DNA from: Neoscytalidium dimidiatum
Lineage: Eukaryota > Ascomycota > Dothideomycetes > Botryosphaeriales > Botryosphaeriaceae
Direction: 5' to 3'
NCBI GenBank assembly: GCA_037367355.1
Contig: CM074703.1
Coordinates: 620,001 to 684,000 of the forward strand
DNA: 64,000 nt
Made by a program: the position numbers and the translations under genes
Notes under the pieces: generated by a model
Databases searched by the model: none
Told to the model about the DNA's origin: nothing
The model's input: the letters and a program-made list of their open reading frames with translations, nothing else
In this document: one piece after another, positions 1 to 64,000 of the stretch
Numbering within the stretch: the stretch's first letter is position 1
How the letters are laid out: every line of letters starts with the position of its first letter

Positions 1-123
1 CAGATAGTTCTCCCACTTCACAAATGCCTTGACCGGGTCCAAGCCGTCGTTGTAGTCCTCAAGGGCAGAGATGACGAGAGGGAGTACGGCCAAAACTAGG
101 CCTGCAAGCTCAACACCGCTCAT
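1..123 (-). CDS. Fungal N-terminal-domain protein, 5' part only
   Basis: Reading down from an ATG at 123, an open frame runs off the left edge of the window and encodes about 41 residues. It starts MSGVELAGLVLAVLPLVISA and continues with an acidic ALEDYNDG stretch. This hydrophobic opening followed by 'LED/EHY..GL.P' is the stereotyped start of a very large family of fungal proteins with a helical N-terminal domain, many of unknown function and some resembling heterokaryon-incompatibility or NLR-like proteins. Only the first exon portion is visible, so the effector part and the length are unknown. The gene is divergent from the large gene starting at 609, with 485 bp between the two start codons. 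Family membership is inferred from the opening motif alone. Confidence 0.7.
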   Translation of the reverse strand, partial: MSGVELAGLVLAVLPLVISALEDYNDGLDPVKAFVKWENYL

Positions 124-608
124 CTCGAGGAAGAGAGCGAGAGAATATGGGCGGAAGTAATTCAATCAGCGGCCGCGACACCTGAGACTGGGAAAGCTGG
201 GAGGCATAGAATGCCGAAATTCTGTTCTTGCCCCCACGATAACAGAGGGGCGCTCCACAATGGCGGTCAGTGCGGGACGGCTGCTTCTGGCCGGTTCATA
301 GCTCCAAGGCAACAAATTCAGGAGTGGGCATAATTGTGAAGATGTTGAAGAGGGATAATTGATCGCAGATTCGAGAGCTGATGTTGGCAGGCTTAGAAAT
401 GGCAGTGCTCAGCTGCAGATGAGAGCCAAGGCATGTCAGCGCTTACCCTTTTCGGGAGTGGGGCAGCGAAGATCGTGCCACACTACCAACCACTCCACAC
501 GCCAGCCTGCGACACCCCTACGCATCTCCAGCCTCACAGCACGAATATCAACCGCAAAGCAGCTCGTCTGCCAGATATGGCTTTTATACTCGCAGGGAGC
601 TAACAGCA
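124..608. promoter_or_regulatory. Divergent intergenic region
   Basis: This 485 bp gap separates two genes that start outward in opposite directions, so it should hold both promoters. Short open frames cross it but none has protein-like composition. I saw no clear TATA box. Confidence 0.4.
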
Positions 609-3600
609 ATGACCGCCATCAGGAATGCAGCGACTGCTTGTACTCGCAGCTTTCGAGTTCTTGCAGCTGCTTTAGAAGGCGGCGACGCTGAATATCGGAG
701 TCTCATCGACCCTGCTGCTCTCGAAGACGAATTCGGCCGTTTTCGTGTCTGGGCCGGGAATCTTGGTGCTCAGCAAAAAGGCCACAGCTCGCTTGACTAT
801 CGCCTACGCGACAGCCCGCTGCTACAATCGAATGTCCTGAAGCTCTTGCAAGAACTTGCTGTTAATCTCGACGAGGCTCGCGCAGTTGTAGCTGGCGCCA
901 GGCTGCCTTATGAGCAACAAGCAGCTCGCGGTGATTTCAGTGACGACAGCGCCTCGGAAGACTCTGAAGAGGATGAAGACATCAGCGAAGAGGAGCAGCC
1001 GAAGTATAAGCTCCAACAGAGGCTATTTGAGATCATCGATATCGTCAACCATCTCTATCGGCTATCTATCAGGATCCGCAGTCCTACCGTGAGGACGCGG
1101 GCTCTCAAGGCCGCAGCTTATCGGCAAATCGATCCTGAGACTGGGGTTGATATCTTTAGTCAATATGCTGAATACGACAAGAGATATATGGAGGATTCTC
1201 TTTCACAGCTCAGGGCCGGACGCAAAGCTGATGACCTCGGGTATCTTGTCGACCGGCTGAGCAGGGCCATCACGCGAAGACGCCAACAGTTTAAGTATTG
1301 GAAAAAGCATCGAGACAAGCTCTCAAATCTGGCGGGAACCGAGATGTCGAATCTCCATGTCGCTGATGATGACAAACTCCCTAAAAAAGAGGCAGCTGTG
1401 GGTGTTACGGACGATTGTTTACGGACCTCCGAGCTCGCTAAGATCAATTTGAGAGCTCCACCAAGTGAGAGTAATCCAAGAACTCTGCTGTCCGGTACTG
1501 AGGCCACCACGCATCATCGGACTCTGGATGACGCGGTTGACAGCCAGTCTGTCACGTCAATTGCCACCACAGCCAAGGATATCGAGGGTCACGGCGTTGA
1601 TCTCCCGCCTCCACCGCACTCTGCAGACGGAGAAAGAGATTTCGAATGCCCGTATTGCTTTGTTATCTGCCCAGCTCGCCATAGTCGAATGCGGGCTTGG
1701 AAGTAAGATGCAGCGTTGACTTGAAAAGAGCGCCTCCGTTAACCGCATCACAGGACACACCTCCTGCAAGATCTACAACCCTACGTTTGTACCTACAGGG
1801 ACTGCAACGATTCTGACCAGATGTTCCGGAGCCGCCGCGAATGGTTAGAACACGAAAGTTCCGCCCACAGAAAAGTCTGGCGATGCCCCAGCCATCCCGC
1901 TGCAGTATATTCGTCTCCGGAAGGCATGAGAAGCCACTTAGAAGATAATCACAATGACGATCTCTCCGAGGTGCAGAAGCAGCAAGTGATCAGTCTGGCG
2001 GAGATTTCAACCAACGATCTACGGGAGCACTGTCCAATCTGCCTGGTCCATGCCAATGACAATGGGGTCGACGGCAACTTGCACAACCACATCGCCAATC
2101 ATTTAGAAAGGCTTGCGTCTTTTGCACTTCCCAAGTTCGCGGGCACAAATGAAGGAAAGAGCGTGGCCAGCATGGATGTGTCTGATGGGAAAAGAAGCGA
2201 TTCGGAGCATTCTCAGTTGAGGAGCTTACAGTGGTCTGTGGACACACCAACAAACGACGACACTACAACTACGAAGCTCATCGGCGGGATGATGGCAGAT
2301 GAACTTACAGATCATCTACTTGAACTACTCGAACACGGTAGACTCCCTCGGTGGGATTATTCAGATTCGGACTGGCACAGAGTGAGGCCGTATCTTAACT
2401 CACACTTTCCGAATGAAGTGGTCTCGCGATTGATCCCCTTCTTAGACAAGATCTTCCACGAAGCTGGGGACAATCGGATTATGTCTGAGACAATCAGAAT
2501 GTACATCCACAGACTGGCGTCCGAGCAAGAAACTTGGGATCGTGGAACATCTAGACTGTCTTTAGATGCTGTCAAGTCAGTGCCCGACGCGAGTAAGGAG
2601 AAAATGGTACGCTTTCTGGAGGATACGGAGCAAGCCGACGTCGAAGATGAAAATCCAATTACCAGCATGAATGAGGTGCCTGAAAAGCCCACAAACGCTT
2701 TCGAAATACATACGAGCGAGGTACTGCAGGAAGCTCACGAAAGGAACTCCCCCACGGATGACACTACAAAGCCTGATGAGCCATGCATAGTGCGTGTATA
2801 CAACCTTCCGAGCTCTCCAGAAGAAAAGGAAGCATTTGCTCAATCATTCTCTGCTTTGGGATCAGATCTCCATCTTGGCCCCGCTTTCGAGTCTCGTGGA
2901 TATGCGACCTTCAAAAGTCAAATGGAAGCAGAAGGCGCTTTAACGGCCTTCGATAAATCCAAATTTCCAGACGTCATATTTAGCTTAGATAAGGACGATG
3001 AAGGACATGGAAACGGAATTGTACCAATAATTGAGTTCGATGTGAAGAGATTCTTAGATACGTTAATCAGGTAAGCTATCCACCATATCTTCGGAGGAGC
3101 GCACATTAACCCCTTCCGCAGAGTCCTCGGCGAACCAGGAAGTGGACAGTTCATTGCATGGGCCGAAGATGGTAAGACTTTCTCTATTCAGGATGAAGAA
3201 AGGTTCATCAGGGAGATCCTACCAGTGTTCGAGCTCGACGCATTCCCTCAATTCCAAGACCGTCTGATAGCCTGCGGATTCCGTCAACAAATCGGACAAC
3301 AATTTAAGACGGACGCAGGTGGGCTGAATCGTACCAGCATTTGGTCGCACAAACACTTCGAGCGCGATCGGCAAGGGGCCCACGGTCGCATACCGTTTTT
3401 TGTGAAACTGCAGAAACTATTCAGCAGAACTAAAGGGCGTCCGCTCGTCAGCCAGCTCGACAAGGTAGACACAACTATCAACATGAGTGGTTTCTCTGGG
3501 TTCTCCAAGAAACCAAGATCAGCATTTGCTCTCATGGCTGGCTCCGACATCCCAAGTATCCTCGATTTATATCGTAGTGGATGGCTGGAAACTCCTACCT

Positions 3601-5852
3601 CTGCTGCAGCAGATGCTTATTCGCTATTGCCGAGGGAAGATATCAACCAGAAGATTTCGATATTGCAGCACGACATCACCATGCTTAATGTGGATGCCAT
3701 CGTCAATGCGACCGGGTCGACTTTGGACGCCGGTCTTTCGGACTCAATTAGTTACTGGATACACCAAGCTGCTGGACCTGGCCTTCTACGTGAGTGCACA
3801 AGCCTTGGATTCTGCGAGATGGGACAAGCAGTGGTCACAGATGCGTACGACTTGCCTTGTCGAAAGATAATTCATACCGTGCGGCCACACTACTTTGAGG
3901 TTTCTGGAACCTCTGGCCAAGGAGACCTTTTGGCGAGCTGTTACCGGAGCTGTCTGAGGCTTGCAGTCGAGAAGAGACTGAAAACCATTGCATTTCCATG
4001 CCTCAGTGCCGGTGGGTTTGGCTATCCCACTCGCGAAGCCGCAGAGATTGCCCTAAAAACCACGCGCGAATTTATGGACTCGAGCGAGGGAGATCGCCTG
4101 AAAAAGATCGTGTTCTGCGTCTACAAGAACAGAGATCACCAAATCTATAGGGCACTCGTTCCACTATTTTTCCCTCCCAATAAGATCGATCTCGCATTTT
4201 ACGGCGAACAAGAGGTCCGCAAGGAGACCCCAAACTTTGTTGAAGACGACAGTCTTGATGACACACTAGAGAAAGACCAGGAGGACGTTTTTGACATGGA
4301 GCTAGATGCAGCAGGCCATAGTCGAGCAACGAGGTTGAATGAATCGGCGGAAAGCCTGAGCCGACTTACCGACGGACCTTCTCTTTGGGCATGCTGCAAG
4401 TGCCGAGCTAGACCCATGGAGACTCCGAACTGTCTCATATGCTATCACCAACTGTGCGACTCCTGCGAGGGGGAAAGTTCTGATGCCAAACCACAGTATC
4501 TGTCCTCTCCCCCACACCTGTTCCTTGTCTACCTCCGCCCTTCTGCCAACGTGTTGGATGACACCCAGCAAAGCGATTTTGCTTCCATCGATCAGCAGGG
4601 CTTGAGTGATGAAGACCACACTAGGGGGTCCGTGAGGTCTCGAGCAAACAGCCCTACGCGAAACTACCGTTCCACCTTCGTTAAGGCCCACCGTAAACAT
4701 CTGTCTCTAGATACCCTATTTTACTACGGCCTTCCCTTCCAGTTCGACAGCGTGAGTTAACATATCAAATTGATTCACTCTTCTATTACTGATGGCTCGT
4801 AGCATGATCAGGATTACGTGATAATCACGCGGGAACTCAACGAAGAGCAGACAGATATTCTCTTCCGACACTCTCGTCGCCACAGGAGGAACCTGCCTTC
4901 CCTAATCCGTATAAGGACGCATCCAAGTCCGAGGGACAGCGCCGCATCAATCCGCATTGGCTCCGACCCATCATTCAACAACCAATACCGGCCAGCTGGA
5001 GCTCCATTTTTTGTCCCCGAGCCCTTCGTCACTGCAGACCACTGTGGTTTCTACATCGAAGCCGGCCGGCAATGGATGCTCAACGTCAACCAAGGCTCCG
5101 GTAGCACATTCCTCAACGGCCGCCGCCTCGTGCGTCTCCCCGCAGTGGAAGAAGTCACTGCAGAGGATGAAGAGACCGGCACTCCCGCGCTCCCATCCCA
5201 CAACCACCGCGGCTACTTCGTCAAAAGCGGCGACATCCTCGGCCTAGGCGAGAACAACAACGGACGCCCGGCCCACCTCTTCCGCGTCGAGCTCGACAGC
5301 GTCGGTGCCACCGAAGACGACCTGTGGGAGGAAGCCGAGGCGCGAGCCTCCCGCTACGGCTTTCCGACCATCGGCCTCGATGAAGATGACGACAGCGATA
5401 ACAACGACGGTGGCAACGAGGGCCACGACGACCGCTCCTCACGCGCGGGTGACACGACCGACGCGGAGACCGACATCGACCCGGACATCGCGTCCGGCTT
5501 CAGGATCGTCCCCGCGCCGACCGAAGAGAACACCGTCGCGTCCCACATCCCTGAACAGGCACGGGGCGCGAGCCGCTGGACGCGCATCGACCGCCGCATC
5601 GTTAACCCGGCCGTGCTGAAGGAGGCGGGGCTGTTTTTTGAGAACCGCGTCAGGTACTTGCTGGTTTTCAGGGAACTGTCGGCGGGAGAGGTGGCGCGGT
5701 TGGCGCAGCGGACGAAGGAGAGCAGGGAGGTGAAGATGGCGACGGAGTTTACGCGGAAGGAGAGGAGGAGGAAGGAAAGGAGGGTTAGGGAGCAGGTCAA
5801 GGTGGCGAGGGAGAGGAAAAAGGGGGCCATGGAGAGAGAAGGTGGTGGGTAG
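609..5852 (+). CDS. Multidomain zinc-finger / HSF-like / macro / FHA-like protein
   Basis: Four exons: 609-1702, 1754-3070, 3122-4751 and 4812-5852 (GT-AG introns of 51, 51 and 60 bp). They join in frame into 1,693 residues. Residues 1-330 resemble the N-terminus of fungal C2H2 'acuF-like' proteins. Residues 344-440 carry C2H2-like fingers (FECPYCFVICPAR, then REWLEHE and a WRCP..H.A motif). Residues about 708-785 look RRM-like (VRVYNLP and SRGYATF resemble RNP2 and RNP1). Residues about 795-910 resemble an HSF DNA-binding domain (FLDTLIRVL, FIAWAEDGKTFSI, EILPVF, DRLIACGFRQQ). Residues about 981-1150 form a macro (ADP-ribose-binding) domain (VDAIVNAT, WIHQAAGPGL, IHTV, IAFPCLSAGGFGYP). Residues 1226-1255 hold a CCKC..C..C..C..C zinc motif. 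Residues about 1393-1507 look FHA-like (GSTFLNGRRL, SGDILGLGE). The tail is basic and coiled-coil-like. Function is unknown; a nuclear ADP-ribose/phospho-reader role is inference. The exon joins are well supported; some domain names (RRM, FHA) are tentative. Confidence 0.8.
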
Positions 5853-6238
5853 GCAACGTAGAGCGCGGATTGGGAAGCTTGGATTCCGCTGAGTTGGGGA
5901 CCTCGATACGTGGCCCGCATTGTCTGGTACCAAGGAAACCCAGGAAGCTGTCTGCCGCTTGATGCGAGCTCAGATTAGATCAATCCCTTGTCTTATGGCC
6001 ATGCTTTTTCCGCACTGTGTTCACACATGTGTGCTCCACATCCGTGTTCACCTCTTCCGTCCATGTTCATGCATTCATGTACGCCTACTGGAGCATGCCA
6101 ACCCGCTCTTCACGAAGCAAACCCGATTGATGTCCATCCGTCACTGCAACGCCATGCCATGATATATACCATCACTTCACATTCCCGACCAGACAATCGA
6201 AGTCTGACCACCCGACCACGAATTGCAGCGCGAGCCGT
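5853..6238. other. Convergent intergenic gap
   Basis: About 390 bp lie between the 3' end of the large plus-strand gene and the 3' end of the minus-strand cysteine-rich gene. Short open frames are present but look like chance. It probably holds both 3' UTRs. Confidence 0.4.
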
Positions 6239-6566
6239 CTAGGTGATCGGGTTAGTCATCGGCGCGGGCAAGAGGCACCAGCACGTGCACTGGCCACCAA
6301 TGCAGATCGAATCCTTGCAAAGGGACGCGTCGGCGTGCATGCTGTAGGCGCACCAGATGCGGCAGTTGAGGTTGCTGTCGGGCTGTCGTTTCGTGCGTTT
6401 GGTTAGTTCCGCGCGCTTTCACTATTCTCATTTCCCTTTTGGGTTGAGCGGGGTGAGGGATGCGGACCTTGCCGCACGCCGGACGGTCGTCTGGAATAGC
6501 GGGAACGGCGACCACGCTGGCGATGAGAGTGACGCAAGAGGTGAGGATGAGGTTGGTGAGCTGCAT
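6239..6566 (-). CDS. Secreted cysteine-rich defensin-like peptide, copy A
   Basis: Two exons on the minus strand, 6468-6566 and 6239-6382, joined in phase 0 across an 85 bp intron, give 80 residues. The start MQLTNLILTSCVTLIASVVA is a classical signal peptide. The second exon carries the cysteine array. Overall spacing is C-x8-C-x3-C-x10-C-x4-C-x4-C-x-C-x-C, with the intron between the first and second cysteines. The C-x3-C plus C-x-C pattern is that of CSalpha-beta (defensin-like) folds; other disulphide-rich effector folds remain possible. Copies B (7130-7472) and C (7956-8278) have the same exon layout and nearly the same spacing. The donor (GTCCGC) is weak, so the exact exon-1 end carries some doubt. 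An antimicrobial or host-interaction role is inference. Confidence 0.75.
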
Positions 6567-7129
6567 GGCTTTAGTGCATTAGTGGATAAGCGAAAGTGAA
6601 TGAGAGGGGAAAGCCTACTGTTGATATACAGTAAAAAGGATGTTGGATGCTGGGGCTTGCAATGCTTTGTGGTCTATGAGATTAAGATAGAGGAAGTTGA
6701 GTGTACATGGCTTGGGAGTTGTGGAGAGCTTAGTGGAGGAGAATTGACGTAGGTGGGTAGGTGGGACTGCACAGGACGCACTTGCCAATCGCTCATCCAG
6801 GACAGTACTTGCACTGCCAAATGCCTCAAATCCCAGCAAGCCCGGCCAGCAAGAAAGAGCACAATGGAAGCACTGCTTGAATGGCCAGTGGAATTGCTCA
6901 GCATTGCCGTTGATGGCTGCACTCTCAATAATCGTGTTTCCGATATCAATTTTCCTTCTTCACAATCAGTAATCCGCCCAATTCCTCCAAGTATGCCTTC
7001 TCGTAGTTAAGGCGAACCCACTACGTTCATCTATCAATGCAACTCCATCCACTTCATATCTCTCAGTCTCCAAGATATCGAAAGCTGCACAAGTGATCCC
7101 CCGATGTCCAGGCCTGCAACGCGAGCCGC
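6567..7129. promoter_or_regulatory. Upstream region of peptide copy A
   Basis: This 563 bp gap should contain the promoter of copy A (minus strand) and the 3' UTR of copy B. I see no open frame with protein-like content and no clear TATA box, apart from a TATATC-like stretch about 60 bp upstream of the copy A start. Confidence 0.3.
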
Positions 7130-7472
7130 TCACGGAGGCAGGGTCAGAGCTCCCTTGCACCAGCAGCTGCAGTTGCCTTTCTTACATGTCGAATCCCCGC
7201 ACTGATCCTCGGGATTCCCGGTCCTTTTGGAGCAGTAGGCAACGCAATGCTTGTCGTTCTCACACTCTTTGTTGTTGTTGGGCTGTTGTTCGTTCGTTCA
7301 TCGGGATCGGATTCTTCCTTCGCCCCTTTCAATTCTTGGGAGGTGAGCTGAGGTGGGGTAAACTTACCTGGCCGTAGGCGGAGCCGGTTTCGGCTTGGTC
7401 TGAGCCGGTTGGGGTGGCTCCGACGATGAAGGCAAGGCCCAGGACCAGAGCGAGGAGGGTGATAAGCTGCAT
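7130..7472 (-). CDS. Secreted cysteine-rich defensin-like peptide, copy B
   Basis: Exons 7368-7472 and 7130-7264 on the minus strand join in phase 0 and give 79 residues. The intron has a perfect GTAAGT donor and an AG acceptor after a CAACAACAA tract. The signal peptide starts MQLITLLALVLGLAFIVGA. Cysteine spacing is C-x5-C-x3-C-x10-C-x4-C-x4-C-x-C-x-C, matching copies A and C from the second cysteine on. The second exon has the motifs HCVAYC, CGDSTC and CSCWC. Unlike A and C, its first cysteine falls in exon 2. Likely an extracellular, disulphide-stabilised peptide of the CSalpha-beta/defensin-like type; activity is not shown by the sequence. Confidence 0.8.
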
Positions 7473-7955
7473 GGTATCCTACAGAATCAACGGGCAAGCC
7501 TTTGGGTATGTTCATGATGTGCGCTTACTAATGATAAGAAGTAAGCTTGTACTCTAAAAGGTTCGGGCTTGTAGAGGTAAAGGCGTGTTTGAGGTGCTAA
7601 CGTAGGTTGCAGTCAATGAGTCGGAGGTTGAGGAGGATTTGATAAGATAGCATATTTGATCATAGCTATGTTTTGTAGATGAGTGGAGCTTTGAAGTAGA
7701 CGCACTTGTCATTCAATGGAAGAGGAAAGAGTTGGTCACTGTATACGGCGGTCTTGTTTCAGAAGGCACCGTGTTTCTTGAAGAGCAAGAGTCCGTACTA
7801 TAGGAGTTTGCTTGATATACACCCGTCAAGCACACCTTCCCTTAGCCAGTATGCACCCCCACCACATCCCATGATCATTGAAATGCCGTGTAGCCCATGC
7901 TGTCTTCTTCCCATGAAACCAAAGACCCACTCACTACGAGCTTGTGCCGAGTCGT
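7473..7955. promoter_or_regulatory. Upstream region of peptide copy B
   Basis: This 483 bp gap lies between copies B and C and should hold the copy B promoter. Open frames here are short and low in complexity; I see nothing else. Confidence 0.3.
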
Positions 7956-8278
7956 TCAGGCGGGAGGGGGCAAGTTGCACCAGCAAAAGCACTCGCCGTC
8001 AAGGCAGACCGAGTCTCCGCAGTGGATCTCGAGAGAATGGGTAGCCTTGGCGCAATAGCTGACACAGTGATTATTGGCGTTCTTCTGTTTTTCGTTCATT
8101 TGTCAGCCCACGATGTCTCGTTTCTCAGCCATCGTTTTCAGGAAGGAAGGAGAGATGAACGTACGCCTGAACACGGCTCGTTCGTCATGACGGTATGACT
8201 TTGGGCTGGTACCGGGTTCGGGTGAGCACCGACGATGGGAGTAGCGCTCAGGATGAGGGAAATAAGGATGGGCTGCAT
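7956..8278 (-). CDS. Secreted cysteine-rich defensin-like peptide, copy C
   Basis: Exons 8165-8278 and 7956-8084 on the minus strand join in phase 0 and give 80 residues. The N-terminus MQPILISLILSATPIVGA is a short signal peptide. The donor is GTACGT and the acceptor AACAG. Spacing is C-x8-C-x3-C-x10-C-x4-C-x4-C-x-C-x-C, identical to copy A, with motifs HCVSYC, CGDSVC and CFCWC. The first cysteine (in EPCSG) is at the end of exon 1, as in copy A. Same-strand, same-structure neighbours about 0.5 kb apart indicate tandem duplication followed by divergence. Biological role is unknown; a defensin-like fold is inferred from spacing. Confidence 0.8.
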
Positions 8279-8823
8279 AGCTTTGAGGGTGTCAGTGTGA
8301 GTGCGGACACGGTAGGCGCCCTTACTGTTCGGATATAGAATCTCAGAGGTTTAAGGGTTATATCTGAGAATGGAGCTTCCAATTACTACTGATAGGGTTC
8401 ACAAGCGAAGATGAGGGTTGAAAAGAAATTAAATGAGGCGGAGGGTATGACGAAAGGGGGAGAATATAGGTCAGCGGATAGAGCGGGGAAGGTGCAGACC
8501 GGATGCCGCTTCACGAAATTAGCTGAGGCACAACTTCTCGCAACTACTTCGGTCAGTAAGCACTGAGTGTTGCTATGCGGTAGAGAAGTCGCATTGTCAC
8601 CCGTCCACCCGAATCCATCATGTACGTCTTTCCGAAGCTAAGTCAGCCTGACCGTCCTGAGCCTATTGCATATTCTAGTCTTTTACATCGCCATTCACAC
8701 CGCGTGCTCAGTTACCGACATACCGGATTTTCCGTAAAGAGTCTGCACGCTCAGGCTTGTACGCAAGCGCAACCGCTCAGTAACGGAAGCATGCGCAGAC
8801 GTCACCGAGAACAGAAAGAGTGA
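8279..8823. other. Gap between copy C and a decayed copy
   Basis: These 545 bp hold the likely copy C promoter. Nothing else is recognisable. Confidence 0.3.
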
Positions 8824-9091
8824 TCACAGTTCAGCCCTCAGACCAAAGTGTACAAGATCTAACACGCTGCTTTTTGCCATCGGGCTTTCACACATGCATT
8901 CGCCAGTTTTGTATTTATTCTCCTTTCTTCGATAAGGAGTAGAGGTGAACGCCTATCCTTGCACTTTGTGGTTGGTCATGGCGCTGTGGAAGTCTTTGCT
9001 CTCGGGCCGCCCCAATAGTATTGACAGATGCAGCGCCGGGAAAGGCGGCGTTAATAGTGAGAATGAGGAGTGGGGCCTTGATGAGTTGCAA
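8824..9091 (-). pseudogene. Decayed defensin-like peptide copy (relic)
   Basis: On the minus strand, the frame from 9091 reads LQLIKAPLLILTINAAF, which matches the signal peptides of copies A and B except that the ATG is replaced by TTG. Further down, at 8890-8904, the frame contains GECMC, matching the GQCTC/GECFC end of the family, and closes at TGA 8824-8826. Between them I find no C-x3-C pair in frame, and the frames do not connect without indels. Position, strand and spacing fit a fourth tandem copy lost by start-codon mutation and decay. A chance resemblance is possible because each matched piece is short. Confidence 0.35.
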
Positions 9092-9433
9092 GAATGTGGG
9101 GAAGTATAGCAGTGAGTGAGCCGTGCGCGACGTGAGTAGGGTTTACTATTAGTGCGAAGAGGCTAAGAAGCTGACGTTTCAGGTTTGTGCTAGGTGCTAG
9201 TATGGTCGATGGCCAGTGAGTTGGAAGTTGGGGATGGATCAATGGGGTGGATGGAGAGTGGGGATTGAAGTAGCCACTGAAGCCGCAAGAAACATATTTC
9301 ATGCTTCTCGACGGAAAGGGCAGGTAAAGATGTCATTTTTATGTGACGGCTTCGTTTTGGGAGCCACGGAGGTTCAAATGAAAAGCGTTCGAATCTTTTT
9401 GGTGAGTTGCATGATATCCGGGGATCCATACCG
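9092..9433. other. Intergenic gap
   Basis: About 340 bp lie downstream of the AlkB-like gene. Several open frames cross it on both strands, but none looks like a gene. Confidence 0.3.
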
Positions 9434-10780
9434 TCAATCCCAGACCTGGCGGCAGCTAATATTAATCCTCTTGGCACCCATGTAACCCTTCCACTTGGCG
9501 TACGCTTTTTTGTCCTCCTCGGTAGCCCCAGGTGTGCCCATCGGCCATTTTGCCAGAGGCTCTGGACATGTGCCTGCAATCGTACGAGGCATCGCGTGCC
9601 ATGCCCACCTGGCTTCGCCGGACAGGAGAATACAGTCTCCACTGCGAACCCTGATAGCGACAGTTTTGTCCTCCCTGCGCCTGGGTTTTGTTTGATGGTG
9701 CACACCCTCGCGTTCCTCGGCACTCGTCTCATCCGTATCAGAGTCTTCCTCATCTTTTGCTATGACGAAGATCCCATCACAGCCTAGTGTGAAAGAAGCA
9801 AGAGCACGCTCGCAGAACTCGCTTACGTCGCGGTGCACAGGCATATAATCCTTGCCAGAGTAGACTAAGACGACTCCAGATTCCGGCCGAATGTATGGGA
9901 AGAGCCCCGTCACGAGGCGCGATAAGTCTGAAGGGAATGTTGTCGTAGTTTTGCCGTAGCTGCGAGTTGGCCAATCATACTGAGCGCCTAGGGTCAACCA
10001 CCGAAGTTTGTTTGCAAGGAACTGTGCCATATTTAGAGGCTTGTTATCTGATGCAGAATCCTTCGCTCGTAGTTGTTGGGTGTGGGAAGACTGCGGATAG
10101 CTGAAGAAAGATCGTGGCGGCGGGGGTTCGGCATTTGCGCAGCAGTCCCCTGAGTTCGATGCTGTCCCCTTGGGTTCGCCTAAGCTTTGCTGCCTCGGCG
10201 GTGGATATGGAATCTGATAGTCAGCCTCGAGATTGATTTTGTGCTTCGGGTCGGCTAGATCTCTGTGCATCAATTGGGATGTGAACAGCATCTGCGTCTC
10301 CATTGGCAAGATTCCGGGCACTATTTGAAGGCCTTTAAAGTAATGGCGTTAATCAGCTAGATGGACAGAATAGTTACGTTTGAAAGCCGTAGTAAGACGT
10401 ACCAGGTATCTCGGCGTGCTCGTAGATCACAACATCTTGAAAGTCGTTCCGAGACGAACTTTCGGTCCCTAGGGCGGCTTTATGATACTCATTGCAAGCT
10501 TTCTCTATGATGGATGCTGAAATGCTACTACTAGGCCGCCAGGTTTTCCGCTGTTTCTCGCTCAGCTCGCGGCCGAAATATAAGATGTCAGGGTCCTGCT
10601 CCAGCTCTGCCCGTTTGACTTTGTTGTAGTACAAGTAAGCTTCCTGGATATGTTTCGGAGGCAGAGCGTGCGTATCATGATGATGACGATCATGATGAGA
10701 TTCCTAGAGCTGTCAGTCAAAGCGCTCTCAAAGACCATGCGTGTCTCACATGGCATTACCGCTTCAGATGAAAGCTCCAT
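9434..10780 (-). CDS. abh1: ALKBH1-like Fe(II)/2-oxoglutarate dioxygenase
   Basis: Three exons on the minus strand: 10760-10780, 10403-10703 and 9434-10332, together 406 residues. The first exon encodes only MELSSEA. The body shows the AlkB double-stranded beta-helix signature. HRD (H274, D276) and H353 (in WAWHAM) are the expected iron ligands, and RINISCR at 396-402 fits the R-x-N-x-S/T-x-R 2-oxoglutarate-binding motif. LRWLTLGAQYDWPTRSY before the HxD motif and the 'EIPGLQIVPGILP' join are typical of the ALKBH1 subfamily. Members act on methylated nucleic acid (tRNA, DNA) or have AP-lyase activity; the substrate here cannot be told. An acidic/basic insert (DEEDSDTDE to PRRRED) sits between the two halves of the iron site. 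The intron branch sites CTGAC and TTAAC support the model. Confidence 0.88.
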
Positions 10781-12285
10781 GGCGCGTCCGACCAAGCTCT
10801 TCCGAAAGCCAAGAGCTAACTGATTCCGGCAAATGGTCTTTGAACAGCCGCTTATCCGGAATAGAATAGGGCTCATCGACCGTAGTACGTGCAGATCAAA
10901 CTACAATTTCCAGTTGCGCGTGGTCGAAGGTAGAAGAGACACGCAGAAATGCAAAGAAGAAAATCGAAAGGAATGGTCACAGCATTTAGCGAGGCGAACG
11001 ACGACCGCTTACTTCAACACTGCAGACTCAGTAGCTGGGAAGTCCCCAAAAGCTATTTTCGTACGGCTTGCTAACGTGTGGACGCCGTCTTCGCTTACTC
11101 GGGCCCGATGCCCGAAACGGAACACTAATTCCAAGAGGCAACCACCTCGAGGTCCTTTCCCTCCAGCTTACACCGTTTAAAGTATTGTGTCAGATTACCT
11201 CCCAAGCAAGCGCAAGTTTTGATCTGTGATCTTGTGATTTCCAGTGAGTGATCTGTGCTACGTTGATCTTCCTGGCTGGAATAGACCACGCCGGATCAGA
11301 GGCTATTCAGCTCACATGAGAAGCATGTGTGCCGCGGGGTGCCTACATTGGAAAGATATTTGGGTGCATCCGGGAAATCGGCGAAAGCGATAGAATACTG
11401 ATTATCACTAATGGCGATAGTCTATCCATCCGCTAATCATTTCCAAAGATATCTTGACTATCGAAGAGCAACCAATGGTCAGGATATTATTACTCCTCGA
11501 TTACTGCTTTTCCACTATCGGGCCCTAGCCGGAATGGATTAGGAATTGGGAGAGCTTCTGGGTAGCTGGTAGAGTACGCAATTCACTTGGAATTGATTGA
11601 CCATGCTGAGGTTTCGCACAACGAGAGAAAATACAACTATTTCATCCTACGTGTATTCGACAACTAGGACGCGGTGTATGGTGGCCGCGAGGTCTGGTCG
11701 CATCATGCGCCCGAGCGTTAACCCCACTATAGAGTTTCTCTTCAAACCAGTCAGCCCGGTCGATGATGGAACACGACCTCAGTCGGCCAAGCATGGCCTG
11801 AACCTCCGCGTCACCCCATCACTCCGGAGAACCACCGTCAATTCGCCAACCCTGGGAAGAAAATTTTCATCTGCACGGAGCAGATGTCTGGGAAGGAATT
11901 GGCTGGTTGAACTTCCCGCCTACTTCGGAATTCGATCCGCTACATAGGCTCCCTGTTGTGGAGTCTCTGTCTGCACACTTCAGCCGCAATTTTACAGGTA
12001 CATTGCCACCGCCGAGCGCTATTCACGCTTCGTGAACGTCAGGGTCAGTGGTCCTAGCATTTTATGTGAAGCAGGAAAATATTGACGGACATGCGAAATG
12101 TGGAACCAGCGGTTGTTTGATCAACCGGGATTAAGGCCGTAGTTCACTACTTTAATACATGTTCTTGTTTCGGGACCCTTCATTATTCGTGTTCTAATGA
12201 TCTCGCCGAGTGTTGAACATTAATTTGTCCTTCTGAAAGAGAACTCTAGCTCTCCAATGCAAGCTCCTGAATGACGGCTGGTCTC
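10781..12285. other. Gene-poor stretch
   Basis: About 1.5 kb upstream of the AlkB-like gene has no convincing gene. A short plus-strand open frame around 11800-11995 has protein-like composition (contains WEGIGWLNFPPTSEFDP) but no start, no partner exon and no family I recognise; it may be a relic. The first part should contain the abh1 promoter. Confidence 0.35.
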
Positions 12286-12723
12286 TCAGCACATGCAGTA
12301 GCGAGGGCCTTCATTATCGCCAAGCTTATGTCTGGGCTTGCCGACACAGTGAGAGCCGGGCAGGGATGGCCGGTGATGTTTATGAATTTATGACAGTTGT
12401 CAATGCAAACGACGGTGGTGTTCTACAAGAGAGTACTAGTTAGCAAGTTTCTAGAATAAAACAATATGAATTCAAGTGGCGGCAAAGAGGCTGAGTTGTT
12501 ATTTGGAGTCGGGAGGGTGGGAGGGTGGGAGGTGCTTGGAAGACCATTTGCGTGGATGTCATTAATCTGTCAAGCTTTCCTTGGGACCGGTGAGGATATT
12601 ACAGTCGACAGCCAAGGGGAAAGGTTCAAACGTGACATTGGACGGGCCGTGGTTCTCGTAGAGCGACCAAGCGGGAGTGGCCAGAATGGCGATAGCAGCA
12701 ACTATGACATTGACCGACTGCAT
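12286..12723 (-). pseudogene. Defensin-like peptide copy E with apparent 1-nt frameshift
   Basis: On the minus strand an ATG at 12723 opens MQSVNVIVAAIAILATPAWS, a signal peptide. Exon 2 begins at 12422 after a CTAAC branch site and TAG acceptor. It first reads C-x3-C-x10-C in the family register, then runs on without further family cysteines to a stop near 12247. One frame over, the same DNA continues with the next expected features: a cysteine four residues on (C-x4-C) and a terminal C-x-C followed by TGA at 12286-12288. The switch point is a CCC run near 12355-12361. A single missing base, real or a sequencing error, explains this. The exon-1 donor is unresolved. Compared with copies A-C the loop before the final C-x-C is longer, as in the plus-strand relative at 19180. 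Confidence 0.5.
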
Positions 12724-13585
12724 CTTGGATGGCTGGGATGACTGAATGTATTGTCAAGAATCTGCTCAAGGATTGGGATCTGTGTGACGCTACCTTGGCA
12801 ATGTATAACACCATGCGAGGAATAAAAGTCTAAGTTGGAGCTGAGCATGGCGGAATCGTTTGAGGTGAGGAAGATTATGTGCGAAGAGGGAAAGATTGAC
12901 GTTGATGGTATGGATATACATGCATCGAGAGGTTGTGGAGCGAATAAAGTCACCAAAGAAGGCATCTAAAGAGATGTTAATTGAACTGCATTGATACCGT
13001 CTGTTCAACTAATTCTTGGCGTTCATGGATTTGCTTGAAGAGGTATCTGGCCACTAACAGTGCTCATCAGTGAAAGGACGTCCACGGCATTGCGACCGCA
13101 GCTATTCAGGACACGGTCCAATTTCTTCAGTACCGGGAGGTCAATGATGACTAGCGAAGGATATGTCATGCTTGGTTGAATTCACGGTTTTAACCTTACA
13201 AGTAAAGGATGACGGCCAAATCCATCAATATGCAAGAGCGTTATTGATAGGAAGTTCATCAAGTATCGATGACCGGGATATACGAGGAGTATAATTTCCG
13301 TAACACAGGAAACCTATTGTTGTAATGGTGAAACTGGATTTCTCTAAATCTCGGGGTAGTGTTGTGGTGTCTTGGCCAAATTTCCTATTCACGAGCCTGT
13401 TTGCCAGAGATTCTGCATAATTTTGTATCAAATCCCTGTTTCCAAACCAGCGCATCTCCTTTGAATGGAATACGCTTTACTCTACAAGAAAGCAACAACC
13501 TTCTATACATGTAATTACCTGAAATTTCCCGCTTTTCTACTTCCCGTGAAGCCTTGACATTTCCTTCCCTCTCCACATGTCCCAC
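12724..13585. other. Intergenic gap
   Basis: About 860 bp hold the presumed promoter of copy E and the 3' end of the LAS21 gene. No protein-like open frame was seen. Confidence 0.3.
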
Positions 13586-16500
13586 TCACAATCCTACTCT
13601 CCAAAGAGTCCATCCAAACAACCCAGAAACCACAAGATGGAACCCAACAGCCCAAGCCATCGCATACAGATATTTCGGACTAAACACCGTCCAGATGAAC
13701 AAGTGAGTCCTCAACACCGCGCACGCCACCATGACACTCACCACCGCGGCCCCCATCCAGACCGTCAGCCTCGCAAAGTGCCTGAACCACATTCCCTCGA
13801 CGTCCTCAACCTCGCCTGCCCGATCCACCGCGTTCTTCAACGCTGGCAAATGGCCCGGCTCCGAGGATACCGCGACCTTGCCCGTCGCCTGGCTGCGCTT
13901 GACCTCGGCCCACTTCTCGCGCTCCTTCTCGCGCATGACGCGGCGTAGGGCCGCGGAACCGCGGCTCCAGCGCGCGGCGTCCAGCAGGCCGAGGACGGAG
14001 GCGCTGGCCCAATAGATAGGGCCAGCCCAGTTGGAGACGAAGAGCAGGACACCGACGGCAACGACGTTGTAGCCGGCGACGCCGTTATAGGCGTTGGACA
14101 GGTCGATGCTGGAGATGGCGTTGGAGTTGCCGAGGGCAAAGAAGGAGGCGTGGGCGAGCAGGAGGCTGGCCAGCGAGTGCTCGGTAGCTGTGGGGTTGAG
14201 CTGCGCGAGGAAGTGCTGCTGGACGCGGAAGAGGAGAAATAGCGGGATGTTGGACGCACGGGTCTGCGTAAGGAGGAGCAGGGCGAGGAAATCATGAAGG
14301 GCGTCGACAATGAGGCCTGAGTAGGGAGGGATATGTTAGTTGACAGTTGGGTGAGGAGTGAAGAGGGACGTACCGCCGGAGCGACCCTTGCCTTCGGCGC
14401 TTTCGCGTAGAACGACCCAGCCGATGCCGACAATGGAGCCAACGAAGATACAGCGGGCGAGCTTGATCAGGTTCAGGCCTTCGAGGAAAGCTATAGCTGC
14501 GGGACTCGCGCCGCGGACCAGTTCTGGTGCATCTCGCGCGGTGAAGCTGAGTTTGAAGAGAAAGGCCACGCCGCACAGCAGAAACGCGTTTCCGACTGCG
14601 AATGTTTGAAGCTGCCGACCTTGGCTGGTCTTTGGGAAGCGACGAGTGAGGTGAGTTTTGATACGCATCGTGAGGTGTATGTAAGTAATGCTGACCAACG
14701 ACCAGAGTACCACAGGGTGTGTCATGGCCACACTGTGTACAATGTCCGGCGCTCCAGCATGCTTTTGCCCTGTCTGGTTCCATCGGCGCGTGATGCGATG
14801 GCACAGCAAAAGGGCAGAAATGGGAGGAATTGTACGCGGTACATTGGTCTTTCTGGCCTTCAGTACGAAGAGAAGGACGAACCAAGCTGATGTCGCCCAG
14901 TACCAGAAATGCTGCTCCTCCTCAACATAGCTGCTCGCGAACATCATAATTCCGTAAGAAATTGTGATGACAACAAAGAATACTCCAGCGGCTGTGACAG
15001 GGAAGATATTCCGAGCAAGTACAGCAATGGCAAGAACAACGCTAACTGTGGCGAGGAGGGCACCAACAACAAGGAGAGTGATGTTATAGTTGCTGGCGGT
15101 ACTACTCAAGGCTTCCTGGGCTGCTCGACAGAACTTTTCAAAGATTAGATGAGATCGCGATAGCATTCTATGAGATACTTACATCAAGGGCGAGAGGGAT
15201 AATATCGTCCGCCTTCGGCGCTTTATCACCTCCATTTTCGAGTAGTTCCATGACTTTGAGCCACCTACAGACCAGCTCATCGCTAGTGGAGCTGGCTAGT
15301 TCGCATTTTGGTAGGAAAGACAGATCATGGAAAGGGGCGTTGGGGAAGGTGGCCCCGGCGATATCCAGGATTTGATATGCATTCCGGAGGTGCATTTGTG
15401 CGCGGTCATTGACTAATCTATTATTAGAAAATAATGGGGTCCGAGGATTGAAATAGTTGAGGGCATACCATTTGACCATAGTGGAAGAAAATCTGGAATG
15501 AAGACTCCCAAATTGTTCAGCGGTACCGGAAAGCCAAGGAGACCGGCGAGTGTAGGTGCAATATCAGACTGCTCTACCTTTGCGTAATAGTCGAATTCCC
15601 GACTCGGCGAAGTAGGGCATGGAAGGCCATTTGATATTTTCTTCAGCTTAGGAGACATGAAGACCAGGGCAGGAGAGGTCTCTCCTGGGGAAGACCCGCC
15701 GTGATTACCACCGTCGTTCATGCCATGGTCACCACAGAGAATGAATAGGGTGGAACTGAGATGTGGCTGCGTCTCGATAGCCTCGTATATCTGCCTGACA
15801 ATCCCATCCATTTCGACCTGCTTTGGTATCATGTTCGGGCTGGTGCGAAAATTAGTCTTAGTACAAGCAATAGAATAGTGAAGCGGTGCGCTTGGATGTA
15901 CCTCGACGGTCCAGCTTTGTGGCCAATGTGATCAAGGCCGAGGTAGTGCATGATCATGGCATTCCAATCACTATTCCGTAGCTCATCCGGGACATGCCTT
16001 GTCACATTGTTATCCACTTCGGTGAAGTCCTGGCAAGGCAAAAGTCTCAGCTCCATTGATTTTACTGTACATGGATTGGCTTGGCCAACTAACCGAAACG
16101 AAGAAGCTCGAGGTGCCGTCGGCGCGCTCGAAGGTCTCCGGGAACAGCTTCAGCCAGGTGTCATCGCCGTACATGACGAGCTTCCCTCCCTCCTTTGCCT
16201 TCAGTTGCGCTAGCCATGTATCCTGGTGCGCCAATGTAGAAGAGGTGTCTGATTCGGCAAAATTGAGAATCACATCAAGAAAGGACGGAATTGAGCCTGT
16301 CGTGATTGCCTTCACACGGGGCATGGTAATGGTCGGGGAGATGGCGTGGGCAGTGAACGGGAGGGCAGCGCCAGAGGATATTAAACTGTAAGCGGTCAGC
16401 AAACAAGCCGATAATAGGAATCGCAGTCTGATCGTACCTCTGAGTAAATTTGAACCCAGACGTGTTGGAGAAGACAAAATCACTGCGTTAATTAGCGTCG

Positions 16501-16737
16501 CCGTGCAAAAGACTTGCTTCAAGCGCCGTACCTTCTCAGCGCATCGACAACCATGAATACGACCTTGTCGAAGGGCGCAGCAGGTGGCTGACCGTATACC
16601 GAGGCCCCATATTGGGCGAGGCCGGGGAGAAAAGGCTTGTAGGGAAAGAAGCCGACGGCGAAGGTGAGCACAGCAACGGGGATCAAGACATTAGCGAAGG
16701 TGAGCAGCGCCCGCTGCAGTGAGGTTGGGGCGGGCAT
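13586..16737 (-). CDS. LAS21: GPI ethanolamine phosphate transferase 2
   Basis: Eight exons on the minus strand: 16532-16737, 16438-16482, 16094-16385, 15902-16029, 15469-15839, 15183-15412, 14374-15133 and 13586-14316, giving 920 residues. The N-terminal half is an alkaline-phosphatase-superfamily domain. It has an N-terminal membrane anchor, MVVDALRSDFVF with the catalytic region, TMPRVKAITTG, HYLGLDHIGH near residue 210, and GDHGMNDGGNHGG near 260-272 (metal ligands). The C-terminal half is polytopic and ends in FSPKYLYAMAW, characteristic of Las21/Gpi7. The enzyme adds ethanolamine phosphate to the second mannose of GPI anchors in the ER membrane. The 45 bp second exon and the acceptor of exon 6 (GATTAG) are set by frame and family sequence. 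An in-frame upstream Met exists (from 16911), but the start at 16737 gives the usual N-terminus. Confidence 0.93.
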
Positions 16738-17040
16738 ATCGGGGTAGACGGAGCTATGTTTCGCGATCAATCCATGTGGCGCGCTGAATTGGGAATACGT
16801 GGGGAAGCATTGGCGGAAAAGACGACAAGCAAGCAAGGTGTTCGGAGCGCGTTGGCGGCGCGAAGTCAGCGGCAGCGGCAGATGTCCGTCCGCACCCTGG
16901 CACCCTGGCACCCGGCCTCCACCAGCGCGGCAGCCCGCGCCGCGCCCAGTCGGATCGTCGGAAGTACGAGCGTCTTAAACACGACAGTGTCCACAGAATA
17001 AATATCACATCACCGCCACTCGCCATGGAATCCTCCAACA
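16738..17040. promoter_or_regulatory. Divergent promoter LAS21 / GH71
   Basis: About 300 bp separate the start codons of LAS21 (minus) and the GH71 gene (plus). No open frame of interest was seen; it should drive both genes. Confidence 0.45.
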
Positions 17041-18584
17041 ATGGATCGCCTAGAAAGTTTCTGGAAAAAAAGCAAGCGCGAGGTCCAGGGCGTGCTCGAG
17101 GGCGTCGGCCTCCGTGACGCCCGTCCTGACGACTCGCAATCACAGCCTCCGCCGCCGCCGTTCCATACACATCCGCATCATCAGAAGTTCCACGACAGGC
17201 GTCCGCATCTTGATCACTGCCACCATGACTACCATCGCCGTCGTAAAGGCATTTTTTGCCACTACATGGTAATCACTGTCCCCGAGACTGCTGGAAGCCA
17301 ACTTGCTGATCATCTTACAACCAGGTGGGCAGCATGGGCAGCATCGAGCAGGCCCATACAGATGTACGGGAGGCCAAGTCTGTAGGATTCGATGCTTTCG
17401 TGTTGAATGTACAGAACGTGAAAGATGAATGGTCCTTAACCGCCCTTTCGTGGGTCTTCTCCGCTGCCGAGGCCGCCGACTTCAAGCTCTTCTTTTCTTT
17501 CGATATGGACGTTCTGGCTGATCCTGTCGACTTCCTCCCGCTCTTTGTCCACTATCAAGCGCATCCAGCTTACTACCGCTATCAAGGACTTCCCTTCGTC
17601 AGCACTTTCCAGGGCGGTCGCAAGAGTTTCGACCTGCCCCATCCCAACGAGGGATGGACACTCAAGTTCCGCGCACAGTTGCAGGATCGCTATGGAATCA
17701 TTCCGTTCTTTGTGCCAGATTTCGATGATCATGGCGGAGCTGCCTATGACGACGACTTCTTCAAGCGCTACCATGTTGTGGATGGCGTTTTTAGCTGGGA
17801 AACAGCATGGCCCTTTAAGGACGACGGAATCAGCGATGTGAGCTCCGCTGTCGATGAAGTCGGCATGAACTGTGCACATGATGCCGGCAAGGTGTACATG
17901 ATGCCGATGTCATCACTCCAGTTCAAGCGTATCGAGGGTAGCGGCAACTGGTATCGCCGCGGCGAGCTCAATCTCGCCCAAAGAATGGGCCAGGTGCTTG
18001 CACTTTCTCCAGACTTTGTCCAGATAATCTCCTGGAACGATGCAGGCGAGAGTCATTACATTGGCAACGTTTGGCCGGAGGGCATTGCGAGCTGTCCGGA
18101 CATCGGCCTCTATACCAATGGCTATGACCACAAAGCCTGGCTCCACGTCATCGCGCCATTTATTGCCGCCTACAAGGCAGGTGCTACTCATCCGTCTCAG
18201 ATATTACCCTTCGGTGAGTTCGCGGGCGCGTTCTGGTACCGCGACCGCCTGGCAGACACGCACTGTCCTGGTGACTGCATGGGTAAACCTAGTGGCTGTG
18301 AGAATGCAGAGGACGCTATTAACTTTGCGATCCTGCTACCGGCGGATGTGCAGGGTGTCGGCATCAATGTCTGGAGCGGCGGTGAGCTACTCGCGTCTAT
18401 ACCCGGGCAGCCAGGCCTAAATGCTCATAGCGTGAAGGGCGTGAAGCCAGGTCCCCAGAGGGTTGAACTCATCAAAGACGGCCATATTCCAATGGGTGCA
18501 GGCGACAGCCCAGTCAACGTTACTGGAGAAGCAGACGAGGGAAAAACCTATAATTACAACTATCACGTTGTGCATATTTCATGA
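17041..18584 (+). CDS. GH71 alpha-1,3-glucanase (mutanase), apparently intracellular
   Basis: Two exons, 17041-17268 and 17325-18584, join in phase 0 to 495 residues. The joined sequence GIFCHYMVGSMGSIEQAH is the canonical start of the GH71 barrel (compare '.FAHFMVG'). It is followed by REAKSVGFDAFVLNV, LFFSFDMDV, FVSTFQGG, FFVPDFDDHGG, VDGVFSWETAWP and IISWNDAGESHYIG, all hallmark GH71 segments. The enzyme hydrolyses alpha-1,3-glucan of fungal cell walls. Most secreted members carry a signal peptide; this one begins MDRLESFWKKSKREVQ, with a proline- and histidine-rich leader and no hydrophobic core. That resembles cytosolic types such as fission yeast Agn2, which acts in spore release. No alternative upstream ATG in frame provides a signal peptide. 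Confidence 0.92.
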
Positions 18585-19179
18585 GTCAAAACCCGGCTGA
18601 CGCTCGTTTTGCGCCGAGAGTAGAAGTGAGTGGCTAGATTGTACTTTATCTTGGCTTCGTGGCTCTCTATTAGAGAATGTTCATAGACATAAGTAGAGGG
18701 ACCCTTAGAATTTCTGGTACAATCTTTGGCGTTGAATATCTGGGCATGGCTGAGTATGGAATGCTGAGTCTCGCCTGGAAAGGCTGTAAAATGTCGACCA
18801 TCCATTATGAATTCTGGAGGCCAGCCTTAGAAGATAGCTTTCGTGGTTCATATCGTAGGAGAGAGGAAATGTGACGGCCATTTTGGACTGTTTGCTGGCC
18901 AAACGGGCAACCGCTCACTGAGTGTGGCATCTGCTTCCGCACCTAAAGGCAGGCGCATATTTGACGTAGATTGACCAAAACCTAGGCAACCATTTCGAGC
19001 ATAAGGAACTCTTCTGTATCTTTGAACCCTCTTGATCAATCAAATACTCTGCTGCCAGCCAGCGAACCCTCGTCACTCGTCACAAATTACTTGATACTCC
19101 ACAGCACAATTCCGCCCCCCCCCCTAACCACTCTCTCCACCTCAATCACACCATTGGCGCCTTTTGCGCCAATACCAAA
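18585..19179. other. Intergenic gap with C-tract
   Basis: About 600 bp lie between the GH71 gene and the plus-strand cysteine-rich gene. A run of about ten C followed by CTAACC and a CT-rich stretch sits 60 bp before the next start codon and is probably part of its 5' region. Confidence 0.35.
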
Positions 19180-19745
19180 ATGAAATTCAGTCAACTCATG
19201 CTCATCACTCTTCTTGTCATGGTGGCCGGTCCCCTCACCACCCTCGTCCTTGCCGACTTCTGCGACGATCTCGAAAACGACCTCAAAAATGACACTGGAT
19301 CCCTTCATTCTCGCAATGAAGAGTACGAGCTACTCGGGAAATCCGGTCCCACTGGGCTACACGACCTCGACTCCCTGCTCGATCCCATCCCTGGCCTGAA
19401 CCTATCTGATGACGATGGCCCTGTCGCCGGCATCGTTCCATCCACTTGTGATTACCGCACTGGCATCAAACCAGATGTTAGTCACCTCGTATCTCACTAT
19501 CCCCGAAAATGTTTATTTTGATCTAACACAGTGCACAGGGTTTGGGCAGGCAGCAATGCGTAACCTTCTGCAAGGACCACTTCCGCGACCAGGACGAATG
19601 CGACGGCTCGCGCTGCATCGCCACGGACGGAGCGACCTACCTTACCGGCCCCAAACAGGGACAGGTGAAGCCTGGAAAGTGTTACTGCACATGTGGATGC
19701 CCGACAAGCGACAGCAGCAAGCAGACCGATATTCTTGGCCGTTAA
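19180..19745 (+). CDS. Secreted cysteine-rich protein with acidic pro-region (defensin-like relative)
   Basis: Exons 19180-19476 and 19539-19745 join in phase 0 (branch CTAAC, acceptor CACAG) to 167 residues. A signal peptide (MKFSQLMLITLLVMVAG to VLA) precedes an acidic segment (CDDLENDLKND) of about 65 residues that looks like a pro-region. The cysteine core is C-x15-C-x3-C-x9-C-x4-C-x21-C-x-C-x-C-x-C. The intron lies between the first two cysteines of this core, as in copies A and C. The C-x3-C, C-x4-C and C-x-C-x-C elements match copies A-C, so I treat it as a diverged member; the x21 loop and the extra cysteine are differences. Opposite strand and 11 kb distance from copies A-C argue for an older duplication. 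Function unknown. Confidence 0.72.
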
Positions 19746-20707
19746 AGCACGCCGACTACAGCCAATCAGAATACCACGTCAAACACCGTAAGCAAGCTAA
19801 GCATTCATGAAACGACATAAACAACCATCTTCAGGCACTAGATGTCGACGAGACGAGACGTAAATCAGTCGGAGCTACATGCTTCTGCATATCGCATGAA
19901 CGGAAAATTTGCTCAGGTTGGCTTTTGCATCATGAGGCCAACTGCTTGCACTCTCATCTTGCTTTCTGCTTCGATGGTTGCTTCGGGGAAAGGAACAGTA
20001 GAGGTACCTCAGGGCCATAGACTCTTAGCCCGCTCATCTTCTGGCTTAAAGATTAATGGTAGCAAACATCTCAAAAAAAAAAAAAGAAAAACATTGGTCT
20101 GCGAATCTTTCTCACCCCTAATGGCCTTGACTACTCTAGAGTAGATGTTTACTTGGTATTGACCATCTTTCTCAGTTACCTCACTAAAAGTAGGCGCCAC
20201 AAATCACAAACACGCAAGAAACGCAAAATGGAGATCAAGCAGTTGCCTTTCCCATTTCTCATCTACGGACATGCAATCCCATAAGGACATGTGGATATCT
20301 TTCGTTCGCTATCTTCTTTCTGTCATTTATGTACTTCTGACCGCTCTCTCCGTCTTACTCTCTTTCGATTCTGTATATAATTTAGGCGGGGTATGCTGGA
20401 AGGATCAAAGAACGAAAACAAAAAACTGAATAAAATCAAGTCATTAAAATCAGAGGCTCGTACAAAGAACACAATCCAAAAAAAGCGAAAAAGCAAAAAC
20501 GCCAACCGCACCTCTGCATGAAGTTTCTGGCGCAGATACATCAACCGCCAATCGCGATGCTCTACAACGTACTCGCTCATACGCTCCCAATCTTCCACGA
20601 CCAAAACCGCCACCGTATGAAGAAGATATGTGGTAAATGTAAGATGGAGACGCCAGCGCCAAGAAGCCAACAGCGGCAGCGATCCAGAATCGCATCGCTC
20701 GACACGT
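19746..20707. other. Intergenic gap
   Basis: About 960 bp hold the 3' ends of two converging genes. It includes an A-rich tract near 20073-20090 and a weak signal-peptide-like open frame at 19932 that I do not call. Confidence 0.35.
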
Positions 20708-23509
20708 TCACATAACAACGCACTCCCTCTCCGGAGGCTTCTTTTTCTCTTTCCCCTTCCCCTTCGCAGCGGCCGGATCCTTCGCCAGCTCGTCCGCCAG
20801 CGGCACGCTGCTGCTCCGCCTGATCTTCTTCTCCTTCTTCCCGCGCCCGAACGCCACCGTCGCGCTCTTCTGGAACGAGCCTCCACCGGTGTTGGTTGGA
20901 GCTTCGACGAGGACGAGCGGGTTCGCCGGATCTGCGTCGGGGTCCTTGGTGCTATCGTCGTCGCCGCCGAGCGGTAGCGTCTCGCTGAGCTTGTCTCGGC
21001 TCTTGCGGCCGGTGAGGCGACTCATGGTGATACTGAGGCGGCCTTCGCCGCTCTGGCTGGTGGGGCGGCTCTTGCTGCCGCTCTTCTTCGCTTTGGAGCT
21101 TCGGCGCGAGGACAGAAAGCTGGTTTTCGATTCGTCGGCGGGCGTGGAAGGGCCCGTGGGGTTCCGGGAGGCTAGACTATTCTCGTCAAAAGCGATGCTG
21201 TTGCGCCGGGTGCTGTTGAAGCTAGAGCGACCGCGCGCCGAGTCGTTCGAACCAGGGATCTCTTGACTCGTCGACAGGACGTGATTTTCCGTGAGGTCAA
21301 GACTTGGTCGACTGGGCTCCCAGTCGGATGTGTCGATGGCAAGCTCACCCTTCTCGGCGATAAGAGTGTCGTCAGCGGTCGTGGCTTCCGAGTTGGCCTC
21401 TTCATAGCTGGGCGGATCGCCACGGGCCAATTCTTCGTCGATGGGGCAAACTTGGTAGAAGAGTAGATAAGGGGTTTCTTCCCTCAGAGCTTGATGGATG
21501 TCTACATAGGTAACGCGTTCTCTAGCCAGATCATCGAACCGCATCCACGGCGTATGTTCGTCATCGTTGTCGGGTCGATAATTCTCTGGTCCATCTCTTG
21601 AGCCGGCGGAATTAGGGGCCTGGCCGCGAACAAGTGATATGTAGTGTCCAGAATCCACGGATGCTCCACGGTGGCAGACGACAGACTGCAGAACAAGCTG
21701 GAAGTTACCAAACAGGGGACCCTCTTCCTTCATTCGGTCGTCCGATATGAAATGCGGCAGAGCGATCTCCAATGGGATGTCGATATACGTGCCCCGTCGT
21801 ACCGGCTGGCCGTTCGGCAACATCGAATACCTCTTCAGGCAGATGCCCAGGATCGGCCGTTTTGCAGCGAAATGTGCAGCAACTTGTGCGTCATTCGCTG
21901 GCGCATTATCCGTATACCAAGCTGCAGACAAGTCAGCAGAGGGTTCAATCAAGCAGAATAATGACGTAAAACCCACGTATCAGGCTGAAAAATTGCCAGG
22001 CCGGCATAGTGATCTCCTTCTTCGCCAGGGAAGCCGCTCGAGCCCGGCCAGGCCCATCCGGAATTTTCTTATCCGACGGCTCTCCTTCTTCAATATGTCG
22101 TTCGCTGAAGATGCTGTCTGTTCGGTGCCGTAGGTTAACTGGTCTGTCCGGAGATTTGGGAATACTGGAGGCACTACTGTAAGTCGGCGCGGCCGGTGAA
22201 TCCGGTCTGGATGCCAATTCGACCGTCTCGACATGTACCACGTTGGACTTCTCCGAGCTTCCTTGACCGGCCTCATCGTTCTCCCTGAGCGACTGCAATG
22301 TGTTCCTCCGTTCCAAATGGCGCCTGACTTCGATCCGATTGTTGAAGTAGATTTCCAAGCATTCTTCGAGCTTGATGGGCTCGTCGCTGTGAGGGTTATC
22401 TTCCGGAATTGCGACTTCAAGGAGACGCTCGTTAACGAATCTGTGATCATCGGCGATGTCCTCTTTTCCAGTGTGGTAAATATCCATCTTCAGTGTGAGA
22501 AGCGGCAACTCCAACTGGCCGGTAATAAACGTGAAAGCCTCTGAAGCGTCCTGCTGAGCTAATTGAGCGGCCTCTTCCCAGCCACATTGAGCAAGCGCCT
22601 CTTGCAAATGTTTGGTCTGTAAAGTGTATTTTAGCACACGTTCTGATGGACAAGGAAAGTCCGCGTCCACCTACGATATCGACCGTTATGAGCTTGCCTG
22701 CTCGCAATAAGTTTACCCAAAGTCGCAAAATAGTTGCTAGCCGTTTCCGAGGCGTGTCCGTGAAAGATTCAAACAGCATAGCCTCGAAACAGTCCAGCCT
22801 GGCAAACATGGCGAAGAGCAGCGAGTCTAAGTAGCAGGTGACGGCGCATCTGTTCTCCGCACCCAGAAGTTTCGTACTGGGATTATACTCTCTCAGGATT
22901 CCATCGATTGAATCCTCAAAAATGACAAGCAGCTCCACTGCTTCTTTCATGTCACCATTCGTTATTCGTGACCGCAAGGCATACGTAATTTGCGGTTCTT
23001 TGAGGGTGTTGATTCCGTAGGCAGTGAGGCGTTGGGCCACGGCCTTGACCTGCGCAAGCGTCAGCGAATACAGCGCTTGTATAATGCATGAGCGCACAGA
23101 CCTTCTTCTTCTCTTCTTCCTTATCCTTCTCCTGCTTCTTGTCATCCTCGGCGTGGAAGATGTTGTAGAGGTCCGATGGCACTGGCGATGGTGGTGGCTG
23201 GTAGTTGTCAGCATAACGGCAATCGCGGACAGACTTGGGCAGCAATCTATGGGCCGTCGAGGCAGAGCACCGCTTGCATGGCGGAGTCTCGTCATGTTCA
23301 TCGGATGCGCCGCTGAAGATGAAGGTCGAGACCCGTTGCAGTAGGCGGCGTCGACCCGACGGCAAGGCTGATGCTGATGGCGACAACGCCCCACTGACCT
23401 CCTCGATGTTATTGAGACTCTTACGCTTCTCACCGGCGGAGCGCTTGCCGCGCCTGCTCAAGAATCGCGACATCCCCTCCATGATCTCTCCGCCGTACTT
23501 CGCAGACAT
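20708..23509 (-). CDS. Ubiquitin carboxyl-terminal hydrolase (USP) with CaaX end
   Basis: Four exons on the minus strand: 23102-23509, 22675-23049, 21977-22616 and 20708-21921, giving 878 residues. The cysteine box is GAENRCAVTCYLDSLLFAMF, with the catalytic cysteine probably at about 208. The QQDASEAF box follows in exon 3. The histidine box GHYISLVRG (His about 567) and the WMRFDD segment complete a USP (C19) fold. The two halves are separated by a low-complexity insert of about 110 residues. After the catalytic core, about 240 residues are serine-rich and basic, and the protein ends CVVM, a consensus CaaX box predicted to be farnesylated and membrane-tethering. The gene deconjugates ubiquitin from an unknown substrate. 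Splice joins (for example FSLI-PWYTDNAP) are supported by a CTGAC branch and by family sequence. Confidence 0.9.
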
Positions 23510-23890
23510 CCATGAAGCAAAGTGGCCGGGAAAGTTGGTGGCCTTGGCTCAGATAGTGTGGGGTAGGCGGCCGAGCGCGGAGGGCGAGGCGCAGTTTGCT
23601 TGCGCGCGTTGGTGTTTGCGGCGCGGGGCGAGGCGAGCGCGAGGGCGTCGGGTGCGGCTGAGCGCAGCGTCGTACTCGTAACGAAAAGGAGAGCTCGAGC
23701 TTTCTTGCAAGTGTGGGCGTGGCTGTCTGTTGCGGTGGTAATGATCGATGGCCTAGCTGGAGCCGACCAGGGATCAGGGCGCCGCGGCGGAGGGCCTTTG
23801 TCCGTGCGTGGCGTGCGGCTGCGTCGAGTTTTTGGATTCGCGTGTCCAGCATCGACATCACTGCCCGCCCACGCCAGCACCACCTCCACC
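23510..23890. promoter_or_regulatory. Divergent promoter USP / uL5m
   Basis: Here 381 bp separate the two start codons. It is GC-rich with many overlapping open frames on both strands, none of which looks real. Confidence 0.4.
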
Positions 23891-25081
23891 ATGGCCTTGC
23901 GCGAGCTCGGCGCACGTCTGGGCAGCGCCCTTCGGAACGATGCGCGCCCTTGCTTGAGTGCCGCCAGTCCCGTTGGCCGCCGCAATGCCTCGTCCACGCC
24001 CGCCGCGGACCCCGTCGCCGACCTGGAGGACTCCTCGTCGTTCTCCATTCCGCCGCCTGATGGGGAGATCATCAAGACCTGGGACCCGATAGAACGGCAC
24101 AAACGTAGAGAGAGACCTCTGCCATCTAGCAGGTATGTAGCACCGCCAATTGATGTTGTTGCAGCAGCCGTCGCCGGCGCAACATGTCTTCACCTCCACC
24201 TGTCTCTAACTTATTTGTGATAGATACAAGTTCCGCTCTCCCAAATATTATCGGGGTCCCCTTCATCCCCACCAACCTCCACCAGAGTCTGATCCCGCCT
24301 CTCGTCTCTTCATACCCGGCCCGTTCACCCTGCCTCGGCTCGAACAAACCTATGAAAGCACCATTCAGCCCGATCTCATGACCTTGGCTTACCATCACCA
24401 TCCTCCTGGCTATCAAGCTCCGCCGAAATCCCAAAGGTTACGAGAGTGGATTGGGGACTCGCCGTATTTCAAGAACCGGCCGCTGAGAGGACCGCGCGGT
24501 GGAGACACCCTACGCCTTCTCCGGAAACCCATCACCTTCAGGAATATCCCCAAGCTCGAGGGAATCACGGTTCACACTATGGTCCCCAAAGCGGCGGATG
24601 ATTCGGCACACTTACACGTTGCCGGCATGGTTATTCAAGTAATAACGAACGTCCGCGTTACAGCGCATAAAGCCAAGCAGAGCGTGGCGCAATGGGGCCT
24701 GCGTGAAGGAAAATTTGTCGCAGTCAAGGCGGAGCTTACGGGAGAGGATATGTATGATTTCTTGGGGAAAACGATTGATTTGATTCTGCCCAGGATCAAG
24801 GAATGGAGGGGAGCACAGGGCACTTCCGGCGACAGCAGCGGTAACATCGCCTTTGGCTTGCCCCCCGAAGCTGTTGCCATGTACCCGGAAGTTGAGGTTA
24901 ACTACGATATGTGAGTAGGTTTACATTCTCACGTAAATTCAGGCTGACGTGGTTTAGGTATCCTCCAAAAATGATTCCAGGTTGCCATATTATGGTGAAG
25001 ACCTCAGCGGACACTGATAGGGAGGCACGTATACTGGTTAACGCTCTCGGCATTCCATTCTACGGCAAGTTCAGGAATTAG
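23891..25081 (+). CDS. MRPL7: Mitochondrial large-subunit ribosomal protein uL5m
   Basis: Three exons, 23891-24132, 24224-24910 and 24958-25081, give 350 residues. The N-terminus MALRELGARLGSALRND with Arg/Ser/Ala-rich sequence looks like a mitochondrial presequence. The C-terminal 180 residues are a bacterial-type L5 domain: HKAKQSVAQWGLREGKFVAV, MYDFLGKTIDLILPRIKEW, SGNIAFGLPPEAVAMYPEV and a GCHIMVKTSA end. Both introns have clear donors (GTATGT, GTGAGT) and branch sites (CTAAC, CTGAC). The protein contacts the central protuberance and P-site tRNA in mitoribosomes. It starts 381 bp from the divergent USP gene. Confidence 0.93.
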
Positions 25082-26131
25082 AGGGAGGATTCAATTCTCA
25101 TGTAATTTACTACTCCTGCGGCGGCGAACATCGCGGCTCATTGACGTGAGATGTACTTCGATGACGGGACAATACTCAGAAATATTGGAGAAGAAGCATC
25201 CATCCACATCCTCTTGTCACCGTCTCCGCTGTATCTTCACATTCACGTCAGTGCTGCGACGTCCCTAGGTCGCAAAATTCGGGCTGCAATACGATTCCCC
25301 CTTGAATTGCAAAATCAGCAGAAAGAAATGCACCGGATCTCTGCATAGTTCATGGAGGCACTAGGAGCAAATCTACAGCGGTATGTGCATAGCATTTGCT
25401 TAACTTCTGATGTTCTCGGAACATTGGGGATTGCGGTTCCGAACCGATGTTGCAAAGCATTGTCCACTTGGCGGATCATCCCAGGCGGTTTGCTATACGC
25501 GACACGATGTAGGGAAGAAGATCCCTGAAGCAGCCTGCCGCGGCGATTTGGACACGTGCGGGATCAAATCTTTTTACTGAGTTCATGAGCAAGTAGACGG
25601 CTGGCAGGCATTTCCCTCGGGGTGACAGGAACGAGGGTTCCGCAGATCGTAGCATGAAGCACGCCAATCCGTCCACTCTTGATTGGCAGAGAATGCCGTC
25701 TCATGGAATTAGGCTCCACAGGGCACGTGACAGCGCGCGACGCGTTCAAAAAGAGCCCGCGCCCGGTTCCCGCGGTAAGACGGGCGACAACTGTGCCAGC
25801 AAGGGACGTGCGGTCGATGCAGCAGCCATCGACTCACCTCCGTTGATCGAGCAATCACCGCCACTTTCGACAAGCAGCAGTGAAAGTTAAGGTTGCTTGT
25901 GAAGTCGTCTTTCATTCGGGTCGGTCGCATTGCGCAAGGAGGCAGTTTCCGTTCACCTTTTCCCCTGTGGCAAAACGCAAGAGCTGCTAAAAGCCGCTAA
26001 TCTGTAAGACAATCCGCTGCACTTTGACCAGCCTTCTTTCCACTGCGATTGCCACACCCTCACTCTCTTTTACTTCGGAATCTGCGGCTTACTCTTCACC
26101 GCTGTCAGAATTGACCTGCCAAATTTTCACC
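25082..26131. other. Intergenic gap
   Basis: About 1 kb lies between the uL5m and RAD16 genes. Open frames are short and on both strands; nothing recognised. The right part should contain the RAD16 promoter. Confidence 0.35.
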
Positions 26132-29100
26132 ATGGCAAGAGGAAGGTCAAGGGCTACGGCACAGCGGACCGGTAAGTGCAGAAGTTGCCCGCGTCGCGCC
26201 TGCTCATTCACGGATCTTGCGCATTTACTCTCTGAGGCAACAACGCTCACTTTAATGCGTAGTCCCCACAGTTGCTTCATCTACCACCAAGTCTTCGACA
26301 CCTGCCAGTAGCCGGACCAGATTATCAAAGGCTCGCGTTGTTGTGCAGAATAGCTCTGACCTCGAGGACGAGCTCGACAATATCAACGTCACATCCAAAA
26401 CTGGCACTCTGAAAGAGGTCGCCATCATGTCTGCGGCTCGGTCAACCCGTTCCTCGACGAAGAAGGCTGCTTCTGCCGAGTCTTCACTCCGTTCGACCAG
26501 CCGCGACAACTCAGTCGAAGTGGAGACCCCGACCACGAGTTACTCCAACACCCCTGCCCCATCAACCAGGATGAAGCGGACAAGGAACTCTGGGCTTTCG
26601 CATGCAAACGACATGCATGGAGATACATCCAAGGATGAAGAATTGGCCCGTGCCTTGCAAGAGGAAGAGTACAGCGGCGGCAGTTTCAAAAAGGCGAGGC
26701 TGGAGGTTAACGATAGCGAAGACGAGGAAGATGAAGTCGACGACCGGACCTGGAATCCTTTCAAACCCTCAGTGCAAGACAGCGATGACGAAGCTCTGTC
26801 TTCTGCACCTTCCGATCTCTCAGCGAACGATTTTCTGCCTTTGGAGTCTACCTCGAAGGGTAAAGGTAGAGCTCAACGTCGTAAAGCTACCACTCTCCCA
26901 ACTCGCCCCCGAAAGGCTACGATAGTAGACTCTGAAAGTGAAGTTGCTGGTGGCTCGACCGAAGATTCCGAAAGTGCGTTCACTGCATCGGAGAGTGTTG
27001 ATGAAGATGACGATGATTCCGAGGATATCCCACTCATGAATCGGCGCTCTTCGGCTGCCCACGCTTCTCCATCCATCGCTGGCAGGTTCACCGTTCCTCA
27101 GCTCACCGCAGACCAGAGGGATCGTGAAAACCTGCGGTACAGCATGATTGATGACCCAGTCCTTCGCCGGAAGAAGCGCCACCGTGACAGGTTCGAGCGT
27201 TCGCACCCCGAACTCAAGACTATGTGGAAGGACCTTGAAAAAGTGCCGATCATCAAGCCTGTCCAGGCACCGCAGCCATCTTCCATCAGCCGCAAATTGA
27301 AGTCCTTCCAGCTCGAAGGTCTTGACTGGATGATCAAGCAAGAGAAGACTCCCTACAAGGGCGGCCTCCTCGGCGATGAGATGGGTATGGGTAAAACCAT
27401 TCAAGCTGTCTCTCTCATCATGTCCGACTATCCTGCCAAGACTCCTACTTTGGTAATCGTCCCTCCTGTGGCCTTAATGCAGTGGTCAAATGAAATAAGC
27501 GACTACACGGACGGTAAACTCAAGGTTCTGGTATATCATGGCTCCAACACGAAGTCCAAGAAGCTCACTGTCAAAGAGCTCAAGCAGTACGATGTCATTA
27601 TGATCTCGTACAACAGCCTCGAGTCTCTCCATCGCAAGCAGACCAAAGGCTGGACCCGTCAGGATGAAATCATCAAGGAAGCATCGCCAATTCACGCCAT
27701 TGAATATCATCGTTTGATCTTGGACGAAGCGCACAGCATAAAGCAGCGAACAACTGGTGTTGCCAAGGCATGTTTCGCCCTGAAGGGCAAATATAAGTGG
27801 TGCTTGTCTGGTACACCCGTTCAAAACCGCATCGGCGAGTTCTTCTCGTTGCTCAGATTCCTGGAGGTCCGTCCATTCGCGGACTACTTTTGCAAGCAAT
27901 GTAGTTGCGCTCAGTTACATTGGTCGCTCGACAAAGATTACAAGTGCTCCGAATGTCGCCACGCAGGTGCTCAACACCTGTCGGTCTTCAACCAAGAACT
28001 TCTCAACCCCATCACAGGCGACAATGCGCGGTTGCGCCAGGAAGCTCTCAAGAAGCTTCACATGATTACTGCTCGGATCATGCTGAGGCGTATGAAGCGT
28101 GATCATACCAGCTCCATGGAACTCCCTCCCAAGGAAATCAAGATCCACAATGAGTTCTTTGGCGAAGTTGAGCGCGACTTCTCATCCAGCATCATGACTA
28201 ACACCCACCGTCAATTCGATACCTATGTGTCCCGCGGTGTGATGCTTAATAACTACGCCAACATATTTGGTCTCATTATGCAGATGCGACAGGTTGCTGA
28301 CCATCCTGACTTGATTCTTAAGAAAAACAATGAAGGTGGTCAGAACGTTCTTGTGTGCAACATCTGCGATGAGCCTGCTGAAGAGGCCATCAGATCTCGC
28401 TGTCGCCACGAGTTTTGCCGCGCCTGCGTCAAGAGCTATGTTCAGACGTGCGAAGCGTCCGGTGCCGATGCCGATTGCCCTCGTTGCCATATCGCTCTCT
28501 CCATCGACTGGGAGCAGCCGGACATCGAACAGGATGAGGAACTAGTGAAGAAGAACTCTATTATCAACCGTATCAAGATGGAAGACTGGACTTCATCGAC
28601 CAAAATCGAGATGCTCATCTACGATCTCTACAAGCTCCGCAGTAAGAAGCAGACCTTGAAGTCGATAGTATTTTCGCAATTTACTTCGATGCTTCAGCTT
28701 ATTGAGTGGCGTCTCCGCCGTGCTGGTTTCAACACCGTCATGCTTGATGGAAGCATGAGCCCAATCCAGCGCCAGAGGTCTATCGAGTACTTTATGAAGA
28801 ACGCCGACGTTGAGGTGTTCTTGGTCTCTTTGAAGGCTGGCGGTGTGGCTCTTAACTTGACGGAGGCATCTCGTGTCTTCATCGTTGATCCCTGGTGGAA
28901 CCCGGCTGCGGAATGGCAGAGCGCTGACCGCTGCCATCGCATCGGTCAGAAGCGGCCTTGCGTCATTACTCGACTAGTAATCGAAGATTCAGTCGAATCT
29001 CGTATCGTTATGCTTCAAGAGAAGAAAGCAGCCTTGATCAACGGCACCGTTAACAACGACACGGTAAGCCTCATAAATCGGGATTCAGGCTGGAACAAAG

Positions 29101-29173
29101 CTAATCAATGTCTCAGGTTGCTATTGAGAAACTCACTCCAGAAGACATGCAGTTCCTCTTCCGCGGTACATAA
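26132..29173 (+). CDS. RAD16: DNA repair protein RAD16 (Snf2/RING ATPase)
   Basis: Exons 26132-26171, 26263-29063 and 29117-29173 give 965 residues. After an acidic/basic disordered N-terminus comes a Snf2 helicase core: GDEMGMGKT (motif I, near 387), LDEAH (motif II, near 500) and CLSGTPVQNR. A Cys cluster CKQCSCAQLHW to CSECRHAG follows near 556-580. A C3HC4 RING finger CNICDEPAEEAI to CPRCH lies at about 712-760, and helicase motifs V and VI (SLKAGGVALNLTEA, QSADRCHRIGQ) are in the C-terminal lobe. Rad16 with Rad7 supports global-genome nucleotide excision repair. The last exon supplies the conserved end LTPEDMQFLFRGT; the simple open frame would otherwise read on into intron and 3' sequence with unrelated residues. 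Confidence 0.96.
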
Positions 29174-31764
29174 GCTCCACGATATCTCGCATAGTCGATA
29201 TTCAAATTCGAAAAGTAGCATCACCAGTCTATATTTTCATGACATCGCACGCTCTTCGTCTTCCACTCTTTCACGACGGATTTCACAGCTTTATTATCGA
29301 CGCGAACATTTCCGAAACGAATTTCCATTCGCATCGGAGTGCGTTTTCGCGAGAGGCATAGAAAGTCCCCTTGCTTTTTCCATCTTACGAGCGTGCATTC
29401 GGTTCTTCATCCTAAGGTTTGCTTTCGTCATTCTATTATACCCTCGGAGGTTACCTTAGCTCTCGATGAACGATTCGACCAGAAAGGATGGTGCGTGGCC
29501 AGAATAGGTAGCTACTTAGCTTTCGAAAAGAGAAAAATGCATTACCATGGTATATGCAATGTGACTGGCTTACTTATGATCATGCTTTCAACCAGAATGG
29601 CGACGCAGGTGATAAGCAATATGCACGCCGCCAGCTCCAGAATTAGGCATGATGATCATTTTGCATACCACCGCAAGGCTGCAACTTCCATCTATAGAGC
29701 GGCAAGAAACTTTTAGGTAAAGGCTGCACGTGTCACAAGGAAGTAGGCAACGAGGGGCAATGAGGCTTAGCAGATAGTGAGGGATGCGGGAGCCGCAATC
29801 TGTAGATGTGCGTCACTGTAGTACGCGGCTGGATGAACGGCTGTGCAATTGTTGGAGCTATGCTATTCTCGTCACCACGAAAGTAATGTCTGCAGGATGT
29901 CTTCGGTGAGCGGGAAATGGGCAGGGAGCATCAGAGCGGAGACTCTCGTAGGATCATCGATATTGGCTCAGGAAGTCAATGGTACGCCTGAAAAGGGAAG
30001 ACATCGAAGGATCGTGAGCAGTCGTCTGAGCACGCGTATGTCACAGTATTTTCAGTACGTATTTTAGTCCAGACCTTCACTTCCACCACTCCACACCTAG
30101 CCTCGGGGCTTTCGCCGTCAGGCTCTTAGCCCGCCACGACCTTATCGACACTAAGGTACCGTTATCGATCGGCAGAGGAGCCGGCGGAAGCGGAACGGTA
30201 GACAGCGGCAGTCAATCAACATGACGGACAGCATGTCAATCTCCAAGACCTTGCTAATCAGCGTGTTATCTTTCCCAAACCTCGTCTTGGTAACTGATCA
30301 TTTCTGTGGACGGATGGTCGCAAAAGATATCGGCAAGCCATACTCTGCGGCATCCCAGAAACTCAGCCTCTACAACCAACAGACGCGCCATCTGAGCCAC
30401 CTCGCTTCCCAGAACCGTGGACTCATTCTTGGATCCAGGGTTGCTCGATCCGCGGTGGTGGGTCCTCCCTAAAAAAGAATGATGAGCATCGGGGATTGAG
30501 CCACTAGCGGCGCGCCGTTGACCCCACGTGCTCGAGCTCTTGGACCCTTCACTTCTCCCACTGGCTACCACACCTACCACACTTCTCTCCCCAATTATTT
30601 CGGCGTCCGCTTTTCAACTAGCCGTTTCGCGCCACCTTTGAGGCGATCATCTCGACAAGCGCCACCTGCTGGGTAGCTGCGTCTGCTCGTGCCGCGGAAG
30701 CGAAGGAGGGGCAACGGCGAGGGGTAACGAAGAGACTCGACGGACAAAAGCTTCAACATATGAGTGGATATGGGCAGGTAGAAAGAGGAGAAGCGGCCTA
30801 GGGTCGCTTGCCGCCCCTAGCAGTTCAATCACAGCGAAGCTGCTGACGACAGAGCTTGATTGGGAGCCACGACATTCTCTCGTCACGGTAATCACTCGAC
30901 TGACGCGCCCGCCCACTCTGTTCCTGGCTAGTAGACGCCATTCTTTTTTCCACTCAATTACCGGCTGCAGGCGGAAGTGGTTTGTGACTGACGCCTGCAG
31001 ACACGGCGCGGCACGTTTCGCGCTGCTTCTTCCTTTTCGCTCTCCGTCGCCCTCATTCCTTCCGGTTCATGCACCTGCTGCCTGCCCTGCGCCCCTCTGC
31101 GCGCCGATTGCCGGTGCCGTGCCATGGACGCCAGGGGCCGCTGACTGCTGCGCCATCTATAGGCGGAAGGATTCGCAGCCATATGCTTTGAAGCCTTGCC
31201 CATTTCTCATAGCTGAAGCTGCTCCCTCCCATAGCTTCCCTTCCCATTTCTTTCCTTTTTCCCTTCTCGTTCTTGGACGCGGTAGCTTGTCTGGACTATC
31301 TGCCCTCGCCCCTCCCCTCTCCATTTCAACAGTTCAAATTGTGAACGCCTGACTCCATACCGATCTGCATCCGGATCGTCGTCCACGTCCTCCTCGGTTC
31401 CTTCGGGCGGAATTCGCCTTACAGGTCCGAGTAATCGGCGCGAAGAAAGCAAGGTAGGTGACGCGTGTGTGCCCGGAAGCTTGACCTCTAAGCTTGAGCT
31501 ACCATCAACACTCAGTACTTTTAACTTACCACCTTCAAAACGATGAACCGTTGCACAGCATCGCAGCATTGCGACTGAAGGGGATCCGCAGATAACACGA
31601 CTCCAAGAACCACTGTCTCGGCGCTTTTCTCTCAGCCCTACCCGCTCCGACGTATCCTCCGCATTATACCTTCCGCATCGTATCTGCAATCTACCCGGAA
31701 CGAAAAAGAAGTAGCCATCAAAAATCTGCGCAGCTTCGGCGCGCCAATTGCCCCCGGGGAAAAG
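29174..31764. other. Long gene-free stretch
   Basis: About 2.6 kb has no gene I can support on either strand. It includes an E-box-like CACGTG near 30525 and, near its right end, CT-rich sequence that probably belongs to the 5' UTR and promoter of the next plus-strand gene. A long minus-strand open frame at 31207-32385 is the antisense shadow of that gene and its leader. Confidence 0.4.
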
Positions 31765-34119
31765 ATGGCAGGCATCCTCAACATCGGCGACATCCTGATG
31801 CTGTCGCAACTGGCCTGGAAGATCGGCCGCGCCTTCACGGCCGGCCGCAAGGGCGCGCCAGCCGAATTCGTCGAGGTCGAGTCCGAGGTGAACGGGCTGG
31901 CCAAAGCCCTCAAGCTGCTCGCAGAAACACTCTTCACTGACAACGCCTCGGACGGCAGCTCCGGCGAGGAAGACGCTGGCGGCAGCGGTGGCATACTGGC
32001 GCAAGCGAGCGCTGAGACGCGCAAAGGCGTCGAGGTGATACTGCAGTCGTGCCAGATGACGCTGAAGGATCTGGAGAGCCTGGTCGAGCAGTACCAAGTG
32101 ATCCGCAAGCACCGGACGAGCGGGGGCTTCAGCATCGAGCGCAGCTGGAGCGACCTGGTGCTGTCGTCCTACAAAAAGATGCTTTGGACGACCGAGGGCG
32201 GCAACATTCAGGCGCTGCGCAACATGCTGCACATGCACACGTCGACCATCTCGCTGACGATGCAGGCGCTTCAGAGCAAGTCGCTGGCCCGACTCGAGGA
32301 GACGGTCCACCCGATGGCCGAGAAGGTCGACGAGATCCACAGCGCCGTCACTGGCGACCTCGCCGACAAGATCCAGGACGTGCACGCCATCGTACTCGCA
32401 ATCGCCGGCGGCGCCAGCCCGCGCCTCAACCCGCGCGACAGCCGCGCCTCGGACTTGCCCGTGTGGGACAGCCCGCTGCTCGAGCCCATGCCCGAGTCGC
32501 TGCGCATCGGCTACTACTCGCGCACGACATTGACACCACAGCGCTCGCCGGATATGGGGCCCCTCGATAACAACGCGGATAGGTACAGCTACCCGCGCCG
32601 CCGCTATTCGCGCCGCGAATCCGACATCAGCACCGCGCCTTCGCTTTCCGAGACTTCAGACCGGCGCTCCAGCGGAGGCGCCTTCTCCACGCGGACGCCC
32701 GTTATGCCCGGTTCGCCCGGGTCGTTGAGGAGGGCGTCGACTACGCGGTGGCGGATCGAAGAGGCGGCGGACTTGCCGACGGTGCGGGACGAGAACGAGG
32801 TCGAGGACCACTTTCATCACCATCAGCAGCGCACGGATTCGCGCCTCTCGTTCTCGTCGCCCATCCTGCCGTCGCCGGCGATACCACCTGATCCAGATCC
32901 GGAGGTGGCGTTCAGGAAGCTGTCGCTCGGGTCGGAGGCGACTTCGATAGATACGGAGAAGATTCTTTTGGAGCGGTCGATGACGACGAAAAGCCAATTG
33001 GCTACGTTTGAGAAGGAGGCGTTCAAGGATTCCGCCATTTTGTGTGATCTGTAAGTATTTCCCGGTTGGCAGAAGTGTATAAAGTGTATGTGAGCTTACG
33101 CAAGGGCAGGCGCGGGAAGCAGGTTGAATATCTTCAGCCTCCAAAGGACGAGAATTTTCCGCTCGACGTGGAGATGGGCGATGCCATGGGGTCGTGCCGC
33201 ATCCTTGTTGTCAGGAAGAGGGATGTGAGACCTGATGGGTCAATCCGGTTGGTCACGAGTATTTGGTCGCTAAGTGATGACGGGACGGTGCGGATGCTGC
33301 AGAAATGTAGGATTTTGCTCCTGAGGATGCTGGTTCCAGAATCTCTGCTAACAGCGGTGGTTTTTTGTAGTGGCCGACGGTGTTGAAATTGTTCCACACG
33401 CGTCATACTTCGTCCCAGAAAAGATTTCACTCCCGCTTGTGTCAGAGCTCAAGTTCCACGACAAGACTCACGGGTCGAAGCCGCTCAGAGTCGATAAGAC
33501 GTCCTGGTGTAATTACGTCTTCGAAGACGTCAAAAGTGAGTTCTGGTTGACGGAGCAAGTGATCCGCTCGGGAATCAAAGCACTTGCACGGAAGTGAATG
33601 CGCAGAAAAATTCGGTACATTCTGACAATATCTCCTTTAGGCGCCACACTCTTCCAAAACGAGCTCATGGGCCGAACTTTGGTAGGGGTCTTCAAGACCG
33701 AAAAGACTCTGAGAGTCCATGAAGGCATATCCGGTGTGTTAGCATACCAGGAGCAAATGTGCGGCATGGAGAACCTCAGACTGTGGGCGGATCCCGACAA
33801 CGGTGGTGTTTTGGCCATGATCCATTTCAGCGCGCACTTCCGGCCAGGCTACCTCGCATTTTATCTAAATTCGAGCGCGTGCCCCGTTCGCGTGAAAGAC
33901 GAAGGCGGAAAAGAGATCAAGATCAAAGGTTTGAAGATACCTCTCGATAGAGACAGGGCGGGAGTTGGTGGCAGGCGAGGTAGCGAATCTGGTAAGGCAG
34001 AAGGAAAGAAGTGGATTACGGGCGCGAAAGTCGAGTTCGCGTCGGATGTGGAGAAGTTCCTATTTTTGGAGAAGGTCAAAGAGGTGCAGCAGACTATGAT
34101 TCTATTACCAGAGGTATAA
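31765..34119 (+). CDS. Conserved fungal protein with helical N-terminal domain
   Basis: Exons 31765-33050, 33110-33306, 33371-33535 and 33641-34119 give 708 residues. The start MAGILNIGDILMLSQLAWKI, followed by GRAFTAGRKGAPAEF, is the recurring opening of a large Pezizomycotina-specific family with a predicted helical N-terminal domain. Residues 100-210 are helical. Residues 215-400 are serine/arginine-rich and low in complexity. The C-terminal 270 residues alternate beta-like stretches (CRILVVRKRDV, RTLVGVFKTEKTLRV, GYLAFYLNSS) and resemble a folded domain seen with this N-terminus. Exon joins rest on frame: the first acceptor must be GGGCAG at 33109, because nearer AGs give stops. Molecular function is unknown. 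Confidence 0.85.
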
Positions 34120-34502
34120 GCTTTTATTGGGATGGTATACCCCGGACATTTAGCGGGTACTCGGAGGAGGCGTTCATGAAGAGCTGTCATGTTTTTCTAG
34201 ATCGTGAGATATCCGTACTAGAAATTTGATGGTTACGAAGACAATAATAGTAGTTGCGATGATAGCGTAAAGAGAAAAGATCCGTCTAGATTTCTACTCA
34301 TACATCCTCCAACCCAACGCCCTGAGGTATTTCAACGCTCGGGGTCATGATTGGATGGGCCACTCGTCGGAAGAAGCTGCCTTTCTCCTTGCGCAGCCTC
34401 GTGAATCCCTTCCGTTCTGTCGTGGTAAATCCTGTGATGCCGCAAGGTATATGTACAGTATCGCTGAGGGAAGTTTCTTTGCGCCAGGCCTAGTAACTGC
34501 TT
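34120..34502. other. Convergent intergenic gap
   Basis: About 380 bp lie between the 3' ends of the conserved fungal gene (plus) and TOM7 (minus). No gene seen. Confidence 0.4.
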
Positions 34503-34878
34503 TTACGCGAGGGGAGAAAAGAGTCTGTCTGAGTCAGTAGATTTGATCCGGATATTGTTGTTAGTGCGCTCGTGTCGAACCTGATGATTGAGGGCTTCGG
34601 CGTGCTTTGCGACCAGCCTGAGATGATGTTAGCTTGAGAACCTTAGCAGTGATCGCCTGTCGGAACTTACCAAAGTAGAGGATCAAGGGCAAGTAGCCAC
34701 TGAATGATTGTGAGATTATGATTGATTGAGATAGGATAAGCGGTGTGCATACTAGTGGATGGCGACACGGGAGACGTCAATGAGCTTGGAGATGCGCTCC
34801 TGCGACATCATCAGTGATTTCAATGATAAAAGTTTCATTATGGAATAATACCTTGGACTCCTCGGACAGGGTGAACAT
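34503..34878 (-). CDS. TOM7: Mitochondrial import receptor subunit TOM7
   Basis: Five tiny exons on the minus strand: 34852-34878, 34753-34799, 34671-34699, 34581-34617 and 34503-34524, giving 53 residues. The joined protein begins MFTLSEESKERISKLIDVSR, continues VAIHYGYLPLILYFGW (the single membrane segment) and ends PKPSIIRLFSPLA. The start, HYGYLP core and RLFSPLA end are each diagnostic of Tom7. Every intron has GT-AG ends and the phases match throughout; the last acceptor is ACAG at 34525-34528. Tom7 is a small outer-membrane subunit that modulates assembly of the TOM translocase. No exon exceeds 47 bp, so the gene leaves no usable single open frame. It is divergent from the splicing factor gene at 35213. 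Confidence 0.95.
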
Positions 34879-35212
34879 CTTGACTTGTACTTAAGGAAAC
34901 GGGGAGCGGGGACAAGATGTAGGGAAGCGGGCGATGCTGCGGCGGTGTCTCTCGCAGCGTCGTCATGGAGCGGATGAGGTCGAAAAGATGAGCGCCGGCA
35001 GAGTCTCGGGTAAACGCGAAACTCTAAATTTCCGGGCCCGCGCGCAGCGCGTCGCCGCCCGCCGCTGCCGCATCTAAGCTCCAGGAGCTACGACATCATC
35101 GCCTTTTCACCCCGGCTGCTACAACCTCCGATCGCAGCACACGCAAGCACGCGCTCCCACCACCAACACTCGTGCGCTGCATTGACAATCATCCCGCGTG
35201 CCTGTAGCAATC
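34879..35212. promoter_or_regulatory. Divergent promoter TOM7 / SF3B4
   Basis: Here 334 bp separate the two starts, with a GC-rich centre (CGCGCGCAGCGCG-type) and CA-rich sequence before the SF3B4 ATG. Confidence 0.45.
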
Positions 35213-36415
35213 ATGTCGGGCCGCCATTGGTAAGTCCATCCTCATCTGCCAGTCGTTGGCAAGGAAAAAGTACATCTCTCTAAGGAACGAATATTTTCCC
35301 CTCGTCGATAGGGAACAGGACAAGGAAGCTACCGTCTACATTGGCAATCTCGATGAGCGCGTTACGGATAGGCTCGTCTGGGAGCTCATGATCCAGGTCG
35401 GCCGCATTCAGAATGTCCATCTCCCCAAGGACCGCGTCACCCAGACCCACCAGGGCTACGGCTTCGTCGAGTTCCAGAGCGAGGAGGATGCCGACTATGC
35501 CGCCAAGATCATGAACCAGATCCGCGTCTACGGCAAGCCCATCCGTGTGAACAAGGCCAGTGCAGACAAGCAGAAGACCGTCGAGGTCGGCGCCGAGCTG
35601 TTCGTCGGAAACCTCGACCCCATGGTGGACGAGAAGATCCTTTACGATTGCTTCTCACGCTTCGGCACCTTGGTTTCAGCTCCCAAGGTATGTGTCTCGT
35701 TTAAACACTATGTCGCAAAATTATCTAATCAGTACCCTAACAGGTCGCTCGTGACGAGAACAACCTGTCCAAGGGCTACGGCTTCGTTTCGTTTGCTACC
35801 TTCGAATCCTCGGATGAGGCGATCGCCAACATGAACGGCCAGTACCTCATGAACAAGGAGATCAGCGTTCAGTACGCCTACAAGAAGGATGGGAAGGGTG
35901 AACGCCACGGTGACGCTGCTGAGCGTGCTCTCGCCGCGGAGGCACGCAAGCACGGTGTCCAGCCGGCTACGCAGCCTCTTCCCCCGCAGCTCTTCCAGCA
36001 GCCGTCCATCCCCGCCCCCAGCGCCCCAGCTGCTATGATGAACGGTGCAGGCCCTACCCCGCCTCCTGCTCCCGCCGGCTTCCAGCCCCCGCCGACCTAC
36101 CAGAATGTCCCGCCGCCGCATTCGCAGAGCCGTACTCCCGTCCAGCAGAACCCACTTCCTCCGCCGCCTGCCGGTCTTCCTGCTCGCCCGCCCCCCTCGC
36201 AGGCTGGCTACGGTGGCCCCGCTGGCTACGCGCCTCCGGGCTTTTCCGCTCCGCCTCCTGGCCAGTTCCCGCCTGCCGGTGCTCCGCCTGGCTTCGCTCC
36301 TCCGCCGAATTTCGCTCCTGGATTCGCCCCGCCGCCCGGCCAGGGCCCTCCTCCGCCGGGCATGCCTCCGGGCATGCCCCCGGGCTTCCAGCAGCAGGGC
36401 TACGGCAGGCGTTAA
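35213..36415 (+). CDS. HSH49: Splicing factor 3b subunit 4 (SF3B4/Hsh49)
   Basis: Exons 35213-35229, 35312-35687 and 35744-36415 give 354 residues. The first exon encodes only MSGRHW minus one base. RRM1 spans about 13-90 ([12 protein letters not shown] as RNP2, GYGFVEF as RNP1), and RRM2 about 101-178 ([17 protein letters not shown]). They are followed by [20 protein letters not shown], a stretch diagnostic of SF3B4. The last 170 residues are rich in Pro, Gly and Ala with GFAPPP-type repeats. The protein is part of the SF3b complex of the U2 snRNP and contacts pre-mRNA near the branch site. The intron at 35688 has a GTATGT donor and a CTAACAG acceptor. Confidence 0.96.
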
Positions 36416-37139
36416 GCTCTGACTGCTCGGTGCTTTTCCCTTCATTTCCAAGTTCTTCGAAGCATGATTGGCGGTTGATAATACCCTTTTAGCATTCAGT
36501 GGGAATGAAAAAAGCACGTGTAGGCTACAGCTCACTTGGGGGAAATGGACGGCGTCAAGGATTTCTACATTGCGTACGGGCACGGATGCAAGTAGTCTAT
36601 ACTGCTCTTCCAGGAAGATCAGGCAGTAATTCAGGACGAACAGCAATCCGAATGGTTTACATATGTGCCGCGCTGGTGGTGAGCGATGAATTGCTGCCAA
36701 GTGATACACGCGTGATCTGCTGGTGACTCGTAAAAGAGCTGAAAGCTCCTTTGGCCTTAACTGAAAGAAAGCATCGGCTCCCAATGACTGATTCGACACC
36801 GTGCTTCTTTAGAACAGCTTCCAGAGTGATGAAAGCGTGAGAAACGAGACAAGGAAATACGGAGGACGCTCCTGTCAGGTAGAAGAGACAAAATGAAAAG
36901 GGAAATTGAGATTCCCTCCCAACAAACGCCCGCGCTCGCTCGTAAAATACGAAAGTGGTTCCAAAGACACCAGATAATACTCCTGCTAATCCAGAAATTT
37001 CCAGAAACTCCCTGTCCTCCTTCCTCCCAGAACTTGCAGACCTTTTCCTGTTTTTGGTGTTTTCGGTTCTTTCGTCAAAAAAAGATACTCGTCGCCCAAC
37101 TGCGGCCCCCCTTCGCCTCAGTGCTCTCTCTATCCCTTC
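36416..37139. other. Convergent intergenic gap
   Basis: About 720 bp lie between SF3B4 (plus) and the DUF2015 gene (minus). No gene recognised. Confidence 0.4.
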
Positions 37140-37702
37140 TCATGAGAACGACACGAACTTGGGATCCCGGGGCCGCCCGTCAGGGCCGATGCCGTTCTTG
37201 GCGAAGCGGTCCTGAGTGTATATGCGGCGGGCCTCATCGAAGCCGCACTTGCGGGCCCTCATGATGCGGTTGATCTCGCGCTTGGCGGCGTCGTCCAGGC
37301 CGGCGCGCGAGTCGCCACCCGCCACGTTGCCGGCCAGGTCGAAGTGCGCGGAGCTGAAGCCGGCCTCCATGTCGTCGGCGAAGGTTGAGGACGAGCCTGG
37401 GAGCCGTGAGTAGAGCCATCGGCTGAAGGGGAGGTGTGGCAGGTGCGAGGTCCAGCGGTCGCGGGTGTAGTAGAGGGCTGTGGGGAAAGACGAGGTTAGT
37501 GGGGGTTCGTTTGGCATTGGGATGAAGAAGTAGAGAGAGGGATGGAAGGAGGATAGGGCGAGGGTTGTGGTGGAGAGCTGCGGATGTGCTGGCTTGCTGG
37601 CCGCGTGGCTTGGCTTTTGGGGGGCGCTTGCGTAGACATACCTGTCGCAATGACGAGGATGGAGAAGACGATGGAGTAGACGAGGTAGTTGTCGATGAAC
37701 AT
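37140..37702 (-). CDS. DUF2015 family small membrane protein
   Basis: Exons 37642-37702 and 37140-37477 on the minus strand give 132 residues. The N-terminus MFIDNYLVYSIVFSILVIAT is a single hydrophobic segment. The C-terminal domain shows the conserved pattern DMEAGFSSAHFDLAGNVAGG, KREINRIMRARKCGFDEARR and a terminal FAKNGIGPDGRPRDPK. This matches the fungal DUF2015 family (PF09435), which has no established function. The intron has a GTATGT donor and CCCCACAG acceptor. Divergent from the eL28 gene 623 bp away. Confidence 0.88.
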
Positions 37703-38325
37703 GATGGGCGATTTGTATGTGTAGGGTCTGAGTGGTTTCGGATGGTGGGTGTGGGAAGAACGAGGTTGGAGGTGGTGCTGAGGGTTGCTGGCTGGCAGGC
37801 GATACGATACTCGGATGCGCGGCTGTGTGCGGAGTGCAGGTGACGGAATGCAAAGATTAACGGAACGAAACGGGAGAGAGAGAGCGGCGGCGCGTGTACG
37901 CGATGGACGTGGACTTTGGTCTTTGGCGGAGTGGGGCAGATGGGGATAGCTATCCCAGCATGGCGCTGGCGTGCATGAAGCTGAGCGTGGAGTGCTGTCT
38001 CATTTACGACGCAGATGGTTGAAAAGCAATGCGCAGGTAACCTGGGCCGCTGGGGCCATTCAGCGGACACGCGCCGGCGATCACCTGCTTGTCGTCAGCG
38101 AGCTGCGCCTCCCCGGCCTGCCGGCTGCTACCTGCCGCTAGGCGTTTCGGCGTTTTTGTTTATCCGTGATATAGACCGCGCTAGGCCGTTTGGGGGTGGT
38201 TTGGCGACCGCATTTTGGAAGTGCCCACGACCACGACGAGCCCAGTGCAGGACAGCAGCAAGTGAGAGACGGCCGCCCCGACACACCTCGCAACCCCCCC
38301 CAAAACCACCCCCCAATTCGACACA
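37703..38325. promoter_or_regulatory. Divergent promoter DUF2015 / eL28
   Basis: About 620 bp with CT-rich and C-rich tracts directly before the eL28 start, as expected of a ribosomal protein promoter. No open frame of note. Confidence 0.4.
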
Positions 38326-39025
38326 ATGGTTCAGAACGTCTCTGCCGACCTCATCTGGGAGGTTACCCGCAACACCAGCGCCTTCCTCCTCAAGCGCAGG
38401 CAGGCCGGTGGCGTCCAGTTCTCCCGCGACCCGCTGAACCTGACCAACAAGCACGCCAGGAAGGTCCGCTTGCTCTCTCCCGCGCAATTCCGCTCTTTTC
38501 AGTGTGGCTGATTCATTTTCGTGTAGTACGAGGGTTTCGTCAACGACAAGGTATTTCCAATTCCAGGCAATGACCGGCGACTTTAGGATCGCGGCCGACT
38601 AACACGGATTTTCTTTCTCCATTAAAGGCGTTCGGCATCCAGCCTTCCGAGAACGGCGGTGTCCAGCTCCTCCTCAAGAAGAACAACAAGGCCAACAAGC
38701 CTGCCGCCGCCATCCAGACCTCCACTTTCGGCCCCGCTACTTCCTCCCGCAAGTACGTACCACGCCTTTCCGGAATGCGCCTGTGATCTGTTCGCGGATT
38801 GAATTGGATGAAGTAAAGTTTGGAGGGACATGACTGTTGACTGTTTGCGCTAGGGTCTACAAGAACATTATCAACTCGACCGTCAAGCGCCACTACCGCG
38901 CTGACCTCCAGAAGGAGGCTGTTGCCCGCGCCAGCGCCATCAAGAAGTCCCAGAAGCCCGTCAAGACCGAGAAGCCCGCCAAGCTCAGGGGCAAGAAGGC
39001 CCTCCAGGCTGCCAAGTCCGAGTAA
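38326..39025 (+). CDS. RPL28: 60S ribosomal protein eL28
   Basis: Exons 38326-38463, 38527-38550, 38628-38752 and 38854-39025 give 152 residues. The second exon is only 24 bp. The protein starts MVQNVSADLIWEVTRNTSAF and has FSRDPLNLTNKHARKYEGF, a VQLLLKK segment and RKVYKNIINSTVKRHYRADL, all typical of eukaryotic eL28. The C-terminus is Lys/Ala-rich. Introns carry clear sites (branch ACTAAC before exon 3). A structural component of the cytosolic large ribosomal subunit. Confidence 0.95.
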
Positions 39026-39798
39026 ATTCTTCATCTCGCTCGGTAATGGTGTTTAAATTGGTCAGGGGATAAAAGGGGAAAAGAAAGGAGCGTCCGAGGA
39101 GGAGCAATTCTCTCTCCGGGGGTTGGGCAGATAAAGGAGTTTTTTTTTCCATCTCATCGGCGTATTGTGCAAAGTGTAAAGAGCACATGGCTGGATGATG
39201 ATCACGAGCTGGGGAATTGGCTCGGGTTCGGGGATTTCGACTCCTTTGCGCTAACTCGAATCGAAACAATTTCCAATCCAACGCTTCTTTTGGGGTTCCG
39301 CGCGGAGTTCAAAACTAGTCTCGAATACGCGAACTATCACCCCTTTGGTTCCATGGAGTTTGCGGGCGTGGGAATCAGCATGCTCTGGCAAGACTATGAT
39401 TTAAACGAACTCTTGCTATTTGACTTGTTGACTGAGGTGTCTAATCTCACAGCGTGCGCCCCTTATAGAACAGAAGGAATGAGCGACGTCAGTCCTTGTT
39501 AGCTTGCCCAATCATACGGGCGTTTTCACTTGCATCTCTCTGTCCCGAGATCCAAATTTAACCACATTGCTACGGTCTTATCCCTTATTCCTTTGCTTTT
39601 AACATCCGCAATCTTTCAAGTGGTTTGTTCATTCAATATCCCTCCATCTCCTCTTGTTCTTTGCTAGTTGAAGCACATCTGTCTGCTGATCCTAAAATTT
39701 ACATCTATGCAAGAGAGGAGGGAGGAGCATACATGTTGACTGATGATACAGGAAAAGGAATATGCGTCTCACAAAAATATTTCTTCACAGCGGTGTTA
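39026..39798. other. Convergent intergenic gap
   Basis: About 770 bp follow the eL28 gene. One plus-strand open frame (39167-39502) has no recognisable features. Nothing else seen. Confidence 0.35.
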
Positions 39799-40542
39799 TT
39801 AGGACGGGAAAGTCGGCACGCCCATTCCCACTTGTCTCCACACCGGTCTCATCACCCTCACTCTACCCATTCCCAACCCCAGCTTCATCATCAGCAAGAT
39901 CTCGAAGCGTGCGATGACGCTTTCTCGGACCCACCCTTGGTTCTCCAGGAAATCATCACCGCGCAGTAGTTTCACACCAACATCTACTACCTCGACCGCT
40001 TCAATTCTAAGGGTTCTTGCTCCGTTAGCTGGCAACAAGAAGATGGTTTGCCGCCATGCACGCATGTACTCCTCGCAGTTCCGCATGGTAGAATCGTCTT
40101 CATTCGCCAGGCTCTGTACTGTGTCGTCCCACGGCTGCGGCGGGTTGGCGATGAAGGACTCGTCGAAGAGGGACAGCGTCAGAATCCCGTTGACGGGTGT
40201 CGGTGCCGCTGCGTAGGCAGCGAATTGTGCGAGGTTGAGAGGAGGCCAGAGGAGTCGGTGCATGAGCCAGATGCGCTCGACCTGTACCATTTCCATGCTG
40301 ATGATACTGTTTATGTGGTATAGTCGACAGATCCGTGCGTAAGCGCCGCGGTCTCCATCGGTGAATTGCGCCCTGTTGAGGTTGTATATCTGCTCAACGC
40401 GATAGTAGCGAGGGAGTGCCAAGAGGAGCTGGGCGTTCTCTACGCTGAGGGGACAGAAGTCGCTCGCGGTAAGCACAAGTATTCGTACGCGAAGCTCCGG
40501 GGGGATGGTCAGGAGAGAAGGAGTTTGGCTGATAGAAGACAT
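39799..40542 (-). CDS. Hypothetical F-box-like protein
   Basis: A single 744 bp open frame on the minus strand encodes 247 residues. The segment SLLTIPPELRVRILVLTASD resembles the start of an F-box (LPPELR.RIL), but the rest of the F-box is not obvious. The middle is rich in W, L and Y (RIWLMHRLLWPPLNL, QPWDDTVQSL) with balanced codon use, so it is likely a real gene. The C-terminal 70 residues are Val/Arg/Gly-rich. No family assigned with certainty. There are no introns and the start context is acceptable. Confidence 0.6.
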   Translation of the reverse strand: MSSISQTPSLLTIPPELRVRILVLTASDFCPLSVENAQLLLALPRYYRVEQIYNLNRAQFTDGDRGAYARICRLYHINSIISMEMVQVERIWLMHRLLWPPLNLAQFAAYAAAPTPVNGILTLSLFDESFIANPPQPWDDTVQSLANEDDSTMRNCEEYMRAWRQTIFLLPANGARTLRIEAVEVVDVGVKLLRGDDFLENQGWVRESVIARFEILLMMKLGLGMGRVRVMRPVWRQVGMGVPTFPS

Positions 40543-41448
40543 CTAGGCGAAAGCTACTCGTTTGAGATGTTTTCCAAAAAATTTAGACAAAGTCACATTT
40601 GAGTGCAGCAGCTTTTTGCAAGCTCTTGCTTTCTTATGAACTGCTTTCTGATATCAGGGTACTTGTGCTTGCAAACATCATCTTTTACTCTAAGGCTGAT
40701 CATGACGTGCGAAGTGAACAAGTCGAGACACATCCTCGCCCCCATGTGGAAGTTGGTGCCTGGTTTTTACGCAGGCGAATAGGGTGCATCCGCTGCGCCG
40801 CTTTTTTCTTTTCACGTCTCCCTTTTACACTTGCCTTTTTACAGTCGCGCTTTTGCTTTTGCACTTGTACTTTTACATCTGCACTATGCGACCGCAGTTT
40901 TACATCTGCATTTTTACATCGATTCATACATTGGCTAGCTTCTGGCTACCTTGCATTTGTACGCCCTGTCAAGCGGCCCTGGATTACACCTGCATGATAG
41001 GCGAGGTCTTCCCGCTGAGCCGGGTTTGCACTTGCATGATCCGCTTCCGTGATCTACCCCATAGCGCAACAGCAGATGTAAAAGAGGAATATGACAAGCA
41101 AAATATATCCCTAACTCTTGCCTCCAAGATCGTTCCACTGGAAGGTACGCCGGACGGTCGCACCGCTCCTGACACGTACCACAGCCTTTGATCGTCTCCC
41201 GTGTGGTTCGCTGTTAGATGCGGCTTTTCAAGAGCCAAAGCACAATTGTGCCTCCAGCTTGCACATCATACAATATCAACTGCCGCCAGTCCCCGGCTGA
41301 AGCGCTTGCTTTCATCAGATATTTCCTAAATCTTCGCAACGAGAAGTTTGTGCGCTCAATTTCCCGGCCGTCGCTCAGCCTTGCGGAATATTTTCCGAAG
41401 CCTCGCTTCCACAGCGACTTATAACTCGTACCTCCACCGGCCTCAGTC
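40543..41448. repeat. Intergenic region with degenerate TTTTACATCTGCA-type repeats
   Basis: TTTTACA recurs at 40823, 40836, 40871, 40898 and 40912, with the 12-mer TTTTACATCTGC perfect at 40871-40882 and 40898-40909. Its exact inverse, GCAGATGTAAAA, lies at 41072-41083. Related ACACCTGCATGAT and GCACTTGCATGAT copies lie near 40987 and 41029. The tract is pyrimidine-rich and non-coding. It could be the decayed end of a repeat or a cluster of regulatory sites for the flanking gene. Confidence 0.5.
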
Positions 41449-42851
41449 ATGGTCAAGACTGATGGTGCCGCAAACATTGATTGGAGCCCTTGGCTGGGAA
41501 AAATAAGGGACTCGCTCCGTGCTGGATGGACAAATGATCAGATCTATGCAGAACTTCTTAGCAAGCATGGCTACCAAAGGTCGTAAGTACTGCTTCGAAC
41601 CTCCACCCGCTCAACATTGCAGTCTCTTCACCGTTGCGATATTCGAGTGAGCTCTGAGGCTGATGAGTACGTAGTAAATCTTCTCTTGCGAAGAAATGCG
41701 CCGAACTGCGCACACAGCACACCACGCTCAGACCGGAAGACCGCTGGAATGGATGCTCTGATAGTAACATTCAGGACTTGACTGTCTCTTCAGCCTTCAG
41801 CGTGCAAAGCCAATTGCCTCCTCATAACGCATCTCCCGACAATGTTTCAACATACAACGCTGCAACCCTGTACCCAAGTTCAATGTCCATCCTGCCGGTA
41901 GGATCTCCTGACGTGCAATCGATATCTGGGACTCCGGCATCAACTGCCGTTTTCGACCCCAGCCCGGATATCTTCCTGCCACCTCAGGTCCCAGTCGTTC
42001 AAAGGCCATCGGTGGTTCACGTATCTCACCATCAAAGCAACGCACCGTTCGAATATTCAGCCAGATCCACAGCGTTCGATTTACTCCTCATGAGTGAAGC
42101 CCTCAGAGAGAAAGCTGGATGCAACCACAAATATACCGTCTTATATCTCCGCCGTCTTGGAGTTGTGGCAAACTCGAGTGGTCTCAGATACGTTGATGAT
42201 TTGGAATGGAAGACCTTCAAAGACCCTACTTCTCGCCGACCCGTACTCTTGCAGGAAGGAATAGAGTTTATAAAGGCGAGATTGAGCATTCCCGGGCCTC
42301 ATCAACCATCAGAGACAAGCATTCTACTGCCAAGGCTGAGTAGTCGCTCTCCAGGCCGCGGAAATATTGATAACATTGCGCTCGCCTTCCTGATATACGA
42401 GCATACTCTTCTCGCTTACCTTTCGGATAATGTCCGAAGCAAGGTCAAGCACCTATTCCCTGGGTTCAGAATCAGCCTCCTTGACCACTGGTGTATGAGT
42501 ATCTATTATGCAAACTATCATACTGTCATAAATATGATGAGGCGCGAAAGTTACTCTCCATGCTTCAGGACTTTGGCAGGATATGTAAACGAGGTCCAAG
42601 ACAAGATATTGAGAAGCGCCCAGTCATCGAAGAAGATTCCGGAAGGGCTCAGAGCTCCTCTATCCGCGGTCATTCACTCGGAAATGTCGGCAATCCTCCT
42701 TGAGGGTGGCACAACTTCGGACAACCCCAGACCTCCCACCATTCATCCCTTTTTCACTACAGACGACTTCAGGATTTTAGGCGAAAATCTTCCCGGGTAC
42801 GGCACCATGGAAGGTGGAGGAGCTGAAGTATGGAATGGGACGCGCGGATAA
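41449..42851 (+). CDS. Hypothetical protein with helix-turn-helix-like (Clr5-like?) N-terminus
   Basis: Exons 41449-41582 and 41675-42851 join in frame to 436 residues. The intron (41583-41674) has a GTAAGT donor, a CTGATG branch and a TAG acceptor; another acceptor in the same interval leads to early stops. Residues 10-60 (PWLGKIRDSLRAGWTNDQIY, then HGYQRSKSSLAKK) look like a short helical DNA-binding module similar in layout to fungal Clr5 domains, but the match is weak. Residues 100-170 are Ser/Pro-rich. Residues 210-420 are predicted helical (AFLIYEHTLLAYLSD, WCMSIYYANYHTVINMM). I recognise no family. A repeat tract lies directly upstream. Confidence 0.6.
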
Positions 42852-43281
42852 TATTCGTGGCCGCCGGTTGTTGCAGTTCTTTTACTTATCATCACATTAG
42901 GCAGGAAAGTAAGAAAAAGCCAAGCTACCTTTCGGTTCATAGGTTCCTTTTTTTTTTTCCTCCAAAGGACATTGTAACGAAAAATATCTCGCACGCAGAA
43001 GAGCGTAGCGGAGGAAATTCACACCTTTCAGACTGCAGCATAGCTTGCGCGACCAGGTAAAGCAGCCGTCCGCACGACTACTTCAACTAATATGTGCGAT
43101 CACGTGCAGGGTCCATTAGGAGGCTATGAACAAACCTCCGAGTGGAGGATCTTTGACTGTGGCAGAGTATTTCTCTTCCATCGTCCACCTCAGGCATGAC
43201 CAGCAATAGAGCAATAGGGCTCAGTAAAGAAGGAGCTTGCAAGGTAGAGACAGCACGAAACTTCCCTTAACATCGACTGAA
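42852..43281. other. Convergent intergenic gap
   Basis: About 430 bp lie between the hypothetical gene and the 3' end of the transporter gene. Contains a T-tract near 42948-42958. No gene. Confidence 0.4.
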
Positions 43282-45003
43282 TCAGAGGGTGTACTTGAAC
43301 TCCGGATGCCGATAACCCAGCATACCCTCATCACCTTCCTGCAGCCTATAATCCCTCTTCCCGGAAGCCCTTTGCCTGTTCTCCCACGTACAATACAAAA
43401 TGTTGGTCGTGCTGAGGACAAGCGACAAGCAAAGCACGCCAATATTGATCGCGTGCCCAGTCGTATACCTTGGCCTGTTGTTGAGAACACAACGTCAGCA
43501 AGGATCATCATCCTTTTGTGGAGCCAAGTTCGGAACGTCAAAAAACCGCCCCGCTCGGCGCCAATTTTTGGCGCCGAGAGAGAGGCGCTGAGTGTCCGTC
43601 ATCGACAAGAGATGCACGTCAGATTTCGGCCAAGGACGGGCTGGGCGGGCTAACTTACGCATCTTTTTGCAGGTATGTGAAGGTCGCGATAAAGGCCGCC
43701 ATGTTGGCTATCATGATTTGAAAGCCGGTGCCTGTTGCTCGGACGTAGTGGGGAGCCAGGTTGTTGGCCAGCCAGCCCATGACGAGTGGAGAGCAGGGGA
43801 AGACGCCGCACGCGACGAAGAAGGTACCGCCATAGCGCGTCAGTGGGCGAGCACTGGCGATTTGCATGATGTATCCGACGATAGCGAGCGTGGCAAGGCC
43901 GATCATGAATGGTCCGCGGACTTTACACTTGTCCGAAAAATGGCCAACGATAAGGACGCTGAAGAAGCCGGCGATATTGGGCGGCACAGTGAGAAGCTGG
44001 GCCTTGACGGACGTGTAGCCAAGAGTCTTGATGATGGTTGGCAGAAAGAGGGAAAAGCTGTAGATCGGCGTGATGATGGCGAAGAAATTCAAAGACAGGA
44101 TGAGCGTCTGCCAATTCAAGATGGCGCGCTTCACCCAGACCCAGTTGAACGTCTCGCCTTCCACATCACCAGTATTGGTAGCCCCATGAGCATCCATGCG
44201 CATGCGTGCGACTGCTGCGCCGCGTTCTTCTTCGGTCAGGAATTTGGCCTCAGCGGGGACGTGAGGAAGGAAGAACATGGTCAGGATCCCAAAGATTACG
44301 GTTATTGCGCCTGGATTTGATCGCGTTAGCCTGAGGAAATACTGTAGAGGAAATTGCACTTTCTACCTTCCACGAAGAAAATGAATGGCCAGCCATTGTA
44401 GCCATCCGTCTTGATCCTTGCTAGGCCGGTAGCAAGCAGGCCACCAAAAGCACCGCTAAGAGGTGCTGCGCAGTAAAACATTCCGACGCGGTAGAGAAGT
44501 TGATGGCGGCGGTAAAACATAGCAAGATAAATGATCATGCCGCCGAGAAGGCCGCCTTCTGCGAGGCCAAGGAAAAATCTTGCAGCGAGCAGACCTTCAA
44601 AGGATTTTACGAAGCCCATGAGCGTGCTGATCAGCCCCCAGATAGCGACAAGGCCAGGTAGGTAGTATCCAGCCTTGAGGCGTTTGAGGACGAGGTTGCT
44701 GGGAACATCGTAAAGGATGTAAGGGACGTAGAAAATAGCGAGAGCGATATTGAACTTGTCGGCGTCCAGCTCAAGGTCTTCTTCAAGGCCGTCGATTCTC
44801 GCATTTCCAATGTTGCTACGATCGATGAAAGCAAGCAACCAAAGACCGAAGAGCCAAGGGACAATGTGTTTATCGAACTTGCGAGTGATGCGCTTCTCAA
44901 GCACGGGATCGACGGTGTTTTGGTCTTCCCAGGTAGAGTTGAGCTTCTCCAGGTGCACTGGATCCTTCTTCTCGATATCAGCAGGCGGAGAACTATCGGA
45001 CAT
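43282..45003 (-). CDS. MFS transporter, allantoate/nicotinate permease (anion:cation symporter) type
   Basis: Exons 44367-45003, 43659-44310 and 43282-43474 on the minus strand give 493 residues. Twelve hydrophobic segments are apparent. Family marks include FDKHIVPWLFGLWLLAFIDR in TM1, RFFLGLAEGGLLGGMIIYLA, a central loop FLTEEERGAAVARMR, and the C-terminal LGYRHPEFKYTL that ends many Dal5/Tna1-like carriers. The substrate cannot be assigned; relatives take up allantoate, nicotinate, pantothenate or biotin intermediates at the plasma membrane. The last exon was joined by frame (GCCAAGGTAT after a CAACAG acceptor). Divergent from cyclin H with an 826 bp intergenic region. Confidence 0.9.
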
Positions 45004-45829
45004 GGTGCCTCCTTGGAGCCGATTGTTCTCGACCGAGCTTAGCTTGTCTTGTTGAGTGGGTGAGGGCCGTTGCGGTTCAGCGGGCGAAGCTGGAAAGAAG
45101 AGATGGGACAAGGGCGGCAACAGACAGCGGAGAGGAAAACGAGCGGTCTGGACTTCTCAATAGCAGCGAGAAACGGCAGCAGAAATATAACAGTAAGCCA
45201 TGGTGTCACCAGGAGGGCACAGCATTGACTGGGCCTATCGGTAACCAGTGATTCCCCGCATGTCAGCGGCGGCACAGGACCGCAAGCAAAACAGGCGCCG
45301 GGGGGTTAGGGTGATGGGGACCAAGGGACAATCAGGCCCGAGAGAGACTGACGTCCGAGTCTGGGGTAGCAGCCAGTCAGATCCGGGGGTGGCGTGCGGC
45401 AGAGCGGGATGAGAGTGCGGCTACCACTCCGCCGACCAGGCAAGGGTGGCATTCCGCCCCGGGTCCATTGCTGGCGGGCACTGCTCTGTCTGTAGGTGAA
45501 ACCTATCGTGCCAAAAGCGCGCAAGGGTGGACGCCCAGTGAGAGCTGAGCACGGCGGCGGTGCGAAGCTCGCGCCCAGGGTGGCACAAGCACTCTGGGGA
45601 ATGCCGAAGCTTGCACACGACAAGCCCGCCAAGCCGTGGCATTTTTGCGGGCCTCCAGCTGCCGCTGAACTGCGCTGACTCGAAGAGTCGGGGAAGCTGC
45701 ACCCGAGCCCGACCCCCCCCGGCCAGTGAGCGCCAGACCAGACGGGGTCTCTGACGCGTGCGCCGACTCAACGCCTGCACCCTGCGCGACGGAGCTTCCA
45801 GCGCAGCCAGCCGACTCCCCATTCCAGCC
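45004..45829. promoter_or_regulatory. Divergent region MFS transporter / cyclin H
   Basis: About 830 bp, GC-rich towards cyclin H with a run of C near 45712-45720. Overlapping open frames on both strands look like chance. A single TTAGGG near 45305 is not a telomeric tract. Confidence 0.35.
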
Positions 45830-47121
45830 ATGCACCTCACCGAGGACGAGGTCTACCGCACCTCCACACAGTACCGCCTGTGGTCCTTCACCCCCGAGCG
45901 CCTGCGCTCTTTGCGCCATTCGACAAACGCCAATGCCGCTGAACGCGTCAAAGCCAACATCAAGCGCTTCAGAGCAGCCAAGTTGGCCGACGATGCCGCT
46001 CATCAGAACGGCGCCACTACTGGTGCCGACAGCCTCGACATAGACCCACTCACCCCGGACGAAGAGCTGAAGCTGGTCACCAAGATCTGCAAGACCTGCG
46101 TCGACTTCGCCGACTTTGCCAAAAAGAACACCAAGTACAACTTCCCTGCAAATGTCATCGTACGCCGTCCTACGCCCTGTCCCCCCCAAGAAGTGGACTC
46201 CACTGCTGACCGACCTCCTTGACTAAGGCTACCGCAGTTCAGTACGTGAAGCGCTTCTACCTGTTCAATTCGATCATGGTCTATGATCCAAAGAAGATCA
46301 TGCCCACATGCCTCTTCCTCGCCACCAAGACCGAGATCCACTGGACGCCCGCCGCTGAGCTTGCTCCGCTGATGGGCAAGGGCATGACCGCCCAAGACAT
46401 CCTCGCTCCCGAGTACCTCGTCACTCAAGCCCTCCGCTTCACGTTCGATATCAGACATCCATACCGCGGTCTCAATGGCGGACACATGGAGCTCATAGCT
46501 CTTGCTAAGGGCGAAGCGGCTTTATTGCCTGGTACGAACAGGACGCCGCAGGAGGTACAGGCTGAGATGCTGCTGCTGCCAGAGAGGCCCAACGGCCCTT
46601 CGACGAACAACGACGAGCGGACAATGGTCAACCGCATTGGGAAAGCGTACAATACGGCTCGCAATACGCTCAAGAACGTGGCACCCATTTCCGATGCATA
46701 TTTTTTCTATACCCCGGCCCAGATCTGGCTCGCTGCTATGTTACTGGCCGATGAGCCATTGACGCTCTTCTACGTTGACACAAAGTTCCCCAACAGCGCA
46801 CCCCAAGACAACAAGCCTGCCGCGGACATAAGGACAAAGCTGATCGCGACAATACGTGCCTGTGCGCAGATGATGGAAGATCAACGCAAAGAGCTTGAGG
46901 GTTCTGAACTCGTGGAAGATTGCAAGCGCATTGCTCGGAAACGAGACATGTGCAGCGATCCCGAAAAAGCCGACCTTATCGGCCTTCACGCAGCACAGAA
47001 ACGGGGCGGCGCAGCTGAAGGCCAGCTTGATGAGAGCCTCGCTAAGAGGAGGAAGTTGGAGCGAGAGCAGAGTCAGAAGCAGGCTGATGATTTCTGGGGA
47101 CCGGAGCTAAAGAAGGAATAA
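45830..47121 (+). CDS. CCL1: Cyclin H-like TFIIH kinase subunit
   Basis: Exons 45830-46159 and 46228-47121 join in phase 0 to 407 residues. The N-terminus MHLTEDEVYRTSTQYRLWSF, followed by TPERL, is the hallmark of cyclin H/Ccl1. The first cyclin box contains NVIATAVQYVKRFYLFNSIM and IMPTCLFLATKTE. The second contains ISDAYFFYTPAQIWLAAMLL. The tail (AKRRKLEREQSQKQADDFWG) is charged. Cyclin H activates the CDK7/Kin28 kinase that phosphorylates the RNA polymerase II tail. A TPDEELKLVTKI segment in the first fold supports the model. The acceptor at 46227 (CTAAG) is chosen over a nearby CAG because it keeps the conserved AlaThrAla. Confidence 0.93.
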
Positions 47122-49471
47122 TCAGAAGCATCTGGCGGCGCATGGTTGAAAACTTAAGCATCACGATGAGGAGTTATTGGCATCTATCGGTAAGGAAAAG
47201 ACTCGGAGTTGCTGTGCGGGTTTGCTTGCCTGTTGTGAGCTTGGATGACTGGCACAATAATCTGGAAATAAATAGCTTTGAAAGAGGAACACTTCGGAAT
47301 GTTGGTCGTAAAAAGACCTTTCTCTCAGTCCCAAATTTTGCTTGTGTTCTTGATAGCTTGGTTATTGTGCGAGGGTTCACTAATCTATATTGCGTTGATG
47401 ATTTGCAGTAAATTACTAGGCGCACTTCAGAAATATAAACCGAACGGACTTCCGGCGAGGTCCTCAGGCTTTCTTGGGCTTTCCTGCACATATGGCACTG
47501 TTCTATTAGGTCATATTTTACCTTTCTTGCTCACCCTAGGTCTCTGACTTTTCCTTTGGCTCTCTCCTTAGTCCTTTCTGGATATTTACTCTTCTCTTAG
47601 GGCTTGTTCTCACACTGAGTGAAAGAAATCTGTGACTTCGCATGAGGCGTAAACTGGATGACTGAGATTGATGTGCAAATTGAGAGAATCTATGGCTGCG
47701 CGGGATGATGTCAGAAGGGGAGGAGCGGCATGCTGAGAATGGAGCAAGCGGTTGGGACTGTTGATGTTTTGGTAGGCCAAGGGAAAGCCAGCGGAACACG
47801 GTAACGCGACAAGATGCTCTAGGAATATATGTAAATATGTTACGATGGCATATTTGCAAGGTCTGCCTAGACCGTGCATTGCGGTGCGACTGAAAGGCGG
47901 GCGCACGGGAGCGCAGCGCAGTGAGGTTGGCGCTGAAAAGTCAACACCACGAAGAATGTTGTGAGCAGATGCAGTGTAATATTGGCTGAAAGTGATTGCG
48001 GATAATGTTGCAACGCGAAGGGCGACTTTGAGCAAAGTGAGTGCGGGCGGTTACGCCCCAGCACCGCGCCAAGCACCCCGTCATATACCATCGCATATAC
48101 ACATCATCTACGTAATTTAAGGAGAAGAGCTTTGTCACATTGTATCATTATACTGGATCTCTCACTTAACATGCTCGCGGTGTTCGATGCTGGTATACCA
48201 ATGCTCTCGAGACCCGCGCACGTGGCCGTGCCCAATGCATTCCCGTCAAGCTATTTCAGGCACGGCGACGAGGTGACTGATAAATGGGCCGCGGAGGCAG
48301 TGAACTGAGTAGGTCTTGCGCATGCCGCCACTTGCTGGATGTTGTGTGTGATTTGGCGAGAGAAGGTGCTGGCTGTTCCTGCAGTAGCGCTACTGCCGTT
48401 TTGGGTAGGCGGGCCTGCATTATAGAACAGCCAGCCAGGACCAGCTGAGCAGGAACATTCACAGGGCGATGGTTTGTGCCTGCCTAAACCACCATTCGAA
48501 GGTTCCAGCACCAGGTCGTGAATCTGGAAGACACGTTTGGGCCCAGGCAGAACCGCACATGGCGTTGACCGGGCCTTCAAGCCGTGGCGTCATCCCTGTT
48601 TTCCTGGAAGTAAACAAGCTAGGCAGCAGGCCAGCAGCACCACTAGCGCGGCCTGTTCATGCAGGGTCCAGCCTCGTGCTGCTGGCAAGGCTTTTCCGCT
48701 GCGTCTCCCATACCTATATAAACCCCCCTACCCTCGACCTCCGAGGCCTCTTTTCCTCTCCGTCCCTCCCTTGCCTTTCTGGCTTGGGTAGTAACTGTTC
48801 TTCTGATGAACAGGTGACATCATTGGCTCGCCTACTTGGGTAACGAGGGACCCTTCAATGCGGCGGACTCCTTGTGGGAGTGGTGGGTCCGGCGGGTCAA
48901 TCTCAAGCGCTCTTCGGAGGCACCTCATGGACTCACCGAGAGCCTTTGCTGATCATTGCAAAGCTACACGAGCGCCCCTCGGGGGCCGGGCACATGCTCG
49001 TGTGGCAAGGGGTTTTACCCTCCTGCACAGGAGGGGTTTTCTCCCCCGAGAGCCAGAAGGTGCAAGCCACCGACTGGTCTCTTCGTTGAATGGCTTGCCT
49101 TGAGCGGGCCTTCGAGGAAGACTGTGGTTTCGACTCACTGGGCCTTTGGTGACCCAGTGTTGGTGTTGCATGTAGCGGGCCTGCCGCGGTGGAAGATCTG
49201 ATCTGTCCGCGCCGTTTGTGAGATAGACACGCGTGGTGTTTACCTATGCCACCGCACCCTCACCCTCACCCACACTCGACACTGACATTGATCTTGATTT
49301 TCCGTTCAGCGATTCGCCTCGAACGCATTCTCAATGCCATCCGCCCTACTCTCGTCCACTCTTTGTGTTGTCACTCCCTTCAAACACCTTCGCTCAGTCC
49401 ACTAACGAAACGCGAGATCCGGAAACCATTGCTTTTTTCTAATCATAATTATCACATTTTCTGCTTGTCCA
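47122..49471. other. Long stretch without a supported gene
   Basis: About 2.35 kb. The left half is AT-richer and empty. The right half holds a consensus TATATAAA at 48715-48722, then a strong CT block (48738-48782) and, at 48840-49200, several short hairpin-forming sequences and open frames of 60-80 codons. I cannot assign a product. Confidence 0.4.
48715..48782 (+). promoter_or_regulatory. TATA box plus CT-rich block (orphan core promoter)
   Basis: TATATAAA at 48715-48722 is followed 20-60 bp later by a nearly pure pyrimidine block. In filamentous fungi this layout often marks the transcription start of strongly expressed genes. No recognised coding gene follows in the next 700 bp on this strand. 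Confidence 0.4.
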
Positions 49472-51808
49472 TCACTCCTCCGCGTCGCTCTCATCCTCAT
49501 CGTCATCCTCCCCCATCACCAACGTCGGAACCTCCACGTCTCCATCGTCGTCGTCGTCTTCTTCCTCGCCATATCCCGTCTCAACAGGAACGGCCGCTGG
49601 CAGCGTTGATGCAGGCGGTTCCTGCTGAACAGCTTTGGGCACATCTCTGGGCGGACTCTCCACTCGCGCGCGCTTTGGGGACCGCGCGGACTGGGCTTCC
49701 GTCTCCACGCTTGGCCGCTTCTCCGGTCCACTGGTGGATGAAGGCTCTTTGGGTGTGACCTCTTGGTCGGCGATAGGTGCATCTTCCTTGCGCTGCTTCG
49801 AACGCACTGCCACGGGCTCGGGCTCGGCGGGCGCGTTATTAATGAGGGCAGGCGGCGCGTCGTCGAGCTGCATCTCATCACCTTGAGCCAGTGACGCCTC
49901 CTCAGTCTTCTGTTCAGTCGTCTCTGCGGCCGCTTCCTCTTCATCTTCTTCTTCGCTACTGGCGACATCCAGGGCACCGCTGGCGCTTGACCTGATAACC
50001 GGAACGCGAGGACGCAATAGAGACTCAACTGCCGGCGAATCTGGATATAGTCGCGCCAGAAGAGGTAAAAGGCTGGGGTTGCCTCTGGGGTCGAGGCTGA
50101 GGACACTAGCGAGAAGGGCCTCCTCGTGTTTGATCAGCACCGCTGTGCTATCAATGCGCGCCCTAATAGAATTATCCATAGCCTGGGGCGGCAGGTGGGT
50201 GAGGAGCAGCGGCAGCAGGGCGTGAGCTGTCCGGCGGACGCCTCCTGGAACGAGCTGCTGCAGCGATGTTTTGTTGGCGCTGGAAAGGAAACTGTCCGCG
50301 TTCATCGATGCTTGCTGCTGATTCTTGTTGCCATTGCTCGTTGCGGAAGCTGTATCCGGAGACGTGTCGGTCTCCCGGGGCAGAAGGTCCTCGCAACAAG
50401 CTTGCGCAATGGGGTTGAGGCCCTTAACCTGTGCAGCAGACATCGTCGAGCCCATGATTGGCAGTATCTTAGACAGTACAGAATATGAGGCGATACGGAC
50501 GTTGGCAAGAGACCTCTCCTCTTGAAATACGAAGGAAAGACGCTCGAGAAAGAATTCTAGGACGGGAGAGATGGCGTTGTTGAATCGCTCGACTAAGACC
50601 TCGAAAAGGTTCAGAGCTGCTACATGAATCTGTGGCAGCACCGTGAAGAGGTCATTCCGCTCCTCTCTTCCAACCTGGTCGTTGAAAGTAATTCCGCGCT
50701 CTTGATTCTTTTTGTTGTAGCCTGCGGGGGCAGTGGTTGAAAGGACGCGGGTCAGCAGATCCATGATATGCGCTATGCGGAAGCTGACAGGACCAGATGG
50801 CGACGTAGGGGAGGTGGTCAGCTCTGTAAGAAGCTCGAGCAAACCGACCAATCGCGCACTTCCAGCGTAGATGCCAGTCCAACCCGGGAATTCGCACTGA
50901 TCGGGGTCTGGTTGCTGAACGACCTGCTCCAAGGTGCGATTAGTTCTACTTGGTGGCTGAACACCTGTGACCGACTCCCAGTCCTCGATGACGGCCCGGA
51001 AGACCTTGTCTGCCGCCTGGTGGGCCGCCGTAACGACGTTTTGAACGGTCTTCTCCCACTCATCTTTGAACCCATTCTTGGCTGCGCAGTTCGGCAGTTG
51101 GACATACAGATTACGGGCGGCGGCCAAGCCGTCCGCACCGACCAGCACATGCACGCCAGACGAAGACTGAGCGACCACGGTAGTAAGAAATTGGTGGATC
51201 TTGGACAGGTGCGGCCGGAAAGTGGTTGGATGACGTGGAAGCAGACGCGCAAAACTCTCGAGGACAGCCTCAACCAGCTGTTGGATGTTATGGTCCCCGC
51301 TCTTGGCCCGAGAGAGGATGTTCAGGCAAGAAGTGATAAAGGGGGTCAGAGAGGGAGTGGTGATCTCCCTTACGAGGGTTTGGTAGTCACGCGTGAGCAT
51401 AAAAATGCGGGTCAGCGTGATTATTGTGAGAACCTTGGTGGCTGGCGGGTCCGGTTTGGTCAAGATGCCCAGCAGACCTCTCACCCACGGGCCGCTTTTC
51501 TGGAGCATTTCCCAGCCGCCGAGCTCAATGGCGGACTTGGACAGGACTACAGCGGACCACCTTCCCTCGACAGAGCGGTCCTGGAGTAGGGTAGAAATCT
51601 GAGTCCTCAACTTGTGTACGAGAACTGCCGTTTCGGAGGCATCTTTTCCAGCGGCATTTTGCGGCGCTGAGAGCACGGGCTTGCAGGCGGGGAGTGTCGC
51701 CGTGACATGGGGGATGAGCGCTGGGAGCTGCTTGGCAGGGACGGATGACAGGCGGTAGGTGACGGCCTTGAGGGTGTTCGCCGCGTACGAGTCCTGGCTG
51801 GGCGCCAT
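49472..51808 (-). CDS. RIX1: Pre-rRNA-processing protein Rix1 (PELP1-like)
   Basis: One uninterrupted minus-strand exon encodes 778 residues from MAPSQDSYAANTLKAVTYRL. The N-terminal half is the RIX1 helical-repeat domain, with the diagnostic GRWSAVVLSKSAIELGGWEM and LLGILTKPDPPATKVLTIIT. The middle carries HEAT-like helices (LARLVGLLELL, FERLSFVFQEER-type). The C-terminal 170 residues are acidic and Ser/Pro-rich and end in a run of Glu/Asp (MGEDDDEDESDAEE). Rix1 with Ipi1 and Ipi3 acts on nucleolar and nucleoplasmic pre-60S particles in ITS2 processing. The open frame extends 27 residues upstream, but the Met at 51808 gives the family start. Divergent from YPP1, 261 bp away. Confidence 0.92.
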   Translation of the reverse strand: MAPSQDSYAANTLKAVTYRLSSVPAKQLPALIPHVTATLPACKPVLSAPQNAAGKDASETAVLVHKLRTQISTLLQDRSVEGRWSAVVLSKSAIELGGWEMLQKSGPWVRGLLGILTKPDPPATKVLTIITLTRIFMLTRDYQTLVREITTPSLTPFITSCLNILSRAKSGDHNIQQLVEAVLESFARLLPRHPTTFRPHLSKIHQFLTTVVAQSSSGVHVLVGADGLAAARNLYVQLPNCAAKNGFKDEWEKTVQNVVTAAHQAADKVFRAVIEDWESVTGVQPPSRTNRTLEQVVQQPDPDQCEFPGWTGIYAGSARLVGLLELLTELTTSPTSPSGPVSFRIAHIMDLLTRVLSTTAPAGYNKKNQERGITFNDQVGREERNDLFTVLPQIHVAALNLFEVLVERFNNAISPVLEFFLERLSFVFQEERSLANVRIASYSVLSKILPIMGSTMSAAQVKGLNPIAQACCEDLLPRETDTSPDTASATSNGNKNQQQASMNADSFLSSANKTSLQQLVPGGVRRTAHALLPLLLTHLPPQAMDNSIRARIDSTAVLIKHEEALLASVLSLDPRGNPSLLPLLARLYPDSPAVESLLRPRVPVIRSSASGALDVASSEEEDEEEAAAETTEQKTEEASLAQGDEMQLDDAPPALINNAPAEPEPVAVRSKQRKEDAPIADQEVTPKEPSSTSGPEKRPSVETEAQSARSPKRARVESPPRDVPKAVQQEPPASTLPAAVPVETGYGEEEDDDDDGDVEVPTLVMGEDDDEDESDAEE

Positions 51809-52069
51809 CTTCTCTTTCTTCTGAGGCGGCGGGGGGAGGCGGAGCGGAGGCGGAGAATTGTGATGAAGCCGCAAAATAATCTGGCGCACGGGCTCAGGGC
51901 GAGCGACCAGGGTCGCGGGTGCTCCCTGCCGCGTGTCGGACAGCTGCTCCAGCGACCTGTCCGCTCCCCCAGACGCGCTCCTGCTTGTACGTCTTCTCTC
52001 TCCTATTGAATCTCATGGTCCTCGCATACTGACATTCACCTCTGCTCCAGGCCAGGGCTTCGATCCAAA
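51809..52069. promoter_or_regulatory. Divergent promoter RIX1 / YPP1
   Basis: A compact 261 bp intergenic region between two divergent start codons; it must serve both genes. Confidence 0.5.
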
Positions 52070-55000
52070 ATGCCCGCTGTACGTGTTGTTCGCCGGCCGC
52101 CGCGAAACCCTGCCCCACGACGTCACCCCGGCCGTTGAGCTCAGACTGCCCCCCCATGCTGATACACCTCCATGTGTAGGAAAACGCGAAGGCCCTCAAC
52201 TACATAGCGCAGCTTGACGATGCGCGCTGCAATGCCCGCTGGGACGCCCTGCCCGAGCTCGCCCGCAAGATCGAGAAGCATGCTCCACACCGCACCTGTG
52301 TGTCCTCCCGGCTCTCCCTGATCTCCAGCTCCCTTGCTAAACAGCCCCGCGAAAAGGCATATACACGACTGCCCGCGCAGAGGCACAGGTAGCTGCTCAT
52401 ATCAAGCACCATCACGATTCTGCCACCCCGCAAACCCCTACGGTGCCGCCGCCCGATCTTTCTTCCCTCGTCGACTCGTTGGCTGCTGCGAAGGACCAGG
52501 AGACGACCCACAAGCAGGATGCGTTTGCCGCCGGGATATGTCTGGCATGGATACATTGGGAGCTTGCTGAGCCCAGCGAGACTCTGTCCAGGCTGCCAGC
52601 TAATGTTGCTGAAGCTATAGAGGACATGCGCCATGGAGACGAGTCATTCACAGGGTGGACTCAGGTTTGCATCGTGAAGGCCGCCTATCTGAAAGGTAGG
52701 CGTGGGAATCCTGCTCTTCTGTCACACGGCAAAGCTTACGCATCCCAGGTCTTGCGCAAGAGAAGACTGGCGCAATCGCCGAAGCTATAAAAACCTACGA
52801 ATCCGTCCTGCATTTCGTGGGTTCCGACATCCTTAGCACCGAGTCCCTACAGTTCAAGACTTGGTCCGAGGCACTTTTGGGCCGTCTTTGTCTCCTTCTG
52901 GATCTCGGGCACCCCAGCGATAGACCAGAAGACCCCAACGCTGCGCTCCACGCATTCCGCCTATGGTCGCGCCTGATGGAGAATGGCAAAGCTCAGTTCG
53001 CCGGTGAAGTCCCGACTGATCCTCCGGACATGAGGCGCGCCGTGTGGAAAGCCTACTACGACACTTTGTCAATCATTCTCCGCCGTGGCCTTCTCTACAG
53101 CGGCTCGTCCGACCCTGACCAAACACTCCTCGGTGATGCTGCGGAGCACGCTTCTGAGGAACAGTACCTTTCAGCTAAGTTACAACAACGTGCTGAGCTC
53201 AAGCTGGTGGAGACTGTGTACGAGTCCTTGTTGCTTAAAGAGACTCGTTTCCCTAAAGCGAGCGAAACGAATGAAGAAGTAGACGCATGGGCAGAGTCTG
53301 TTATGAGCAATTGGCGTATCATTTGCGGCCCATCTTGGACGGACGAAGAACTTGGCGAAGGCGGCAAATCAGCCGTCGGAAAGGGCGTCCTTGATGTACG
53401 TGATGATGTCGGATTTCAGGCCGGTGCAACACTGATTCTTTCTTCCAGATCCTCTACCGTGCGGCAACAAAAACATACCATTCGACACGAATCCTGCGAC
53501 ACCTTTTCATTGTCCACGCGTCCCTGGCCGAGTTTGATCTCTCCTTCAAGGCGTTTGACTCTTACGTCGAGATCGTCAGCAGGGGTAAGGACCGTGCAGA
53601 AAAGAGTGGGGAAGAAGACCCTGGCTTGGATGACGACAACACTGTTCTTCGGACTGCAGTTGAGGCTGTCAGGATCCTGTGCCGTTTTGGCACCCGAAAG
53701 CATGCCGAAAAGGCCAAGGCAGTTGGTGAGCAAATTGAAAGGTGGTTGAAACAGCAGACTCCGGCATCAAGACCTGGCACAGCAACATCGGACGGGGCGG
53801 CTGCGAAGAGGTCAACTGAAAGTGTCATCTCACCTCGCGTCCTTGCGCTCGCGTATCGTGCAATAGGTATCAGCCGCGCGCACTGGGCAAGGCTCACATA
53901 CGAGGCCACCGCAAGATCAACGCTCCAGACACAAGCAGTCCAGGCATTTCGAAAATCCTTGAGTACGGATTATCAAGAGACCACTAATCTCGAAACTCTC
54001 TACGCCTTAGGATTGGTCCTTGCCGAGATGCGGGACATCAATGGAGCGATCAAGGTCATCAAGCGCGCTCTTTCGTCCAATTCCCGAGGCGATGGTTTGA
54101 GGACGCCTGATGGTGTCGCCAGTGAAGCGTATGGCGAAGACGCTAATTACGTGCACGAGCGGAAACTCATTCCTCTCTGGCATTTACTGGCACTACTTCT
54201 CACTGCCAAATCAGACTTCAGTACCGCCGCGAGAACCTGCGACGCCGCTTTTGATCAGTTCGATGATCCTACGGTACTTTTTGGTAACCAAGGTGAGGCC
54301 TACCGAAGCGAACACCTCAACGACAGTTCTGCAGACATAGAGAAGGCTCGGAGCAGTACAAACAAAGGACTCGTTGACCGTATGGAGCTATTCGAGAAGG
54401 AGGGTATCCTTCAAGTGAAGGTTACGCAATTGATGCTACTTGAAGTTGTCGAGGGCACAACCGCTGCTGTCGATGCCAGCATGGAGCTCTTAGGTCTGTA
54501 CAAGAGACTCTACGGTGACCCAACTGGCTCTCAAAAGGAACCTGATACTGTGGATATTTCGACACAGAATACGCCAGGTAATCGAGCAAGCTTCTTCGGA
54601 AGGACCAAGACCTTGAGGAAGAGCACAATCACGCAGGATCAAACCGCTGCAACACCCCCGACCAGAAGGAGCACTTCTTCTCGGCCGTCAACAAATGCCA
54701 CAGAAGGCACAGGCACACCAGCAATTCAGGTAACGGATGCATCCGGCAAACACAGTCATCATCATCACCATGGCTTATTTCATCACAAGCATCATGAAAA
54801 GTCTAGTTCCGGAAGCATTAAGTTGCGGAAGAGAAGCGCGAGCAATATCAAAGCCCCAGATTCGGCTGGCAAAGATTCAGAAAAGTCGGATGGGGCCGCG
54901 AATGGAAGCACTCGACGAGGAAGCGCACTATCGACCTCAGAACAGCCTCTCCGACCGATTCCGCACAACATCCCTCCCAGCAAGCAGCCGCCTCCGCCCG

Positions 55001-55835
55001 GCCATCCCGACCAACCTCCGCACCAAGATACTCGGTTGCCCACGCCGTTCCCTCGCCCGAACTTTACCGCTATAGAACCGCGCTTTCCGGTATTGCAGGA
55101 GCGCAGGCACATGACTTCGCTCCTCATCGACGTGTGGCTCTTCATCGCCGGTCTCTACGCGAGAGCTGCGCTGTTTGAAGACGCCAAAGGCGCGGTTGAT
55201 GAGGCCTTCAAGCTCGCAGACAATCTCGAGTCGGAGGTATCCCAGGACCAATCGAGTGCGAAGTCATTTTCAGAGAGAGGGTGGGGTGGCGGAAAGAGCA
55301 TTGAGGAGCTTTGGGCAGACATTTGGGCAGCTGTGAGTGTATCACATTTTCTTTTGCTGTATCATCTATTAATCAGGACCAGCGGGGTGAAATCGCACAT
55401 CTAGAATCAGAGCCACATGAAGCTCTGGGCCATTTCGAGAAGGCTCTCTCGCACAACCCAGACCACCCGGCAGCTACAGTCGGGTTATCGAACATTCTGT
55501 TGGATGTTTACTGTCAGGTCATTCCGGCGGAATCAGCACAGCGTGCCTCGGCACGGGAGGGACCGGCGCCCAAGGGCTCGAGAGAAGCTGCTCCAGACCC
55601 CGAAGAGTTGAACCGGGTTGCGGCGAGAGACAGGGCATACAGCCTGCTGTCATCTCTGACCAAGCTTGGCACAGGGTGGGATTTTTCGGAAGCATGGTTT
55701 GCATTGGCAAGGGCGTACGAAGAAGGAGGACAGATTCAAAAGGCAAAGGATGTGCTTTGGTGGTGTGTAGAATTGGAAGACAGCAAGGCGCTAAGGAAAT
55801 GGAGTTGCGTTGGGGTGGGAGGATTTGTGCTCTGA
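52070..55835 (+). CDS. YPP1: YPP1/TTC7-like TPR protein of the PI4-kinase complex
   Basis: Six exons: 52070-52078, 52180-52297, 52345-52695, 52749-53395, 53449-55332 and 55377-55835, giving 1,155 residues. The first exon is nine bases (Met-Pro-Ala). Exon 2 supplies the conserved KALNYIAQLDDARCNARWDA and ELARKIEKHAPHR. Helical TPR-like repeats run through the body (AVQAFRKSLSTDYQETTNLE, LARAYEEGGQIQKAKDV). A low-complexity Ser/His/Pro linker of about 200 residues (with a five-histidine run) splits them. The end EDSKALRKWSCVGVGGFVL matches the family's terminal WR.VG.GG.VL motif. Yeast Ypp1 and animal TTC7 bridge PI4-kinase (Stt4) to Efr3 at the plasma membrane. All phases agree; intron 1 carries a CTGAT branch. 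Confidence 0.9.
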
Positions 55836-56437
55836 GCGGAGCACGGCTTTGTGGATACAGTCGAGATACCCGTCGTAAGTACCAGTACGAGCGCGTGGAG
55901 CCTGTAACATACCCGTAGCAAGCAGCACTTCCGTAATAATTTTGGCAACACGGCCAATCGCCTGTTACACGCGAGCGGCATTCTCGGGCGATGCCTTTGT
56001 CCCCTCACTTTATCTGGCTCGATGTCCGCGCACCTCACCTTCCATGCCTGTTCCCCGCGCCTTCCTTGGTGGTTCCCCACGGCCCGCTACAGATTGCGCG
56101 GAATCTGATCCCCACAGACCTATTGTTCCGGAGAACTCTCTGACTCTTTTCTCCTTTCTTGGAGATTCTGGAATTCTGGTCAAGATGGTCCCCCGTCCAC
56201 GTCACGCGGGCTGTTTTTCAATACATCCACGTGCAGCTAAGGTCGCTCCACCAAAACTGAACATTCTACAATTCATCTAGATTTTCTCCACCTCTTTCGG
56301 ACGCGACAAACACAGAATCGAAGACCTTCTCGGCTAGTCTCATCTTTCCGTCAAGCGCCGCCTTTGTTGGCGACTCAGACCAACACAAAGACGACTCGCA
56401 CTCTGGAACCAGCAACGCTAACAACAAAGACGCCGAG
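55836..56437. other. Intergenic gap
   Basis: About 600 bp lie between two plus-strand genes. A CT- and CA-rich stretch before 56438 is the likely promoter and 5' UTR of the next gene. Confidence 0.35.
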
Positions 56438-57700
56438 ATGGTGTCTGAAGAAGATCTTAAAAGTTACAACATCCAAGATTCGATTGTTCCACAACCAGGA
56501 ACATCTGAAGTTGTCATGTCGCCCTCAACGCCTCCGCGGAAGCTCCCTTCCGGTCAGAGCCACGAGTCCGATCAGTCGCCCAGAGGATCAGCAACTACTG
56601 CCGACGCTTCGCCCATCTCCAACAGCAGTGATGTATCTCCTTCTTCGACTGCACCAAGCAGTGCTTCGACGTCTCCTTTCAACCCGACGTCCGAGTTCCA
56701 GTCTGGTGGCCGTGAGGTCATTTCCGGCAAGCAATCACTACGCCCGCGACCAATCACCAAGACAAGAGTCAGGTTTGACTTATGCACGGAGAGCAGCACG
56801 TCTGCTTCACCAAACGACTCCCCGCTCTTAGATGAAAGCAGGAGCAATTCGAACAGCGCTGCCAAGACTTCGTCAATTAACCACGGAATCCAACAACCAC
56901 CAACGGCACGAGACAGCGCCTCAGAAACTCACTTGGGCATTTCAAGTGTCTCATCCAAGGAGCCCGATCTGGCCCGCACTATTCGATATGCACACCACCA
57001 GCTAGCCCTCGAGCACCCCGTCGTCCACACCACTCGCTTCTTCAACCCTCCCCCATTGGACCTACACTGTGCCAGCACCTTCGGACCGTACACCTCTCCA
57101 CACACCCTCGCCGAGCTCCACCACATCGCCTGGACTAGCCAAATCTTCCCGATCCAGCCTTGCCTCCAATGCTCGATCAAGGGCGTGCCTTGCCCAGCGC
57201 CGATGCACTCCATCCTCAACGCAGACATTGGCCCCCTCGTCACCACCAAAAACGGAATCACCATCACCGCCCACCCTCGGCCCATCATAGGCGCGCACCC
57301 CCGCTTCCCAGCCTGCCTGCGCTGCATCCGCAACGGCGATGCCGACTTGTGCATCGTCCAGCGCGCCGCCACCCTCGACGAGCGCATTTTCTTCCCGACC
57401 CTGGCCAAGAACAGAACCGAGGCCAGGCTGCTGGACGCCGCGACCGTCATCTTCCCGACAGACAGGGATGTCGCGCAGCCCGATCTTTTTGCCAAGAAGC
57501 TCGAGTTGGCGGAGGAGCTGCTGTTCGAGGAGGAGAGGAGGGAGGCGAGGGCGCGTCTCGCGCCGCGGCGCTTGGATGGGAAGTGGCTGGATGCCGTACA
57601 GGTGATGGGGTGGGATGAGGAGAGGGTGATGAGGGCGAGGGAGAGGGACAGGGCGTTATTGGGTGGGAGAGCCAGGGAGGAGGTATTGAAGAGGGTGTGA
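56438..57700 (+). CDS. Hypothetical protein with two CxxC cysteine clusters
   Basis: A single exon encodes 420 residues from MVSEEDLKSYNIQDSIVPQP. Residues 1-180 are Ser/Pro/Thr-rich and disordered. Residues 185-300 are better ordered (RTIRYAHHQLALEHPVVHTT, TLAELHHIAWTSQIFP) and contain CLQCSIKGVPCPAP and, about 50 residues later, CLRCIRNGDADLCIVQ. Each is a CxxC followed by a third cysteine, resembling half of a Zn2Cys6 or other zinc site. The end is helical and very Arg/Glu-rich (LLFEEERREARARLAPRR). I do not recognise the family. No introns needed. Confidence 0.72.
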   Translation: MVSEEDLKSYNIQDSIVPQPGTSEVVMSPSTPPRKLPSGQSHESDQSPRGSATTADASPISNSSDVSPSSTAPSSASTSPFNPTSEFQSGGREVISGKQSLRPRPITKTRVRFDLCTESSTSASPNDSPLLDESRSNSNSAAKTSSINHGIQQPPTARDSASETHLGISSVSSKEPDLARTIRYAHHQLALEHPVVHTTRFFNPPPLDLHCASTFGPYTSPHTLAELHHIAWTSQIFPIQPCLQCSIKGVPCPAPMHSILNADIGPLVTTKNGITITAHPRPIIGAHPRFPACLRCIRNGDADLCIVQRAATLDERIFFPTLAKNRTEARLLDAATVIFPTDRDVAQPDLFAKKLELAEELLFEEERREARARLAPRRLDGKWLDAVQVMGWDEERVMRARERDRALLGGRAREEVLKRV

Positions 57701-58603
57701 AAGCTCTAGCAGGTCGAAGAAAAGGAGGGGATAGAGGCGGAGTGGCTTGCACAGGCAGATAACGACTGAAAGAGAGGCATTCGAGATGGGATGGTGCGGT
57801 AGTGATAATAATACTAGTGCACATGCGGCAGGTTCAGGTAGCGGAATCTAAATCTCACATGCGGGTGTTGAAGAGATCTGAGAATGAAAGGAACCTGAAG
57901 GATCACGTAGCGCGAGTACCGCAGGCCAGTCGGTACTACGCAAATACTACATAGTTTCAATTTTACAGTTGGTGTTGACTTGGAGCCTAGGACTCCAAAG
58001 ATACTGCGCGCGGCATTGCACTCAGTCACGGAGTGACAACTGCAGGCCGAAAATGCGCGACAACCTTCGCATACGGAATGGGGGCTGAGTGCACTTCGTC
58101 GGCTTGCCTCAAAGCTTATTGCGGCCAATCCCGTTCACCGGTCAGCCCGGAAGCTGCACGGTGCCGCAGGCGCTTTTCCTTTTGATCTTCAGTAGATCTT
58201 TTTTCATCGTCCAATCAGGCGTCTATGCGATCTTGGGGCTCATTGTTTCAGCAAGGCTCTACTGGCCAAGGCAAATGGTTCGCGTCGATTTAAGGCAAAC
58301 GGTGAGCATATAGATCATCGTACTTCTATAACAGGTCTTGGAAATATACTTCAAAAGCGAATTCTTTCGCTCTCTTATAAGATCAAAAAAAATATGACGA
58401 GTCACGAACGACTGTAAGTTCTCTGCATAACCTCATCGCCACCCTCAAGGCCTTCTCCAAATTCTTCACGAACACCGCGGCGACAACACCGTACGTCGTG
58501 TAATTCGCCAGCAACAAATCCTTACCCTCCAAGCTTCCTTTCGTCGAGTAATTTTCCTCCAAAATTCGGATTGTGTCTTTTAGAAATGAGGCTCGAATCC
58601 ACT
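57701..58603. other. Intergenic gap
   Basis: About 900 bp with no gene seen. Several short open frames occur; an A-rich tract lies near 58384. Confidence 0.35.
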
Positions 58604-58897
58604 ATGAAATTTCTTGTGCCCTTATCAAATATGCGTCCTTATTCGATTTCACTGGTCCTCTTCACGCTCGCGATGACCTGCACGCCTGGGAACTCGTTGA
58701 ACCGAGCGACTGACCGCGCTCTCAACCAGCGGTCCCCCGGTTTTATCATTCTGGATCAGCTTTCCAGCGAAGACAATGACGGTCGCTGGGTCGTGACCAT
58801 CGATACTGTTGTTCAGATTATCATCGGTATCCTTAGTACCGTACTGGCAACCATGAACTTGGTTGTCGCTTGGGACGCCCATTGTCGAAGATATTGA
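58604..58897 (+). CDS. Small putative secreted/membrane protein
   Basis: The frame starts MKFLVPLSNMRPYSISLVLF and continues TLAMTCTPG, a signal-peptide-like opening. After a polar segment (RATDRALNQRSPGF) it has WVVTIDTVVQIIIGILSTVL followed by ATMNLVVAW, a probable membrane helix, and stops at 58897 (97 residues). An in-frame Met at 58586 would add six residues. Composition is protein-like and the layout is coherent, but I recognise no family. Confidence 0.45.
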   Translation: MKFLVPLSNMRPYSISLVLFTLAMTCTPGNSLNRATDRALNQRSPGFIILDQLSSEDNDGRWVVTIDTVVQIIIGILSTVLATMNLVVAWDAHCRRY

Positions 58898-59669
58898 ATG
58901 TTCGCCTTAAGTCTAGATATACATGCGTCGTTCTCTAGACTGACACGGGCTAGAACAGATTTCATCTATGGCTGTGGGGCCGGTTGCCGACACAGATGGT
59001 CCTTATCCGCTTGACCTCGGCGCAACACTCACCAACGTGTTCAGCTGAAACGCAGATACAACAACGATGCATCAGGGATCATGGGTTACTGAGTTTATGT
59101 GAGATGACTGCAGTGGGTGATGGAGAAGGCAGCCAGTCCAGATCAGGGTTCACTAGACTAGGCACTGGCGCGGATCGCCGTTCCGCTAAATACCTATGTA
59201 ATCGGCATTCGCGTCTTCCGCGCATTCCACGGCCCGTACCGACCCAGACAAGCTCAGCCTTCCCTCCCATGCATCCATATATCACTGATCAATGCCCACT
59301 GTTCCCACCTGACACAATCTCACATCTGGAGTTAGAATCTGTATATCTTACTCCTACTCTACCGTACCTACTCCTTCCCACTACGCTTATACCTACCTGC
59401 CCGCCCGTCTATCATATACTCCACCCAAAGACCGCTCCTCGCCGCACCCTCGCAAAGGCGCACCCTCGCAACGAAGCCCGTCTCCATCTTAGCAAAAAAT
59501 TACATAACCCAACAAAAAAAAAAAAGAAAAGAACACACGAAAGCACACTAAAACGCCGCCCATTGCATTTCCCTTCTCCCTCGCGGAGAAAGCATGGGAA
59601 TAAAGAAAAAGCCAATGCCCCCTTTATAGCCACCCGCTCCATACAGTAAAAACAAGGCCCTAACAAAAA
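58898..59669. other. Convergent intergenic gap
   Basis: About 770 bp, with an A-rich tract near 59513-59530 (A14-like with one G). Probably 3' UTR of NHX1 on the minus strand. No gene. Confidence 0.35.
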
Positions 59670-61972
59670 TCAATGCGGCGCACTCCCGTTTCCCCCGCTA
59701 TGCCTACTCCCGGACCCCGGGTCGAGCAAAAGATGTGGCTTAATGAACCCCTCGTCGATCTGCCTGAACGCACTCGCCGGATCCTCGCTCAAGCCCGTCA
59801 ACAGCTGTCTGGCGGCGGCCGTTGCGCCCGTGACGCGCTGCAGCCTGCCCCTCGGCTCCGGTGGCGTCGACGCCTCACCACCGTAGGGCGAGCTCGCCGA
59901 CGCTGCGGCGACCGCGGGTCCGCTGGCGGTCGGCGACGCGCGACGAGCGGGGGATCGGCGGGCCGAAGGCGGGAGGTCGAGATCGTTGGTGTCGACGTCG
60001 GAATTGGAGCCCGAGTCCTCGTGCTGAAGGAGGCCCTGTTCGGCGTAGTCCTGGGCGCGGAGGTTCTGCGGGCGGCTGGAGCTACGGCGCGAAGACATGC
60101 CGCCGTTGGGGCGCACGCCCGGGGACGACCCGCCGTTGATGGTGCTGCTGCTGAACCCCTTCCCGCGACCTGAGCCGTCGAAGTCGACCGGGGTGAGCAC
60201 GAAGCCGTTGCCGCTGGGGCGAGGGTTGTGACCGAATCCGCGTCCCTGCTTGGACGAGTACGTGACTCCAGTCGCGCCGCTGCCTCCACCGGGGACGATC
60301 TCAATGTCGAATTCGTCATCTGAGTCGATTTCCTCCACCACCCCTGTCCGAATCTGTAGAATCTCCAGCATACGGGCCGTGGTACCTCCGAAAATGATGA
60401 CTGTGAGCACGACGACGACCAGAACCGTGGCGCGCAGGGTAAAGCCGTTGTTTCCAGTAAGGCCAGCGGCTAACGCGACTCCGACAGCTCCACGAAGCCC
60501 GGCCCAGAAAAGCATTGCCTGATGGGACCACGGCAACTCCTCAGCGACCTCGCGACCGCGTCTGCGGGCTTTGTAGCGGATGATCCAGTTGACCAATCTC
60601 GAGAGAGGGAAGACAGCGCAGTAACGGGCGACGCAGATTCCAATGACGGTCATGAGAATGAAGAGTGGCTTGTAGTCGAGCTCGGTTTCGGTAAAGAGCG
60701 AGAGACCTAGGTAGATGAAGATGAAGTTTTCAGAAAGCTGGGCCATGACTTGGAACACGAACTTTGTGGTTAGCTGTGTGCGCCTGGACATGTTGTGGTA
60801 CGCATAGTGCTTCAAGCAAATTCCGCAGAACAAGAGCGAGACAATGCCTACAAATCCATTAGCGCAACGATCCATGGGTCGAGGTCAACAGGCTACTTGC
60901 CGGACATGTGAATAGCGTTGGAGAAGAAGTAGCTGAGATAGGCAATCAAAATAACCAAGCAGCTCTCGATCTTGGGGAAGCGGCGCACGTAGGTGAACTT
61001 CAAGAGCAGCGAGGTCAATACACCAATGATCAGGCCGATGACCAAGCTGCCAAAGAAGACGAGCAGGAAAATTCCAATCGACTCAAAAAGTGTGATAATC
61101 GTCAAGCTCTCCCCCGCGGTATCCTTGTACCTCTGTGCGGTCTCGAAAAGGACGATAGCAATGGCGTCGTTCAAGATGGATTCGCCGAAAATAACGGTGT
61201 ACAATTTCGGGTCGACCTTGTATGTGTTAAAGATGGCAAGGATAGTAACGGGATCGGTGGCCGAGAGCGTTGCGCCAACGGAGATGGACTCGACAAAGGA
61301 GAGCGAGACACCGTCCAAGTTCAACCTGGTCCACAACCAGAGGAAAATCCCGAGCACCAATGCAGATATGAATGTACCGGCGAAGGCAAAGGTCAGGATG
61401 GTTCCGATTTGGCGGAAGAAGTTCGCTTGGTGCAACTCATAGCCGGAGGCGAGAATGATGGGCGGGAGGAGGAGGTTGAAGAAGAACTGGTAGTTGAAGC
61501 TAACGACGCCCAGGACAGCCTCGTTTGCCGTCAATCGCAGAATCAGTCCAACGACCATACCTGGGCGCAGGTGAGCAGTTGGGAGTTTGGCGGGGGCGCG
61601 TTAAGCGTACCTGCAAAAATAGATACAACTGTCTCGTGCACGGCCTGGATCTTCCTCGTCTGCAGCACGTAGCTCGTGAAGAGAGCTATGATGAGCAGCG
61701 AGATCAGAATGAAGAGCGACCATGATGCGTAGATCTCCTGCTGACCAGCCTCCGGCTCTGTATGTACTCATGTCAGGGTGCGGTTCGCGAGGGACGGACT
61801 AGGAACTGGGGTCGGGGCGAACCGTCAGTATCGGCATCCTTGGTTTCGCGCTCTGGGAGAAAGGTCAGCAGAGGCTTTGCGGAGAGCAGCAGAGAAGAAG
61901 GCGAAAAGCGGGGGAGCTTCGGGAGTACGGACTAGCAAGTTCGGTCACGGCCCAACCGACGAAGGAGGCCAT
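59670..61972 (-). CDS. NHX1: Endosomal/vacuolar Na+(K+)/H+ exchanger
   Basis: Five exons on the minus strand: 61933-61972, 61823-61852, 61611-61757, 60901-61560 and 59670-60847, giving 684 residues. About twelve membrane segments are visible. Hallmarks of the NHE6/7/9-Nhx1 clade are FFFNLLLPPIILASGYELHQ (amiloride-site region), SATDPVTILAIFNTYKVDP, GESILNDAIAIVLFE and HMSGIVSLLFCGICLKHYAY. The C-terminal 240 residues are cytosolic, Gly/Ser/Arg-rich and variable. It exchanges luminal protons for Na+ or K+ in endosomes and vacuoles. The fourth intron (60848-60900) starts with GC, not GT; only this choice gives the conserved SGIVSLLFCG join. The first two exons (40 and 30 bp) were placed by frame and are less certain. 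Confidence 0.92.
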
Positions 61973-63307
61973 GGTGGAGCAGGTGGGTTAGATGACCATT
62001 GGCTTCGCGGCGCGGAGATAGTGCGCGCGGGACGCGAGAGCGGAGGGTCTGCGGCGGGAGATGCAGGGCTGGGGCGGGCGACGAGGTTGAGCAAGCAGGG
62101 GGCTGTCAGCTCGCAGGCGTGGTGAGCGCGTGGTAGGAATAGCTTCGGGGGCGCTCAACAGGGAGAGGTCGTCGGTGATAGATGAGAGGCAGGCGGGCAG
62201 CCCGTCGAGGTCGGCCACAGGAGGAGCAGTGGCCACCTTTTCCGCCGCGCGCACGGGCACGGGCCCAGCATTTCTGCGGCAGTCCACGCGGCTCAAGGGC
62301 CCTGCGCTGCTGCCCGCTAGTACACTGCTTCTATGGCTGCTCCCTTGCGCTGTGCGCGCCTCGACCTCGTGCAACCGTCGCCGGAGAGGCAGGCGCTGCA
62401 GCGCTCAAGCAGATCTCCAGCTGCAAACAGCAGGCGCACGCAGGATCGTCGCCCAGGCTGAGTCGTGGGCGAGGCTGGGGTCCGATGCGCAGCGCATCGG
62501 CAGCAGCAGCAGCAGTTCGGCGGCGGGCGCAGCGTCGCGACAGAGAACAGAGCCTACCGAGCCTGGCCTAGACAGGGCTTCCCCACGCTGAAACGAAGGC
62601 CCGAGGGCGGCAGCTACGGAAGGCTAGCCCGTCGGTGGCCGCTGTGCCGCTGTGCCGCTATGCCGCCGCCAGCGGGTAATCCTCCAGAGAGCCGGTAGGG
62701 CTGCGCCGCGGATGGGCAGCACCTGGGCAAGCTCAGCGGGCGCCAGCTGACTGCAGCGGGTGCTCTGCGCCCGCCGTCTGCGCAGCCTTCTGTGATTCGC
62801 GCAGCACGGCGGGGGGCAGGCACACCAAGCCGCGCTTTCGGGCTCGTCCCCACGCCGGTCCTGCGTGACGCACGCTTGCCTGAGTGTCGATCAGGAACGG
62901 CGAATGAGCTCTTGACAACGCTGAGTGAGCCAACGTTGCTCTTGTCCAGCATCAGCGTGATGACGGCACCTGACCGACAAACTCGTTGCCTGCTGCCCGT
63001 CTGCGGCTGATGTCTCCCGGTGCCGCAAGCCTGGGACTGGCCTGCGAGTCGTGTGACGTAGGCCCCGAACCTCCAGCTTCCATCGTGATCCAAGCTATGG
63101 CGCCTTCCGCTGTCTTCTCTCCTGGCTTCCCTGGCCCTCCGCCGCCCTCGCGCCCACGCCTGTGCTATCCTTTCTCCGTCACCTCTCCCCTTTACGGCTC
63201 CACTTCCACAGAGACCCTGTCCTGGCCTGGCCAGTGACCGCTCCTGCCACCCTCCCGTCCCACAAACCCGACAACACGAGGGGTCCGTCCGCGACTCATC
63301 CCTCACC
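61973..63307. promoter_or_regulatory. Divergent region NHX1 / sugar symporter
   Basis: About 1.3 kb, GC-rich, with long overlapping open frames on both strands (for example a 421-codon minus frame) whose biased Arg/Ala/Gly/Ser composition marks them as chance frames. A CT- and CA-rich run precedes the start at 63308. Confidence 0.35.
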
Positions 63308-64000
63308 ATGTCCGCTGCGAGGCCCTCGTCCTCGTCCAGCCCACCCTCCCGTCCGAGCTCCTCTGACCACCAAATAAACACCGCCGCCGCCGCGCCGCTC
63401 CCCAAAATCGTCTCCTTTGGCCGTCCTTCGACAAGTAGCCCCAGAGCAAGCCAGACCCGCGACCAGATGAACGAGACCTCGCCGCTTCTGTCTGCCCGCG
63501 CCTCGGAGGAAGGGGAGAATGGTTTGAAAGCAGTCACCTCCCCAATCAGTGACGATGATTGGGATGCTGAAGCTGGAGAAGAGACAAAGAGCAGCTGGTA
63601 CCTGCTGTTACTGACATTGGGTGGCGGAGGGTAAGTCGGCCTTCTTGTGTCCGAAACCTGCAATACGGCAATGCGTCTGATGCTAGGCTCGTCTGCAGTC
63701 TTCAGATAGCATGGTCGGTCGAGTTGTCTTACGGTTCTGTAAGTACCCGCGCCGATCCTCTCACCCCACGTCTCCACGGCCCCACTGACTGGTTGCCCTC
63801 CAGCCGTACCTGTTATCCCTCGGCCTAAGCAAATCCCTACTAGCTCTCGTCTGGATCGCCGGCCCTCTATCGGGAACACTCGTGCAGCCGTACGTTGGCC
63901 TAAAAAGCGACAACTGCAGGCTGAAATATGGTAAGAGACGGCCGTTCATCATCGGAGGCGCCGTTTCTACCATAATATCGCTGTTCTTCCTGGCTTGGGC
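63308..64000 (+). CDS. SLC45/GPH-type sugar:H+ symporter, 5' part
   Basis: Exons 63308-63630, 63687-63738 and 63804 onwards; the gene runs off the right edge (about 190 residues visible). A disordered Ser/Pro-rich N-terminus is followed by an acidic SDDDWDAEAGEE stretch. The membrane segments are LQIAWSVELSYGSPYLLSLG, LSKSLLALVWIAGPLSGTLV and QPYVGLKSDNCRLKYGKRRP, then FIIGG. The RRPFI motif and the LVWIAGPLSG.LVQP segment are typical of fungal sucrose/alpha-glucoside symporters of the GPH superfamily (fission yeast Sut1, animal SLC45). Both introns have GTAAGT donors and CAG or TAG acceptors. Substrate is inferred only from family. Confidence 0.9.

Follow-up and report, generated by a model that had tools for sequence, protein, structure and literature searches.

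A single intact fungal gene, consisting of one spliceable reading frame, lies on the forward strand at 609..5852 of the window, i.e. of the whole stretch of 64,000 nucleotides of Neoscytalidium dimidiatum DNA that was analysed; all features described below lie on the same strand. When its four exons (609-1702, 1754-3070, 3122-4751 and 4803-5852, or 4812-5852 with the alternative acceptor) are joined, the frame is open, with a single terminal stop ending at 5852 and GT-AG at every intron, and encodes 1,696 (or 1,693) amino acids. Read in either of its two other frames, each exon contains between 7 and 29 stops. Introns 1 (1703..1753) and 2 (3071..3121) are both 51 nt long and their junctions, which read WKTH in the case of intron 1 and fall within the HSF-like domain in the case of intron 2, agree with the homologues; the start codon region can be aligned with these as well. 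In the case of intron 3, two in-frame acceptors are available, 4802 (TAG) and 4811 (CAG), giving an intron of 51 nt (4752..4802) or of 60 nt. At this junction the homologues read FDSADLDFIIITREL (P0001) and FDSNDQDHIIITREL (P0002), and the window protein spliced at 4802 reads FDSHDQDYVIITREL. The homologue residues fit, and thus favour, acceptor 4802, which gives a coding sequence of 5,091 nt, 1,696 amino acids and introns of 51, 51 and 51 nt. An earlier note on this DNA had described four exons joining in frame into one protein, and the analysis agrees with it on exons 609-1702, 1754-3070 and 3122-4751 and on a stop ending at 5852. Its figures of 5,082 coding bases and 1,693 residues were right about the open joined frame but used acceptor 4811. 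The donor of intron 3, GTGAGT, is apparently translated as VS in P0093-P0095; these sequences look genomic, because they seem to read on into the intron.

The protein begins with an N-terminal helical module (609..1343, residues about 1-245), overlooked in the earlier note, which is conserved in homologues with 46-74% identity among the rows spanning at least 90% of residues 1-265. Four additional, weaker matches to it were detected in the same genome (E 1.9e-8 or better). A Cys/His zinc-finger cluster follows (1641..2144, residues about 345-495). The fingers gave no Pfam match above cut-off, and homologues aligned at 46-67% identity bear PF26082; the Pfam copy used probably lacks the PF26082 model, because this family went unreported for P0001 and P0002 too. 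We infer that module and fingers form a shared chassis. The helical stretch behind them (2295..2642, residues about 546-661) is weakly conserved: in five close rows of the alignment, 50-67 of the 116 positions are filled and 19-26 are identical.

Next comes an RRM-like domain (2778..3005, residues 707-782). The Pfam search of the protein returned no RRM match. Profile-profile comparison with domains of the same genome gave 93.1%, with four mismatched controls within 0.1-0.6%, and the predicted fold is beta-alpha-beta-beta-alpha-beta (pLDDT 75-93 per block for residues 341-410 in the model of exon 2). Profile and predicted fold suggest RRM-like homology; canonical contact residues may be lost here too, less clearly than in the HSF and FHA folds.

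The HSF-like winged-helix domain (3030..3422, residues 791-904) is split by intron 2. It scored 41.2 bits for HSF_DNA-bind on the whole 1,696-aa protein and 47.2 on a trimmed piece, at a Pfam cut-off of 22, and by these scores the homology is real. The fold is thus shared, by sequence, with heat shock factors (HSF1, HSF2, HSF4), but the recognition-helix Arg and Asn of the latter are replaced. The Arg71-equivalent is D/E and the Asn74-equivalent I/V/L in 8/8 close rows that contain the region, these rows being few (6-9 for the different regions) and related, so that 8/8 does not mean eight independent events. According to PMC8379338, Arg63 and Arg71 of HSF are invariant and the main source of sequence-specific contact. 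The motif SFVRQLN is kept at the other three HSF loci of the genome. Because the base-contact Arg and Asn are replaced, recognition of heat-shock elements by this domain is not supported.

Further downstream, a MacroD-like macro domain (3642..4184, residues 978-1158) scored 106.6 bits on the whole protein and 108.6 on the trimmed piece (cut-off 22), scores by which this homology, too, is real. The closest solved structure is MACROD1 (E 9.6e-44). Human MACROD1 and MACROD2 have the macro fold and a close sequence in common with the window protein, but in the latter the hydrolase loop and the place of the catalytic Asp are replaced; MACROD proteins are not known to carry its other domains. The loop 1 motif of mono-ADP-ribosyl hydrolases is N(6x)GG[VLI] (PMC10470015); of 88 first macro domains only that of P0007 has it, and 0/9 close rows do. 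Asp184 of MacroD1, the catalytic place used for comparison (PMC7468284), corresponds to Ser or Gly in 9/9 close rows, an equivalence taken from a sequence alignment in which the loops differ in length. The loop 2 motif G[V/I/A][Y/F]G was unmatched, the close rows reading GG[FY]G in 9/9, i.e. one residue off, and the pattern is a weak test, as both scored domains of fish PARP14 were missed as well. The Asp of VDAIVN and the phosphate loop SAGGFG are kept, the latter as SAGG[FY]G in close rows. Among the other macro loci of the genome, the MacroD-type locus L013 keeps both motifs and L015 and L016 have neither, so that only one of the three has them and absence of the motifs is not rare. MacroD-type hydrolysis is not supported, because the hydrolase loop is replaced in the protein and its close relatives. 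Binding of ADP-ribose is plausible: with VDAIVN and SAGGFG kept and the MacroD loop missing, the domain would bind ADP-ribose or a derivative and not cleave it.

The remaining part of the protein contains a Cys-rich motif, WACCKC...CLICYHQLCDSCE (4386..4469, residues 1226-1253), a conserved linker with the motif YVIITREL (4668..4889, spanning intron 3 and lying ahead of the FHA region) and an FHA-like domain (4944..5297, residues 1395-1512). The FHA match stayed below the Pfam cut-off of 20.7, with 13.5 bits (E 0.1) on the whole protein and no more than 19.3 when the segment was trimmed. Profile-profile comparison with eight FHA matches of the same genome gave 95.9%, with four mismatched controls at 0.1%, which supports FHA-like homology at the profile level. 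Compared with the reference residues Arg97, Ser112, Gly96 and His114 of TbPar42 (PMC6468809), GR has become GS and Ser has become Thr or Ala in 6/6 close rows, with Gly and His kept. Classical phospho-threonine reading is not supported, because the phosphate-binding Arg and Ser are replaced. A joint model of the HSF-macro-FHA half reached a mean pLDDT of only 33.6 and gave no usable structure. Finally, a conserved C-terminal domain (5571..5795) has at its end a basic helix containing NLS-like runs, which might provide nuclear or nucleic-acid attachment; the domain most likely corresponds to PF26118 of the homologues. The earlier note had not noticed that the basic C-terminus is part of a domain common to relatives (profile matches in 37/87). 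Its order of fingers, RRM-like, HSF-like, macro, Cys-rich, FHA-like and basic C-terminus was right, the same whole order being present in the Diplodia corticola protein. Of the folds it had proposed for a Pfam search, HSF and macro came out above cut-off, but FHA fell below it and the fingers had no match above it.

Literature searches found no paper on this architecture, as the earlier note had supposed, but orthologues are already deposited in databases, two of them with PF26082, PF00447, PF01661 and PF26118 in a single chain. P0001, a Diplodia corticola macro domain-containing protein, and P0002 from Lasiodiplodia hormozganensis share the order N-module, PF26082 fingers, RRM-like, HSF, macro, FHA-like and C-terminal domain, and are close to the window protein by similarity and tree, but the P0002 gene model is without the Cys-rich motif and both match the helical stretch weakly. 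In the N-module tree, the window protein and P0001-P0003 form one clade (99/100). Wider Dothideomycete macro-domain proteins (e.g. P0009, P0014) have the N-module, the fingers and the first macro domain in common with it. The RRM-like profile matched 38/87 of these wider relatives and the HSF profile 0/87, FHA-region matches were partial only, 77/87 have two macro domains (one of these being fish PARP14), and many carry PH_24 or other additions. PARP14 and other multi-macro readers are likewise large multidomain proteins that combine macro domains with RRMs, and some of their macro domains bind without cleaving (PMC10470015). The window protein differs in its fungal chassis with added HSF and FHA folds, and a Pfam search of the whole protein gave no PARP family match.

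Altogether, we tentatively read the gene, with confidence a little below even, as encoding a multidomain protein that is probably nuclear and acts as a binding scaffold, in which the macro domain may read ADP-ribose; the nuclear role is plausible. Canonical contact residues would be lost in the HSF and FHA folds and, less clearly, in the RRM, and these folds would instead offer surfaces for protein-protein contact or for non-canonical contact with nucleic acids, bearing in mind that loss of canonical residues is not proof of loss of binding. The earlier note had proposed a chromatin or stress-signalling reader. Its architecture stands, but taking each fold at its textbook function is not supported where the HSF, FHA and MacroD-loop residues are replaced. 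In its classical form, with HSF binding heat-shock elements, FHA phospho-threonine and macro ADP-ribose, such a reader would agree with the domain homology and the basic C-terminus, but is quite improbable given the replacements in 8/8 (HSF Arg/Asn) and 6/6 (FHA Arg/Ser) close rows and the SFVRQLN kept at the other HSF loci. A macro domain that is still an eraser by way of other residues, with the remainder targeting chromatin, is decidedly unlikely. It would suit the likeness to MACROD1, the kept loop 2 and the other catalytic groups proposed elsewhere, e.g. a Cys in the Getah virus macro domain (PMC7468284), but the loop 1 motif is missing in 87/88 first macro domains and all close rows have Ser or Gly where MacroD1 has Asp184.

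A different kind of explanation, which we consider unlikely, is a fast-evolving modular receptor or defence-type chassis, in which N-module and fingers carry swappable domains, HSF, FHA and macro are the group's own version, and self, viruses or transposons are recognised. Related chassis indeed come with different domains: P0084 has Myb and ULD_2 but no macro domain, P0009 and P0013 have PAH, P0078 has RRM_1 together with Zn_clus, and many have PH_24. The number of macro domains varies among groups, the HSF and RRM segments show 38-66% identity compared to 67-74% for the N-module in close rows, and the genome holds the four weaker N-module matches. However, the whole protein matched three Pfam families, neither NACHT nor NB-ARC among them, and the close rows form a single clade in the N-module tree. 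Wrong fusion of two or more adjacent genes is extremely improbable: some of the homologues' gene models in databases (P0003, P0004, P0005) are incomplete or miss segments, but independent Diplodia corticola and Lasiodiplodia gene models span N-module to basic C-terminus, and the junctions are in-frame GT-AG with equal intron lengths.

The scaffold reading can be extended to a wider proposal, which is speculative and on the unlikely side. In Dothideomycetes, a conserved nuclear chassis (N-module, fingers and a non-hydrolysing macro reader) would capture DNA-, RNA- and phosphopeptide-binding folds per lineage and strip them of canonical ligand residues. Its version in Botryosphaeriaceae, in which HSF, FHA and RRM folds surround one macro domain, would be a pseudo-reader scaffold wiring ADP-ribose signals to partners via repurposed folds. 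If true, domains would here have evolved along a path that parallels pseudokinases. The family supplies Dothideomycete fungi with a defined group of candidate readers of ADP-ribose, and its version described here would be a test case of whether captured reader folds that lost their textbook ligand residues persist for new partners. Caution against inferring function from domain names is illustrated by the labels of deposited homologues, which include MACROD1 deacetylase (P0002), ADP-ribose phosphatase (P0031) and mek1 kinase (P0063).

In the window (64 kb; contig C9, 620001-684000, of a genome of 43.76 Mb in 40 contigs), the earlier note had described a gene at 609..5852 on the forward strand whose four exons join in one frame, and this was confirmed: the exons form one open frame, the introns are GT-AG and the single stop is terminal. 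Counted exon by exon, the two other frames each contained 7 to 29 stops. The length of 1,693 residues was only partly upheld. The intron 3 acceptor it implies is in frame, but the reading frame is preserved with either acceptor, and P0001 and P0002, proteins of Diplodia corticola and Lasiodiplodia hormozganensis, have additional residues ahead of the conserved IIITREL, which fits an acceptor at 4802. This choice would give a protein of 1,696 aa, with three introns of 51 nt each. GC at third positions was 0.76 in exon 4 (4803-5849) versus 0.52-0.55 in exons 1-3. Additionally, the model shows a helical stretch at 2295-2642 (residues about 546-661; block pLDDT 45-83), where, in five close homologue rows, 50-67 of the 116 positions are filled and 19-26 identical.

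For the homologue search, the 7,987 candidates with the most words in common were scored, giving a listing of 92 proteins. The nearest named relatives come from Macrophomina, Diplodia and Lasiodiplodia, which belong to the Botryosphaeriaceae. A 32-row tree, made from the conserved N-terminal module and the fingers, joined the window protein and P0001-P0003 in one group (support 99/100); P0093-P0095 were grouped with the proteins of these genera on similarity alone. An orthologue search for the same domain order, as the earlier note had suggested, found it conserved in close relatives. P0001 and P0002 carry PF26082 (fingers), PF00447 (HSF), PF01661 (macro) and PF26118 (likely the C-terminal domain) on a single chain; P0004 and P0005 have the latter three and no PF26082, their models being without most of the finger region. 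The P0003 model is without the HSF segment, which is present in P0093, near-identical to it over the macro domain.

Segment profiles built from the nine close rows (window, P0001-P0005, P0093-P0095; 5-9 rows each) were then run on the other 87 proteins, P0006-P0092. Here the HSF profile matched none, the FHA region 3 (partially), the Cys-rich motif 2, the linker 7, the C-terminal domain 37 and the RRM-like segment 38. The macro profile matched 79, with at least two macro domains in 77. Counted at i-E < 1e-10 over all 96 proteins (window, P0001-P0095), a macro domain was present in 88: two in 77, one of these being fish PARP14, and one in 11. Each of the nine close rows has a single macro domain, although the partial P0003 model stops right after it, so that a second one there cannot be judged. 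The state of the close group is one macro domain plus HSF and FHA-like segments.

Regarding hydrolase motifs of macro domains, PMC10470015 gives N(6x)GG[V/L/I] for loop 1 and G[V/I/A][Y/F]G for loop 2. By these patterns, loop 1 was found in one of 88 first macro domains (P0007 from Aulographum, the sole homologue with a hydrolase loop there, GGGLDG) and in two of 77 second ones (P0036 and fish PARP14, P0092). Loop 2 as worded there was found in none of these 88 and 77 domains, but the pattern misses even P0092, so this is weak evidence. The place of MacroD1 Asp184 (PMC7468284) is Ser or Gly in all nine close rows. Among the genome's three other macro loci, L013 has both motifs and L015 and L016 neither; motif absence alone is thus not special. 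The notable point is that the gene's macro domain is MacroD-like overall in its sequence, yet without the hydrolase motifs.

Similar replacements were detected in the other domains. PMC8379338 names Arg71 of HSF1 (Arg63 of HSF2) and Asn74 (Asn66) as base-contact residues; aligned to that reference, the Arg place is D/E and the Asn place I/V/L in 8 of 8 rows (P0003, with no letters there, was excluded). SFVRQLN is kept at three other HSF loci of the genome. In the case of the FHA-like domain, PMC6468809, on TbPar42, expects Arg97 and Ser112 to meet the phosphate and describes Gly96 and His114 as conserved. Against these positions, the Arg place is Ser and the Ser place Thr or Ala in all six of the nine close rows that cover the region, and the Gly and His are retained in all six. 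When VRVYNLP and RGYATF are set against the RRM consensus, the RNP aromatics seem partly gone as well.

Beyond what is established, namely the open spliced frame, the domain homology, the order kept in close relatives and the replaced canonical residues, we tentatively propose, with slightly less than even confidence, a nuclear protein whose macro domain would bind ADP-ribose and not cleave it, and whose HSF, FHA and RRM folds may serve as interaction surfaces. Since Myb, ULD_2, PAH, PH_24, RRM_1 or Zn_clus domains occur on related chassis elsewhere, the strongest rival to this reading is that the protein serves in recognition and is modular and fast-evolving.

The earlier note knew of no described protein with this order. 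No published description of the combination was found in the literature searched, most subscription papers lying outside its reach; orthologues are, however, already deposited with domain annotation, and the architecture is therefore undescribed, as far as searched, and not unseen. Some deposited names (P0002, MACROD1 deacetylase; P0031, ADP-ribose phosphatase; P0063, mek1 kinase) imply putative activities, some of which appear unsupported by sequence.

Other combinations occur among the homologues. P0009, P0013, P0060, P0068, P0075, P0078, P0082 and P0084 have extra domains among PAH, Zn_clus, Myb, RRM_1 and ULD_2, and PH_24 (EVH1-like) is found in many. P0084-P0088 have PF26082 fingers and no macro domain listed. 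P0206 (634 aa) pairs FHA with a macro domain whose loop, GGGGVDG, is intact; this pairing apparently arose independently. When the genome was searched in six frames, the sole match to a PARP catalytic domain was at 2943390-2943548 of contig C2, in an open frame of 1,183 residues.

In the rest of the window, a Pfam scan of ten long ORFs (9434-55404) assigned seven to ordinary families (2OG-Fe(II) oxygenase, PIG-O/G, GH71, ubiquitin hydrolase, SNF2-RING helicase, RIX1 and TPR) and three to no Pfam family. An RRM gene lies near 35334-35863. Two adjoining short reading frames, noted by eye on the reverse strand at 6252-6578 and about 7130-7472, begin with MQLTNLILTSC and MQLITLLALVLG; these starts are signal-peptide-like, the frames perhaps contain introns, and the pair seems to encode small secreted proteins.
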